From Fragilaria crotonensis (lineage: Eukaryota > Bacillariophyta > Fragilariophyceae > Fragilariales > Fragilariaceae), in contig JAKSYS010000166.1 of NCBI GenBank assembly GCA_022925895.1, positions 1 through 64,000 of the forward strand: a stretch of DNA of 64,000 nucleotides, in the 5' to 3' direction. Of the stretch, positions 1-64,000 are shown piece by piece. The notes beneath the pieces were generated by a model, which was not told where the DNA came from, ran no database searches, and saw only the letters and a program-made list of their open reading frames with translations. How positions within the stretch are numbered: position 1 is the stretch's first letter; every line of letters begins with the position of its first letter. The position numbers and the translations under genes were made by a program.

Positions 1-447
1 ACAGTTATATCCTACTATATTATAAATTAATTGTGTGTGTGTGTGCGTGCGTGCGTCTGTTACGGAGTATGACCACTCTGGGGTACTGGATCAAATGTTG
101 CACTGTTACGTGGATTACATGTACTACAGGTCTACAGTACATAAACGGACGGTAATTTATGTTGAAACGACAGTGTGTTACGTTACTGAACTACAATACT
201 GTACGAATTCAAAGTTACTGGATGGAATACTCATTGAATTTGCTGTGAACAGGTTGCTTGACAAATGCTATGATACTGTAAAATATACCGTGCGATGAAC
301 TGCAATACTGGGGCATGATAAGTACCAGGTACCTGGTACGTACTTCATGAAGTTTCCTACGTTGGTACCATGGTACTGCATACTGTAGGGAAAAAAAGTA
401 GTGATACGGAGTACGACCAGGTTGGGGTACTGTACGTCCAGTTTCCT
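1..447. repeat. Left part of a dispersed repeat, inverted copy at 23.35-23.62 kb
   Basis: Bases 20-105 (a TG/CG-rich run followed by a stretch ending in ggatcaaatg) and 395-447 (tacggagtacgaccagg to the tttcct end) recur in reverse complement and in the same order at about 23,390-23,605. The middle (106-395) is diverged and longer here than in the other copy. The repeat continues at 1,840-1,885 after an insertion. It may extend left beyond the window. No coding sequence was recognised in it. Confidence 0.75.
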
Positions 448-1836
448 GGAAGGTCCGGCAATACGGGCGAAGTCCTGAATAAAGGAAGTATGCGCGCCCG
501 CCGGGAGGGAAACAAGTTCCGATCTATGTCTGGCTGGCGCAAAATTGGATGTGCCGGCGTGGTGGTGACACGGCTGACGTCTGTAAGAAAATTTGCTTAC
601 AGCGAAAAAAAAATTGCTTACGGAATGAAATTGCTGACGGAATTTGCTTACCATAAGCAAATCTATTGTAAGCAGAAATTTGCTTACAAAATTTGCTTAC
701 TGGGAGATTAAATTTGCTTACGGGGACTGTCTTTTCTACGTAAAAACATACCAATTTTCAAACACCTAAATAAAATTTACTTACAGCAAAGAAGAATTTG
801 CTTACGAAAATCAAATTTGCTTACAGAAAAAATTTGCTTACAAAATTTGCTTACCGGCATAATTTGCTTACTGATTTTGCTTACTGTCAAGAAAAATTTG
901 CTTACGATGCAGCAACCTTGCCGGCTCGGATGGATCATTACGATTGCTAAAATTCTCGCATCATGCAAATCGGAGCAAGGCTGGCGCGCAAACTCAACTG
1001 CCCATAACGGTACGGCTGGAACGTGCATGGGCCGGACCTTCCTGGAGGTCCCGGAATATTTGCTTTCGGACTAGTTTTTCTTTCATGTTTAAGGACTTTT
1101 TTCAAAACCGTTTCTTTTTTTTTTCTGCGTGCCATGACGTGATAACCTTGGACATCAACCGAAATTGAAAACGTGATGAGCAAAACAAGTCCATCGATTC
1201 ATATGGAAGTTCTATATACATTCATAGAAACCCCGGAAGAAAAAGCAAGTAAAAGGAAGAAAGGAAAAAAATCTGGAAGAAAAAAGAAGAGAAAGGAAGA
1301 AAGAAAAAATTCCGTGAAGAAAAAAGGAGAAAAAGGAAGAAAAAGAGAGAAGCTCTACTCGCTCATTTGGAAAAGTGTGTGGCATGGTCCAAAATAGGCT
1401 TTTAAAGCAGTGTATACCTCGCAGCTCTAAGTTGAATTTTATGTACGACACGTATTATATGTTCGAGTTCGTATCAACGAAATTAAAATTCTACGACTTG
1501 CAACGTAGTAAGCGAAAGGAAGCAAAAGGGAGAAAATAGGAGAAGCTGTTTAGAAAAAAGGAGAAAAAGGGAGAAACTAGAAGAAAATTGAAGAAGCCTC
1601 AATTTGCTTAAGTAGAAGAAAGAAATTAGGAGAAAGAAATCTGCGGACTTTCTTCTTCTATAATAAAATCCGTCAAATCAGAAAATGATAATTGTCCATT
1701 GTACTTGAGTACCTACGAATACCAACAGCCTCCAACCAATTCGATCAGTCTATTTTGTCCGTTTCGCGTGGCAATCTGATACACAAAAAGTCCTGTAGAA
1801 GAAATACTAGGATAAAAGCAGAAATTCCCGGAACCT
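448..1836. mobile_element. Composite MITE-like insertion with CCT target duplication
   Basis: This stretch is absent from the inverted repeat copy near 23.40 kb, where tttcct runs straight into gtagtagacac. Here it is flanked by CCT at 445-447 and CCT at 1837-1839, a 3-bp duplication. It appears to be two elements abutting at about 1047/1048. The first (448-1047) starts GGAAGGTCCGGC and ends with the reverse complement GCCGGACCTTCC. The second (1048-1836) starts GGAGGTCCCGGAATATTTGC and ends with an imperfect inverted version of it. The interior holds the TTGCTTAC cluster (590-910) and a purine-rich GAAGAAAGG tract (1,230-1,660). No transposase was recognised. Confidence 0.6.
587..907. repeat. 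Irregular cluster of 13 TTGCTTAC words
   Basis: The word TTGCTTAC, usually inside aaatttgcttac, occurs 13 times in about 320 bp on the plus strand with irregular spacing. A few reverse copies (gtaagcaaa-like) form small hairpins. It lies inside the composite insertion. It has no fixed period, so it is neither a microsatellite nor a CRISPR array. Confidence 0.7.
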
Positions 1837-1839
1837 CCT

Positions 1840-2045
1840 GTAGTAGACACTCCGATCAAATGTGAGGCACCCACTAGTCACTTATAACTTGTAACACTCC
1901 TACAACTAGAGTTGCGGAAATCTGAAGAGTTCATAACTACTAACAAAACTGCAAAGTGTCTGGCGCCTGGTTCAATTCGCTACACCACCATGAAGACTTA
2001 ATGTAGTAATCTAATTCTATAAACATTTGATTTATTCATCGGCCT
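1840..2045. other. Rest of the dispersed repeat and spacer
   Basis: Bases 1,840-1,880 continue the repeat interrupted at 447 (gtagtagacactccgatcaa and onward), matching 23,362-23,400 in reverse complement. The remainder to the end of the light-harvesting gene is AT-rich spacer in which nothing else was recognised. Confidence 0.6.
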
Positions 2046-2896
2046 CTAATGAATGTATCCACTGTTGGCATACTCATGGAGGGCTTGTCCAAGAGGCTTG
2101 AAGAAGATTGGAGTCTCATCAATGACACCAATCTTGGAGACAAACTCTTGCACCGCAAATGCGGTGATGGCAATCATGGCGAGACGTCCATTCTTCAATT
2201 CCTTAAGTTGCATATCCATCTGTGCCTCGCGCTCCTTGGGGTAGAGTCCGAATGGATCAAAACCCAGGTTGCCCGCAAAGTATTCGGGTGAGTTGCTGCG
2301 AGCTCTGGTGATTCCGTAGAAGTCAATGGCACCAGCAACGAGAAGGACACCAACCCAGTATGCCGGAGAAACCTTTCCGAGACCTCCGTTCAAGAGGGAT
2401 GGAGCGCGGTCGCCGGAATCAACGAGTGCGGGGAGACCAAAGAGAGCGGCAGCCTTCTTGTCCCAGAGTTCAGAGAGAGGCCATCCTGCAGCAGCCTGTG
2501 AAGAGAAGTGAAGTACGCAAAAGAGTCAGAAATTGAGAACAAAGAAATAGTTGTTCGCAAACCAAACACCACAATTCTAATGGATCTACTTACAAGCATA
2601 GCAAGACGGGCGTGCTTGACTTCGGCCTCACGGAAGTTCATCAGGTCTTCCTTGGACTTGGAGAAACCGAAAGGATCGAAACCAACGTCGCCCGCAAGCG
2701 TACCGTCAAGAGCAGCCGGGCGAGTCAAGAACGGCAATGCTTGCGACATTTTTGGAAGCGCAATCACAGGCTCAACAACAACAGGCTCTTCCTCGGCAAC
2801 ATCCGCCATCTTGAGGGTGGAGACAGTGGCCTTCGTGGCGGGGGAGGTGAAAGCGGAAGCAGATCCGGCAAGGAGGATGAATGATGCGATCTTCAT
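2046..2896 (-). CDS. Fucoxanthin chlorophyll a/c-binding light-harvesting protein
   Basis: Thylakoid antenna protein binding chlorophyll a/c and fucoxanthin. Two exons, 2896-2594 and 2495-2046, with a 98-nt GT-AG intron (2593-2496), give 250 residues. The N-terminus is a signal peptide ending ASAF-TSP, the usual bipartite plastid presequence of diatoms. Helix 1 carries the chlorophyll-binding E-x2-KHAR-LAML motif just before the intron. Helix 3 carries [19 protein letters not shown] motif precedes each of these two helices. Between them is a hydrophobic helix ([15 protein letters not shown]). The repeated GFDPFG motifs suggest an Lhcr-like (photosystem I) rather than classical Lhcf protein, but the subfamily is not certain. 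The start is the first ATG and gives a complete presequence. The reading frame is intact. Confidence 0.93.
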
Positions 2897-3480
2897 TGTT
2901 TCTTTACTTGGACGATGTGTTGCGTTTCTGGTTGTCGAAGTGACTGCTTTGTGAGAATATTAAGAAAAGAGAAGACTTATAATTCTCGACAACAAGAATT
3001 CGTCTTGCATCCACTGCACGTGACTGACGCATCGTAGTAGCCACGCCAGAAATACTCTGTGCTGTCGTGCCTATTACATTGGATCCCCTATCGTCCATGT
3101 CAGATGGCATATGGCGGATACTTGGACAACTTCGCGGATCAATGCTCCGGTGGTCTGTGCTGTCGGCTGTCGGACACGTAGTCAAATGTTTGCGGATGAG
3201 TCACTTCGCTCCCGTAATACGATTGTTTTTCACTGCTGAGACCGCTGAATTAAACACTCAGACGAGATGCAAGCGAAAAGCTAACACGCGTGCGCATGCA
3301 GTGCATGCAGGTATGTTTGGGTTCACTTGAAATCGTTGGTGGTAGTAGAGTACTGAGTACTGAGTACTTGTACAGAGTAGATATGTCTATATGAGTTCCT
3401 ACTACATATCATCATACAAGAATATATGTCATACAGTACCAGGTACCTTGTATGTATAATGTATAGTACAGCAACGCTCC
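2897..3480. other. Spacer upstream of the light-harvesting gene
   Basis: Contains the upstream region of the minus-strand light-harvesting gene, and from 3,340 on a GTAC-rich stretch (agtactgagtactgagtact). No gene was recognised. Confidence 0.5.
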
Positions 3481-4226
3481 TACCAGTTAAAAACCGCTTT
3501 GAACCAATAATTTACCGCACGATCCGACTAAGGATATCTGTTTCACGCGGCCTCCACCTTCATTTCCGTTGCGTTAAGAATTCTTTTCAATGTTCTTGTT
3601 TATGCTGAAAATGAATCATTCTTGTACTGGACTAAGTATTCATTGAGTTATCAAACATTCTGAAGGCCTCGCTTCGGGACTTTTTGGTTCAATGCGGAAC
3701 ATTAAAAAATAAACGTACATTAAGTAAAATCAATAGGTGGGCGCGTAGTTTTTTTCACACGTTTACTTGTATTCTCGCCAAACAAATTTCTACTGCTACG
3801 CACTTGGCAACGTGTATGTTCATATTGTGATTGTGACAGCACCAGATTTCATGGATTACCAAACTAATCACGTAGATTTCATGGCGCGGTACGAGAGTTC
3901 AGGCGCAGCTAAAAATGTCGCAAGCATTGACAAATATTAAGCGCCTTGAGGTAGCATATAAAGTGAGGCCCGGCTCAAAGTGGGAAAAACTCAAACTCCA
4001 AACAATTCTCCCAATCAAAAGCTCAGTGCAATGCACTGTAAGACAGATCACTCAAGCTTGCTTTTAAACAAGTAGAGTAATTCTTCATCATGAGAAAATG
4101 AACAAGTTCTCCATACAAAAAATGCTCGAATATGACTTTTTACCAAATGTTTGCGTAGGAACCAAAAAAATTACCACTTGATTGGTTCAAAGCGAATTAT
4201 TGGTTCAAAGCGGTTTTTAACTGGTA
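3481..4226. mobile_element. Non-autonomous element with perfect 32-bp terminal inverted repeats
   Basis: Bases 3481-3512 (taccagttaaaaaccgcttt and onward) are the exact reverse complement of 4195-4226. The enclosed 746 bp has no convincing open frame. Near the right end the word attggttcaaagcg occurs twice in tandem (4,181 and 4,199), echoing the TIR. No clear target duplication is visible; the flanks are GTAC-rich. MITE-like or foldback element, family unassigned. Confidence 0.65.
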
Positions 4227-4726
4227 CCGTGGAACTCCGAGTGCAGTACATGATACTGTAGTACCAGGTACAGTACCAGGCACCCATGCAAGAATGGAAC
4301 AGATACGAACATACGTCATAGCACGCAGCACTACCACGTACATCGCAATTGTACTGGTACTGGAGTTACAGTATTGGAATACTGGTACAGGCCTAAACAG
4401 TTCATCTAAAGCTACGAGCACATGAACACGTGAAACAGCATCGCACACTTTGCTTTCGGGTGCGCAACGGCATTCTTGAATCGGACAAAAGGACGTCCGT
4501 AAACTCGAGAGGACGGATCATGTATAAGGAGAGTGCACCAGAATATTCGAGTGCTGTTCTTAGTGATAGTGTCCGCCCTTTGTATTCTCTTCGTGTATCC
4601 ACATGCCACCTGCAACGCATAACGCACAACCGACGCCGACCAAGGTCACATTATGGTGAGTCTCCAAATTCAACGGCAAGGCGTCCCACAATACGTACGC
4701 TTCAGTGATCACGCACTCCAATCACC
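4227..4726. other. GTAC-rich spacer upstream of the ankyrin-like gene
   Basis: Short CAGTAC/GGTACC words dominate 4,230-4,400. The last 300 bp should hold the promoter and 5' leader of the next gene. Nothing else was recognised. Confidence 0.4.
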
Positions 4727-7700
4727 ATGGTATTCTCGAATGATGTTGACATTTGTGTAACTTGTGTCGCTGACAAGCCGCCGAAACTTCCGCTGCGAGA
4801 AGAGCTGGTCAGCTTGGGAGTGGAGGTTATTTACAAGGCAGCTGGCGTTGGAGTTGACGCTGTACGTCGTGAGTCGAAACGACAGGTCAGGGAATACCGA
4901 GAACAGATCCAGAGGAGTAAGTCCGTACCGCAGCTTTCACCTGAGAATGATGAAACCCCTGAACAGGAGATACAGTCAAGAATGCGACAGCGGATGATTG
5001 AGAGGGAGATCTATAAAAACAGGAGTAGTCTTACGTATGAAGCGTACTCCCGCCGACTTAATCGACAGAACAGTTCTGACTCGGACTCCTTGGACAGCCT
5101 TAACAGTGTTCCAAAAATTGGCACCCATTCTAGAGTACCTGAGAGCGGAAATGACACGCAGGTGGGCGTCGCAACCGAGGAACGAGAAGGCGCAGGTTCG
5201 CCAGTGACAGAACATCAAGATTGGCGGGTTCAAGAAAATGCTCAACAAGAAGTTGAAGACGAAAAGTGTGTCGACGCTTGCATGGCTCCAGCTCTTTCAC
5301 CCTCCAAAAGCGAAATACTCTCAAATAAGCCTCCGAATTCTCCTCAGACAGCAGCGACATCGCCGACTCCTTCGCATACAAGTTTCGGATTCGGAAGCAA
5401 TGGCGACGACATGGTGTCGCCTCTCAATGATGACGACAGTGTTGGATCCACAATTGGAAAGGATGATGGGAAGGTGCTGGTTTCGGGAACTGGAATTCGA
5501 TGGTGGTATCAACAACAAGATGACATTCCGGAGCCGAGGACCCCACAAGAGGCGCGTGCTGAAGAGGCTGACACGCACGGTTCTCCCCCACTGATATCGA
5601 TCCTATACAGCGAAGAACGGAATGATACCCCTTCAGGTCCTGCAACGTCTGAGCCTTGCACAAATCGAGGGACGATGGGATCGTCATGTTGTTCGCACAC
5701 TTACAAGACACTTTGCGGATGCGGTGCCCACAAAGAGTTGCGCGGAGGAACTGGCGTGGACAGTGCTGGGGACCCAATTGTGGAGTGCACCGGAAGCGTT
5801 CCAGTCTTGCAGGAACCTTCGTCTACGCCTGTTTCTGCTGCAGACGCCGATAAAGCGTGGCTAGTGTGCAATTTCGCGGAGGTATGCGGGAGTCTCAGCC
5901 AAGTGCAGAACGATGAACCTGCTAATTCAAAGACTTCTGAAAGCGCTACAGTGATGTCTGACGGCACTGATGTCATCTCCAACCGACGCGTGGACATCGA
6001 TTTAGTGATTTCCGATCGTTCATCTAGTACAGACGAGAGTGGTGTACCTCAATCTCCTACCGATGAGGGTAACCATGTTGAAAACGAAGGAACCGATATG
6101 GGTTCGTCCTGCTCATCGAATTCATCAGCAGAATCGGATGCAGAAGCATCAACTACATCATCTGATCTCTCTCAGATAATCACCATGCCAGAATACTCAT
6201 GTTTATCAGCAACAAACAAAGGTGGTGAAGCCAACGTCATTAATGGTCGACGATCAATGCGTCGGTTGTTCACTTCGTTGTCACAAGCTGTGGTTTCGAT
6301 CGCTGATATTCAAAAGCAGTTTGCCGAATCGCCTGCTTTAGCCAGGGCGATGACTACTTACGATGGAAGGCTAGCCCTTCACGTGGCTTGCGAGCGAAAT
6401 CTTCCAGATCGATTCAGCGACAGAAGTGTGACTCTCATAAAGAAGACGCTCGACATGCTCATTATTGACATAATCGATTGGAGGTCTATCGTTAGTGCAG
6501 TGATGGCTTATAACGAGGAGGCATGCATGAATGTCGATAGAAAAGGCGACCTTCCTGTACACATTGCTGCGAGGCGGTTGATTGAATGGGAGGGACAATG
6601 GCGGACAAGGTTTGCAGGCATTGGCGCGATGGACGAGGACGATGCCGATAAAATCGACGTCATGTATCGCGAAATGAGTCGATGTGTTGAAATACTTCTG
6701 GATCCCATTTTGTCCTCGAACGATTTGTGTCAAGAGGGAGGCAGTGTTGGTAGGATTCTGCCCTTGCACATAGCATGCATTTTCACACTTTCATCTGACA
6801 AGGCAAAGGCACTGCTTCACACGTATCCTCGGGCAGCTGGAGTCCCGTGTATCCTCACTGAGCTTCTGACTCTGATTGAAGACAATGCGTTTCCGATAGA
6901 ACTTCTTGAACGAGAGCGAACGCTTGGTACGCTAGTGAAATCAAATCTTCGACGAAGTGACGTCGAGGCAGATGAACCGACTTTTTCAGATCATCTGCTT
7001 GCCTTTTACCCAAGTGTACAACCGTTTTGTTCGGATCCTCACAGACTTGCTCGACTTGAGTATATGGTTAAGACAGCAGCTCGTCAACTTCGGAAATCAA
7101 AGACGATCGACGACAGCTCAGCAATCGATCCTGCGGCCAAGTCTGCCTGGGTTTGGCTTTGCACTTCTGGTGGTGAAGGTGAAACCGGAAGTTGTGCCAC
7201 GAACGTTGCCGAACTTGTCAACAGCCTAGAAATTGAAGAAGTTGAGCTTTTGGCAAACCTGGAAACGGATTCGGGGACTATCATGTCTATAGCATCTCAC
7301 GAATGCACCACTATTCTGAAATCAAGACTTACAATGGGTTCTGGGATGAGCGACGTCTTTGCAGCCAATGACAAAGCAGACCCAGGTACAATTTGTGTGC
7401 AGCCCAGTTCCTCCCCGCCTGATTCGACATTGACGGGTCTTACAAATAAACAGATCAATCGAAAGTCTGAAGCACAACCAAGCACAAAGGTATTTGGTTC
7501 GATGTTGAAGGTGGTTTTTAACGTCAGAGAAATTTCGCATCCCTCAAGTTTTATCATCCTGCCGTACAAGTTAGTCATTGGTGCGAATGGATCTCTCACT
7601 TTGGAAGATCCCGCGGCAGCGTCCATGGCACTTAAGTTTGCCAAATATCTTTTGGAAATGACTCATCCATCATTCTTAGCACATCAGCTTGAGAAAAAGG

Positions 7701-9217
7701 CAATTCAACACGCGGCATACAAGGTACCTGCTCATCAAATGGAACAGTGGACACTAACGGAAGAAAAACATCGAAACATCCAACGTGAGTTCATAGACGT
7801 TTATCGCGCTGGCCCTGGGTACATGTATCTGCTCGATGAGAAGGACAGCACACCTATCATAACTGGAGAAAAAGGGGAGGTATATTATCCGGTAAGGATT
7901 GAAGATCCAGTTGAGACGGTGAGACGAATGATGTCATTAATGCTGATGGGAATGATCCATATGAGAGGACGAAAATCTGTCTCTACGTTGGCCAAAACAA
8001 TTATGGAGAGCGGGTTGTCTGCACCAGATGCCTGGGTGGCCACAGCTGAGACAATTCTTGAGCTACTCTCTAATGACATTGACGAAAATGACACAGTACT
8101 TAGCGAAGCCATGTCTTGCAGAGACGACCTCGAACATTTTGTCAATGCTGCCAAAAGGAACAATTCACAACGACGGAGTAATACTACCGACGATGGATAT
8201 GAATGGGTGGTAGAGCTGACACTGCTGAAGATAATCTTGGAACGTTCGGATATCCGTCGTTCATTCGCTGGTCTCGCACCCATTTCGATGCCGACGGGTT
8301 CAATCGTCTGGACAAAGAGCAAAATTGAGTTATTGTCCCACGCAAAACAATGCTCGAGGAGTTTTGATAGCGACTCTCGTGCTGACACAGAATCATCTCT
8401 TTCGGATGACCTTCAATGTCTATTGGAAAATTCCAGCCCTGGCGAGAATGCGTGTCTCGCATTTGAGGCTATCGACGGGGCAGAGGCAGTCGGCGGCGCT
8501 GAGCTACGCGAAACTACTTGTCCGGAAATTCCGTTACGCTCAACTTCCGTTTGCAGCGTTGAATCGTTGCAGTCTCTAAGGTCTATTGAGAGTGACGCTC
8601 TAGAACCATCGGATTCCCACGACACATTTGCGTCGCAAGATATCCAATCTGATGGCGCCAGGAATTCGCTAGTGCTGTCGGACACTGGCGAACTCGATCT
8701 TATCTTGCATGATAGTCCTGTGCAGGCAACTCAACCACCGCCCTCATATGATATTTCCGTGGCCCTATCCTGGCATTCATCTACCGATAGCAAAGGATCA
8801 AACGAATCCGTCAGCTCAAGTGCGTGTGCTGCAAGACATGCATCGAGGAACTGGAGATACCAACTGGAAATGCAAGAAGCCCAACTTGAGCACATCCGGG
8901 ACAAACTTGCTGCATTGGATGTGTCGGATGAAGATCAACTCTCGCTTCGCGGAGAAGCGTTGATTGATGATCTCTCACAGCACCTCAACAGGTACGATTT
9001 AACCGCAGCCACGGCATGCTATGACAACGGTGAGACGAATGACCTCGATGTTACGGACGGAAAGGAAACAACGAAGATGCTTCTAACCAGGCTTTGCCTT
9101 CTCGAGGAGCGATTGCTCAGTAGAGAGATTGAACTGGAACAAATCAAACTCGAGTTGCATAATTTTGAGATTGAAACCATAAGTCAGAGCAAGCAGTGGC
9201 ATTTCAATATCAATTAA
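4727..9217 (+). CDS. Large ankyrin-like diatom protein with C-terminal coiled coil
   Basis: Uninterrupted 1,496-residue frame. The first 500 residues are Ser/Asp/Glu-rich and low in complexity (probably disordered). Ankyrin-like helices follow: RLALHVAC near residue 547, DLPVHIAARR near 608 and LPLHIAC near 677. A region starting near 925 (HPSSFIILPYKL, then a YLLDE...PV block near 1,035 and MLMGMIHMRG near 1,070) resembles the conserved segment found in many diatom ankyrin or kinase-like proteins, where it is linked to a pseudokinase-like fold. Two amphipathic helices with coiled-coil character lie near 1,378-1,400 and 1,448-1,485. There is no signal peptide or membrane helix. The likely role is intracellular scaffolding or signalling; function is not known. 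The start is the first ATG, in a CACC-ATG context. The gene end lies 208 bp from that of the convergent repeat gene. Confidence 0.85.
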   Translation: MVFSNDVDICVTCVADKPPKLPLREELVSLGVEVIYKAAGVGVDAVRRESKRQVREYREQIQRSKSVPQLSPENDETPEQEIQSRMRQRMIEREIYKNRSSLTYEAYSRRLNRQNSSDSDSLDSLNSVPKIGTHSRVPESGNDTQVGVATEEREGAGSPVTEHQDWRVQENAQQEVEDEKCVDACMAPALSPSKSEILSNKPPNSPQTAATSPTPSHTSFGFGSNGDDMVSPLNDDDSVGSTIGKDDGKVLVSGTGIRWWYQQQDDIPEPRTPQEARAEEADTHGSPPLISILYSEERNDTPSGPATSEPCTNRGTMGSSCCSHTYKTLCGCGAHKELRGGTGVDSAGDPIVECTGSVPVLQEPSSTPVSAADADKAWLVCNFAEVCGSLSQVQNDEPANSKTSESATVMSDGTDVISNRRVDIDLVISDRSSSTDESGVPQSPTDEGNHVENEGTDMGSSCSSNSSAESDAEASTTSSDLSQIITMPEYSCLSATNKGGEANVINGRRSMRRLFTSLSQAVVSIADIQKQFAESPALARAMTTYDGRLALHVACERNLPDRFSDRSVTLIKKTLDMLIIDIIDWRSIVSAVMAYNEEACMNVDRKGDLPVHIAARRLIEWEGQWRTRFAGIGAMDEDDADKIDVMYREMSRCVEILLDPILSSNDLCQEGGSVGRILPLHIACIFTLSSDKAKALLHTYPRAAGVPCILTELLTLIEDNAFPIELLERERTLGTLVKSNLRRSDVEADEPTFSDHLLAFYPSVQPFCSDPHRLARLEYMVKTAARQLRKSKTIDDSSAIDPAAKSAWVWLCTSGGEGETGSCATNVAELVNSLEIEEVELLANLETDSGTIMSIASHECTTILKSRLTMGSGMSDVFAANDKADPGTICVQPSSSPPDSTLTGLTNKQINRKSEAQPSTKVFGSMLKVVFNVREISHPSSFIILPYKLVIGANGSLTLEDPAAASMALKFAKYLLEMTHPSFLAHQLEKKAIQHAAYKVPAHQMEQWTLTEEKHRNIQREFIDVYRAGPGYMYLLDEKDSTPIITGEKGEVYYPVRIEDPVETVRRMMSLMLMGMIHMRGRKSVSTLAKTIMESGLSAPDAWVATAETILELLSNDIDENDTVLSEAMSCRDDLEHFVNAAKRNNSQRRSNTTDDGYEWVVELTLLKIILERSDIRRSFAGLAPISMPTGSIVWTKSKIELLSHAKQCSRSFDSDSRADTESSLSDDLQCLLENSSPGENACLAFEAIDGAEAVGGAELRETTCPEIPLRSTSVCSVESLQSLRSIESDALEPSDSHDTFASQDIQSDGARNSLVLSDTGELDLILHDSPVQATQPPPSYDISVALSWHSSTDSKGSNESVSSSACAARHASRNWRYQLEMQEAQLEHIRDKLAALDVSDEDQLSLRGEALIDDLSQHLNRYDLTAATACYDNGETNDLDVTDGKETTKMLLTRLCLLEERLLSREIELEQIKLELHNFEIETISQSKQWHFNIN

Positions 9218-9425
9218 ATCAGGCAGTGATGAAACTGGAGAGCACATTTACGGCCTTCGAGTCCGTGGTAATGAACAGTTTTGTTTCCCTATACTCTAAA
9301 TCTAAGATAATGCAGCACCGTGAAGTTGGCTCATCTTGGGTTTATTTATAGCTCAATACTATTTTCTGTAGGTCAACCCAACCCTCCCCCGCCCCCATGG
9401 CAGCGTAACCCTGGCCAGACGACCC

Positions 9426-11847
9426 TCATTCAGACATGGAAGCAGACTTCACACCGAAGTTGGCGTCATAAATCTTGACAGTGTTGACAGTATGGAAGGC
9501 CTCGCACTCAGAGCTCTGCATGTAAGCCAACATGGCAAGCTCTTGCTGTTCGCGCTTGGTCAAGAACAAAGCAGGAGGGTCGCTGTTGTCAGGGTTGCAC
9601 CCACGACAACGCTGCAGTCGCAAACGATGAGCAAAGCGAGGTGAGATGACGAGATGGTAGTTGAATGAGACGATTCCACACACGGCACCTCAAGCTTCGC
9701 AGGACGTCGTCCCAAGTTCGCCGATCGTCACTTACCCAGTAGGTCTTGTATTTGAACGCAAAGGTGGCATCGAGAGCCGCAGCATCTCCCGGGATGACCT
9801 CTTCGGACTCGATGACAACCGACATGGAGCTAATTCCGTAGACCTGATCGTACGAATCGTTGAAGGCATCCATCAAGATCAAACGGCACAATGGGGTGGG
9901 TTCGGCATCCGCATTGTCAATCTCAATCATCACTTCACCGTCCTCGACGCCCACGTTGTTGGCGGCAACATCGACAATCTTGGCAACTTGGGCAGTGACC
10001 TTGCTTTCAGCGCTGGTGCGAGGGATGCGGATGGAGGCACTGTCTTCAACACTCGCCGCATCATAAATCTTGACAGTGTTGACAGTATGAAAGGCCTCGC
10101 ACTCAGAGCTCTGCATGTATGCCAACATGGCAAGCTCTTGCTGTTCGCGCTTGGTCAAGAACAAAGCAGGAGGGTCGCTGTTGTCAGGGTTGCACCCACG
10201 ACAACGCTGCAGTCGCAAACGATGAGCAAAGCGAGGTGAGATGACGAGATGGTAGTTGAATGAGACGTTTCCACACACGGCACCTCAAGCTTCGCAGGAC
10301 GTCGTCCCAAGTTCGCCGATCGTCACTTACCCAGTAGGTCTTGTATTTGAACGCAAAGGTGGCATCGAGAGCCGCAGCATCTCCCGGGAGGACCTCTTCG
10401 GACTCGATGACAACCGACATGGAGCTAATTCCGTAGACCTGATCGTACGAATCGTTGAAGGCATCCATCAAGATCAATCGGCACAATGGGGTGGGTTCGG
10501 CATCCGCATTGTCAATCTCAATCATCACTTCACCGTCCTCGACGCCCACGTTGTTGGCGGCAACATCGACAATCTTGGCAACTTGGGCAGTGACCTTGCT
10601 TTTTTCAGCGCTGGTGCGAGGGATGCGGATGGAGGCACTGTCTTCAACACTCGCCGCATCATAAATCTTGACAGTGTTGACAGTATGAAAGGCCTCGCAC
10701 TCAGAGCTCTGCATGTAAGCCAACATGGCAAGCTCTTGCTGTTCGCGCTTGGTCAAGAACAAAGCAGGAGGGTCGCTGTTGTCAGGGTTGCACCCACGAC
10801 AACGCTGCAGTCGCAAACGATGAGCAAAACGAGGTGAGATGACGAGATGGTAGTTGAATGAGACGTTTCCACACACGGCACCTCAAGCTTCGCAGGACGT
10901 CGTCCCAAGTTCGCCGATCGTCACTTACCCAGTAGGTCTTGTATTTGAACGCAAAGGTGGCATCGAGAGCCGCAGCATCTCCCGGGATGACCTCTTCGGA
11001 CTCGATGACAACCGACATGGAGCTAATTCCGTAGACCTGATCGTACGAATCGTTGAAGGCATCCATCAAGATCAAACGGCACAATGGGGTGGGTTCGGCA
11101 TCCGCATTGTCAATCTCAATCAACACTTCACCGTCCTCGACGCCCACGTTGTTGGCGGCAACATCGACAATCTTGGCAACTTGGGCAGTGACCTTGCTTT
11201 CAGCGCTGGTGCGAGGGATGCGGATGGAGGCACTGTCTTCAACACTCGCCGCATCATAAATCTTGACAGTGTTGACAGTATGGAAGGCCTCGCACTCAGA
11301 GCTCTGCATGTAAGCCAACATGGCAAGCTCTTGCTGTTCGCGCTTGGTCAAGAACAAAGCAGGAGGGTCGCTGTTGTCAGGGTTGCACCCACGACAACGC
11401 TGCAGTCGCAAACGATGAGCAAAACGAGGTGAGATGACGAGATGGTAGTTGAATGTGACGTTTCCACACGGCACCTCAAGCTTCGCAGGACGTCGTCCCA
11501 AGTTCGCCGATCGTCACTTACCCAGTAGGTCTTGTATTTGAACGCAAAGGTGGCATCGAGAGCCGCAGCATCTCCCGGGAGGACCTCTTCGGACTCGATG
11601 ACAACCGACATGGAGCTAATTCCGTAGACCTGATCGTACGAATCGTTGAAGGCATCCATCAAGATCAATCGGCACAATGGGGTGGGTTCAGGTCCGCATT
11701 GTCAATCTCAATCATCACTTCACCGTCCTCGACGCCCACGTTGTTGGTGGCGAGGTCGGCTTTGGATGGCGCGTTGCGAAGGTAGACAGCCGCGACGGAG
11801 TCGACTGCCAACCCAATGGCGATGAACGAGGAGAGGATGATTTTCAT
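9426..11847 (-). CDS. Secreted protein of four near-identical repeat units, one intron per unit
   Basis: Predicted exons: 11847-11468, 11399-10875, 10804-10277, 10206-9682, 9611-9426. The introns are 68, 70, 70 and 70 nt, begin GTG(TG)G, end CTGCAG and lie in phase 0. Each internal exon is one 175-176 residue unit, so splicing keeps the frame. The start gives a signal peptide (hydrophobic core LSSFIAIGLAVDSVAA). A unit holds a CRGCNPDNSDPPALF segment, an acidic NNVGVEDGEVMIEIDNAD segment and a YGISSMSVVIESEE segment. The last unit ends in a different tail, NFGVKSASMSE. The product would have about 714 residues, probably secreted or cell-wall associated; the family was not recognised. The first unit has one base fewer near 11,690 than the others, which would stop translation about 57 residues in: an assembly error or a real break. 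Confidence 0.72.
9455..11740. repeat. Tandem repeat of about 595 bp, close to four copies
   Basis: The word ending in aatggggtggg recurs at 9900, 10495, 11093 and 11686, giving periods of 595, 598 and 593 bp. The 598 period reflects an extra TTT near 10,602 and the 593 period a missing GT at a splice donor near 11,468. Copies differ by only a handful of bases, so the amplification is recent or homogenised by gene conversion. The unit is exactly one exon plus one intron of the minus-strand gene. Confidence 0.93.
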
Positions 11848-13126
11848 GATGATCAATGTCGGAACTGTTGATAAGTTGGTTTCAGCTTTGCCTTTCTTGG
11901 AATTGTGAGAGGATGATTTACCTTCTTGGTGATCGACGAAGATACGGCTGGCGTAGCACAATATTGATTCCTTAGTAGGTGTACCTCTGGATTGCTATTG
12001 TCATGCCGTAGCCCTAAGGTTGATGTGTACAACCTACGAGGCCATTCCCATTTGGATGTGGGGATGAACTCCTGCTGTTCGTGGTGGTTTGCGTAAGAGC
12101 AAATCGACCTTGGTCGAAAGGTGTGCTGGTCAGATTGACGAGGACGTGCTTCCTAATTGTAGACATCAAGAGGGATCCTACCTCCGCAATCGCATTTGGC
12201 ATCGGAACATCCTTACTTAGGGGGCACTATGTGGCTAAATATTCGGTTCATATATTCACGATGAGCTTCTCTGAATTGATTGGCTGTTAATTGAGGACTG
12301 TTGTGTGAATGGGGAATCTGAAGTGGGTTTGAATGCATGTAGATTGCTTATCATCTGAATAGCACGTTTCATATCTAAGATGCAGTCTTTGATGGGACTG
12401 CATGCTATTTAGTCTCACAGTCCGTAGGACGTCATCAATCCTCCATACTGCCTACCATACTCCATACCATTACTTGGTCTGTCCGGAATCCGGAGCTTCA
12501 TTCCGTTTTGAATTGCTACTTGCTACTGTCACCTCTCGTACTGGGACCACATTATTGAACAGTAGAACGGGAATTCAATTCGTATTGCTTCGCATTGGAG
12601 CGTCGTAATAACTCCAGTACTTGAGTGTGATAAGGGAGTAGCTGGTACCAATGTTCTCCGAGTACAAGTGTATATGATACATGTTGAAGGATAAAGAGTT
12701 GCAACATGATTACTACTCCAGTACTAATCATAAGGGGCATGTGATAGTAGCAAGGATGAGATGGGACATTGAGTGTTCAAGAAGAGATGCGAAATCATGT
12801 TGCCAGCTCGAAAGAAGGTGTCATGTAGTACTAGCGACGGCGTTCCATTTCTTTCGATAGTATAACACATGACCTTGTTGGTATTGTTGGTTGGAATAAT
12901 GTGTAGGGGAATAACAATGCCCACGCATGGGATTGATCTTGGAATGATCAAGACCTATTCTCTATTGCGCTGCAGTGGAGTCCGACAAATGCGTTTCACG
13001 CCCTTTTGAAGTGTCGAGGGAATGCAAACAGTCACGTCAAATAATGATTCATAGCACTGCAGTAGAGGCCCGCATATTAACCGTGAGTACAGCCCTAACG
13101 ACACCCAGTGTCAACGATCGGGCCAT
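11848..13126. other. Intergenic stretch, nothing recognised
   Basis: The first 100 bp upstream of the repeat gene should hold its promoter and leader. The rest has only short frames in all six readings and no recognisable RNA gene, transposase or repeat structure. Confidence 0.4.
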
Positions 13127-14323
13127 TTACCGTTCCATGGCTTGTTTCAGGACACGCAAACCCCGAGTCAAGATAGATTGTCGCCATTTGGGGGTACGAG
13201 GATAAAATGCATCCCGAACTAGCTCAGATGGAATCCCCAAATGATTGTGCATCATATTCTCCAAGATGAGCGCCCGTCCCACCGTGACGACGGCATGGGT
13301 TCCGAATTCTTGGGTAACATGCCAATCATGAGGCGACGAGAAGAGTGGTCGCATCAACATGTCAGTACTTCCCGTCATCAAATCGTATCCCTGGTGAACT
13401 TCATCTCCTCCTGTGGCTCCAGGAACGAGGGACTCGTTAAAAGTCTCCGCAACCGCGTGTCGCAAGGTCGATGGCTCTGACAGTGGGACCAGAATTGTAT
13501 CCGTCCCGTACGTGCCCAAGCCGGTGTGGACGTCAACCCAAGTTGTTTTACCCACTGGGGCATGTGTTGTGAGGAAATTCTTACAAAAGTCGTAGAGTTT
13601 CTGATTGCTGGCTTCTAAATGTGTGCCACCATAAGAGATTCCATTTGCCTTGTGGTATTGGCCAGTCACCATGGCTTTCTTCAACTTCAACACTCCCTGT
13701 TCTAAAATGTTCTGAATGAACACTGTCATGTAACCAAAGCGGAAAGGCTTGACAGGATTGAAGACATGATCAAAGTCAACGTAGCCAGTAATGTTAGGAT
13801 CCCGATCGATGACTTGAGAAAAATCGTGGATTCCGTTGCGATTCAAATCAACATTGTTCTCATTCACACGACGGTAGTGAGCCATTCCATAAGGATTGAC
13901 GGCATGAACCAAGAGAATCGAAGGTCTCTTCGGCATGCCGTCATCGTTTCTGGGTGGTAAATTCTTGAGGAATGCAATCTGAATTGCAGACCCGGCATAT
14001 CCTTCACTCCCATGGACGCCACTGTGAACCACGAGGTCCCTAACGTCAGAATTCGTTTCTCCTGGGATATAAGCAATGTCAGTGGTGTAATTCTGATAGA
14101 TATCCAACGTGAATAATTCCGCACCAGCATCTGCAGCTGCTTTCCGAAACTTGGAGCGAGCGTCGATGTAGGTCTCGGAGAAGCAAGTGCAAGGGTCCAC
14201 GGTACCGAATACAGTAAGCACTGTCACGTCTGATGTACAGGGACTGTCGTCGGAATGAAAGAAGTACTTCCATCCGGCAGCGACGGCGATTGCCACAATG
14301 GCTCCTCGGAACAGTAGAGACAT
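13127..14323 (-). CDS. M14-like zinc carboxypeptidase family (DUF2817), membrane-anchored or secreted
   Basis: Single-exon frame of 398 residues. The N-terminus (LLFRGAIVAIAVAAGWKYFF) is a signal anchor or signal peptide, placing the enzyme in the secretory pathway. The body matches the DUF2817 branch of M14 peptidases. A zinc-binding H-x-x-E occurs in HSGVHGSEG, with a third His in DVHTGLGTYG. The substrate-binding NxDLNRN motif is present as NVDLNRNG, preceded by VHAVNPYGMAHYRRVNE. The catalytic Glu is in VTQEFGTH. All key residues are present, so it should be active as a carboxypeptidase or deacylase; the substrate cannot be told from sequence. The start is the first ATG of the frame. Confidence 0.87.
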   Translation of the reverse strand: MSLLFRGAIVAIAVAAGWKYFFHSDDSPCTSDVTVLTVFGTVDPCTCFSETYIDARSKFRKAAADAGAELFTLDIYQNYTTDIAYIPGETNSDVRDLVVHSGVHGSEGYAGSAIQIAFLKNLPPRNDDGMPKRPSILLVHAVNPYGMAHYRRVNENNVDLNRNGIHDFSQVIDRDPNITGYVDFDHVFNPVKPFRFGYMTVFIQNILEQGVLKLKKAMVTGQYHKANGISYGGTHLEASNQKLYDFCKNFLTTHAPVGKTTWVDVHTGLGTYGTDTILVPLSEPSTLRHAVAETFNESLVPGATGGDEVHQGYDLMTGSTDMLMRPLFSSPHDWHVTQEFGTHAVVTVGRALILENMMHNHLGIPSELVRDAFYPRTPKWRQSILTRGLRVLKQAMER

Positions 14324-15172
14324 ACTTTTAGTTAAGGGCTGTGTGATGGTCGGAAATCGAGCCTTCGAAAAGGCACGCTTGATTGCGGATGTGAACGTCG
14401 AAGATTCGTGGCGACTGGCGAGAAATATTCATGACTTGATTCCATGGCTCACAACAGCTCACACCTGGTAGGATACCATACCATCCGTTAAAAGGGGCTT
14501 TCAACTTTGAACCGACGATAATTTCAGCATGATTCGACTCGAAATCGCGAAGAAAAGAGTCAAGCTTCGAGTACAAGTATCGACTACGATACAAAATTCG
14601 ACCGGTACAAGATACTGGATTAATACAAGGTTTTAGACTAATTTTGAAAAGAAAAAGCACTAAAATGGTCATACTACAGTCATAGTCATAGAGTATGTTT
14701 GTGAAAAATGACAATGAAAAGGAGGACTAGTACTCGTACTATTTGTTATTGTGTAGTCCGAGTAGGTCTAGAATGTACAATGTGTGTAGATGTCTACAGA
14801 AATAGTCACTACTGCTGTATCTGCGGTACTCCAGTGGTTGTAGCAGTACTTGTGCAGTGTAGTTTTGCGCACGCCGATCTCTTTCTGCAACAATTCAGAC
14901 GGAGTTGACACGTGCTTGAGGTAGGGAAAGTAGAAAACAACGAGTGTATCCTCGTGGAGTTACGCCCTTCTTCCGCGAGTGAGCAACATACATAATGTCG
15001 AAGTGTATACTGATTTTCGACATCCGTTAATGCCTATAGTCACGACGCTCGCCGCGACATTATCATTAGAACTATACGGCTCATTGCTATCAGCCATACC
15101 AGCTACATCAGTCGTATCGAACAGCCCTACCGAACTTGCACGTTTGCTCACTAGCTTCAGGTGTTGATAACA
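14324..15172. other. Divergent intergenic region
   Basis: Shared upstream region of the minus-strand peptidase and the plus-strand HD-like gene. It contains GTAC/CTAG-rich stretches around 14,560-14,850. No gene was recognised. Confidence 0.4.
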
Positions 15173-16753
15173 ATGAGCGAATCAGAGAATCATGACATGG
15201 TCTCGACAGTGACGGAACCATCCGGATCCATTCGAAACTTGACAGAAATGAGGCAATCGCATACGATCAGTGAGGGAGGCAGCATCTACATATCTAGTAC
15301 CGAACGAGCCCTGAGTTTCTCAAACAATAGAACAGGAACAGATCAAACCACTGTCACGGAAACCTACATCACATCCCTCATTGAGGACCTTCAAACGGCG
15401 TTGAAAGCTTTGAATGCCCATCCTTCCCTACCTCTCTTGGAAGAGTGGGCCATATTAATTCATGAATGCCTTTCTGTCGAGTCTCGCAAATTCCATTCTG
15501 TGCATCATGTTTTTGAGATTTCATCGGGATGTGATCCACTCCAACTCTTGGCGGCATTCTTTCGCGATAGTATCAAAAGCGTCACGGATGGTGCACTGAC
15601 GGCGCGCCAAGAACGCCACGTCGGGGATGTTCTCCAAAGAGAACGACAACAACAAATACAAGGGCAACAAGGTGAATTTCACGAGGTTGTTGTTGAGGAT
15701 GAGCGACTGATCGAGCTCGTCATGGATATTTTTGGGAGGCATGTCGGTCAATCGAACTGTGGCAACGATGGAGGACTGGATTTTTTCCTATCCGCTGTTC
15801 TCATGGCTCGAGTTTTGAAAGACACCTTGTCAGAGACGTATCTGGCACAAATTGCTGTTTGCATGGAAGCCACCATCCCATTTCGTGAGCGTGCCCTGGA
15901 GACCTTGGACCAGCGACTCAGGGCTGTGAATGAGAAGTATAACCTGGGATTGACAGAAGGAGAATTGGTGGAGTCCATTCAACGAGGGGCAGACCTCAAC
16001 AATAGGAATCTGGGTAATTTCGCATCAGAAGATGCAGTCTTTTTTCTCGATCACACGTGGAGCCTGTTACCAGAACGATGCAGAGCTCTGCGAAGGATGT
16101 ACCTCTATACAGTCAATGACATGTGCGAGGCCTGCCACAAAATGGAAGTATTCCTAACAAATTTGGATTCGACGCTTGTGTTTCAATCATTTCGAGGCGT
16201 TCCCGACGATGAAGAGATGCGCTTCTTTCGGCAGCGCCTTTGCAACAACTTGCAAAAGGGGCAAAAGTATATGCGTGCGAAACTGTTGGGTGTAGCTATT
16301 TGTGCCGCCATTGCCACTTTGACTGGTGGCGACGGCCCCATGAGCTTCTTTACTGGTGACTTGCCGACGCACAACTACAACTCCGATCGACTTGGGGAAG
16401 ACTTCCCAATATTTGATTATAAAGCACTGACCCGTGGTTGTGACTTTGACGTCTACTTGATTCTCAACCGTGGACGCCAATTGGAACAAACCTTTGATAC
16501 CCGCAACTCGCCTATAGCCGCCTATCTCTATGCTGTGCTCGGAGACGCTGGTGTTCTTGAGGCCTTACAACTTTGCGAGTTTCCAATGACAACGCAGTCG
16601 TCGTTGGACTTGCTTAAGCATTTGCCCCGAGAAAGCGTAGTGCTCATGGCAACTGACATTGGGAAGATTGCCCTGTCGCGTACTGATGCCATTCAAGACT
16701 TGATGTTGGAGTTGTTCGGAAGTGTGGATGGTGTGCAAACGGAACAGATGTAA
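15173..16753 (+). CDS. Degenerate HD-superfamily phosphohydrolase-like protein
   Basis: Frame of 526 residues from the first in-frame ATG (the frame opens with GTG at 15161, unlikely in a eukaryote). Residues 90-140 resemble the N-terminal helices of predicted metal-dependent HD phosphohydrolases: EEWAILIHECL, then RKFHSVHHVFE (usual form R-x-YH-x2-HV), then LLAAFFRDSI where the family normally has a FHD signature. The central His of the HD pair is therefore replaced by Arg at about residue 131, so metal-dependent hydrolysis is doubtful. The C-terminal half is helical with no recognised domain; no signal peptide or membrane helix. A role in sensing or structure rather than catalysis is an inference. 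The next gene, 238 bp downstream on the same strand, is unrelated. Confidence 0.7.
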   Translation: MSESENHDMVSTVTEPSGSIRNLTEMRQSHTISEGGSIYISSTERALSFSNNRTGTDQTTVTETYITSLIEDLQTALKALNAHPSLPLLEEWAILIHECLSVESRKFHSVHHVFEISSGCDPLQLLAAFFRDSIKSVTDGALTARQERHVGDVLQRERQQQIQGQQGEFHEVVVEDERLIELVMDIFGRHVGQSNCGNDGGLDFFLSAVLMARVLKDTLSETYLAQIAVCMEATIPFRERALETLDQRLRAVNEKYNLGLTEGELVESIQRGADLNNRNLGNFASEDAVFFLDHTWSLLPERCRALRRMYLYTVNDMCEACHKMEVFLTNLDSTLVFQSFRGVPDDEEMRFFRQRLCNNLQKGQKYMRAKLLGVAICAAIATLTGGDGPMSFFTGDLPTHNYNSDRLGEDFPIFDYKALTRGCDFDVYLILNRGRQLEQTFDTRNSPIAAYLYAVLGDAGVLEALQLCEFPMTTQSSLDLLKHLPRESVVLMATDIGKIALSRTDAIQDLMLELFGSVDGVQTEQM

Positions 16754-16991
16754 ATGGGTCTGATGCTAAATCGATTTAAACTCCGTTTTCCACCTATTGT
16801 CATGGTTACGTTCCCCTCGGAACGAACCTTTTGTTAAGGCTGCGGAGGAAAATGCAGAAGTGGTGCAATCAAGACTCATGTCGAACGTTAGTGCGAATCA
16901 ACACGGTGAACGCTTTCTCTTTTGTTTCTCCCCGTGAGATGCAATAGTCTCAAATTATTATCCATCACCGCCCCCAATCATCACCAATACG

Positions 16992-18889
16992 ATGCGGGAA
17001 AGTGATGTCGTCAACCTTCACGATATTGGGCTTGACGATGAAACGCGACACGATCAGCTTCCTAATGTGAACGAGATTCGTGGCTCCTATGGTCAACGTC
17101 CGAGCGAGTGTTGCAAGAGACGCTATGCGTTGGGAGGAGCAGCGTTGATCCTGGTTGTTATCGTGGCTTGCATTGTGGCTTCGTCAGCTGTATCCAGCAG
17201 ACCAAAGGACACTCGTTCCAGCGACAACAATCGTTTGCAACAAATTGTGGCCTTTCTTGGAGACGTCTCAGAGCCTGGTGTACTCGACAATCACGAGAGT
17301 GCTCAATTCAAGGCGGCACACTGGATGGCTGTTGACGATACCAAGCAACTCGCAATACACGACGGTCGCTTTTTGCAGCGTTACGCGCTGATGGTGTTGT
17401 TTTTTGGCACTGGCGGCCACAATTGGCTTGTCAACCTCGATTTTGCAAACGCAGAAGTTGATGAGTGCCTTTGGAATCGGAGTCTACGTCAAGCAAACGG
17501 GGGATCCTCAGCATTTGGCGTCGGGTGTGATAATGAAAAACAAGTCACGTCGGTTTTTATGAACTCCATGGGCTTGGTGGGGACTCTTCCGCCCGAGTTG
17601 GCGTTGTTGACAAACCTGCAAGAACTTTCGCTTGACTCGAATTCGTTGTCCGGTGCGGTTCCCAATATGGACATGATGAAGGAGCTCAAACTGTTGTCAC
17701 TCAAATCTAACAACTACACGTCCAAACTTCCTAAGTGGCTTGGCGACCTTCCCAACTTGGTCACCCTCAGGTTATCAAGCAATAACTTTAAGCATGCCAT
17801 TCCCACTGAGATTCAGAAAATGACATCCCTGAAAAGTTTTGACGCTGACAACAACGTCTTGTCTGGTAGCTTGGATATCTTTGGTCGAATGGATTGGATT
17901 GAGAGTCTTAATCTTTGCAATAACCATTTTACGGGCACCATCGCCAACGACTTTCTGGCCCACTTGGGTGGGCTGCAGTTTTTGAATCTGTCGAACAACT
18001 TGCTCAACGGAAAGATTCCGCAAGGTTTGCTTCAACTCACGTCCCTCAAAGTATTGGCATTGGATAGCAACTCTCTCAGCGGGGTTATCCCCGCTGATGA
18101 AATTCACTCGTCCTCGCTGCAAGTCTTCACATTCAAGGAAAACAGAATTACAGGATCCATCCCTTCATCCGTTCAAAATCTTGTGAATCTGCAACGACTT
18201 GACGCATCATCCAACGAAATACACGGTATCATCCCGACAAGCCTGGGGTCTCTAACGAAACTGACTTACCTCTCATTGTCCGACAACTCGTTCATCGCAT
18301 CAGAGATTCCATCGTTCCTTCGATCAATGCCGCTCCTGCGTTACCTTTCCCTGCGTCACACGGGTCGCATGGGGATATTTCCGCCATGGTTGGGCAAACA
18401 CTTGACTGATCTTGTTTTCCTTGACCTTGACGACAATTTGTTGACAGGAAGCCTGCCAACTGAAATGGCTTTCCTTCGTAACCTTGAAGTTTTGTTCCTT
18501 AGCCGCAATGGTCTGACAGGAACGTTGCCACCGGGCATGCCTGAATTGTCGAATTTGAGTAAGTCTCAACCTTGTTGATTGATTGATGGAAACCTGCGCC
18601 ACGGCTGACTCTCATATCTTGTCCAGCCTCATTCTTCATGCAAAATAATACTATTACAGGTAGCGCAAATGATGTCTGCGTAAATTCGCAACACTTGACC
18701 ACCTTTGTCTCGGACTGTTCAGGAACAGATTCGCTCGATGCAGATTTAGAATGCGAGTGTTGCCGATGCTGTCCTGGCATCCAATGCAATGACGATTGGT
18801 TGACGTCGACCGTTGAATTCATCAGGAGTGAACAGGAAACCAGCTCGTTTGCATTGACCACGCAAGCTGACCTTATTACCAGGGCCTAA
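16992..18889 (+). CDS. Leucine-rich-repeat transmembrane protein
   Basis: Exons 16992-18558 and 18627-18889 with a 68-nt GTAAGT-CAG intron give 609 residues. Residues 1-44 are cytosolic and 45-67 form a membrane helix (GGAALILVVIVACIVASSAV), so the protein is a type II anchor with the LRRs outside the cytosol. About ten plant-type repeats (LxxLxLxxNxLxGxIP) run from about residue 185 to 525. The second exon adds a Cys-rich cap with a CECCRCC cluster, common at the end of diatom LRR proteins. Plant relatives are receptor ectodomains, but no kinase is present. Likely roles are surface recognition or adhesion (inference). Splicing is supported because it completes the last repeat and adds the Cys-rich cap in frame. 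Confidence 0.88.
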
Positions 18890-20638
18890 TGCAGAAGTTT
18901 TAATTCGGGTTGTCGTCAAGGTGCGATGGCTCGACGTTGTCTGCACCAACGGTACTTCGCTTGGCAGCTTCAGTATTTCTCTGAGTACTGTAGGAATAGC
19001 TCTATATACAATTTGGGTTCTTACGTATTAGCGAGTTCTGGAGTAATACTCCCAGCAGTATAGGGATACGTTTATCAGTCTTCTCGTCTTTCGTCCAATC
19101 GACATCTTCAAAAAAACCATCGCATCCACAAATGAAAATTATCTTGGGTCATCTCACATGGGAGGAGATTCTACAATTCTTGGGAATTCTTGTCTCGTTT
19201 GCCTGAACTCAAGGAACACCAGCATGGTGACAAAGGTTTTGGGCGAAGAACAGTTCAGACACTTTCTCTGGTACGCCATGTCATTTGCATTGATGATATT
19301 GATAAAGGATTGCTGGCCAATCAAATCTTGTGCGCAATGCAAGTTTTCAAGGCTTCAACAAGAAAAGCGAGTTAAAGCTCACATTGGAAAGGATACAATG
19401 GAATGTGTAACCAATGGGAGGCAACCTGCATGGATTTGATACAGCAGTAATTGTGCCTTGAACATGTTTGGCTTTGCAATAGTATTAGGGCGACCAACTT
19501 ACGTGAGAGAATTGTCACCAATGCTTTCAACTTGCAACTATAAGAGACAATGGGTACCCAGTGCAGAGCGCAGTAGTATTTGTGCCAATGATTCCGAGAT
19601 ACATGTACTTTACCAGTAATACTCTAGAGAGTATGATGCAATTGCGTTCATCAAAGAATATATATAATGAGCTCATAGTAGATACATATTTCTCGAGTAT
19701 ATGCTTTTTGGGTTGGTTTGTTGATATGAACATCATCCATATAACAATTCAACAATGATGCTGATACGTCAGTCGTGACGTCATGATGTCAAGACAGGTG
19801 AATTGTGTAGTGAAAGTTGCAATGACACTTCGCTGGAATTTGTTACATGGCACGTGGCACATGGCATCAAAAAGCGAAATTCTGAATTAAAAAATACAAA
19901 CGTGTATCTTGAATACTCCTGATTTGTTTAAGACTTGGATGCAAAGAACATACCGGAGGGGCGACAGATCGGAATTTCCTTGTAAACATCGGCAATTTTC
20001 TCGACGCCATGGCAGTTGAGACAACGCGAGCATCGCCAAGAACTGTAAGAAAAATCCAAACATCCATGGCTGCAACGACAATAAGGCATTTGATGAGCAT
20101 TCGTTAGTGTTAAATGTAATTTGGAGTGGAGGATACTCCGAGTGTTCCGGAGTATTTATCTACCACTTATTACCATTTTTTGGCGTTGAGTGGTCCCAAG
20201 CGGTACTGAAATGTAACCAACGGACAGTCAGTCATTCATTGGGCAGGAATTCTACGATTGAATTCGGAATAAATTGCTCCTGAATTTGCGAAAGGCGAAT
20301 CGTACTCCAAGTACATCCAATCTACTGGAGTATGTATAGTACTGTAAAAACTACTCTAGTAGAGTAGAGTCTCTACTAGCTAGTACACGAGTATACCATA
20401 CCGGTACAGTCGCCGTCGCCGCCCTCACGAGTACGACTGTTCTGAAAGCCAAAACAAGACAGCGGCATACGATTCCCGCGCGTAGCGAAACCTTCCCAAG
20501 CCCAGCATCGCAATTGTGACACAACGATCGACGTCATAACAGCAACCAGGATTGTCCTGCTCACTACTCAAGTCCTCCAACCACTGCAGGGGTAGCACAA
20601 CGTGGAGCTCCTCATCATCTGCATCTGCATCGGTCCTC
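18890..20638. other. Long intergenic region
   Basis: No convincing gene. A minus-strand frame at 19867-20100 (77 residues, hydrophobic start MLIKCLIVVAAMDVW) could be a small secreted protein but has no further support. GTAC/CTAG-rich sequence lies at 20,330-20,410. Confidence 0.35.
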
Positions 20639-21829
20639 ATGAATCCTGATATTACAACAGAAGAGGGAAAGAAACAAGCGGAGAGCGGGTCTTCGGCCCT
20701 CTCTCGCTACTTGCAAGAGATGCACGAGTATCAAAAAGTTACCATGGAAAAGCTGTATTCCAATACAATAGACCTACCCTGCAATTTGGTTTGTGAGCTT
20801 GATGAAAGTGATTTCTTTACGGTGAGTTGTTCGTGTACATGCGTGTGAGCTGCCATTATGACCTATGCGAGCGACAGGTAGTGCATGTGAACAAGATGCA
20901 AGACTCGGAGAGATACTACTACAATTCGCTTGCACCTCAATTGCACATCAGCACCACAATTTCAATGACTAACATCCATACTTCCGACTCCCGTCTTAGA
21001 ATTGCCGACAACCCTTGTCCTTCTTTCAAAAACACCATGACACACCTCATGATAGTCACAACAATGGGGAAGGACAGCAACGTTACGACGGGGAGCATGA
21101 TGAACACTTGCCTCCTCCTGGTGCCTATGCTGTACAAACCACATGCGAGTATTGTGGTGCCTCGCACATTCGTCTCTGTTCTCCCACATGTTGTCGCCCA
21201 AAATTGTTTTTGCGCAAACAGCGACCACCCTTTTGTTCCAATCCAGAACGATGGGATCCATTAACCGAATATGAAATTGAAATTGTCTCTGGTAGCGGTG
21301 GTGCTGCAGCTGCTGATGGTGCTGCTGATGGTTCTGCTGTTGTCGAAGATATTAATACTTTATCAAATCCTCACAAGAAAATAGGAGAGGAGGAGGACAA
21401 GTCATCGCAACTGGTTAATGCGAACCACGAGACACGATCCGATCCCAACGATGGATCATTCAACAGTATAACGTCGGAAATGCCGCTCGCGGAAGTTATT
21501 GTCATTGACATTACGAAGGAGAAGGAGGATCCTTCAATCCCATTACACCAACACCACAATACTGTCAAACTTTACTCTGGTGACGAGGTGGTAAGAGACG
21601 AGAAAAGGACGAGGAGTCGGTCGAAGTATTGCTATTTTCTCCGTCGGATTCGGTCCCTGACGTCAATCCCGCATCAGGCAGCAGTGATGATGATCATCAT
21701 CATGATACATGGTGGATGACGAATTTATGCACGAGGTCCTCGCTGACACCAACCAGAGAAGCATCATCATCATCCGTACCTGTACCACCCGCAGAGACCG
21801 CAACAGCATCGGAGGTTGTTACGTTCTAG
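20639..21829 (+). CDS. Hypothetical Cys-rich, acidic protein with one intron
   Basis: Not recognised. The best model is exon 1 20639-20821, a 178-nt GTGAGT-TAG intron (20822-20999), then exon 2 from 21000. Exon 1 ends CELDESDFFT. Exon 2 carries CEYCGASHIRLCSPTCCRP followed by PPFCSNPERWDPLTEYEIEI, then an acidic Ser-rich tail. The Cys spacing suggests a small metal-binding or disulphide module. The protein-like reading switches frame at an AAAA run at 21603-21606; one more A would continue into DEESVEVLLFSPSDSVPDVNP and end at 21829, while the uncorrected frame stops at 21719. A third frame to 21,996 also looks weakly protein-like, so the 3' end is uncertain. Confidence 0.45.
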
Positions 21830-22420
21830 AGTTAGAGTTCTGTGGACTTGCGGCAGATACAGTATATGCCAATTTTTGCTGTCTTCTCATGGAAGAAATT
21901 GAACTTTCTCCAGATGTGAAACGTATTTTAAACCCGAATTTTTTTTACGTGAACCAAATCAACGCTCGACCTGGTGGTAGTAGAGCAGAGTTGTAGAGCA
22001 TATTTCTCCCTCTGGTCGGGCGAAACGATGTTTTGATTATCTCCAGTATTTCAGTGCGTAGGGCCAAGCCTCCATCGGTAGTTCTAGCGGGTAGGAGAGT
22101 AGCACGGTGCGGGGACAAAATAATCACGTCAAACCATCATCCACTCATCCTCCAAAAGTAAATGCAAATTTCAATTGAGGATAGTGGCAGCAACGATAAG
22201 AACAACGTCATGAATGTGTTGTGTAGCTAATCTGAATAGCAAGCACGCGTATCTACAAGCACATACCTGAAAGAATGCTTGTCATCAACTTATGTGGTTC
22301 TTATTCTCGCTCTCGATGCTTCAGTTCGATACAGACAATAGATACTTGGCTCATAATCCAGCACCTACTGCATTAATCGAACTACAGTACAGTACTCAGT
22401 AAAAGATACAAACCTTTCTG
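21830..22420. other. Intergenic, nothing firm recognised
   Basis: Convergent spacer between the Cys-rich gene and the bL34 gene. An open frame runs on to 21,996 and could be an alternative end of the preceding gene. Confidence 0.35.
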
Positions 22421-22888
22421 TTAGCATCCCGCCAATCTGGCTCGTCCCTTGGCACGTCGTCGTGCCAAGACTCGACGACCACCGACGGACTTGCTGCGCT
22501 TCAAGAGTCCTGTTTTGCGTCGTTTGCGCAAAATCGATGGTTGGAAGGTACGTTTGATGAGCCAAATGGCGGCAGAGGAAATGAGCGAATCCAACCATGT
22601 TGAAACTGTAGTTGCTGTAGTTGATGATGGTGTTGCTGTAATTGTCGTCGTTGTTGTTGCTGATGATGAGAGTCTTGGTAGGCATAACGAGAGATGTGGT
22701 GATGGTGGAGGCGGCATGGCGATTGTGGAGAAACAGGATTTCAAGCTGTTTCGAAGATTGAGTCCGTGGTGCACTAACTCATGTACCGACCGATGTTGTT
22801 GTTGTTGCAATATCATCCTTGGAGCTGCCGTCATGGCACCCAACAGTCGTGCCGACGAGCGGACATGTGTGGACCACAAAAGGCTCAT
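22421..22888 (-). CDS. Mitochondrial (organellar) large-subunit ribosomal protein bL34
   Basis: Frame of 155 residues. The last 45 residues are a full bL34 domain: [18 protein letters not shown], then [17 protein letters not shown], the classic very basic small 50S protein near the peptide exit tunnel. The first 110 residues are a long extension rich in Arg, Ser and Thr with few acidic residues, consistent with a mitochondrial presequence. A plastid destination is less likely because no signal peptide starts the protein. The start is the first ATG. A plus-strand frame covering the same bases is its antisense shadow. Confidence 0.85.
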
Positions 22889-23942
22889 CCTATCTTGATA
22901 AAATAGAGCGGAGAACAGTTACAGCCAAAGCCACGGCAAACACTTGTGTTTTGCGTTTGATGGTTACTAGAGTACTGATACTAATACCGACTAACTTGAT
23001 CTCCGATGCTTGCTGTCGGATTTCTCACGAGGCTGTGATGGCGAGTTGAGCGGCTGTATCCTCGTCCGCTCACTGCGGACGAACAGACAAAAATCAATAG
23101 CTCCCTGGCGGGAAAGTTTAAGAGGAGCATGGAATTGAAGCCGGGCACAGGATCTTCTCCAAGTACGAATTTACGTAGCACTGTAGTACTACTGTACACG
23201 CCGACAGTTCGTATGACTATGTCATATACCATATACATCATCATGTTTTGATTGTAGACTTATTTATATCTACTGTACTCCGAGTACACTGTAGCACTCC
23301 AGCAACCGTAAGAACTGACAATTCGGGAAGCGTCATTCAAACCCAGTAATTTTTAGTATACTAGTGGGTACCTCACATTTGATCGGAGTGTCTACTACAG
23401 GAAACTGGACGTACAGTACCCCCAACCTGGTCGTACTCCGTACCACTACATTTACTGTTACTGTTTACTTTCAGTACTCAACCCTGGCGAAGCTCCGTAG
23501 TGAAAAAATTCAGACAGTATTCATTTGATCCAGTACCCCAGAGTGGTCATACTCCGTAACAGACGGACGCACGCACGCACACACGCACACAATTAATTTA
23601 TAATATTTAGTATATAGAGGGTATATAACGTATAACATAGAATCATAGCAGTTCCACGGTTCACGGTGTAATTGTATAGTACAAATGAGTTATGAGTCTC
23701 AGAACTTTAGAACATCATCGAACATCTCGTCCCAACAGAACACTCTGACGGTGCGAGGAAAAATGAAGTTTACGTCGTATGGTCAATGAATTGTCTGTCG
23801 ACGACTGAGTCTGCAGTCGAACAACAGACACTTGATGCCATTTTGCAACAATACCACATCTTGCCATCCCATCTTTCCACATTCTGACTGACTACCAGGA
23901 ATATCAGTGCAGGAGTACTCCAGGACAAGTCGTTAAGGGACC
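22889..23942. other. Spacer upstream of bL34 and the UbiB gene, with repeat copy
   Basis: Shared upstream region of two divergent genes. GTAC-rich from 23,170 to 23,300. Holds the inverted repeat copy at 23,350-23,625. No other feature was recognised. Confidence 0.45.
23350..23625. repeat. Inverted copy of the 1-447/1,840-1,885 repeat (empty site)
   Basis: Reverse complement of the left-end repeat: ctagtgggtacctcacattt at 23,361, the tttcct/gtagtag junction uninterrupted near 23,399, gtcgtactccgta near 23,430, and the gagtggtcatactccgtaac run from 23,541 followed by CA-rich acgcacgcac. Because it lacks the 1.4-kb insertion of the left copy, it shows the unoccupied target. Confidence 0.78.
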
Positions 23943-26062
23943 ATGTCACTACGTTTGCTTGGTCGCATGAGCAGCATGAACAGCAGGAGGAGCATCATCC
24001 TCGCACCTTGTCGACCAATCGGCATGCGCACAAGAATGTTTGCCACGGACAGCAGTTCAATCCTCCGCCACTCAACGACGGCGTCTCAACCGTTGGGTAC
24101 CGTTGGTCCTCGTCGTCATCGTCTAGTGATGACAGTGGTGGGAGGAATGACTGCTACCGCCGCAGCAGCATCAACGTACTATTACTACTACGACCACAAC
24201 AATCCTCAGTCATCCGAAACTGTTCTCGGTCTCCAACGGCAGTTTCAATTTTGGAGTCGAGTGTTGCCAGTGGTGGGAGATTACTATTGGAACTTTGGAT
24301 CGCGCAGTCCGTACGTCAAGTACCAAAAGTACATGGATTCGATTACCACGGCCAATTCGGACGGTAGTAACGATGCAGAAGAACAAGAAAAACATGAAAT
24401 TGAACAACAGCGGCGGTACAAGGAACGTCTCCAAGCCGCTGACGAGCGTCATGCACCAGAAATATTGAAAGCCATTCTGGATCTCAAAGGCCTTTACGTC
24501 AAGTTGGGACAAGTCTTATCGGTATCCGTCATTCCTGTCCCGAACCATACCGCATCTTATTTCGAACCCTCCAAAGTGATGTTCCCGGATGGGAAGATTT
24601 TGATACTAGTATCAAACCAGTCTTGGAACGGGAATTCGGTGTCCAGTCCTTGGATACCATCTTTTCCAACGTTGATCCCATCCCTTGCGGCGCTGCATCG
24701 ATTGGTCAAGCGCATTGTGCGACATTGGCCGCAACTGGAGACAAGGTGATTTTGAAAGTACAATATCCCAATGCGGCATGGCAAGTTCCTGCTGACATTG
24801 GGTGTGTCGGAACACTTTTGCAACTGTGTGTTTGGGCCGGTGTCGTGGACGAGGAATCATCTCGCATGTCCTATGATGAATTTTCACGACAGTTTTTGGC
24901 CGAATTGGATTACCATGCGGAACAGCAGAATTTACAAGAAATTTACAATTCCTCCATCGCACCCGACTCGCCGTATCGTGCACGTGGTGTTGTTGTTCCA
25001 CGAGTCTACAATGACTTGTGTACCAAACTGGTCATTACCATGACCTATTTGCCTGGTCCCAAGTTGGAACAAGAAGCCAGACGACAATTGGAATTGTTGG
25101 GAATTGACACGTCGAAAGGATTTAAAAGTTTGGTGCGAGACACAGCCGCCATGGAAGATTCGGATCGTACCGAATCCTTCCAGGGGACGATGCTCGACGG
25201 AAACGGTCCGAATGGAGCAATGTCGTCGTCATCGTCATGGACTATGTCAGCGTCCAAGTGGATAGGTCGAGTCGTTGGTGTCGATGCCATTCTTTGGACT
25301 CTCCGAACGACCCGCCGCCTGCTGCTCTTATCCACCGCGGGGGCTGTGGCGACAATTAAAGCGACATCTCCCAGTCTGGTCCCAACGTCTTGGCAGGAAT
25401 GGGCAGAAGCACATCAGTTTGCTTCCGAACAAGCGGGACGATTGGCATTGACGGAATCATGGATCGATGCACTCTTTGATGTGCATGGACATCAAATTTT
25501 TAATTTAGGACTCTTCAATGCCGATCCGCATCCCGGGAATATTCTCGTTTTGGAGGAACCTGACCAGAGTCCGAGCACGCGACTTGGATTGATTGATTTT
25601 GGGCAGTGCAAACGATTGACACCCGACGAGCAAGTTCAGGTGGCACGTCTCATTGTGAGCGTTGCCGATAACGAATCGAATGAAACGATTGCTGCCGCAT
25701 TCCGTGGACTCGGCATCAAAACCAAGAATGATTCGACCGAATTCTTGGCTGACTTTGCTCGTCTCATGTTTGGTCCACTCAAACCACATCACATGAGTCA
25801 TGGGTGGCATCAGAAGCTCCACGAACTGGATCGAATTGTGTACTTCCCCAAGGAACTTTCCATGGTGTACCGTACATCAATTTTGTTGAGAGGTCTCTCG
25901 TTGTCCCTGCAAATCAACTCGTCGATTGGTGATAAGTGGAGACATCATGCACAAGCGGCAATTGATCGGCATCCAGTCGTCAAACAGACTCATACTTTGG
26001 CAAAACGAAATACAGAGCAGCAAAGAGTGAAACTTGGAAGTGCATTCCTGACGACAGGTTAA
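23943..26062 (+). CDS. UbiB/ABC1/ADCK atypical kinase family protein
   Basis: Member of the UbiB family (COQ8/ADCK), ATP-binding proteins acting in ubiquinone or other isoprenoid-lipid metabolism. The Arg-rich, acid-poor N-terminus and a hydrophobic stretch at about residues 61-80 suggest a mitochondrial inner-membrane protein. Family motifs in order: KGLYVKLGQ (the KxGQ motif), TLQSDVPGWEDF, LEREFG, AASIGQAH, VILKVQYP (ATP-binding Lys), FLAELDYHAEQQN, FNADPHPGNIL (catalytic loop) and LIDFGQCKRL (metal-binding DFG). The reading shifts frame at a CCC run at 24539-24541: one more C would continue VPVPEPYRILFRTLQ as expected for the family. Without it translation stops at 24,749. No splice sites explain the shift. 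Length with the shift is about 706 residues. The 3' end is 98 bp from the convergent reductase. Confidence 0.83.
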
Positions 26063-26160
26063 TGATGAGGTTCCTGCATGGTTCGACCTAGTGAAAGGGC
26101 TTGTGTAGAACAAGTAAAGAATAACTCGAAGTACAGTAAAGCCTATCGGTCCATTACCTT

Positions 26161-27714
26161 TTATGGAATTGTTTCTCCAATTTCACCTTGTCCGTACCAA
26201 TCCTTCCCGACTCGTTCACTGCAAAAAATAGGAAGTCGATTGCGCATATGTACTCGATCGATCTCCCACATGACATCATCTGGCAATGGTTCCTTTTTAG
26301 TAAAAAATGCGACACTCTCCTTGAGCTGTTGCATATTGGAATGTCCCACCAACGTTGTGGTTATCAAGGATCGTTGTCGACACCATCGTAAACTCAATTC
26401 AGCCAATGGCATGTTATTGTATTGTTTTGCTATTTTGGCATAATCTCGAATGGCCGCTTGGGCTGCATCGGATCTGTACCGATACAATGTTCCACCCCAT
26501 CCTCGGGTATCCATACGACCTCGAGGTGATTTGAGCAATTCCATGACCATGTTGCGTTCTTCTTCGTTGTTGTTATTGTTTGTAGCAATATCCAAGGCAG
26601 CAGGGAGCGATGCGTATTTGCCCGTCAACATCCCACCGGCAAGGGCATTGTAGGCCATGAAACCGACATTTTCATTGTACGGCGATGCCGCTTCGGCAAC
26701 ACCATTTTCTTCCGATTTGCGATCGATCAATGAAAAGTCTCCCTGAATGGAACATGGAGGGGTCGTGCCGAGCATCTTGGCTGTACGGGTGCAGGCGGTA
26801 AGGCCGTAGGCATTGTCATTGCAAAGTCCCCAACCACGGATTTTTCCCTGTTGAATCAATTGTTCCATACTGGTGCAGATTTGTTCAAACGATGTGGGAC
26901 CACCGTTGGCACGCCAATACGGATCTTGATCTGACTTTAAATCGTATGCCAGAGATTGTCCCCAATTGGATTGGGGTGAGTACCGTTGAGGCCAATGGAG
27001 TTGATAGACATCAATGTAGTCAGTCCCCAACCGTTTCAAGGATCCTTCGCAATCGGCAATAATGTTGCGTGGCGTGACATTCCTCCCACCTGTAATCTTG
27101 GTACACAAGACAAGTTTCTCTCGTGGAACGGCACGTTGGCGCATCCATTGTCCCAAGAGCAATTCGGAATCGCCTTGTTTGGCGCGAGAGCCATCGGAAG
27201 GAATGGGATACTGTTCGGCCGTATCAATGAGATTGACGCCGTGTTGGAGCACGGCATAATCCATAAATTCAAAACAGTCTTGGGCGTTGGGAGCATTGAA
27301 ATCCGTGCTGACCCATCGTTGTGTTCCCAATCCAAGCTCGGATACGATAATGTCGGAACCACCCAAACGACGGTGTTTCATACCTTGGACAGTTTTAATA
27401 ATTTCGTTCGTTGGGCCCTTGTTGGAGTTGTTACTCTTCATGTTCGTTCCACTTGGGCTTGCAGCATTAGCATTGTTGTTATCCCCACCGGTCCCGAATA
27501 TGTTTCCCAAAACACCACTCAGAATTAAACCGCGGCGTTTGCCAGATATTTTGGATGATGATGAAGCGTTCTTGCTATTCTCCATTGTTACTGGCAGTGA
27601 TGAACGTAAGGTAGCACGACGACAAGAGAGTGGTGCAAAGGCCATGGTACTGGCACGTTCCATCACCGTGGCGATCATGACAAGGACCGCCATTAGTGCC
27701 ATCCTTGTCGTCAT
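26161..27714 (-). CDS. Aldo/keto reductase, probably plastid-targeted
   Basis: Frame of 517 residues from the ATG at 27714; the frame is open further upstream but this Met starts a proper signal peptide (ALMAVLVMIATVMERAST) with an MAFAP cleavage region, close to the ASAFAP motif of diatom plastid import. The body is an NADPH-dependent aldo/keto reductase of the Tas/YajO type: RRLGGSDIIVSELGLGTQRW, catalytic Asp-Tyr in LIDTAEQYP, Lys in LVLCTKITGG, His in YQLHWPQRY, and NADP-binding GHSNMQQLKES near the C-terminus. The segment before residue 110 is a low-complexity linker. All four catalytic positions are present. The substrate is unknown. Confidence 0.88.
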   Translation of the reverse strand: MTTRMALMAVLVMIATVMERASTMAFAPLSCRRATLRSSLPVTMENSKNASSSSKISGKRRGLILSGVLGNIFGTGGDNNNANAASPSGTNMKSNNSNKGPTNEIIKTVQGMKHRRLGGSDIIVSELGLGTQRWVSTDFNAPNAQDCFEFMDYAVLQHGVNLIDTAEQYPIPSDGSRAKQGDSELLLGQWMRQRAVPREKLVLCTKITGGRNVTPRNIIADCEGSLKRLGTDYIDVYQLHWPQRYSPQSNWGQSLAYDLKSDQDPYWRANGGPTSFEQICTSMEQLIQQGKIRGWGLCNDNAYGLTACTRTAKMLGTTPPCSIQGDFSLIDRKSEENGVAEAASPYNENVGFMAYNALAGGMLTGKYASLPAALDIATNNNNNEEERNMVMELLKSPRGRMDTRGWGGTLYRYRSDAAQAAIRDYAKIAKQYNNMPLAELSLRWCRQRSLITTTLVGHSNMQQLKESVAFFTKKEPLPDDVMWEIDRVHMRNRLPIFCSERVGKDWYGQGEIGETIP

Positions 27715-28094
27715 CTTTTCCGGAAACGAACGCTGGCTGATACAGCTGCGTTTAGTAATTTGTCGCTTGCTGTACACTGTACACTCTGTCGAATTCGGGA
27801 GGTTGAGGTTTGCGATACAGCAGTGTTCAGACGTCAGACGACGAGAAGGCTTGCCGATTGGATAGACCTTCTTTGGATTTGCAGTCGGGGAGGTCGGAGT
27901 CAGGATTTTGATTTTTTGGATATGACGACTGTTTGCCAACAAAAGCATCACGCAGCATGCAGGATGGAGCCCAGGGCGACGCCACCACCACACCGGCACA
28001 GTATCAGATACCGGGTACTGTACAAAGACGTCATGCCTACCCACTACCCACCCCCCATCCCCCCCCGCAGCACATGCACGAGTACTAGTAGTGT
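27715..28094. other. Upstream region of the reductase, then GTAC-rich spacer
   Basis: The reductase frame stays open to 28,107 but lacks protein character. From 28,000 on the sequence is rich in GTAC and C-runs (acccaccccccatcc). Confidence 0.4.
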
Positions 28095-30629
28095 ATGACC
28101 GGTACAAGTGTGTTCCAGGTTGACGGGTTCTACCGAGTCTGGATCCAGATAGACGATGTGCCTAAGCTAGTGCTAGGCGTTGTGTTACCTATTAGCCCGA
28201 ACCAAGAACCACTGGTGGCATTTCCGCTTGCCCTACCCATGGGGTCGTGGGTGGAGTCACCGCCTTACCAGGTAGTACTATACGGCACTTACGGAGACAG
28301 CTTGCAACTTAGCCAAGAACCAATTGCCGACGGAAGACAATGACCGACGACTGCGACAGCCGCATCGGCTGGAGGCAGTGGCCGACACACCTCCAGTCGA
28401 CCCCGAGGTCCCTGCAGACGTGGCCACGACAGTCCAGCATGCTCCCACAGCAGGGACGATTCCAGTCGCCGCGGTCGACGTTTACGTTGACGATTTCTTG
28501 TTGTTGGCGCAGACGAGACGACATCAGCGGCGACGAGTCATGCGTGCGACGCTACATTCCATCGACGATGTATCTCGCCCGCTTGAGACCGGCAATCCTT
28601 GCCATCGGAAAGAGCCGGCGTCCACCAAAAAGATGCTCAAGGGTGATGCCCACTGGAGCACACAAAAGCGGATGCTAGGTTGGGACATAAACTCCATTAC
28701 GATGACCCCTCCACTTGCCTCCGCATCGCATCGAGCGCCTCCGCGAGGTCCTCAGCTGGCTTCGCCCGCCATGAAAACAGTTAGCCATTGCGAAATGGCA
28801 CCGCCTCCTCGGTGAACTCCGCTCCATGTCCCCGGCACTGCCAGGTACAAGGGGCCTGTTCTCCGTGCTTCAAGACGCCTTGAGCCGCGGCGACGGCCAC
28901 CGCGTCCGCCTCACCCAACATGTCTATGATACGGCTGCGGATTTCACGGCCTTGGTCGACTCCCTCGCAGCAAGGCCAACACGGCTCCATGAGCTCGTCC
29001 CCACTCGGCCGTCGCACGTCGGTGCCAGCGACGCCTGCCAAGTCGGCATGGGGGGCGTGTGGCTCGGAAGTGACCCCTCAGCCGCACCCATCGTCTGGCG
29101 TCAGCGGTTCGCTCCTCATGTGGCGAACGCGTTAGTGACATCGGCTAACCGGCACGGCACCGTGTCGATTTCAGATCTCGAACTCGCGGGCATGATTGCG
29201 CATAAGGATGTCCTCGCGCAGGTCCAGGACGTGCGCGAACGAACCATCTGGATCGCCAGCGACAACCGAGCGGCCGTCTCCTGGTCCACCAAGGGCTCGT
29301 CCACTTCCGTGGGTGCCCGCGCCTACCTGCTTTGCCTAAATGCCCTCCATCAGCGCCACCATCGTTATCTGGCCCGACACCACTATATCCCATGTCCAGT
29401 GAACGCAATGGCGGACGATGCCAGTCGATGCTGGATTTTGACAGATGACGAGCTTCTCACACACTTCAACACCCATTTTCCACAGACCCGATCTTGGATC
29501 TTGCATCACCTGCCGACCGACACCAACTCCGCCTTGACTGGTGCGCTCTGCAGGAAATGACTACCCGTCGGGTTTCTTGCCAACGCAGTGCCACTGCGGA
29601 CACCACATGGCACCTATGGCAAAACCTTCTGCACCGGCCTCCAACAGGACCCACGGAACCTGTGCACTGATCCCATCCCTCTCCTGCAGCTGTTTGCACA
29701 GCGATATCGCACCGGATCGATCGCTCCCGGCCGACACCTTGTCCGCTCTCGGACAGTGGAGGACGCCCTACGGGTGGTGGGTCAGGCGTATGCCCGGCTG
29801 GGGGCCCCTGACCCTCGCTTAATGTGCATGGCGAGCTCGACATTCGCCTCACATCGTTGTTGCGTGCGTGGGTCAAGGACGACCCTCCCCCTAGCCGGGT
29901 AAAACCCTTGCCGCTCTCGGTGGTAACCCAAGAAGTCTGGGCCCTCGCACACCTCGCTGGCACACGCCCCTCGCCATCGCCGCGGCCGAATGCCTCGTCA
30001 TCGGCTTTTATTTCCTGCTCCGCCCTGGGGAATACCTGGGCAAACCCCCGGCAGGCAACTCCAGCCCCATGTTTTGCCTCCAGGACATCCAGTTCTGGAT
30101 CGGAGCCCGCGCCCTCGACACGTTCGTCTGTTCCGAGGCCGATCTGCTCGCCGCCACCTTTGTTACGCTCACCTTCACCGAGCAGAAGAACGGCGTGCGC
30201 AATGAGACCATAGGCCATGGTTGCTCGGGGCATCCGTTCCTATGCCCGGTCCATTGCCTCGCGGCCCGCGTCGCCGCCCTCCGTCGGTCGGCGGCCACAG
30301 CGACAACGACCCTGAATGCCGTGCGATCCACACCGGCGACCTCATGGTGCCATGTTTTGGCTTCCACCCTCACCGACCACATCCGTGCCGCTCTTCGCCT
30401 GCACCCCCACCCCGCTTACTCGCTGCCGGACGTCACCATGCGCTCCACCCGCGCTGGCGGCGCGATGGCCCTGCTCTGTGCTGGCGTCGACAGCGATCAA
30501 ATACGTCTCGTCGGGCGCTGGCGCTCCGACGAGATGTATCGGTACTTGCACGTGCAAGCCCAACCGGTGATGAACGGCCTGGCCACCGCCATGCTCGGCA
30601 GCGGCCATTTCTGCCTCACCCCCGACTAA
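28095..30629 (+). mobile_element. Broken DIRS-like (tyrosine-recombinase) retrotransposon fossil
   Basis: GC-rich block that contrasts with its AT-rich surroundings. Parts in order: reverse transcriptase remnant (about 28.1-28.55 kb), RNase H-like part (about 28.85-29.45 kb) and a tyrosine recombinase part (about 30.07-30.63 kb). This order marks the DIRS group. It is broken, with several frame breaks (roughly four to six) and a truncated 5' end. No terminal or split direct repeats were seen. Still-recognisable domains suggest moderate rather than great age. Confidence 0.68.
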
Positions 30630-31224
30630 CTTCCCACCCTACGCCTTCGGCGCCCACCCTTCCTTGCCTTTGGCCCCTGGGCCGGACCGTACAGTAGGCA
30701 CCCCGTGTGCTACTACGGTCCTACTGGATGGGTTGGCATGGTAACTCATATTAAAGATGCCACCAACGCCAACTACCACCCCCTACTCTTCTCAGCGCCT
30801 CACTGCATAATACTAGAACCGCGTAGTCAGCCGACCAGCCGCTGTGGCGGGGGAGGCATCGAACCCCGCTGAATGGGGTACAAGTACAACTACTACAAGT
30901 ACAAGTACTGTAGTACATACTGTACGAGCATGCGAGTGTCTCAGGTCTCAATCCATCATATGATATGCATATACTCGAATACGTGTAAATGTACTGCGCC
31001 GGATAGCCGGGCAGACAGCCCGCGGATGTCACCTTTTTTTGTCCAGAATGCAGCCAATTTTTTTTCGATGACATGCTGTCATGCAAGCGTTACATTTTGT
31101 TTCACGTTCCACACGAAACATGTCATGAGACACCACGCATCGAAAACACGTGTAAAAACTACAAACACGAACAACGGCGACTGTACTGTGTTTTTAACTT
31201 GTGCAATTTGATTGCTCATTGACC
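30630..31224. other. Spacer after the DIRS-like fossil
   Basis: The first 100 bp may belong to the 3' end of the fossil. From 30,870 to 30,990 a GTAC-rich stretch, then the upstream region of the phosphatase gene. Confidence 0.4.
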
Positions 31225-32838
31225 ATGGGCAGAGGCATCGCCGCTTCTCTAACTATACAATGTCTGTCTTTATTTACATCGACGACCTTTGTCTGGGCAA
31301 TCCCTGAACTCGTACAGGTTCACGTAATCGCACGGCATGGATCGCGAGTTGCATTGGATAAATCATCAGGACAAGGAGTATTGGAAACAAAGACATCGGC
31401 CATATTGACTCGATTCGGTGAAAAGCAGCTGTATGAATTGGGGACTTGGTTGAGAAATCGGTATGCAGTTGCCGACACGTTACTGGGGGATTACGTTGCT
31501 CATGAAGTTCATTTCGAATCCTCGCGCTTGGAGCGTACCGTATCGTCCGCCAACATCCTGTCAATGGGACTTTACCCACCCGAGAACAGAGCATTCGAAG
31601 ACTCGATGCTCCCATCCAACATTTACCCTGGTATCCCTGTATACATGCATGATAGTCATAACGATATCTACATTCAAGCATACGACAAGTGTCCCATGTA
31701 CGACAACGCCTTGGAGGAGCTCTACGCAACAGATTCATGGAAACAGGCGGAGGCCGACAGTCGTACTTTGTTGACACAGTTGGCCCAAGTATCTCACTTT
31801 AAGTCCTACGTCAATGCGGATGGCTATGTACCACTCAGCGACGTATGGAAGGCTTTTGATGTGATCCACATGGCCAAAAACGAATGTGCCGCATCAGCGT
31901 CCTCCAACACTGATAGCGTCTACTGTGAATTCAATCCTTTGGATGACACTGCATGGGCGGAGCTCCAAGCGATCACACATAAGGCAGAACTCGAACGATA
32001 CTCAAATACTACAGCAAGAGATTTAATTGGAGCCAACCTCTTGTTTGAAATACACGAGCGCATGGGAGGTGACGTTTCCAAATTTGCAAAAGCCAAATCT
32101 AAATCATCATCGGAGGAGATTGGCAGCTCTCGGAAGTTTCACTTGTACTCTGCACATTATCAAACCATTTTATCCATGTTTGCAGCCTTGAACATTTCTC
32201 CTCCCAGCAATGAAGTCATTCCCGGCTTTGGTGCTGCCTTGATATTTGAATTGTACAACGACCCTTCAACAGGAGCATACGACATATACTTGCTGTACAA
32301 GGAATCCAATTCAAGCAACGATATGACCATTCGCTTTCCAGATGGTCCTTGTGAAGGCAGTGTCAGTTGTCCCTTATCAAGCTTCACTGAACTCCTCGCC
32401 TCCATGAGTTACACCTCGTTGAATGAATGGTGCCTCGTGTGCGGCAACGAATCCGCCGACGTTTGCCTGGAGGTCAAACGTCGCTCCCATAAGGCACCCT
32501 CCTCGGATATCTCACGACCATCAGCACCATACTCTGAACTACCGCCAATCCCGATACCCACAAGCCAACCACCATCAGCACCACCATTGTCGCCAACGTC
32601 AAATCAACAAGAAGAGACGCTACCGGTTGATACGGCATGTGCTGCAACTGCATGTTCCAGCAATCTAATGATCGCAGGTTTAATACTGGGAGCATTCCTA
32701 GGGGGCATCCCGGTCGGAGTGTTGCTGTTGACAATCCATCAGAAAAAAATGGCGAGGAAACGTCGAAAGCAGGCCATGGCAGATCTCACGGATCCAGACG
32801 ACTTGATTAACGTGGACTATTCCGACAGAATGACCTAA
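31225..32838 (+). CDS. Membrane-anchored histidine acid phosphatase-like protein (branch 2)
   Basis: The frame opens at a GTG (31201), but the first ATG at 31225 starts a signal peptide (LTIQCLSLFTSTTFVWA), giving 537 residues. The catalytic RHGxR motif is present as VIARHGSRV near residue 37. The second signature, SAHD in the family, reads SAHYQT near residue 310: the His is kept but the proton-donor Asp is Tyr, so activity may be altered. A Pro/Ser-rich stalk (about residues 430-465) leads to a membrane helix (LMIAGLILGAFLGG...VLLLTI, about 480-503) and a basic cytosolic tail. Topology is type I with the phosphatase domain outside the cytosol or in a vesicle. Family roles include phosphate release from organic phosphates. 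Confidence 0.85.
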   Translation: MGRGIAASLTIQCLSLFTSTTFVWAIPELVQVHVIARHGSRVALDKSSGQGVLETKTSAILTRFGEKQLYELGTWLRNRYAVADTLLGDYVAHEVHFESSRLERTVSSANILSMGLYPPENRAFEDSMLPSNIYPGIPVYMHDSHNDIYIQAYDKCPMYDNALEELYATDSWKQAEADSRTLLTQLAQVSHFKSYVNADGYVPLSDVWKAFDVIHMAKNECAASASSNTDSVYCEFNPLDDTAWAELQAITHKAELERYSNTTARDLIGANLLFEIHERMGGDVSKFAKAKSKSSSEEIGSSRKFHLYSAHYQTILSMFAALNISPPSNEVIPGFGAALIFELYNDPSTGAYDIYLLYKESNSSNDMTIRFPDGPCEGSVSCPLSSFTELLASMSYTSLNEWCLVCGNESADVCLEVKRRSHKAPSSDISRPSAPYSELPPIPIPTSQPPSAPPLSPTSNQQEETLPVDTACAATACSSNLMIAGLILGAFLGGIPVGVLLLTIHQKKMARKRRKQAMADLTDPDDLINVDYSDRMT

Positions 32839-33161
32839 GCAAGGGTCCGATGTGCAGGGGAGAGACGCGTTGTGGTAAGCTTCCACTATAGGCTCGAGCA
32901 TCAATAGAGTACTTTCAGGATTGGTCCACGAAAATCAGCCCTTTGGGTCATCAAGGAATGAGAAAAATTGTCATGACCTCACAGACGCCTTTATTTATGG
33001 GCAAAGCTAAGCGCGACCGCAATGCTGTGGAGCTTCGTTGCTAAAAAGAAAATGCACGCACAAACATATGATTTCCCCGGCTGGTGAACTCTAGTAGCAA
33101 ATTAGATACTGTTCCGTGCTCCGGGAACCACACCTACTAGTACTAGTATGTATAAAATGTA
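32839..33161. other. Downstream spacer
   Basis: AT-rich, nothing recognised. It ends in the TA target of the adjacent MITE. Confidence 0.4.
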
Positions 33162-33926
33162 CTCCCTCCGTCCGGATATAGCAGTCCCAACTAATATTTT
33201 AAAGGGGTTCCCATCCGGTGTCTTTCAGTCATTTGGACGTAGGCTTTTGGTATCTTTCTACACGTTGGCGAGGCATGCGCTCTCTCAACCGACGCTACTT
33301 AGAGAAATTTCCGCATTGTGACAAAAAATTCCGCATAATTTGCATTCCATACGTCATGTTGAATGAAACACATGGAAACGGAACAGTATTCAAAGTAATG
33401 GCCACTAATAGTTACATAAAGTTTTGAATGAGCCTTGTATGAGGAAAAGTGTCCTTGCAATTCGAGACACGATTTTTAATTAATCAAATCCGTTAGTTTT
33501 TCCTATATGGTGCGATATTGATTTAGTAAGCACATAAAAGGGGTGAACAATGACCGTTAATGACTTCATGCAAAACTACCGTCAGGACTGCAACCTTTCA
33601 GGTATCACAGCGTTCTGTAAACGATTTTTTTTGTTTAGCCCCCAGTACGTTTTGTGTTCGTCATGTATAGTTGAAAAAGTCGTAACGGAAGCTTTGGGAT
33701 CGGGGAGGTCATCTGCGCGAGTTAAAGCCTTAAAAAAAATTTATTTCGAAAATTGCGACCTGAAAACTCAATTTTGAACATTCAGATCGAAACGCATGCA
33801 TTTGATGTTATACATAGATCCATAGTGTTCATTTAGAGCAATGCAAATGACATGACGTTTCGGTGAAATGCCAGAATTTTCTCGACTGAAAGCTTAAGTG
33901 GGACTACTATATTCGGACGGAGGGAG
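33162..33926. mobile_element. Stowaway-like (Tc1/mariner) MITE, 765 bp
   Basis: Starts CTCCCTCCGTCCGGATATAG and ends with the inverted version (ctatattcggacggagggag); about 33 bp of imperfect terminal inverted repeat. It is flanked by TA at 33160-33161 and TA at 33927-33928, the Tc1/mariner target. The CTCCCTCCGTCC terminus is the hallmark of Stowaway MITEs. The interior has only a short frame (33550-33777, 75 residues) without transposase motifs, so it is non-autonomous. Confidence 0.88.
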
Positions 33927-33928
33927 TA

Positions 33929-34370
33929 GTATCTAGTAGTAGTAGTCTAGCTAGTACCTGGTACAGGTTTACACTATACAGTGTACTAAAGTTCTGCAGT
34001 ATGTATTGTAGTTGTAGTACCAGTACCGTAGTACATGATTCATTGTACATGTACACAAGTACCTGTACTGGAGTTCTACATACTCCAGTACATTATCAAC
34101 GGAGTCTGCTCCCTACAAATCTCCTCCTTTGGTTGAAATCGTTGGCTGATGGCAAGGCACCGACTCGAGACATTCCAGATTCCGGCTCACGGTTGACATC
34201 AACCATTAGAACCCCCCGGACCCCCCACCCAAATGATGGGTTTCACACGCGACCACGCGACACGCGACACGGGATCCAAGGATTTGGTTGGCTTGCAAGG
34301 TCCGAGAGTAGAGGCGTAAATTGTAAATTGACGGTGCTCATTTTCATCAGTGCCGACTGTCGGTGACATC
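33929..34370. other. Spacer and upstream region of the PRPP synthetase gene
   Basis: GTAC/CTAG-rich at 33,930-34,100, then the presumed promoter and 5' leader. No separate feature was recognised. Confidence 0.4.
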
Positions 34371-35986
34371 ATGTTGAACGCCACACGAATATCCGCATGG
34401 AAGTTTAGAAAGGTAAACAAAGTCAACTTGAGAGAAGACGACGCATCGTTTAGTGAGATTTCCTCCCGATCTAGAACAGATGAGTTCAGATCGGGGTTGG
34501 CGGTCATAGGTACTCTTACCGCTACGGTCAAAAGTACCAATTAGTCGTAAATGCCAATGCGGTCACGTTCTCGGAAAGAAACGGATTGCTCACATGATAG
34601 TGGAACGCGACAGAACATCGACTCTATCCTCTTGATCTCTCACGCTCGCGTTATTTTGTTTTAGAGTTCCAGCCTTCTTGTGCGATCATTCGCTTCCTCA
34701 TCCTCGTCACGACCAGAGCCCTCATGGGCGACCGTGGCTATTGCTGCAGCCATCATGGCTGGTTCTGTCACTTCCGTTGTCATGTGCGAGAAACATCACC
34801 ACAGCAGGGATCCCGACGTCGCCTTCGACAAGCCTCGCGTTCAAGCTACGTCAGCAGCCATCGAGGAGGATCTGAAATCCGCCACGAAGCTGGAAGAGCA
34901 GACTGAGGCCGAAATCGCCATCGAAGAAGCCGCCCGCAAGGCTAGGCAGCATTCTGGTGGACTCAAGATTTTTAGCGGCAACGGAAACATGGCCCTTGCC
35001 TTGGAAATCGGTCGCTATTTGGGAATCAACTTGGGTAAGGCAACAGTTGGAAAATTTGCCGACGGTGAAGTTAACATTCAGATTCACGAAAATGTGCGCG
35101 GTAAGGATTGCTATATCATTCAGCCGACGTGCCCGCCTGTCAATGACAACATGATGGAGTTGCTGTTGTTGGTCAGCACTCTGTCTAGAGCCAGCGCCAG
35201 GAGAATCACTGTTGTAATTCCATATTATGGATATGCCCGCCAAGATCGCAAGATGCAGGTGATTTTCCCAGTGTGCTATCTTTGATGAACGGTTTCATGC
35301 ACGTTGCTCACGCAATTTATTCATAGGCCCGTGTTCCCATCTCTGCTGCTGACGTAGCTCGCCTTATGGAGGCCATGGGTATTGACCGTGTCATCGCAGT
35401 CGACTTGCATTGTGGCCAAATTCAAGGGTTCTTCGGTCCCCGTGTCCCCGTTGATAACCTCGATGGAGGAATTATCGGCGTCGACTACTTCGGTTCAAAG
35501 GATTTGCACAATCCTGTCGTTGTCAGTCCCGACGCTGGGGGTGTGTACCGTGCGAAGAAGTTCAAGGATGGGCTCGCTCACAAATACGAAATGAACGATG
35601 TCGGCCTTGCCATGATTATCAAGCAGCGCGCTCGCGCTGGCTCTGTTGATCAGATGGATTTGGTTGGCGATGTCAACGACTGCGACTGCATTATTGTCGA
35701 TGACATGATTGATACCGCTGGAACACTCTGCAAGGCAGCCGAAGTATTGAAGGGCCACGGTGCCCGACGTGTCTTTGCGTTCGCCAGTCATGGACTCTTG
35801 AGTGGTCCCGGTAATGACAGAATCGCCACGTCGCAGATGGAAGAGGTTGTCATTCTCAACACTATTCCAACTTCTCCACAACGAGAAGCAAATGAGCGAC
35901 TTACGCAACTGAGTGTCGCACCGCTTTTGGCCAAGGCCATTTTCAATATTCACGCGAAAAAGTCCATCTCAGCACTTTTCAAGTAG
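34371..35986 (+). CDS. Ribose-phosphate pyrophosphokinase (PRPP synthetase)
   Basis: Makes PRPP from ribose 5-phosphate and ATP for purine, pyrimidine, His, Trp and NAD synthesis. Exons 34371-34412, 34665-35258 and 35327-35986 (introns of 252 and 68 nt) give 431 residues. The small first exon is inferred: it supplies the only good ATG ([14 protein letters not shown]) and joins in frame at TTTTAG. With exon 2 it forms an Arg/Ser-rich, acid-poor presequence ([15 protein letters not shown]), pointing to a mitochondrion, followed by a hydrophobic stretch ([20 protein letters not shown]) that could be a membrane anchor. The catalytic body starts near [13 protein letters not shown]. It carries [10 protein letters not shown] (ATP loop), [11 protein letters not shown] and the PRPP/ribose-phosphate loop [10 protein letters not shown]. 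The family is about 310-320 residues, so about 110 extra lie at the N-terminus. Confidence 0.9.
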
Positions 35987-36386
35987 AAACTAGGAGTGTA
36001 AAACTCTAGTAGTGAGCATTGATTATACATTCAACATGTAGTGCCAAATTTCATAGCCTGCCTATTGTAATATTGTAATATTCCGAGACGTGCCATGAGC
36101 ACATAGATTACGACGATAATCCTGGATTAAGACGCTTGTCATGCTCAATCAGATTCTGAAGACGTGGTCGACCCCAGCAATGACCCAGTGGTAAGACACA
36201 CTCGCATAGCTCTTCGTCAGAATCACCGGCCATCCGTACGTATCGAGATCGCTGACGACGGGTAGTCACAAGGGTGGTCCAACTTCGACCACGAAGCGGA
36301 GGTCAGGCCGCCAGTGTCGTTATGTATTAGTCGGGACGGGATCGATTCCATGTACGAGGTTTCACATAAGCATTTAAGATAACGTT
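35987..36386. other. Convergent spacer
   Basis: Lies between the 3' ends of the PRPP synthetase and sigma factor genes. Nothing recognised beyond presumed 3' untranslated regions. Confidence 0.4.
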
Positions 36387-38544
36387 TCAACCAGTCAAAG
36401 AGTTCTGGTGCTCCTTCAGTCGCTTTTCGTACCAAGGACGGCGCAATTTGCGGAGTGCCCTGCACTCCTTAGAGCGAACCCACGCCTTCGGCATCATCAT
36501 TTGAGCAGCGACAGCTGTTACGGTTCTGGAGAGCCCATCGTCAAGGCCGTAGCGAGCGCTGATAACGCGTCGCTCATCCTCCTCAAGGATACTCAACATC
36601 TCCTTAAGATCATCGTGGAGAAGTCCTCTATCCACACCCTTTTCAGGTGTACATTCGTCAGGGAGAACCCGCGCTGAATCAATGGTGTCTCGAAGAAGAT
36701 CATCGCCTTCATGGCCAAAGTCTTTTGGATTTTGCTTGTATTTTGGGGTCTCGAGAGAAATCGACCGCCTTGTGAGTCGCATCATTTTGTTGTACTTCGA
36801 GACAGACATATCCATTTGTTTCGCCATTTCCTCAGCCGTTGGAGGGCGACCAAGTTCCTGTTCGAGATTCTTTCGGATCTTGCGAATACGGTTGAGCAGG
36901 TTGTGGACGTGAACTGGCAATCGGATGGTGCGAGAATGGTAGGCAATGGAGCGAAATACGGCCTGCTGAATCCACCACGAGGCATAAGTCGAAAATTTAA
37001 ACCCTTTTTTCGGTTCAAACTTTTCCGCTGCTCGCGACAAACCAAGACTGCCCTCTTGGACTAAATCTTGCAGGTTAACTCCGACGTTTGCATATTTCCT
37101 TGAAATACTAAGAACGAGCCTCATATTAGAGGATACCATTCGCTGCTTTGCGTCTTTAGCATCCATCAAAAGCTCCACAAAATCAGTGGGCGTGCCAGTG
37201 TTCATGAGAACAGGCCGAATTCTGGGAGTTCCATGCGGACGAAATTTATTCTCAGTGTCGTCGTAAAACTCGGGGAGTCGTTGCAAGGGATTCTTCTTGG
37301 CTCTCCCCCTGCCTCTTCCGACGCCCATCTCACTTGCCAAACCATTACCCACAAACATGTTCGGGTCTTTCACTTCGAACATGTCGTCGCACCCAAGTGG
37401 TCGCAACTCCGAATATGCTTCTCTGTCAAAGAAGGTTTTGTCTTCAGTTTTGAACCTTAGGATGACAACGGTTAGCTCGGAGTTCTTAAGAAATGGAAAA
37501 TCAAATGCTGGAATTCGCCAGCTAAACTTACCCACATGCGTGAGCCCACTCGACCATTGAAGGCAATCGTTCCAGTCGGAGGGCCAATCCTTCATGGACA
37601 CTCTCGCACTTGACCATGAATTGAACTTGGATTCCGAGCGAGTATTCTTCCTTGGCCGAAAGCAGTTCCGTTCTGTAGTACTTTTGCAAATCAGCAGCAA
37701 CCGTGGTCTTGCGTCGTTTGCTGCTGATAAAGGTGACACTTTCATCAACCTTCTCTTCTAGTGCTTCCTCCTCGCGGCCTCTGGCTTTTGGAAGATTCTT
37801 CATCACTCGTTTTCGTGTTCTCGACTGTCCAACAGACAACTTCGGACCGGGTTTGGATTCGGCAGTCGCTGTAATCCTGCGGCCTCCCTTGGCCCCCCTA
37901 TCGATCTTTCTCGGTCGCCCACGGCCGCGAACTATCGCGGTTTCCGTGACTTCGGGAGGCTCGGTGTGATCAAAGGACGCATCAACATCTTGTTGACCCT
38001 TATCGAAATCGTTCACGTAGGCGGACACTGAAATTTTCCCGTCTTTAAGCGCCTTCGCTCGCTGACGATAATTCAGCATCGTTTCGTATGTCATGGCCCC
38101 GGGAACCATATCGGGCCGCCCTCGGGGCCTTGAATACGTTTTTCGTGACGAGGGGTATAGAAAAGAGTCTGATAGCATTTCTAGGACGTGACCATTCACA
38201 ACAGCAGCCTCATGCTCCTGTTGCTGAGCCATCGCCTCGACAGCACGTTCTCGATCTTTCACGGATACACTTCGTGGCTTGACCTGATGCAGAAGCAAAT
38301 CTTCTTGTTTTTTTCGTGCGCCTAAGGTTGCAGATGATCGTTTCGGCGGTTTCGTTGTTGCAGAGTGAGGAGTAAAGCATGATACCACGGCTATGGAACA
38401 TATTGCTATTGCACATTTCAAAGCAGTCGATGCTGATAAGGGTTGAACTAGTATTCGACGACACTTGTGGTCGAATCGGGTTCGAATGATGCACTCGCGA
38501 CTCGACTCCATAATGGACGTAGAATCCTCGTGGTCTGATATCAT
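36387..38544 (-). CDS. Plastid-type RNA polymerase sigma-70 factor
   Basis: Nuclear gene for a promoter-recognition subunit of the plastid bacterial-type RNA polymerase. Exons 38544-37532 and 37455-36387 with a 76-nt intron (GTAAGT, ...CTAAG) give 693 residues. A hydrophobic segment near residues 41-56 followed by SCFTP resembles the bipartite plastid presequence; an alternative start is Met12. Residues 139-145 (RPRGRPD) and 206-212 (RGRGRPR) contain the AT-hook core, unusual for sigma factors. Region 1.2 is near 300-338 (ELLSAKEEYSLGIQ, then PSMVEWAHACG). Region 2 is near 440-520 (SSNMRLVLSISRKYANVG, DLVQEGSLGL, FSTYASWWIQQAVFRSI), region 3 follows, and region 4 is near 620-680 (DERRVISARYGLDDG, then an HTH ending WVRSKECRALRKLR). 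Splicing is supported because it joins region 1.2 to region 2 in frame. Confidence 0.92.
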
Positions 38545-38980
38545 TGTTTTGGAGAAATGAACAGCTACAGGTATGCAAATGCCAAGGTGTTCGACGTGCT
38601 TAGGGGTCGCAATCGTTGGCGAGCGCAGTAGCCTGGATAGTGAATTCGATTATAGCTCGTCGTAATGATGATAGAAATGGCCAGCAGACAGCCGTTGGTA
38701 GCGACAGACGAAACCCGAAACTCCACTCTGAACTTCCCCAAGAGGAGATCGAAAGTTGATGTTGAGTGCATTATGGATTCCGAGTAAAACCTACTGTGCT
38801 CACACTACCATGAACTTTTGGGTACCTGGTAATGTGGATTCGTTTCAACGTCGAGAATGCTGCATGCGTCATCATGTCGTCATGCCTCAAGCTGTCGCTA
38901 CGGTATGATAGTCCGCCAGTGGCAAGACCCAACGACAGTACGGTACACCAGTACCCGGAATACTAGTATGTCATAGGGGG

Positions 38981-39209
38981 GAGGCCGTGCATGTCCCCTA
39001 ATCGAGCCGATCGAACTTTTCTAAAGAATCGACTCCATAAATTATATTGCTAATCAACTAACAAATCAACTTTACCTACAAATCTCAGACTGCTCCTCGC
39101 TGAGGATAGAAATACCGTACACTGTACCAGTAGTAAGGAGAACTCAGTGCTCCCGTACACCACTGCAGGTGATGACCGGCTCCTCGATTAGGGGACATAC
39201 ACGGGCTCC
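38981..39209. repeat. Foldback repeat with arms of about 26 bp
   Basis: Left arm 38981-39006 (gccgtgcatgtcccctaatc core) is nearly the reverse complement of 39183-39209 (gattaggggacatacacggg core); two mismatches. The loop is about 176 bp. It may be a small MITE; no target duplication is obvious. Confidence 0.55.
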
Positions 39210-41110
39210 CGCAAAGTTCTGGACGAGTATGACAGACGAGTGCCCGCTACTGATGGGAGTTTTGTTGGTTTATTGATGAGCTGTTTGCCTTGGGTTGTCA
39301 GTTGCCAGGGAACCACACTGAGGATATACAATGACCAGATGGTAGGAGAAGAAGACAACAGACTGATTGAAGGCCTTTCAGTTGGAGGATGAGAAGCAAT
39401 GTATAGTATGCTATGCAATAGGGAGTTGAACCTTCCGTGGGTGCCAGTGATGGGACCTGAGACTTGCTATCCTTGATGGTGAGGTCCTCCTGTACTATGA
39501 TCACCGCTCTTGAATAGACTGAGGCCAAACAAGTGCTTGCTTTGTTTCCTGCAGTATTTTGAGCTGATAGCAACAATGAAACTGTGTAGCCAGCAAGCAG
39601 AATAGCACCCATCCAAAACTTCTTTCCCTTAGGCAGAGAATTGCATCATGATCTAGCTACATGTAGTATCTGCAGTCTCCTCTCTGACTTATGTGACCAT
39701 TTGTGTGAAATTGACCCTGATTAGGATTTGTGAGCAACAGGGATCTGGACAGAAAGCAGATGGACAACTAGTTTCTTCTGGAATATGTTGGCAGTTCGCA
39801 CCATGGTAGGACATGAGAGTGGAATCGCTGCAACCACTATTGAAAATGATAGAGCACGGTAGATATTACACCAAAACACAATAAAAGTAGGTTGATAAAA
39901 TAAGTTTTCCTTGCAACTTTTCACTATGATAACGGACAAGGGTGTAAAATGAAAGCACCATCTCGCCCACAAGGTCGTGCTTTAAGAATATGCAGTGCGA
40001 GCGACATTGAAAGTGGATTTGCTGTTATACTTAGTAACAAAGAAATATGCAAATATATGTCGCATGCCTTTAAGATGTCATTAACAAGGTGAAGGTGATG
40101 GACAGATCAGGTGATCTTCCCCAAGCAAGCCCTGTCATAAGCTGTCGAAATCAAGATGGGTCATTTTCTGTTCGACAATTGAACTAGGTTGTTTAACAAT
40201 ATCCTCCATCTATTGAAAAGCATTTATTCCTGGTGACATCGCCCCAGGTACCAGAACAAGAATAACAATACTAGCTAGCTACTGCTGGTGGAGTCAGATG
40301 GACCTCTGGAGGAGTCCTTTAACTTGTGTAGCAAGTACATTTACATTCTATATGAATACCTACTAGCTGTGATGGTGTGCTTCTGAATGATTTTTTTGCC
40401 CATAAAGTATCCTCAGAGTATCAGGTAGTAGGTCTGATAATCCAGGTTATTTCATGAATTCAATTTATTCAAAAAGTTTGATATTGGTGAAGTATTGGAC
40501 ATAAACACAACACACGGGTTCCATGGCTACCCCATACCCCACCATGCATCTTGATTCAACGGATGAACATAATAACATTGTTTTTGTATTGGTGCTTTCC
40601 CATCTGAACAATAAGTGTATTGCAATGTACGTCATCACCAATACAATATATATATTGTATGAATACCTACAAATTTCCGATGTACAAGGCATGCATACTG
40701 GAGTACGAAAGGTAGTTGTACCAGCTACCAGTACTAGTACTAGTACTACTAGTACTCTAGCTAGTACTGGAGTACTGAACAACATTGAGTATGGGAAGCC
40801 TATGATGAGTGGTACTACTAGTACCGGTACTAGTAGTACCATGGAACATGGATGTGGAGGAATGGCTACTATCGTACGGAGTAGATCGTAGGTACTTGTA
40901 CTGGAGTACTGTACCAAGTTCCGGTACTTGTAGCAAGTAGCGTATGATACATTGTTCCCAATTCCCGATTGACTTCTTTGACTGGTTCAAAACCCGGCGC
41001 TCGTGCTCTCAACTCCTTTACCTCTTTACTCATCATCTCCGCGTGAAGATATACTGAAAATCGGCCACTCATTTGTCAGTAATTTTTTCCGAGGTGTGTA
41101 CGAGGCAACG

Positions 41111-41374
41111 ATGGCGGTCGCATGGACTTGCTCTGGTTTCTTTTTGGCCGTATTCAACACCATGCAGTTGCGGTTGCATGTCATCAAAACTGTGTGGAGG
41201 CGCGACGACAGCGACTTAAAGCGACAGCTGCCATGGTGGTTTCGATTCGTGTTCTTGACTGATACCGTGATTAGCCTTGGCTTGAGGGTAATTGATCGCT
41301 TGGCTCCTTTGTTTGATGTTGTTGGCTTTAGTTTCGTTTCCGATGTTTCGTCGCCAAGATTACTGCCAGCGTAA
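41111..41374 (+). CDS. Possible small hydrophobic frame upstream of RPL27A
   Basis: 87 residues from the first ATG with two hydrophobic stretches (WTCSGFFLAVF and FRFVFLTDTVISLGL). It ends 65 bp before the ribosomal protein start, so it may lie in that gene's leader or promoter. No homology was recognised. It could be chance. Confidence 0.2.
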   Translation: MAVAWTCSGFFLAVFNTMQLRLHVIKTVWRRDDSDLKRQLPWWFRFVFLTDTVISLGLRVIDRLAPLFDVVGFSFVSDVSSPRLLPA

Positions 41375-41439
41375 CCCTCGTACTTTCGTCACTAACGTAC
41401 CGCCTCCTGAATTCTTCAGTCTAACGCACAGAACAGAAC

Positions 41440-41880
41440 ATGCCAACCCGCCTTTCAAAGTCCCGTAAGAAGCGCGGCCACGTCTCGGCTGGTCACGGTC
41501 GTATCGGAAAGCACAGAAAGCATCCTGGTGGTCGCGGTAATGCGGGAGGACAGCACCATCACCGCACTCTCATGGATAAATATCACCCGGGTTACTTTGG
41601 TAAGGTGGGTATGCGCCAATTCCACAAGCTGCAAAACCGCTCCTTCACTCCGACTTGCAACCTTGACAAGCTTTTCAACATTGCTGGTGATGGTGTCTAT
41701 GAAGCTGCCAAAAATGGTGGTGGAAAGGCCCCAGTTATCGACCTTGTGAGCCTAGGAGTCTTCAAGCTCCTTGGTAATGGCCAGATCAACGTTCCTGTCA
41801 TAGTGAAGGCGAAGTACTTCTCTAAGTTGGCAGAACAGAAAATCAAGGCTGCTGGCGGCGCATGCTTGTTGACTGCTTAA
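41440..41880 (+). CDS. RPL27A: 60S ribosomal protein L27a (uL15)
   Basis: Complete 146-residue cytosolic uL15. The start [20 protein letters not shown] and the following Gly/His-rich [11 protein letters not shown] segment are diagnostic; the body runs through [19 protein letters not shown], and the C-terminal [16 protein letters not shown] is typical. Length equals the usual 145-149. Single exon, no breaks. It sits in the large subunit near the base of the stalk, and is expected to be highly and constitutively expressed. Confidence 0.97.
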
Positions 41881-43203
41881 ATTAAGATCTATTATACCAA
41901 GCGCGAGTGTGAAGGAAGTGCTTGTATAATGTAGTTACATCTTCGTATGGCACAGATGTTTGTCACGATGATATGTCCTTCCTCAGATGTCTGACATGAT
42001 TCAGGAAACAAGAGACTCCTATTGCAATGTTAATAGGTAACCTGACTGATGGATGCGAAGTGTGTTCGAATAGCGATGAATCATCGGACGTGTGAAGTGT
42101 AAAGTGTAAACTACAGACATGGGATAGGGAAATTCATCAACACCGTTGGAAAACTACTATGATTATTCCTTGTTTCACAGGCTAGTCAACAAGGCATTCT
42201 TTAACTGCGGTGTCTCCGAGGAAGGTTAGTGGGATTGTAGGACGCCGATCGCTACCGGCAGGCGACGGGCATCGAATGCTCGGGTCCATGAGAGATGTGA
42301 TGATAATCCAGGTGTCAACGAATGACACATCACAGTGTTACAATATTGGAGTTTATGAGTTTTTCCAAGCAAGACGACTGATAACTTATAACACATTTTG
42401 ACATGTTGACGTATTACTTTGGAGAAATGAAGTACAATGGCCTGGAAAAAAGGAACCAACAACATCAAATCAAAACAAATGCTTGCAAACAACACATTCA
42501 AAACTAGATGTGGTTCTGATGCCTTTTGCCTGCACTGCTAATAGCTCTACTACTTCTAAAAAAGCAAGTCATGCCTCCATGTCACTCAAATAAAGTCATC
42601 CTTGTTCAGTTCAGCAAACATAATGAAGGAGCAATGACTGCTGGTCCTCACCATTTCTGCTATAAGACCCCAGTAATTTTTGGGCGACCCCAAAGTATTT
42701 GTCCTAGGTAAATCCACCCACAGTTTTTCTTCCACAATTTTTTTCAGCAATTCTTGTAAATGGCAACAACTGAAGGTTACTTGTTGTTGCGTGAACGTAT
42801 CCAGAGCCCAGTTGTGCACCCAGTCCTTGTACTAGAAGTCAAGCACCGTGTACACCATAGGTTTTACGTGCAATGAGAAGTTTTTGTACAACTCCATACA
42901 AAAAATTGTTTAACTGGTCTGCAAAGTGCACAACAACAACCAGAACATCATCTTCCCTTGATTGCAACTTCTTCAAGGTGTTGCCAATCATGACAGGCAG
43001 CAATTGCAGCAACATAAGTGACCCTATTTGTGGTGAAACACCGTTTATCATGTCCATTCTGCTGATTTGGATGATGCCAAAGTGTTGGCCCTTTGTGGCC
43101 GTATTCCTTCTGCTGGCCATGGGATACAAGAAAATGCTTGACCCCATCTCTTTCACCAACACTTGTACTCTATGCATTCCAGGAGACATCATTGATTGGG
43201 ACT
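41881..43203. other. Spacer and older AT-rich block hit by the LINE
   Basis: After the RPL27A 3' end, the stretch from about 42,590 to 43,203 has protein-like minus-strand frames (for example one with EEKLWVDLPRTNTLG) of unrecognised origin. Its right edge is the LINE target; similar-looking sequence resumes at 52,213. Confidence 0.35.
43190..43203. repeat. Left target-site duplication of the LINE (14 bp)
   Basis: CATTGATTGGGACT, identical to 52199-52212. It brackets the whole LINE. Confidence 0.88.
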
Positions 43204-43298
43204 ACACAATTTTTTATTTCAGCTTTTCGCAAGTACGTTCAGTCCGTTGTCCGTAATTGCGTATCCCGAATAGGAAGTTGTCGCGTAGCAGCACCACC

Positions 43299-46200
43299 AT
43301 GACAATGACCGCTCAAGCGGCGATCAAGTCTCCTCCCGACCCCGCGGCGTATCATGATCCGAACCACCCAACGTATGGATTTCATACGACTGAGTGGCAT
43401 GACATGCCTCGACCACCAAACCACTCTGACTGGTTTTCAACTGAAGAACGGTACCGCCGCGAAGCCAACGCTCACGCGTATCGACAGCATGGAACACCTC
43501 AGAATTGGTACCGATACCTATCCCTTGGCTTCTTCGCGTATGATGATTGCACAAAGTTTGACACTCTTTGGATGAAGTACAGTTCGGATCCCGTCAACTG
43601 TCACCGTATGGTACTGTACAACTTTATGTATCACGTTGACAGGAAAATGGATATACCACCCAGATTGTCGGCCTGAGCTACCGATGTTTCTCAACCATAT
43701 CTTCAACGATATGCTCCACAATATCTTGCCATCAACACCATCGATATCACATGGAATGATCATATCCGCGGAGATCACGACGTTATGGACATCGAGGCGA
43801 CTCCATGGACGCAGGTCGGAACTAAGAAGCAGAAGACCACACGCAGTCAGTCTCCGCCAGGATCGCCAGGACAAACTGCACTTACCTCCAAGAACTCTAA
43901 CAAGGAAAGCGAGGCACATCCTGGTAACAACCCTGACGGTGGCACCGTAAATTCTTTCCCATTAAAGAAGCACAATGGAGACAACTCCAACAGCGGCTAC
44001 ACTCAAACCCCCACTACCACTCACCACGACAAAACTGCCCCCCCGGACCCTCCGATTGGTGCTCGCCATCCGCATCTACTAGCATCTTCCAACAAAACCA
44101 CCGCATCAGAGTCATCTTACACAGAGGGGAAACAATCCGCCCTGTACCCAGATATCAACATCCCAACAAACGATGGAACGTATCGTCTCACCTTTCGGTG
44201 GAGCCCAAATGGCGATTTCACTCGCTACAACGAACAATCAACTTTCTGGTTGAACGAAGTCCATGCCATGCTTTGCGACCTTTTTCCGGCAGATGATTGT
44301 TTTTTCTATCGATGGGAAAGTATTGACCTTCAACTTCATACGACCGTCACCGCTTTGTCCCCAGGGGAACTACGCGATTTCCTGTCACCAAACATCACGT
44401 TCTTATCCGCAACCTCCCAAATTATTTTTGGGGCGAGAGTGTGCTTTGCATCCAAGTATCCCGGCCAATGGCGATACAAAGAGACAACAGTACAAAAGCT
44501 CGCCGAACATCACGTTCAGGTAAAAATTTCAAACTCCACAACCACAAGCGGAAAAATTGTAACGGCTGGTTATATCTTGTTTAAAGCCGCCAGGACCACC
44601 CATCGTGACCGTTTCCTACAAAGTCTTCGTCAACAACTACCACCCGCGACTCCGTTCTTTGATATCTTACTGTTCCACCGTACACCTATGGAACAAAAAA
44701 TATCACATCTGGTTATTCAATGTGGAGAAACTCACGTGGCTCCCTTGTCACAATCCCTTTCTGCTCTTTTGACGGGAAGGAATTCACCTCTATTCTTATC
44801 GCGCTTAGCACTCACTCAACTGCAACCATTGCAAATTAGTGCCTACTTCGAGATGCAGGATGCCTATGCCAAATCATTGAAGTCATTCCCCTTGTTTCCG
44901 ACCTTAATTAATTTAGATCGCACCAGGACGGAATTCTTTGATGACGGCACGGTTCTTGAACGGTCAACCAGAGCTTGGGCAACCACCATCTTCAAGGATA
45001 GCGCAGAAGTCAGCGCCCGATGCGAGGTTGTGAATGGCGGCTTGGATCAAAAAGCTTACCTTTTAGTTCCTAAACCATTTGCCGCCACCGTAGAGGACCA
45101 TCTACGCCAGTACAGACTTCGCATCAACCCCATCGGACGACGGGAAGCCAGATTTCGTGACAGCTTGCCTGGGCTTCCATCAGTAATCCACATAGACAAC
45201 TCCACACAACAAAATCTGGAATTGTTAGAACTAATGTCATCAATGGAAATGTGGCAGAGAGCCCCTCCTGCCGTTCGAGGACTCTCCGACAAAACGACTG
45301 AAATCGAGGATCAATCCGCCTCAGCCAATGATCGCCGTCAGGAGAAGCCACGGGCCAACAACACCCCCAGCATTGGCAAAAGGAGCGCATGGGGACCAAC
45401 AGGACCGACGAACATCCCTGGCAAAGCATCAAACAGAACTACTACAGCATCCGAGCACGACGACAATACAGCTCTTACACAATCTGCGACACACTCCATA
45501 GGAACACCATCGATGATGTCGTCGGCAACAACGCGCCGACTGAACGAGTTGGAATCGCTCTTTCGTCAACAACAGCAGGAAACAGCCGAACACTCCACAC
45601 TCACGTCACAGACTGCCAGCAGGCTCGAACACGTAGAGTCCAAACTCGGCCGTATTGACGACATCGATGCTATCCTCAACGATAACAGGGACAAATTAGT
45701 CGTTACCATGGAGCGTCAACAGGATTCTCATGTCCAAATTCTCGATTTAAATATTCGAGTGTCCAAACTCATGGATGTTATTGATCGGATGGCATCACGC
45801 ATTGAAACGTTAACGGAAGCTTTGATCACCCACGGAGAAGAAACCGCCACTGAAGAACCTTTCATGCAATCATCTAATCGTCCTTCCCGCCCTCGACCAG
45901 ACGCCAACCGCAGGAGAACACTTGACGAAATGAAAGATCTTGTCGGCACGGAGGTGGATTCTCCACCTGATCCAGAGTCAACAACACAGTATGTCCCTCC
46001 TGAAACAACGCCTCCATCGACACACAGTCCAAGCCAGCAATGATCAACGCCCAATATCTCCACACATACCGTCACTTCACCATCGAAGAAGAAGACCACA
46101 TCCCTTCAGGAAGATCTAGAGGGGATGTCCCTAGAATCAGACGCACCCGAGAGGGAGACGACCAACTTTGTCGACACAACACACCTGCCCGTAACCCAGA

Positions 46201-46325
46201 TGGATTCATCTCTCCAATACGTGTCTCTTATGGATAACTCAGATGACGATTTTTCCACAACTACGCCCGATCTGGACGCTCAATACAATACAAAAAGCGA
46301 TTCAGAGGGAGGCGGAATCAAATGA
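43299..46325 (+). CDS. LINE ORF1 (RNA-binding/gag-like), interrupted by two TGA codons
   Basis: One continuous frame of 1,008 codons apart from TGA at 43674-43676 and 46041-46043. The first part (MTMTAQAAIKSPPDPAAYHD) is His/Tyr/Pro-rich. The middle, from about residue 280, is a folded region (FRWSPNGDFTRYNEQSTFWL and onward) with no named domain recognised. From about 740 a coiled coil (RRLNELESLFRQQQQE, then LEHVESKLGRIDDIDAIL) probably trimerises the protein, as in other LINE ORF1 products. The acidic end finishes in TGA overlapping the ORF2 ATG. If the TGAs are real stops, the longest intact piece is 43785-46043 (752 residues). Confidence 0.75.
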
Positions 46326-49300
46326 CTGCAACACCGTCATTACCCATCGAACGACAGCAGAACAGATCGGAGTTGGAAGCAGGATCTTTTTTCGACCAAA
46401 CTGTTGCCGAACACTCGCTCCATACTCTCCCGACAGCTCCTTTACTTCTCCTCCAGAAACAGCGACCAGGAAGAAAAGCATGGTCGACCCCATCAGATCC
46501 TCATCCTCACAATAGCTACGGCGATACAATTAGAGAAAAACCAAAGAACGGCATTCGAGTATTCTTCCAAAATGTCAAAGGATTGTCACATTCTACCGGT
46601 TTGGAAGACTACAATTATTACATGTCAAGTCTAAAAGCCTACGACGTCGATGTCGCTGGACTAGCGGAAACCAATACCGCGTGGCAACACCCGCATCTTC
46701 AACAAGACTTCCGGAAGATTGTTCATAAGCATTTCCGACAGAGTAAAATCAGCTTTGGGAGTCCCAATCAAACTGTCGATTCCTGTTCCTTAAACGAAAC
46801 GTATCAATCTGGAGGGGTAGCAACAGTGACTCAGGGTACTATGACCGCCAGTATATATGGCAATTCCATCTATGATGATACCGGTCTTGGTCGATGGGCA
46901 GGATTTACACTGCGGGGAAAGGAGGACTACAAACTCAGCATTATAACGGCATACCGGACCTGCGGAGGAAATGTCAAAACATCATCGGTTGGCAGCGTCT
47001 ATAGTCGCGAATACTTATATTTTCGCTCACAAGGCATCGCACACCCAAATCCTCGGAGACTATTCTTCACTCAGATCGGGGAAACAATACGTCGATTGAA
47101 AGAGGCTGGCCACATTATCATTCTAATGATGGATGCAAATTCCGACCTGTCGACCGACCACAGCTTTCAGGAATTCGTAGCCGAATGCGATCTACACGAC
47201 GTCCACCAAAGACATCCACCCCCATCCACGTACATCGGATCAGCACATAGGCGAATTGACTACATTTTTGGATGTGAAACCCTGATTCAAACTCATTATC
47301 GGTCAGGATCCCTATCATATTATGAAGGCCCACATTCAGACCACCGCGGACTATTTGTCGACATAATTCTACCTGAGTTCGCGAAGTATATGTATCAGCA
47401 GAAGATGGCACCAGCATCTCATCGCGCATTACACACGGGTAATCCTGAACTAGTCTCAGCTTACTTGAGCGAGGTAAGGAAAAATTATCAAGCACATAAG
47501 ATGGTCGCGCGCATCAATCATCTATATCAACGTCATGAAACCATGGAGAAGGACGAGCTCACTCGTCTCCTCACCGGCTGGGACGCCGATCAGGGACGAG
47601 CATTAGCGGCAGCCGAGCACAAACTTAGCCGGCCCCCGAAAAAATATCAATGGTCGCCAACTCTCAGAAATTCTGCATTGATAAGAAAGTATTGGGTAAG
47701 GCGTCTGAGGGAGTTAACACATAACGAGTGTTATCACGATTGTTTTCAACGATGGCAACGCGACATCCAAAGGTACGATCCACAGTTTGTACTTCCTCGT
47801 TTAACTGAGGTTTTGTCTATCGAGTCGGTCAGGAGGGAATTAAACTTGGCAACCAAAGCATTTCGTAAGGCGCAATCGAGCTCTGTCGACCTTCGACTAA
47901 AGTCATACGAGGATCTCATCGGGGTATACACAAGTGATGCAAACCCCTCCACAAAGGCAGAATCTCAAAGGAAAGCAAAAGTACTTATGACAACGATTCA
48001 GACCGAAACATGTAGAAAAACATTCGGATGCCTACGATCTGTTGTGAAACCTATAGTGCACTCGGGATTGTCATCGCTCCTGGTCCCTCAACATCCATCG
48101 GATCCACACCACAATGCAAACTCCGGAAAATCTGTGCATGAAATACTTCGGGAGACACCATCAGAAGACCTACAATGGGAGACTGTTATCGACCGCTCTG
48201 ACATGAAACGACATCTTTTGGATTATAATCGGGAAGCCTTTAGAGCGGCAGCAGCCTCCCCATGCGGGCATGGCCTCATCTATAACGCAGTCAAGTTCAC
48301 AGGTTTATCACCTGCAGCAAATGACGTATTGAAAGGCATTGTTCCCCCGGAGTGGCACGGCGACGATCAAGCCTTGAAAGAGTTTCTTGCATCCTTCACA
48401 ATACCCAATCATATTGCGGACGTCGGCCCAATTGGCACCAATATATCGGAAGAGGACGTCACAACAGGGTTTCGCAGATGGCGGGAGACGACCACGACCT
48501 CACCCTCTGGACGTCACCTTGGTCATTATAAGGCTCTCATTCAAGATCCGGAATGCCTCGCATGTCTAACGAAGTTTCTCCACATGACCCTATTCCATGG
48601 AATTGCTATCCCTCGTTGGTGCCAAGCCACTAGCGTATTAATTGAAAAGGATCCAGGTAGACCATGCATAAATCGTCTACGTATTATACATCTGTTCGAG
48701 GCTGACTTCAATTTCTTGCTAAAAATTTTGTGGGGCTCAAGGTTGGTCAAGAGGGCAGTTGAACACGACTTATTACACGATGGACAGTTCGGATCTGTCC
48801 CAGGGAAAACAACGATGGATCCCATTATGTTGACGCAACTTACCACTGATTTATCCAGGATCCTGAAAGTGAACATGGCAAGATTCGACAATGACGCCTC
48901 CGCTTGCTACGACCGGATTATCGTGGCGTTTGGTATGTTAGCGGCACGGCGCTGTGGAATGCCGGAGAACGCCATTCGGACACATTCATCCGCGCTCCAA
49001 CTCATGCAGTATGCAGTAAAGACGGTGTACGGAGTCTCGATTGACAAATACCAAGGTACCGATATCGAGCCTTTGTTTGGCACAGGTCAAGGGAGCGGGG
49101 CCTCTCCAGCAGTGTGGTTGTCCTTGGTGGTCTTATTACTCAATACCCTAGAAAAGTTAGTTCCCGAACGACTCAATTTTGAATCCCCGAACGGACTTTT
49201 GACTCACTCTTGACTCGTCGACGCGTTCGTGGATGATACATCATTGGGTATCAACGATTTTTACTCAGAAATGCCTATGGATGACTTGGTACAGCGCCTT

Positions 49301-52077
49301 CAGGAGATTGCCCAAACATGGGAGCGCATCTTATCTTTATCCGGTGGAGCTCTAAATCTCAAAAAATGCAGTTGGTACATCATGTATTGGGATTGGGTCA
49401 AAGGCCGACCACAATTGAGAGTGCGCGATCAGGATGACCCAATGGTGAACCTAAAAATGTCGTTCACTCCCGTACCGTCACAAGTCATCCCTAGAATGTC
49501 GCTTCATACATCCTCTCGGGTTCTTGGAGTTCAACTATCTCCATCTGGGAATTTCTCGGAGGCGATACGTGTTTACAAAGCGAAGGCTGATTCTTTCGCC
49601 GCCAGAATTAAGTCGCCGCGTATCGGCCTTTCTGAGGCAATTATTTTCCATCGTTCCATTTATGTTCCGACGATGAGGTATGGACTGGCTGCCATTTCGG
49701 CATCTGAGGAGGATTTGGCGGGAATCCAGAGCAAGGTCCTCGCGTCTTTGCTGCAAAAAATGCACGTCAGTGAAAAAATACCAACGTCTATCCGGCATGG
49801 CCCGATTGAGCTCGGAGGGTTAGACTTATATGACATGCGCACAGAACTCGGAATTGAAAGTCTGAAATTCCTCCGCAATTCAGTATTCTCAAACTCGGCG
49901 GCCGGACAAATGATAATCATGAATCTTCAATACTTACAACTCGAGGCAGGAATCGGTGAATCTATCCTGGAAAATCCTCAAATTGACATCTCGTACTTGA
50001 CCCCTTCATGGTTGACTTCCGTCCGAAACTTCCTGTCCAAGCACAACATGTCCATTACTCTGACTGACCAACCCACAATCCAAGCAGCCGGACCACATGA
50101 CCAATTCATTATGCAATCCCAACATTTGTCTCGATATACCCCCGGCAACAGCATGACCTGAATCTGGTCCGCATATACCTTCAAGTGAGCACTCTGGCGG
50201 ATATGACTGATGCGGACCAACCGAACCGAATCCAATTACCTTACTTGGAGGGGCAAAGACCGAGGGAGTGGGAAGAGACCATGACATGGCCCAGACAATC
50301 GACACCATCACATTCTCAGCGGCGATTATGGAAGAGGTTCATCGAATCATCTTATTTAAGATATATTCCATACTGGAAACAAAACCCACTGTATACAGCA
50401 TCACGCACGAGGTCAACTTTTCGTGAATCAATGGAGGCTCCTCCACAGACTGAAACTTGCGCGACCAAGATGCCTCTCCTGGAGTACCTCAAGACCCTAC
50501 CGAGGACGCAACGTCGTCTTGTGGGAGATGTAGTTCAAGTTGCAGACGACGTCCAAGTCTGGCGAGCCTTCCGTTCCAAAGAACGCCTTTTCTTCGCAAC
50601 GGACGGAGGTCTTCTCGGAACTCACGGTACATTCGGATGGATTTTAACATCGTCAAAACATATCTTATTCACATGCGGGGGGCCTGTTGACGGACCGAGG
50701 GACACAGCAAACTCCACAAGGTGCGAATTGAGCGGTATTGCATCTGCTCTACTTGTTATCGCATCGATATCACGCAATTGGGGACTTCCTCATCGTTGCA
50801 CGTTTCGCTGCATCACCGACAGTCGCGCAGCACTCTCAAAGATACACAAACAAATTCGTCGACGCCATGTGGATCATCGACAGCCATATGACTCGGATCT
50901 GCTGCTCCTCATTCGATCTCTTTTAATTGAAATTCGACGAATCGTTGCATTCAAATGGGTCAAAGGTCACCAGGACGCAATCAAATCATACGATAGTCTC
51001 CCTCGTTCAGTCAAATTAAACATTGATGCAGATTTCATTGCTACTCGTTATCGAGAACGGGGAAAACTGAAGTCTACCCCTAAGGTCGATCACTGCTTGG
51101 CGCAACGAGTGTCAATATCAATATTGGGATCCCGCCTAACGAGTCAATACGACTCTTGTATCCGGTATCATATCAACGGCTACCATCTGAAGCAGTATAT
51201 GCAGGCGAGGAAGGATTGGAACGAAGACACCTGGAACACAATCGATTTCGGAACGTTCGGACGACACTGTCGCAGGCTGTCAACATCACACAGAGCGTTT
51301 AACATGAAACTTGTTCATAATCAACTCCCACTCGGCTTTCGACGACATCAACGATCAACCAGCAAGGACGACTCTTTAAAGAAGTGTCCCTGTTGCGGCA
51401 TGGCAGACGAAGATGAACACCATTTGTTCCGATGCATTGCAAATCCATTCCATACAACAGGAATTACGCAACTACGAAGAGATACAGTGAGTGGACCACA
51501 TCCGTTACGAAAACTCCTTACGGAAGGCATCACACATTGGGTGAACACCGGATCTTCCAATTTTCAGGTATGCATAACCGATTATCCATCCCATATGCGA
51601 GAAGCGGTCCGAACCATTACAGCAGAGCAAGCGGCGATTGGCTGGGAAAATGCCATCAAAGGGTTTTTAAGCAAATCTTGGATGGACATCGCATCGATGG
51701 AATACGGGCATACAAACAAGTCGATCACAGAGGGGGAACGCCGCATGCGTCGGTGCATGGATGCACTGTTCAAATTTTCGCGCGGCATATGGAAATCCAG
51801 AAACTCCGTGCTCCACGAATCGGAAGAGGCCGTAAACCAGCGAATGAGATCAGCGACGGCGGATACTATCATATATCTGCATTCACAGGCGGATCAAATA
51901 TGCCATGAAGACCGATACTTATGTGAGCTTCCACTCGACAAGATACTGAGGAGTTCCCCGTCAACTCAACGCCGCTGGCTCAAAAGAATGAAGGACTCAA
52001 AGATACTTCATACACGACGGGGTGAACGCCAAACGCTGATAACGTCCTTTTTTCGTCGTTCTGACCCACCGCCATAA
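46322..52077 (+). CDS. LINE ORF2: APE endonuclease, reverse transcriptase, RNase H
   Basis: ATG overlaps the ORF1 stop (ATGA). The APE-type endonuclease spans about residues 75-345 (VFFQNVKGL, LAETNTAW, MMDANSD, HSDHRGLF). Reverse transcriptase is at about 740-1,080 with FDNDASACYDRI, GTGQGSGASPA and the catalytic FVDDTSL. RNase H begins near 50.59 kb (FFATDGGLLGTHGTFGWIL) with the later ITDSRAAL and WVKGHQDA motifs. Near the C-terminus CPCCGMADEDEHHLFRC is a zinc-binding cluster common in LINE tails. The breaks are a TGA at 49211-49213, directly before VDAFVDD, and a one-base shift at the CCCCC run 50139-50143. Without these it would be about 1,918 residues. Confidence 0.85.
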
Positions 52078-52198
52078 TCTTTGAATATTTTTAGCATAAA
52101 ATACCTCGCGCTACGGCGCCGGGTAGGGGTACACATTCGAGTCCGTGCGGTCTTGAAACGGTGACAACCCAATAATTAGGTTTTGTTTTGTTTTGTTT

Positions 52199-52212
52199 CA
52201 TTGATTGGGACT
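52199..52212. repeat. Right target-site duplication of the LINE (14 bp)
   Basis: CATTGATTGGGACT, identical to 43190-43203, directly after the TTTTG tail. Confidence 0.88.
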
Positions 52213-54315
52213 GGGAGATCTTGGTAAAGATCATGTCTGAGCAGATTAACTCCAAGAAGTATCTGATGTGTTGGAAGTGTCAGATCATTGGGATTGTCCA
52301 CCAAACCAAGGATACTTCTGCACAGCAGCTCTTTCATCTTTATCCGTGACACTCTAAGCAGACGAAAAGTCTGCAGAGTAGAGTCGTGCAGCATGACGAA
52401 GACTGTTTTCTGTAACTCCTTCATAAACTTCAAGCCCCTAACCAAGTTGGGGACTCCGGCTTCTTGTTACTAGTATCTGCCTTCCTAGTAGTAGATGTAT
52501 GCTGGAATTGTTAAGCAGAACTTACAGTGTGGAGCATGTAGCAAAAGTGCCTATGAGAAAAACAAAAAACCTTTTGGGGATCTGGAAAGTGGGTTTTTAA
52601 TGGATTCAATAGTTGAAATACTAAAACACCTTTATATTCCTCCTTGAACATTCCGTAACCTCATTTCGGTCCATTCCATTATTGACTAGTAGTGCTACGA
52701 TGGTGCAGCCAAAGTTGTGCCAATTGTAAATAGTTGAAATAGAACTTGACTTAAGGATACTTCTGCCGTTGCTTCACACACAACAAGCAAATGTGAAGGA
52801 AAGTAGGATAAGCGATACGCACCAAGAAAACCTCAGTTGTAATTTGGTTTTGCAAGGCCTTGTATGTGCATTCACAAATTTTACCAGTACTATCGATAGT
52901 AGCGCAGATGACAATTGACGAAAAAAGAAATGTTGCGAGTTGCGACCCTTGTCTTCGTTTTTTTTGTGCTACTGCACTACTCGCTACTCGGTGTACGGTT
53001 TCTGTGCACCCAGTACCCAGTACGAGTACCGTTCGCGCCATTCAACGATACGGGCAGGAAGTGTATGTTCATAATTAATAGAGAGGTCCGGGCTACTGTA
53101 ATTTACAGTGTGAAAGCCCTTAACCTTGCGAAGATATAGTTTTTTCTGCAACGTAATTTACACTGTAAAATAGATGTCCGGGTAAACTTGTTTTACAAAC
53201 AAAAAAACAAAACGAAGATTCCTAAGGAGTCTTTCATGATTTTAAAGTAAGATTCCATCCATCTACCGGCGGATGCACCATTTGAGACCTTCCATCAATC
53301 ACTCATCGCGCGACAAGAACGTCACCATGTCGACACGACGATGGTCATCGTTTCTGGAACGCCATTGTTGTCTCGTTCATTAACTTGTTCTCCCTATAGT
53401 CACTAGTACCAAATACTCCAGTACAATATTGGTCTACTAGAGTCTAGAGTCGAATAGTAGTACTCCAAATACACGTCGTTCCAGTCGATGACCTACAGTA
53501 CTACCGGTGGCTACTCTCAAACGTCTGAGTTGGCATGCTGAGTTGTTCGAAAGACGAAGCAAAACATCGCAGTTTGAAACTGGAGCTGCTGCTTCTGCAA
53601 CTTGAAGGCATTGTTATCCATCCATGACAACGGTGACGGTGACGGCGCTCATCCACCTGAGATGACGAGGAGCACCTGTCAATGATCTAGCTTTTTTCGA
53701 TGGGTCTTAAACGGAAAAATCGTCATTTCTTCCATTGTAGCTATCACCCAAATTAAGGGCGTTCACCACATTGCTATTGCAATCATCATCTTTGGCATCA
53801 GCACAGACGACATGGAATTTTTGTGTTTGCGCCCCAGAATCCAGACTTCTGCAAAACATAGCCGCCACATGATTAGTTCGAATGCTTTAACATAAACTTG
53901 TATCCAACTACCTGGTACCACCTTCAACGTTGGTCAATGTAAAGATGCAACGTGGAACTAAGAACTGAATGAATTGAACACGTGGAATGGAATTCTGGTG
54001 ATGTGAATTTGTTTGCAAATGTGCTCTTCAAATGTACGGTATGTCCTGAAATAACATAAGTTTGAGAGCGAGTCCCGTTTCACTTTGAACGGAACATTGG
54101 GCTCAGATCCGGTACTGGGGTTAAAAAGGGAAAATTAGATCCGATTAGGTTTCGGCTAATGGCCAACAAAGGAAAAAATCACTGGGGCGAAATCGAAAAA
54201 CCACGAATCCAAACAACGATTAGTAGATTATCGACCAATCCGACCCCTCTGAATACACACATTTACCACCGCCTGAAAAGCACAGTAGCATCTCATTCAC
54301 TTCACTATATTTACG
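52213..54315. other. Intergenic region downstream of the LINE
   Basis: The first 230 bp continue the older block split by the LINE (minus-strand protein-like frame to 52,445). The rest is AT-rich spacer with a GTAC/CTAG-rich stretch at 53,390-53,510 and the presumed promoter of the DHHC gene. Confidence 0.4.
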
Positions 54316-55513
54316 ATGCAGACAACACGCGAACGGCGTAAAGCAAAGGACGTTACGGTTTTGTCTCCGTCAGGTCTTTCATCAACACCTTCAACACCTC
54401 AAATCGCTGCTGTTCGACGACGAAAGTGGGGCACTGGACCTTTCGATGAGAACTGGTTAAACCTCGATTGCTGCGGGCTCGTGTGTGCTTTTATCACGTA
54501 CTGTTTGCACTGCTACGGTATTTTTGCCGTATGTTTCATACTGATTCCACCTTGGATGTCAGATACAGTAGAAGAGCGACGATCCATTACTCCCTTTGGA
54601 CATACTCACCGTTTGCTCTTCTGCATTGTGGCCGTGCTGGCGTGTGTGGCGCATTTCAAGGCCATGACGACTGATCCGGGTGCAGTTCCACCGGATGCGT
54701 CCCCTTTAGAGTTTCCTGAAGAAACGAACACGGAGGAAGAAGGTGGGGATGTCATCATCTCAACAACGCAAAAAGGGAAGCGTCTCTGTCGACGTTGTAG
54801 GTCTTTCAAGCCACAGCGCGCGCATCATTGCAGGTGAGTTTTCCAACAGTATGCGTCTGTTGAAGTCTTAATCGACCAGTTGCCTAAATTCTTCGAGTCT
54901 CTCTCTGCACGACTCAAATGATTTTCCAGTGTCTGTCGGCGATGCATTGTCAAGATGGATCACCACTGCCCTTGGGTGAACAACTGCGTCGGAATTGGCA
55001 ATCACAAGTATTTTTTTGCTGTTCATCTTCTACACGTTCCTCTCCTGCATCTATAGCATGTCATTGGTGGTCCTTCGATTTGCCATTTGCATGCAGCGGG
55101 CACATCCCTATGTCCACCAGCGAAGCATGCATTGCTTCGACCAACCGACTGATTTGTTGTACATTCTAGGGTTGGTTGCTGAATCGTTACTGTTCGGACT
55201 CTTTACATCTTGCATGATGATTGATCAGTGGGATGTCGTTAACAGCAACGTGACTCACATCGACCGGTTGAAGGGAGAGTCCGGAGGAGATCGTGTGGCT
55301 GGTTTGATCGAAGTTTTTGGACAGCTCAAGGGCAACATGTCTTCTCTCAGATGGGATTGCTTGTCGCCATTTGCGAAGGTTTACTTTCCGAAGGGAATGC
55401 ACGATGATATCATGGGTTTTTGTCGCCCATGTAGCGGCTTTATGGAAACATCCAGTGTCGAAATGAGCACGTCTAGTGGGCGAATGGTACGGAGTGTCGC
55501 TGAGATTGTATAG
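54316..55513 (+). CDS. DHHC-type palmitoyltransferase
   Basis: Membrane S-acyltransferase that palmitoylates Cys on target proteins, usually at the Golgi, ER or plasma membrane. Exons 54316-54833 and 54930-55513 with a 96-nt GTGAGT-CAG intron that splits the Cys-rich domain. The spliced domain reads [36 protein letters not shown] and VGIGNHKYF, with the catalytic DHHC intact. Two membrane helices precede it (about residues 53-80 and 98-116) and two follow. A TPTD-type family motif is seen as TTDPGAVP. The frame shifts at a T7 run (55011-55017): with six T the expected [14 protein letters not shown] helix follows, giving 366 residues. As written, translation would end soon after, removing the last two helices. 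Confidence 0.86.
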
Positions 55514-55926
55514 CTTAATATCATTAGTCTTCGCTGTATAAGCAATGTCATTTTTTTTCTACTCCCGCTTGGAAAAACGAATTGTTGCCGCAGTTGACGC
55601 GGAACTTGACATTGACCAATTCGATTTCGCAAGAACCCGCAGATGCCTAGGGTAGAAGTACGAAGTGCTTGCAAGTCGATAGCACGTTAGATCTCGTGCC
55701 TTCGGCCCTATGCATCGATACATTATCAGAGAGTCCTACACAACCACCTATGAATACAAGTGCTGATTGGTTAAAGCATCTACGTCCCTTTTGTGTGGAG
55801 TTGGGGTTGGCAAAATCGGGCTCGGAGATTCTTCTATGACACTGACATGATGAGATTCCAATAGCTGCCATAGTTTGCAGCGTGTCAAATCCTTGGTCGA
55901 TCAATGTTCTTTCCAGTGCTTTGGTA
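55514..55926. other. Convergent spacer
   Basis: Lies between the 3' ends of the DHHC and polyamine fusion genes. Nothing recognised. Confidence 0.4.
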
Positions 55927-58264
55927 TCAGCACATAATTTTCTCTCCCTTTGCGACGTCTCTCGTTAGGACGTCCAAGTCGAGCATGTGCAGATGTCTGT
56001 TACGAAGCGGACTGATCTTCCTGCTCCAGCTCGTGTCTAACAGCTTTTTGGTCACGCCACAGGAAGAACTACTGGTTGTGCTTTTTTGTCCGAAGTAGGA
56101 CGCAATCTCTCCGAAAGCTGTCGCGATAAGCTCTTGCCGGGGAAACGAAGTCGCGGGAAGATTCGAATCCGTATTGTGATAAACGACAGATCCCTTCGAC
56201 AGACTCAATTTCGCGATAAGTGTGGCCTCCCCTTCTCCCGAAACTCTTTCAAAGGCGTCAGACCAAGACGTCACGCCGTTGACGTTGCGAAAAATTCGGC
56301 ACTCCTCTGGCTCAGGATATTGACGGCAGTGAGCTGTTTCCCAAGACTTGTAGGGCCGTTGATAATCCTGCATGGTCGCTCCGTCAAAGTATTTAAGTGA
56401 AGACTCGCCAGATTTCGTGGGAAGAAGCCTTTCTCGGATTCGAAGGTTGATCTGAGCTTCGTTTCGATTCCATTCCTTGGCACACGCCTCAGACTTGCAG
56501 GCAGCGAGATAGCTCCAGTCGTATTTGAAGTCGCTGTGAATGTCGTGGTAGATAAACACGTGTTGGAACCCAACGGCTTCGATCGTTTGGAACAGACTCG
56601 CCCTATTCTTGTTTATTCCAAACTGTTCACCATAGGCAGCACTACGTGGAGTCATACCAAGCTGCACAACGAGAATGCCATCTTCCGTCAGCGCCTCATT
56701 CATGGTTCGCCAAAATGTTTATCCTGGTACAATTGAACGGCGAAGGTGACATTGTCCTCAGGGTCCAACGCATCCATAACAATGACATCAAAAGGGTTAG
56801 TCTTCAATTCCTCAGGGACGTCGCCGTCGGTGTTGAATCGGTTCACAAACCACCCAAAGGCATCTTCACACCTTAAATCAGTCCTTTCGTCGTCGAAACA
56901 ATTGTCACTTCCGAAACCGGAGCAGTTGTTCATTTTTGGTAGCCAATCACGAGCAGCCTGGACGATTCCAGGGTCAATTTCGATCATCATGCACACCTCA
57001 ATAGACTTGTGCTTCAGAATCTCTCGAAGAGTCGCGCCCTCACCACCTCCTACAATGGCGGCGCGCTTTGGTGCACGAGTGTGAGCAAACATAGCCGGAT
57101 GAACAAGTGCCTCGTGGTAGGCCTCGTCTCCCTTCAAAGTGCTCTGCATAACCCCATCCATGAAGAGCAGTCGGTTGGGAGCAAACAGTTCTGGATGCTG
57201 GGTGTAATAATTGTCGGCTCCCGCTTCTTGGCTCCTCTCGTATGAGTCAACGGATTGAAGAGTGGTGTGGAGTGTTTCCCATACATGAATTGCTTGAAAG
57301 TCAGTTTCGGTGGACCCAATCTGTGTGAAACAACATGTTAGAAAGCCGCCAATGCAAGGCATTTATGCAGACTCAGGCAACTACTAACCTCCTTCTTGTA
57401 GTAATTCCGATCCTTCTCATGCAGTAAGAACTCAGACAGGTCATGTTCGAACTTCGTTCCTTGGTATTCGAAAACAGCTCGAAGGGCGTGGCGAAAGAGT
57501 GCTCGTTTCTTGTCACCTACTCCAAAGTACGTTTCAAGAATAGGTACCGCGTCGAGGAGATGGTTATGCATGCCTGCAGAGTAAAGATCCACCGAACAGG
57601 AAAGATTTTCTGGGTCCGTTGCGACTATCATGTGGCTACCACCAGTCAGCACCGCAACGCATGTAACAGCCACAAGCTTCTGGCAATGCAATGACAAGAT
57701 CGCGAGATCGAAATCCGTGGAAACGTCCCAAATGGTGTCCATGATGGCGTCTTGGATCCGGCTTTGATCAGCCAAGAAATCCGCATCCAACCTTTGAAAC
57801 TCCATAATGACCTGAAACGCAAATGGGCCGTCACGACCATCCGCTTTGGACGGGGCGCCGCCTCCATACTGTCCGTAACCTTTGGCGAAGAAAATTTCAT
57901 CCAGAATTAGCTCGTCAATCGCAGTGCATTGAGTTTCCTCACACGAGGAGGCCACGACTTTCACCAATGATCTTTGGTATCGGGCTGTTGATCGAAGGAA
58001 TTCTTGTGTCATGAGCGAAGCGGAGCCCATGGACGAGAGTGCCAATCGGGAATTCAAAAGTGTGGCAAATTGCGTCTTGTACATCGTACCAGCAAAATAG
58101 GAGAGCACAGCTACAACAAGAAGTGAAATCATAAAGAAAAATGAGGACACCTGCAACCCAGGGTGCGACGCGCACATCTCAACCTTGGTGTCATCTATGA
58201 TCGGAATGAACTTTCCACATATAACAACAGTATTAGGGCTCGAAGTCCTCTTTGGATCAGACAT
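55927..58264 (-). CDS. Membrane-anchored AdoMetDC-like/aminopropyltransferase (spermidine synthase) fusion
   Basis: Exons 58264-57389 and 57320-55927, 68-nt intron, about 756 residues. A membrane helix at residues 40-61 (FFFMISLLVVAVLSYFAG) makes a type II protein with its domains in the ER/Golgi or vesicle lumen. Residues 108-250 resemble bacterial-type AdoMet decarboxylase (SpeD): GGSHMIVATDPE and VDLYSAG align with ESHLxIHTxPE and VDVFTCG. The pyruvoyl-forming Ser is kept, but the catalytic His and Cys are both Ala, so this domain is probably inactive. Residues 300-560 are spermidine synthase-like: LLFMDGVMQST, DEAYHEALVHP, AAIVGGGEGATLRE, MIEIDPGIVQ and VMDALDPED. The last 200 residues are unassigned. 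The frame shifts at AAAA 56712-56715 (plus strand): one more A would give the expected FWRTMNEALTEDG. Such fusions have been proposed to make long-chain polyamines for silica deposition. Confidence 0.85.
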
Positions 58265-58679
58265 AACTGGACAGAGCCTCGCCTAAATGCTGCGAATGTG
58301 TCGGATGACTAACACAGAGATCTGAATGATGTAGAAGACGGGCTGTGCGGTGGTTATGAGAGCTTCTTTTGGTGTTCCTTCATTTCGTGTGTTCTGAGGA
58401 TAAAAACCAACTTCCGGCGTACGAGTACACCGTGAATTGAACTGTTGCGTGCCCGTGTCTCATTCACAAAGGAATCAGGACAATATGACAGGAAACGCAC
58501 AAGTTTTTCTATGTCGAAACGTATATGATAATAACCGCCATTTGCAGCATACATACTGCTTGATTCGTGAATTGGTCCCAGTCGTCGTGTGTATTGGAGA
58601 AGGGTCGGCGTAATCTCGGTGAGCTACTTAGCAGTTAGGACTGGCGCGCTCGAAATCTCACTCTGTTCAAAAAAAAAAC
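58265..58679. other. Upstream region of the fusion gene and left target site
   Basis: Presumed promoter of the polyamine fusion gene. Ends in AAAAAAAAAC (58670-58679), the left target duplication of the next element. Confidence 0.5.
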
Positions 58680-58840
58680 GAGATTTTCCAGTCTTTAGGC
58701 AGACATCGCATGTTTTTTCCAGTCTTTAGGCATGACCGTCATTCAAGGCATGCTTAGTTTATATCGTATACACCGTTGTATTATTTATAAGCACCGAGCA
58801 TGGCATGCACGATTTCACGCATTGCATGCCCTGAAATCAA
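58680..58840. repeat. Left terminal inverted repeat of the Mutator-like element
   Basis: Pairs with 62507-62667. Contains the direct word TTTTCCAGTCTTTAGGCA twice, about 35 bp apart, a plausible transposase-binding site. Confidence 0.85.
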
Positions 58841-59029
58841 TTCTGTACTACGTACCAGTATCGTATTCTCTGTTTTCAACAATGTATGCTGCTATGTTCA
58901 TACCCTACAGTGCAATGTGTAAGACATGCTGCACATTTTCGTAGGCGAGCGATCTCCTACTAGCTACAGTAGTGATACTACTACCGGTAGTACTATACCA
59001 CTAGCACCACTACTGTACTGGTCCCACTA

Positions 59030-59110
59030 CCAGTACCAGTACCACTACCACTACCACTACCACTACCACTACCACTACCACTACCAGTACAAGTACCAGT
59101 ATCAGTACCA
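59030..59110. repeat. ACCACT simple repeat
   Basis: Runs of taccac/ccagta on the plus strand, mirrored by GGTAGT-type sequence near the other end of the element. Apparent frames rich in Tyr and His here are translations of this repeat. Confidence 0.8.
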
Positions 59111-62100
59111 CCACCACTACTGCACAAGTGCTACTGCTAAACCAGTACCACTGCCACTACCAGTCACAGTACCACTACCACAACAGCCGCTCCACTAACA
59201 CTACAAATACCACTACCAGAACAATCAACCCCGCAGCTTCTTTTCCAGGGAACTCGTCTATAATTCATGTCGGCACAATGTGTACCTTGCTGTGTTGCTA
59301 TTTGACAATGTCAACAAGTCCACACTCCAAGTCTCTGTTGTAAGATTCAGGATTTTTGAAATGGATTCACTCAAAAAGGTTGTGTCACAATTCATGCGAC
59401 ATTCTTTACTTCATACTGGAGACTTCAAGCTAGTAGCCATTGGATAAATTTCAACAAATCTTTGAGTAGATCACTGCATCTTAAAACAAGCAGTTGAGAT
59501 CCAATTTCATGGCAATTGGTCAGGCATGATATCATTATGATGTCTGTGGTACACTTGTTGACAAAGATATTTGTTCTGAGGCTCCAGAAGATGCAAATCC
59601 TCAACAGTCTTGGCAGTGAAGAGACCGCACATTCCAGATACTGTGAACCTGCTGATGTGATGCATGGTATTGACCACCCTCTTTGTATTGGATTCATGCT
59701 AGATCACTTGACGGTGTTTTGGCACAAGTGATTGTAGGTTTTTTGGCTTGGAGCAACAGTCACTCCAATCAAGCAAACTAAGTGGTGACACAATGTGGGT
59801 TATTGTCTTGCAGCACATATCTCAGATTTGCCTTCTGCCACAAAATACACCAGCAAGGCAACCACCACTTTCCTAGCCAAAATTGCAAAAGGAGAGGAAG
59901 ATGCTACACAAGAAATGGTGCTCCTTACCCGCATGGAAGGAGAAGAAGAAAGTTTTGAGTGCAACAATGATTCAGCAGGTGCATCCATTGACGCGTATAG
60001 GAGACAAAATGGAAAATATTCCAGGTTTAACAACAACAACAACAACTTGCTGTGCACCTCCCACAACATTGCCACACCCCTCCAGCAATGTAGGCAAATT
60101 GACAAGAGAAGTAACAAAAATTAATGATTTGATGCCATTCAGACATAGCAATTGTATTGCAGAGAAGATGGCATCGGCACCAAACATGGAGCTCCTCAAA
60201 GGAAAGAAGCACCCATTGCTGCTCCTGCTGTTTCTACTGGAAAGTGAGAAATGCCGAGTACCGGTAGAATGAAAGTTGGTAAAGGTAAAACTGTGGAAAG
60301 GGGCTTGACCCATCTTTCTCACAAGCACCAGCTGCTGGCTGCTGTGACAGCTACAACAGCAGCAAAGAAGAAGGCAGCTAAGTGAAAGAAGAAGGTTGGT
60401 GCATCATCTGACAAGCAAAATGTGCTATTGGAGGAATTAAAGTCCAATACATGAAAGTAGGAACAAAGATGGATGCTTATCTAAGTGACAACACTGATGA
60501 TGAAGACTACGTTGCCAAGGTACGCAAAACTGTAGACGTTTAATTCAAGATACTATGAAAACAAGCCTATCAGCAAGTTGCGGTTGTCATTCTCTCTACG
60601 CACAAAACTTGTCTACAAATGGAGGTTCACAAGACAGAGAATAAGATTTCCATGGATGTAACTGAGGCAGTATTTTGAGTGTTGTAATCATATAAGAACA
60701 AGTTGAGCCTGCATCTTGCAGGAGAAAAGCTCAGTCTGAAGAAGTTGGGAACCACTGCTATTTTATTATTGCAATTACTGTGGATGTTGTTGAAATCACA
60801 AGTTCTTGAAGGTTTTACCTGGTGATTGCTCTGTGGACTCAAATAATAGTGACATTGCATTCTTTTCAAAGTTTCAATATCCATGTTAGCAAAAATTTTG
60901 AGAAGACAGTTTTGAGAGAACTTGTTTGATCACACAATTTGACCAACAAGGATCATAGAGTTGCACACAAAATGTGATGTCCATAGGATCAGAACTCAAG
61001 AATTGGAAGATTGTTTAGCTTCTAATTATGCTGTCGCCCGCTATTGTAGGGTTCAATACAAAGGACCTGCAGCACACTCCTTTAATCATACCAACTTAAA
61101 TGATCATGGAGTTGAGGTGGACGTGGCTGCTGAAGTTGAAGTGGATGTGGCTGCTGAAGTTGAGGAGGAGAGTCCTATTGAAGTTCCAATAGTTTTAATG
61201 TTGAAGATGCATCAAATTTTTGCGCGCAGGGTTTTGGTGTGGATGATGATAACAAACCTACCCCAGGATGAGGACAACATTGAAGACTGTGATTTTTCTT
61301 TGGCTGGGGTGAGATGACTCTAGATGAAAGGAGGAAAGCCGCTTTGAGCTGATCCAAACATCTCAAATTCAATATTGATGTTCCTCCTCCCTTGAAGCAT
61401 CCATCCCACTCTGTCAATCAGTTGATTGATGCACTCAATAGTCACACACAGGCTTGCTCCAGTCCTGGGTGGGTGAAGTGTCTTGACAAGAGCGTGTCTG
61501 TTTGGACGAACCAATGGATATGCCTTGGATGGATGTTTGTTCCAAGAAAACCCCACCCAATGTTTGCTTAACTCCATTCCAGGACCAATGTTACTCACCA
61601 TTTCACATCATACAGCACTCTTATGGATACGTAGACACAACAACACTGCATTTTGCTTAATTGATGCCAGCACCATAAGCATCACCAACTTCAGCAGCAA
61701 GAAACGGTATTGATGCACTCTTCACAACTAGCTACCTTTTGATTCCCTAAGAATTCAGTTCAATCTGCTATAATGTGCGCTCCAATGAATCATATGCCAA
61801 GTCAATTCCATCTTCAGTTACTCTTTTAGTCTCTGAAATGACAAACAATCAGTATTGTCATCAGTATTTGTCCTTCTAAAGAATGTAGGACAATCTTTAG
61901 CATTCACAGTCAATAGGAAACGACCATCACTATAGTTTTGCCGCTATTTACGGACCCCAAAATCAGGGCAATGTTGCCAATGAGTGCCCAAAAGACTTGT
62001 AACTTGTTGACATTGTCAAATTGCAGCACAGCAAGTTACACAGTGTGCCAACATGGATTACAGAGACATGAATTATACATGAGTCCCCAGGAAGGGAAGC

Positions 62101-62506
62101 CACAGGAGGGGTTGGGTTGTAGTGGAAGTGGTAGTGGTAATGGTAGCGTTACTGTTACTGTTAGTGATACTGTTAATGGCAGTGGTAATGTTTATGGTAG
62201 TGGTACTGTTAATGGTAGTGGTACTGTTAACAGTACAAAGCGGTACTGTTAATGGTTTTGCCAGTGGTACTAGTACTGGAAAGTAGTAGCACATGCACAG
62301 TAATCTGGTATTGGTACTGCTACAGTAGAGGTAGTTGTACAGTACTGGTACTGGAGTACTAGTATCGGTGCTAGTAGCTGTAGAAGTATACTGCTACCGT
62401 TAGTAGTCACGCTACTGTAGCTAGTACTGGTATGGTAAGATCGGACACCTATGTACAAAAATGTGCGGCATGTCGTACTGTACATTCATTGTTGTATAAC
62501 CAACAG

Positions 62507-62667
62507 TTGATTTCAGGGCATGCCATGCGTGATATCATGCATGTCATGCTCGGTGTTTATAAATATTAAACCAATGAATACGATATAAATTAAGAATGAC
62601 CTGAATGACGGTCATGCCTAAAGACTGGAAAAAACATGCGATGTCTGCCTAAAGACTGGAAAATCTC
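62507..62667. repeat. Right terminal inverted repeat of the Mutator-like element
   Basis: Reverse complement of 58680-58840, outer 66 bp identical. Followed directly by AAAAAAAAAC. Confidence 0.85.
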
Positions 62668-63276
62668 AAAAAAAAACGAAGGTTGGTTCGCTCGATTTGT
62701 ACTAAAGATGTATGTTATTAATGTATGAAGATAAAAGAGTAATATGCATTTTATGACGTCTGACATACGTCATGTATGGGTCCGATTAGGTTTCACCAAT
62801 TTGACGTCAGCATTTTTTAGCACTTTAGTTGTGGAATTTAACTTGCACGGAATCTTTCTCTTTGACTTTATCACCGCCCTCTTTTCAAACCAACTCTTGT
62901 GCAAAACTACGTTCTAGATAAGGAACATAAATCTGCTCCACATTTGTTTGAATAGAAATAAAAATGATCGTGTCTAGATGTGTATAAAACATGGTACCAG
63001 TAGTGGATTTGAGTTTACTCGCACAAAACTCATCATTTTGATATTTTACGACCACGATGGTATGGCACTTTGTCTCCCTGTCATTATTGTTTCTCTTGTT
63101 GTTCTTGCTCTCCTTGCTGCTTTTGTTTCTCTTGTTGCCCTTGTTCTGTTTTCGCTCTTGTTTGCTCTCTATCTGTTGTCATTTTGCTTGCATTACTATA
63201 GCAACCACCTACCGATTAATTTGTTGCCAACCCCATGTTTCGGTCTCTTTAGGATCATCCACAACAAGAAGTACCA
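62668..63276. other. Spacer with low-complexity pyrimidine-rich tract
   Basis: Starts with the right target duplication. A CTT/TTG-rich tract at 63,070-63,190 yields a hydrophobic Leu/Val frame that looks compositional rather than coding. Confidence 0.35.
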
Positions 63277-64000
63277 TTGATGCAGGATCCCCATGCTGTG
63301 GACCAGACTCTATCTGCTCTCAAGGCTATGTCATGGACTGCTTCTTTGCCTTTCAAAGGTCATTTTTGTCATGCAACCGATGATTTCAATGCATCATTGG
63401 AAACGGAGTACGACCTCTTTCAGTACACTACCTCCATGTACAAGGGTTCCAAGCATATTATTCGGTTCAGTCCATCTCTTTATCCCATCAATGGTGGATT
63501 TGAAAGGATTCAGGAGGCCATAGTCTTATCACTGACTTACTCCAAGCTGCCAAATCTGTTGGGAATTGTGCCCTTGTTTCCAATGGTTATGGTTTGCGTT
63601 CCCCAACCAATGTCACAGATGTACTACTGACTGACCAACGCGTATTGAAATGCAGTAATTTCCGCCAGTATTCATCAGAAGAAGGAGGAATGTCCTGCAC
63701 ACGAACCAAAGTACTGGAACCGATTCTTATCGTGTTACCACCTACACTGGTGATAAGAAGAATGCCCGTGGGTGCAAGAGTTCTGGCATCGGATTGAAAC
63801 GTCGCAATTCAACTCTACGTGGTAACTCCTGCACTTGTCGTGTCAAATTCACACTCGAATTGACCATAATAGCTTTTTCCTTGTTTGCGGAATTGGAAAC
63901 AATCAGCACACTGGCCATCCTCCTCTTCTTTCCAATGAAATAAGGAATCGTAAACGCTTTCTTGACATTACAACCCTGGAAACTGTTGCTGCAATGAGTG
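63277..64000 (+). other. Protein-like block running off the window, unrecognised
   Basis: Three short plus-strand stretches look protein-like in different frames. The first contains LPFKGHFCHATDDFNASLETEYDLF; the second VTDVLLTDQRVLKCSNFRQY; the third ends NSTLRGNSCTCRVKFTLELT. The Cys/Arg spacing in the last is reminiscent of DNA-binding zinc fingers at the N-terminus of FAR1/Mutator-type transposases, but this is weak. It could be a decayed transposon gene or a multi-exon gene cut by the window end. Confidence 0.3.

Follow-up and report, generated by a model that had tools for sequence, protein, structure and literature searches.

A gene for a putative membrane-anchored polyamine-synthase fusion

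Within a 64,000-nucleotide stretch of a Fragilaria crotonensis contig, called the window below, we found a gene that probably encodes a membrane-anchored diatom AdoMetDC-aminopropyltransferase fusion, in which the decarboxylase-like half would no longer form a pyruvoyl group and would act as a scaffold for a working aminopropyltransferase. The spliced translation yields a minus-strand gene with two exons and a 68-bp intron, so that the original prediction of a gene at 55927-58264 was borne out. From the N-terminus, the product has a membrane helix at residues 40-59 and then a class 1b AdoMetDC (SpeD) domain; the aminopropyltransferase (APT) domain follows, and the protein closes with a tail of about 140 residues. 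Exon 1 contributes 292 aa, counted from the first Met. The features of the gene are as follows.

57389..58264, minus strand: exon 1, with N-terminus, transmembrane helix, linker and SpeD-like domain (spliced translation)
58088..58147, minus strand: transmembrane helix, residues 40-59 (Kyte-Doolittle mean up to 2.27 over 19 residues)
57515..57811, minus strand: SpeD (class 1b AdoMetDC) domain, residues 152-250 (Pfam AdoMet_dc, E 8.6e-7, 29.7 bits against a cut-off of 25)
57635..57637, minus strand: position of the pyruvoyl-forming Ser, residue 210, kept (alignments)
57620..57622, minus strand: position of the catalytic His (T. maritima H68), residue 215, Ala here (alignments; role from PMC10407285)
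57575..57577, minus strand: position of the catalytic Cys (T. maritima C83), residue 230, Ala here (alignments; role from PMC10407285)
57321..57388, minus strand: intron, 68 bp, GT..AG (spliced translation)
56703..57320, minus strand: exon 2, with linker and first part of the APT domain, including GGGEGAT, YHE and DALDP (Pfam Spermine_synth, E 3.6e-23; NCBIfam, E 2.1e-33)
56700..56720, minus strand: reading-frame change within the APT domain, at a short T run (three-frame translation)
55927..56718, minus strand: second frame, with the remaining APT domain and then the tail, up to the stop (alignment to bacterial APT C-termini; three-frame translation)
55930..56352, minus strand: C-terminal tail, about 140 aa with an estimated start, SET-like motifs only (no Pfam family above cut-off)

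The SpeD domain is followed by the APT domain within one gene, as seen from the Pfam matches and the modelled SpeD fold, with one frame change inside the APT part. The earlier description of one gene joining an anchor helix to a SpeD-like and a spermidine synthase domain thus stands for the helix and for both domains, which were recovered by hydropathy and by Pfam profiles above their cut-offs for each half, but not for a continuous coding frame.

The SpeD half has a predicted SpeD fold and lacks catalytic residues

The NCBIfam adenosylmethionine decarboxylase model matched exon 1 with E 1.4e-5 and 25.4 bits, below its cut-off of 75.65. Identity between the SpeD half and 11 aligned SpeDs from bacteria and phage contigs ranged from 15 to 27%. 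A phmmer search with exon 1 gave no match among PDB sequences up to E 1, and none was obtained for exon 1 in phage records and viral contigs or for the SpeD half in 198 bacterial genomes, the latter search being run without a positive control.

An AF2 model of residues 84-292, built with eight SpeD relatives, reached a mean pLDDT of 63.3, with the blocks of the SpeD core at 81-95 and with low confidence for residues 1-63 of the model and for its C-terminal end. In Foldseek comparisons the model matched T. maritima SpeD (1tmi; E 8.9e-8, rmsd 1.8, target TM 0.86, 16% identity) and A. aeolicus SpeD (2iii; E 7.9e-8), which upholds the assignment to SpeD against the possibility, raised with the original prediction, that a model would fail to superpose. 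The match to human spermine synthase was loose, with query TM 0.32-0.40 and rmsd 3.9-8.2 overall; for 3c6k, E was 6.5e-5 at best, with query TM 0.34-0.40 and rmsd 3.9-7.6.

S63, H68 and C83 of the T. maritima enzyme are essential for self-processing, and H68 and C83 also take part in catalysis (PMC10407285). In the alignments to SpeD relatives these positions read Ser, Ala and Ala in the SpeD half, which therefore lacks the full triad of an active class 1b AdoMetDC; the reading of a retained Ser in GGSH with Ala at both the His and the Cys position is confirmed. In addition, Gly replaces the Glu that precedes the pyruvoyl Ser. Among 20 bacterial SpeD matches, chosen at rough steps down about 141 profile matches and all from one phylum, the Ser is kept in 18, the His in 19 and the Cys in 18. 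Both His and Cys are absent from just one of the 20, so the double loss is uncommon but not unique. The 11-row SpeD alignment took in seven of 16 viral loci; L011 was dropped because of a stop in the stretch, and the other eight were omitted by choice. The patterns used to find these viral loci include HTWPEYGY, so rows keeping the His are favoured in that set; the 20 bacterial rows were found by profile instead.

Two of these 20 bacterial SpeD relatives carry substitutions of their own at the S63/H68/C83 positions, namely Ala-His-Gly in L073 (G132:C12:10578-10901; open frame of 220 aa) and Gly-Ala-Tyr in L075 (G008:C36:2840-3148; open frame of 219 aa). Each of the two genomes carries a second SpeD match.

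From these residues, AdoMetDC activity of the SpeD half appears unlikely. A different possibility is that the SpeD half has switched to decarboxylation of ornithine or arginine, so that the protein would make both acceptor and product. SpeD homologues with ADC or ODC activity are widespread, and an ADC-type clade includes two stramenopile algae (PMC10407285). However, the authors of that study expected S63, H68 and C83 to be conserved across AdoMetDC, ADC and ODC forms, which is an expectation and not a result, and two of these three residues are Ala here. Moreover, a Pro described as fully conserved in AdoMetDC and not in ADC, for which the source names no position, may be the Pro of TWPE that is kept in the window gene (PMC10407285). 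On account of the two lost residues, we rate such a switch as very improbable; if the published expectation holds, ODC or ADC activity is unlikely as well.

The APT half keeps the motifs of an aminopropyltransferase

The Pfam Spermine_synth match in exon 2 (E 3.6e-23) lies above its cut-off, and the NCBIfam polyamine aminopropyltransferase model gives an even lower E-value (2.1e-33), yet a score under the cut-off of that model. In the alignment, GGGEGATLRE, YHE and the two Asp residues of the D..DP motif (DALDP) are all present in the APT half; we take them to be aminopropyltransferase motifs, the one for binding of dcAdoMet among them. The motif set expected of an aminopropyltransferase is thus present, and we regard the half as a putative active enzyme.

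Exon 2 matched 25 PDB sequences at E up to 1e-3 (best 4.2e-22), all of them annotated as spermidine synthase, polyamine aminopropyltransferase or thermospermine synthase, apart from one with a gene name only; human spermine synthase was absent from these 25. Matches were found in 151 of 282 genomes from the phylum of the bacterial APT L002, a Polyangia record, the best with E 2.3e-23 and 38% identity. Relatives of exon 2 were present in three of 18 stretches of genome contigs, and its two pattern matches in viral contigs included no relative. The second frame matched only two PDB sequences, with E 0.19 and 1.3, and had no match in viral contigs.

A reading-frame change inside the APT domain

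The frame of exon 2 ends in a stop at 56702-56700, and the remaining APT domain is encoded from 56718 onward in a different frame, which closes with the stop at 55929-55927 (three-frame translation). Homology to APTs spans the break, as the start of the second frame, EALTEDGILVVQLG, aligns with NVMAEDGIVVVQSG of L002. Two ways of reading through the break were considered and rejected by eye: there is no usual slippery sequence for a programmed frameshift, and no GT..AG pair of usable length for a mini-intron.

A DHHC palmitoyltransferase gene adjoins the fusion gene at 54289-55513 on the plus strand. Here, too, the frame seems to shift at a T run, near 55010, and the downstream frame has a Pfam DHHC match with E 1.2e-5, just under cut-off. 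In two other genes of the window with exons in different frames, ordinary introns lie at those places (by eye). The T-run frame change in the fusion gene together with the apparent one in its DHHC neighbour led us to suspect an assembly error, and the two breaks are likely errors of this kind.

The break could also belong to a decaying pseudogene of the diatom AdoMetDC-APT family, with the lost catalytic residues and the frame change both being decay. Besides the frame change inside the APT domain, the loss of Glu, His and Cys in the SpeD half and a tail recognised by no family model would agree with this. We nevertheless consider decay rather unlikely, since there is a single frame change, located at a short T run, and the neighbouring DHHC gene seems to be affected in the same way, pointing to the assembly. 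Apart from this one change, no stop interrupts the roughly 760 codons of the gene, its intron is bounded by GT..AG, and the APT motifs are preserved.

The C-terminal tail

The tail had been described as 200 unassigned residues. Its length is nearer 140, estimated from the end of the last APT element, but Pfam indeed assigns no family to it. By eye, GEGEATLIAKLSLSKGSVV and RDVAKGEKI in the tail resemble the two ends of a SET domain. As a SET methyltransferase the tail was rejected: there was no Pfam SET match at E up to 10, and the score against a SET profile, built from nine bacterial SET sequences out of 12 loci, was negative (-0.6 bits, with more than 50 of 500 shuffles scoring higher). Both SET-like motifs occurred in order in 0 of 200,000 shuffles of the tail, with patterns that were written after viewing it; the first pattern matches none and the second five of the nine bacterial SET sequences. 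Owing to this post hoc choice and the poor match to the nine sequences, little weight was given to the count of the motif pair. A model of the tail from the single sequence, with no relatives, had a mean pLDDT of 37.6.

Some diatom fusions bear a histone-methyltransferase domain (PMC12029483; PMC3820600), and for SET proteins specific to diatoms, long-chain polyamines or wall proteins have been put forward as targets (PMC11554505; PMC11151724). The window gene differs from the fusions with a histone-methyltransferase domain in that its tail scores as no SET. A putative degenerate SET-like domain in the tail is only a lead.

The membrane helix and the predicted side of the enzyme

In addition to the helix at residues 40-59, a second hydrophobic stretch is found near residues 187-216 (Kyte-Doolittle mean 1.93), but this lies within the SpeD fold. 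The 15 residues that precede the helix sum to a net charge of -1 and the 15 that follow to +2, and the same tendency holds with flanks of 10, 20 and 25 residues. According to the positive-inside rule, the more positive flank of a membrane helix faces the cytosol, so that the catalytic part is predicted on the cytosolic side. We therefore favour a cytosolic-facing enzyme, the charge rule being a weak predictor, over the lumenal topology of the original prediction, which these charges did not bear out.

A position of the enzyme on the lumenal side of the silica deposition vesicle or of another organelle would be compatible with a scaffold role of the SpeD half, and a single N-terminal hydrophobic helix can serve as a signal anchor. 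N-glycosylation sequons are also present, one in the SpeD half and two in exon 2. Against a lumenal position, the charge balance places the C-terminal side in the cytosol for all four flank lengths, and AdoMet and dcAdoMet are made in the cytosol. Furthermore, tagged PtSDS1, PtSDS2 and PtSAMDC, none being this protein, are cytoplasmic (PMC10968388). Taken as a whole, a lumenal enzyme seems doubtful to us.

Other features of the window

A light-harvesting gene in the window has an N-terminus reading ASAF, presumably a plastid-targeting motif. This gene and the short introns in window genes fit a diatom or a related alga. A sigma-70 factor at 36390-37757 on the minus strand, with regions 2, 3 and 4 above cut-offs, is probably a nuclear-encoded plastid sigma factor. 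At 43677-52074 on the plus strand, long open frames, one of them with a weak RNase H match under cut-off, look like a putative retroelement.

Several repeats were observed as well. At 9463-11689, copies recur about 595 bases apart, comprising a 300-base family (three near-identical copies and one at 76%) and a 225-base family (four copies at 99-100%), with similar open frames on both strands. Finally, a CCACTA array and a GTAGTG array, GTAGTG being the CCACTA unit on the other strand, are found at 59006-59218 and 62119-62230, about 3 kb apart and both on the 5' side of the fusion gene.

Relationship to known fusions and dead decarboxylase relatives

Diatom AdoMetDC-aminopropyltransferase fusions were reportedly described by Michael in 2011 (FEBS Lett 585:2627), and the gene appears to be a variant of this already published family. 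Like the window gene, these fusions join a bacterial-type SpeD to a bacterial-type APT. Compared with the fusions as known from citing papers, the window gene differs in having Ala at both catalytic SpeD positions and an N-terminal membrane helix. Nitzschia inconspicua has 32 fusion proteins that contain an APT domain (PMC12803844), P. tricornutum has three fusion genes plus a separate SAMDC (PMC10968388), and one fusion of Entomoneis vertebralis is up-regulated with aluminium (PMC12533330). A 2025 paper on spermine synthase evolution calls for further study of the diatom fusion proteins (PMC12803844). Among the literature matches listed, which reach the 2011 account through later papers, none describes a diatom fusion whose SpeD half is dead.

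The combination of a dead SpeD-like N-domain and an APT is shared with animal spermine synthase (human SMS, 3c6k), in which AdoMetDC function was lost and a structural role in dimer formation remains (PMC12803844). The APT half of the window gene is not close to that of SMS, which was missing from the PDB matches to exon 2, and the likeness therefore reflects a shared design, with common descent not indicated. To our knowledge, SMS has no membrane helix.

Bacterial SpeD-SpeE fusions (L032-L034, 430-440 aa, and the shorter L035, 372 aa) have the same domain order in one open frame. In contrast to the window gene, their SpeD residues are intact, with Ser, His and Cys kept in L032-L034, so the dead half is not a feature of those bacterial fusions. 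Their APT halves carry GGGDGG, whereas the window APT is of the GEGA type. Descent from L032-L035 was considered and rejected: in an 18-row APT tree the window APT grouped instead with stand-alone GEGA-type APTs (support 89/84, not a starred branch), a placement that is unsure because its end branch is long (2.45 changes per column) and it belongs to no starred set. A separate bacterial locus, L036 (G167:C55:9000-12500), has a SpeD domain opening a 436-aa frame, the remainder of which does not by eye look like an aminopropyltransferase.

The AdoMetDC prozyme of trypanosomes is a protein in its own right, belongs to the eukaryotic AdoMetDC class and is not known to be fused to an APT. Like the SpeD half of the window gene, it is a catalytically dead AdoMetDC relative, and it relieves the autoinhibition of its partner (PMC5201418). 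By analogy, the SpeD half could be a regulatory partner that activates an AdoMetDC or an active fusion paralogue via a mixed dimer, and the several fusion paralogues per diatom (PMC12803844; PMC10968388) would fit this. As human spermine synthase illustrates, however, a structural role alone suffices to explain a dead half that is kept, and we consider a prozyme-like function quite unlikely.

A scaffold model and its implications

The lost residues, the modelled fold and the precedent of human spermine synthase support the proposal, already made in the original prediction, that the dead SpeD half serves as a scaffold for an active APT. In this scaffold model, the SpeD half would no longer form the pyruvoyl cofactor and would remain a folded scaffold for the APT, probably in dimer formation, holding the APT domains together as in human spermine synthase. 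It would not self-cleave at Ser210 and the chain would stay whole, which would leave the APT half covalently joined to its membrane anchor. As the SpeD half would be dead, dcAdoMet would have to come from another AdoMetDC in the cell. The product would probably be a longer polyamine that goes into the long-chain polyamines of the silica wall, a link that has been published as a proposal for the diatom fusion family.

One could go further and suppose that diatoms independently reached the design of human spermine synthase, with a bacterial SpeD half converted to a scaffold that does not cleave itself, and that a membrane anchor was added. Loss of self-cleavage would then have been selected to tie the APT to a membrane, which may be that of the silica deposition vesicle, and the enzyme would lie on its cytosolic side. 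We offer this scenario as speculative and on balance improbable.

The scaffold model bears on the synthesis of the silica-precipitating long-chain polyamines in diatoms. Should a dead SpeD half and a membrane anchor indeed occur together in some fusions, the view that every fusion both produces and consumes its own dcAdoMet would fail for these members, and a division of labour between the fusion paralogues, open to testing, would follow.
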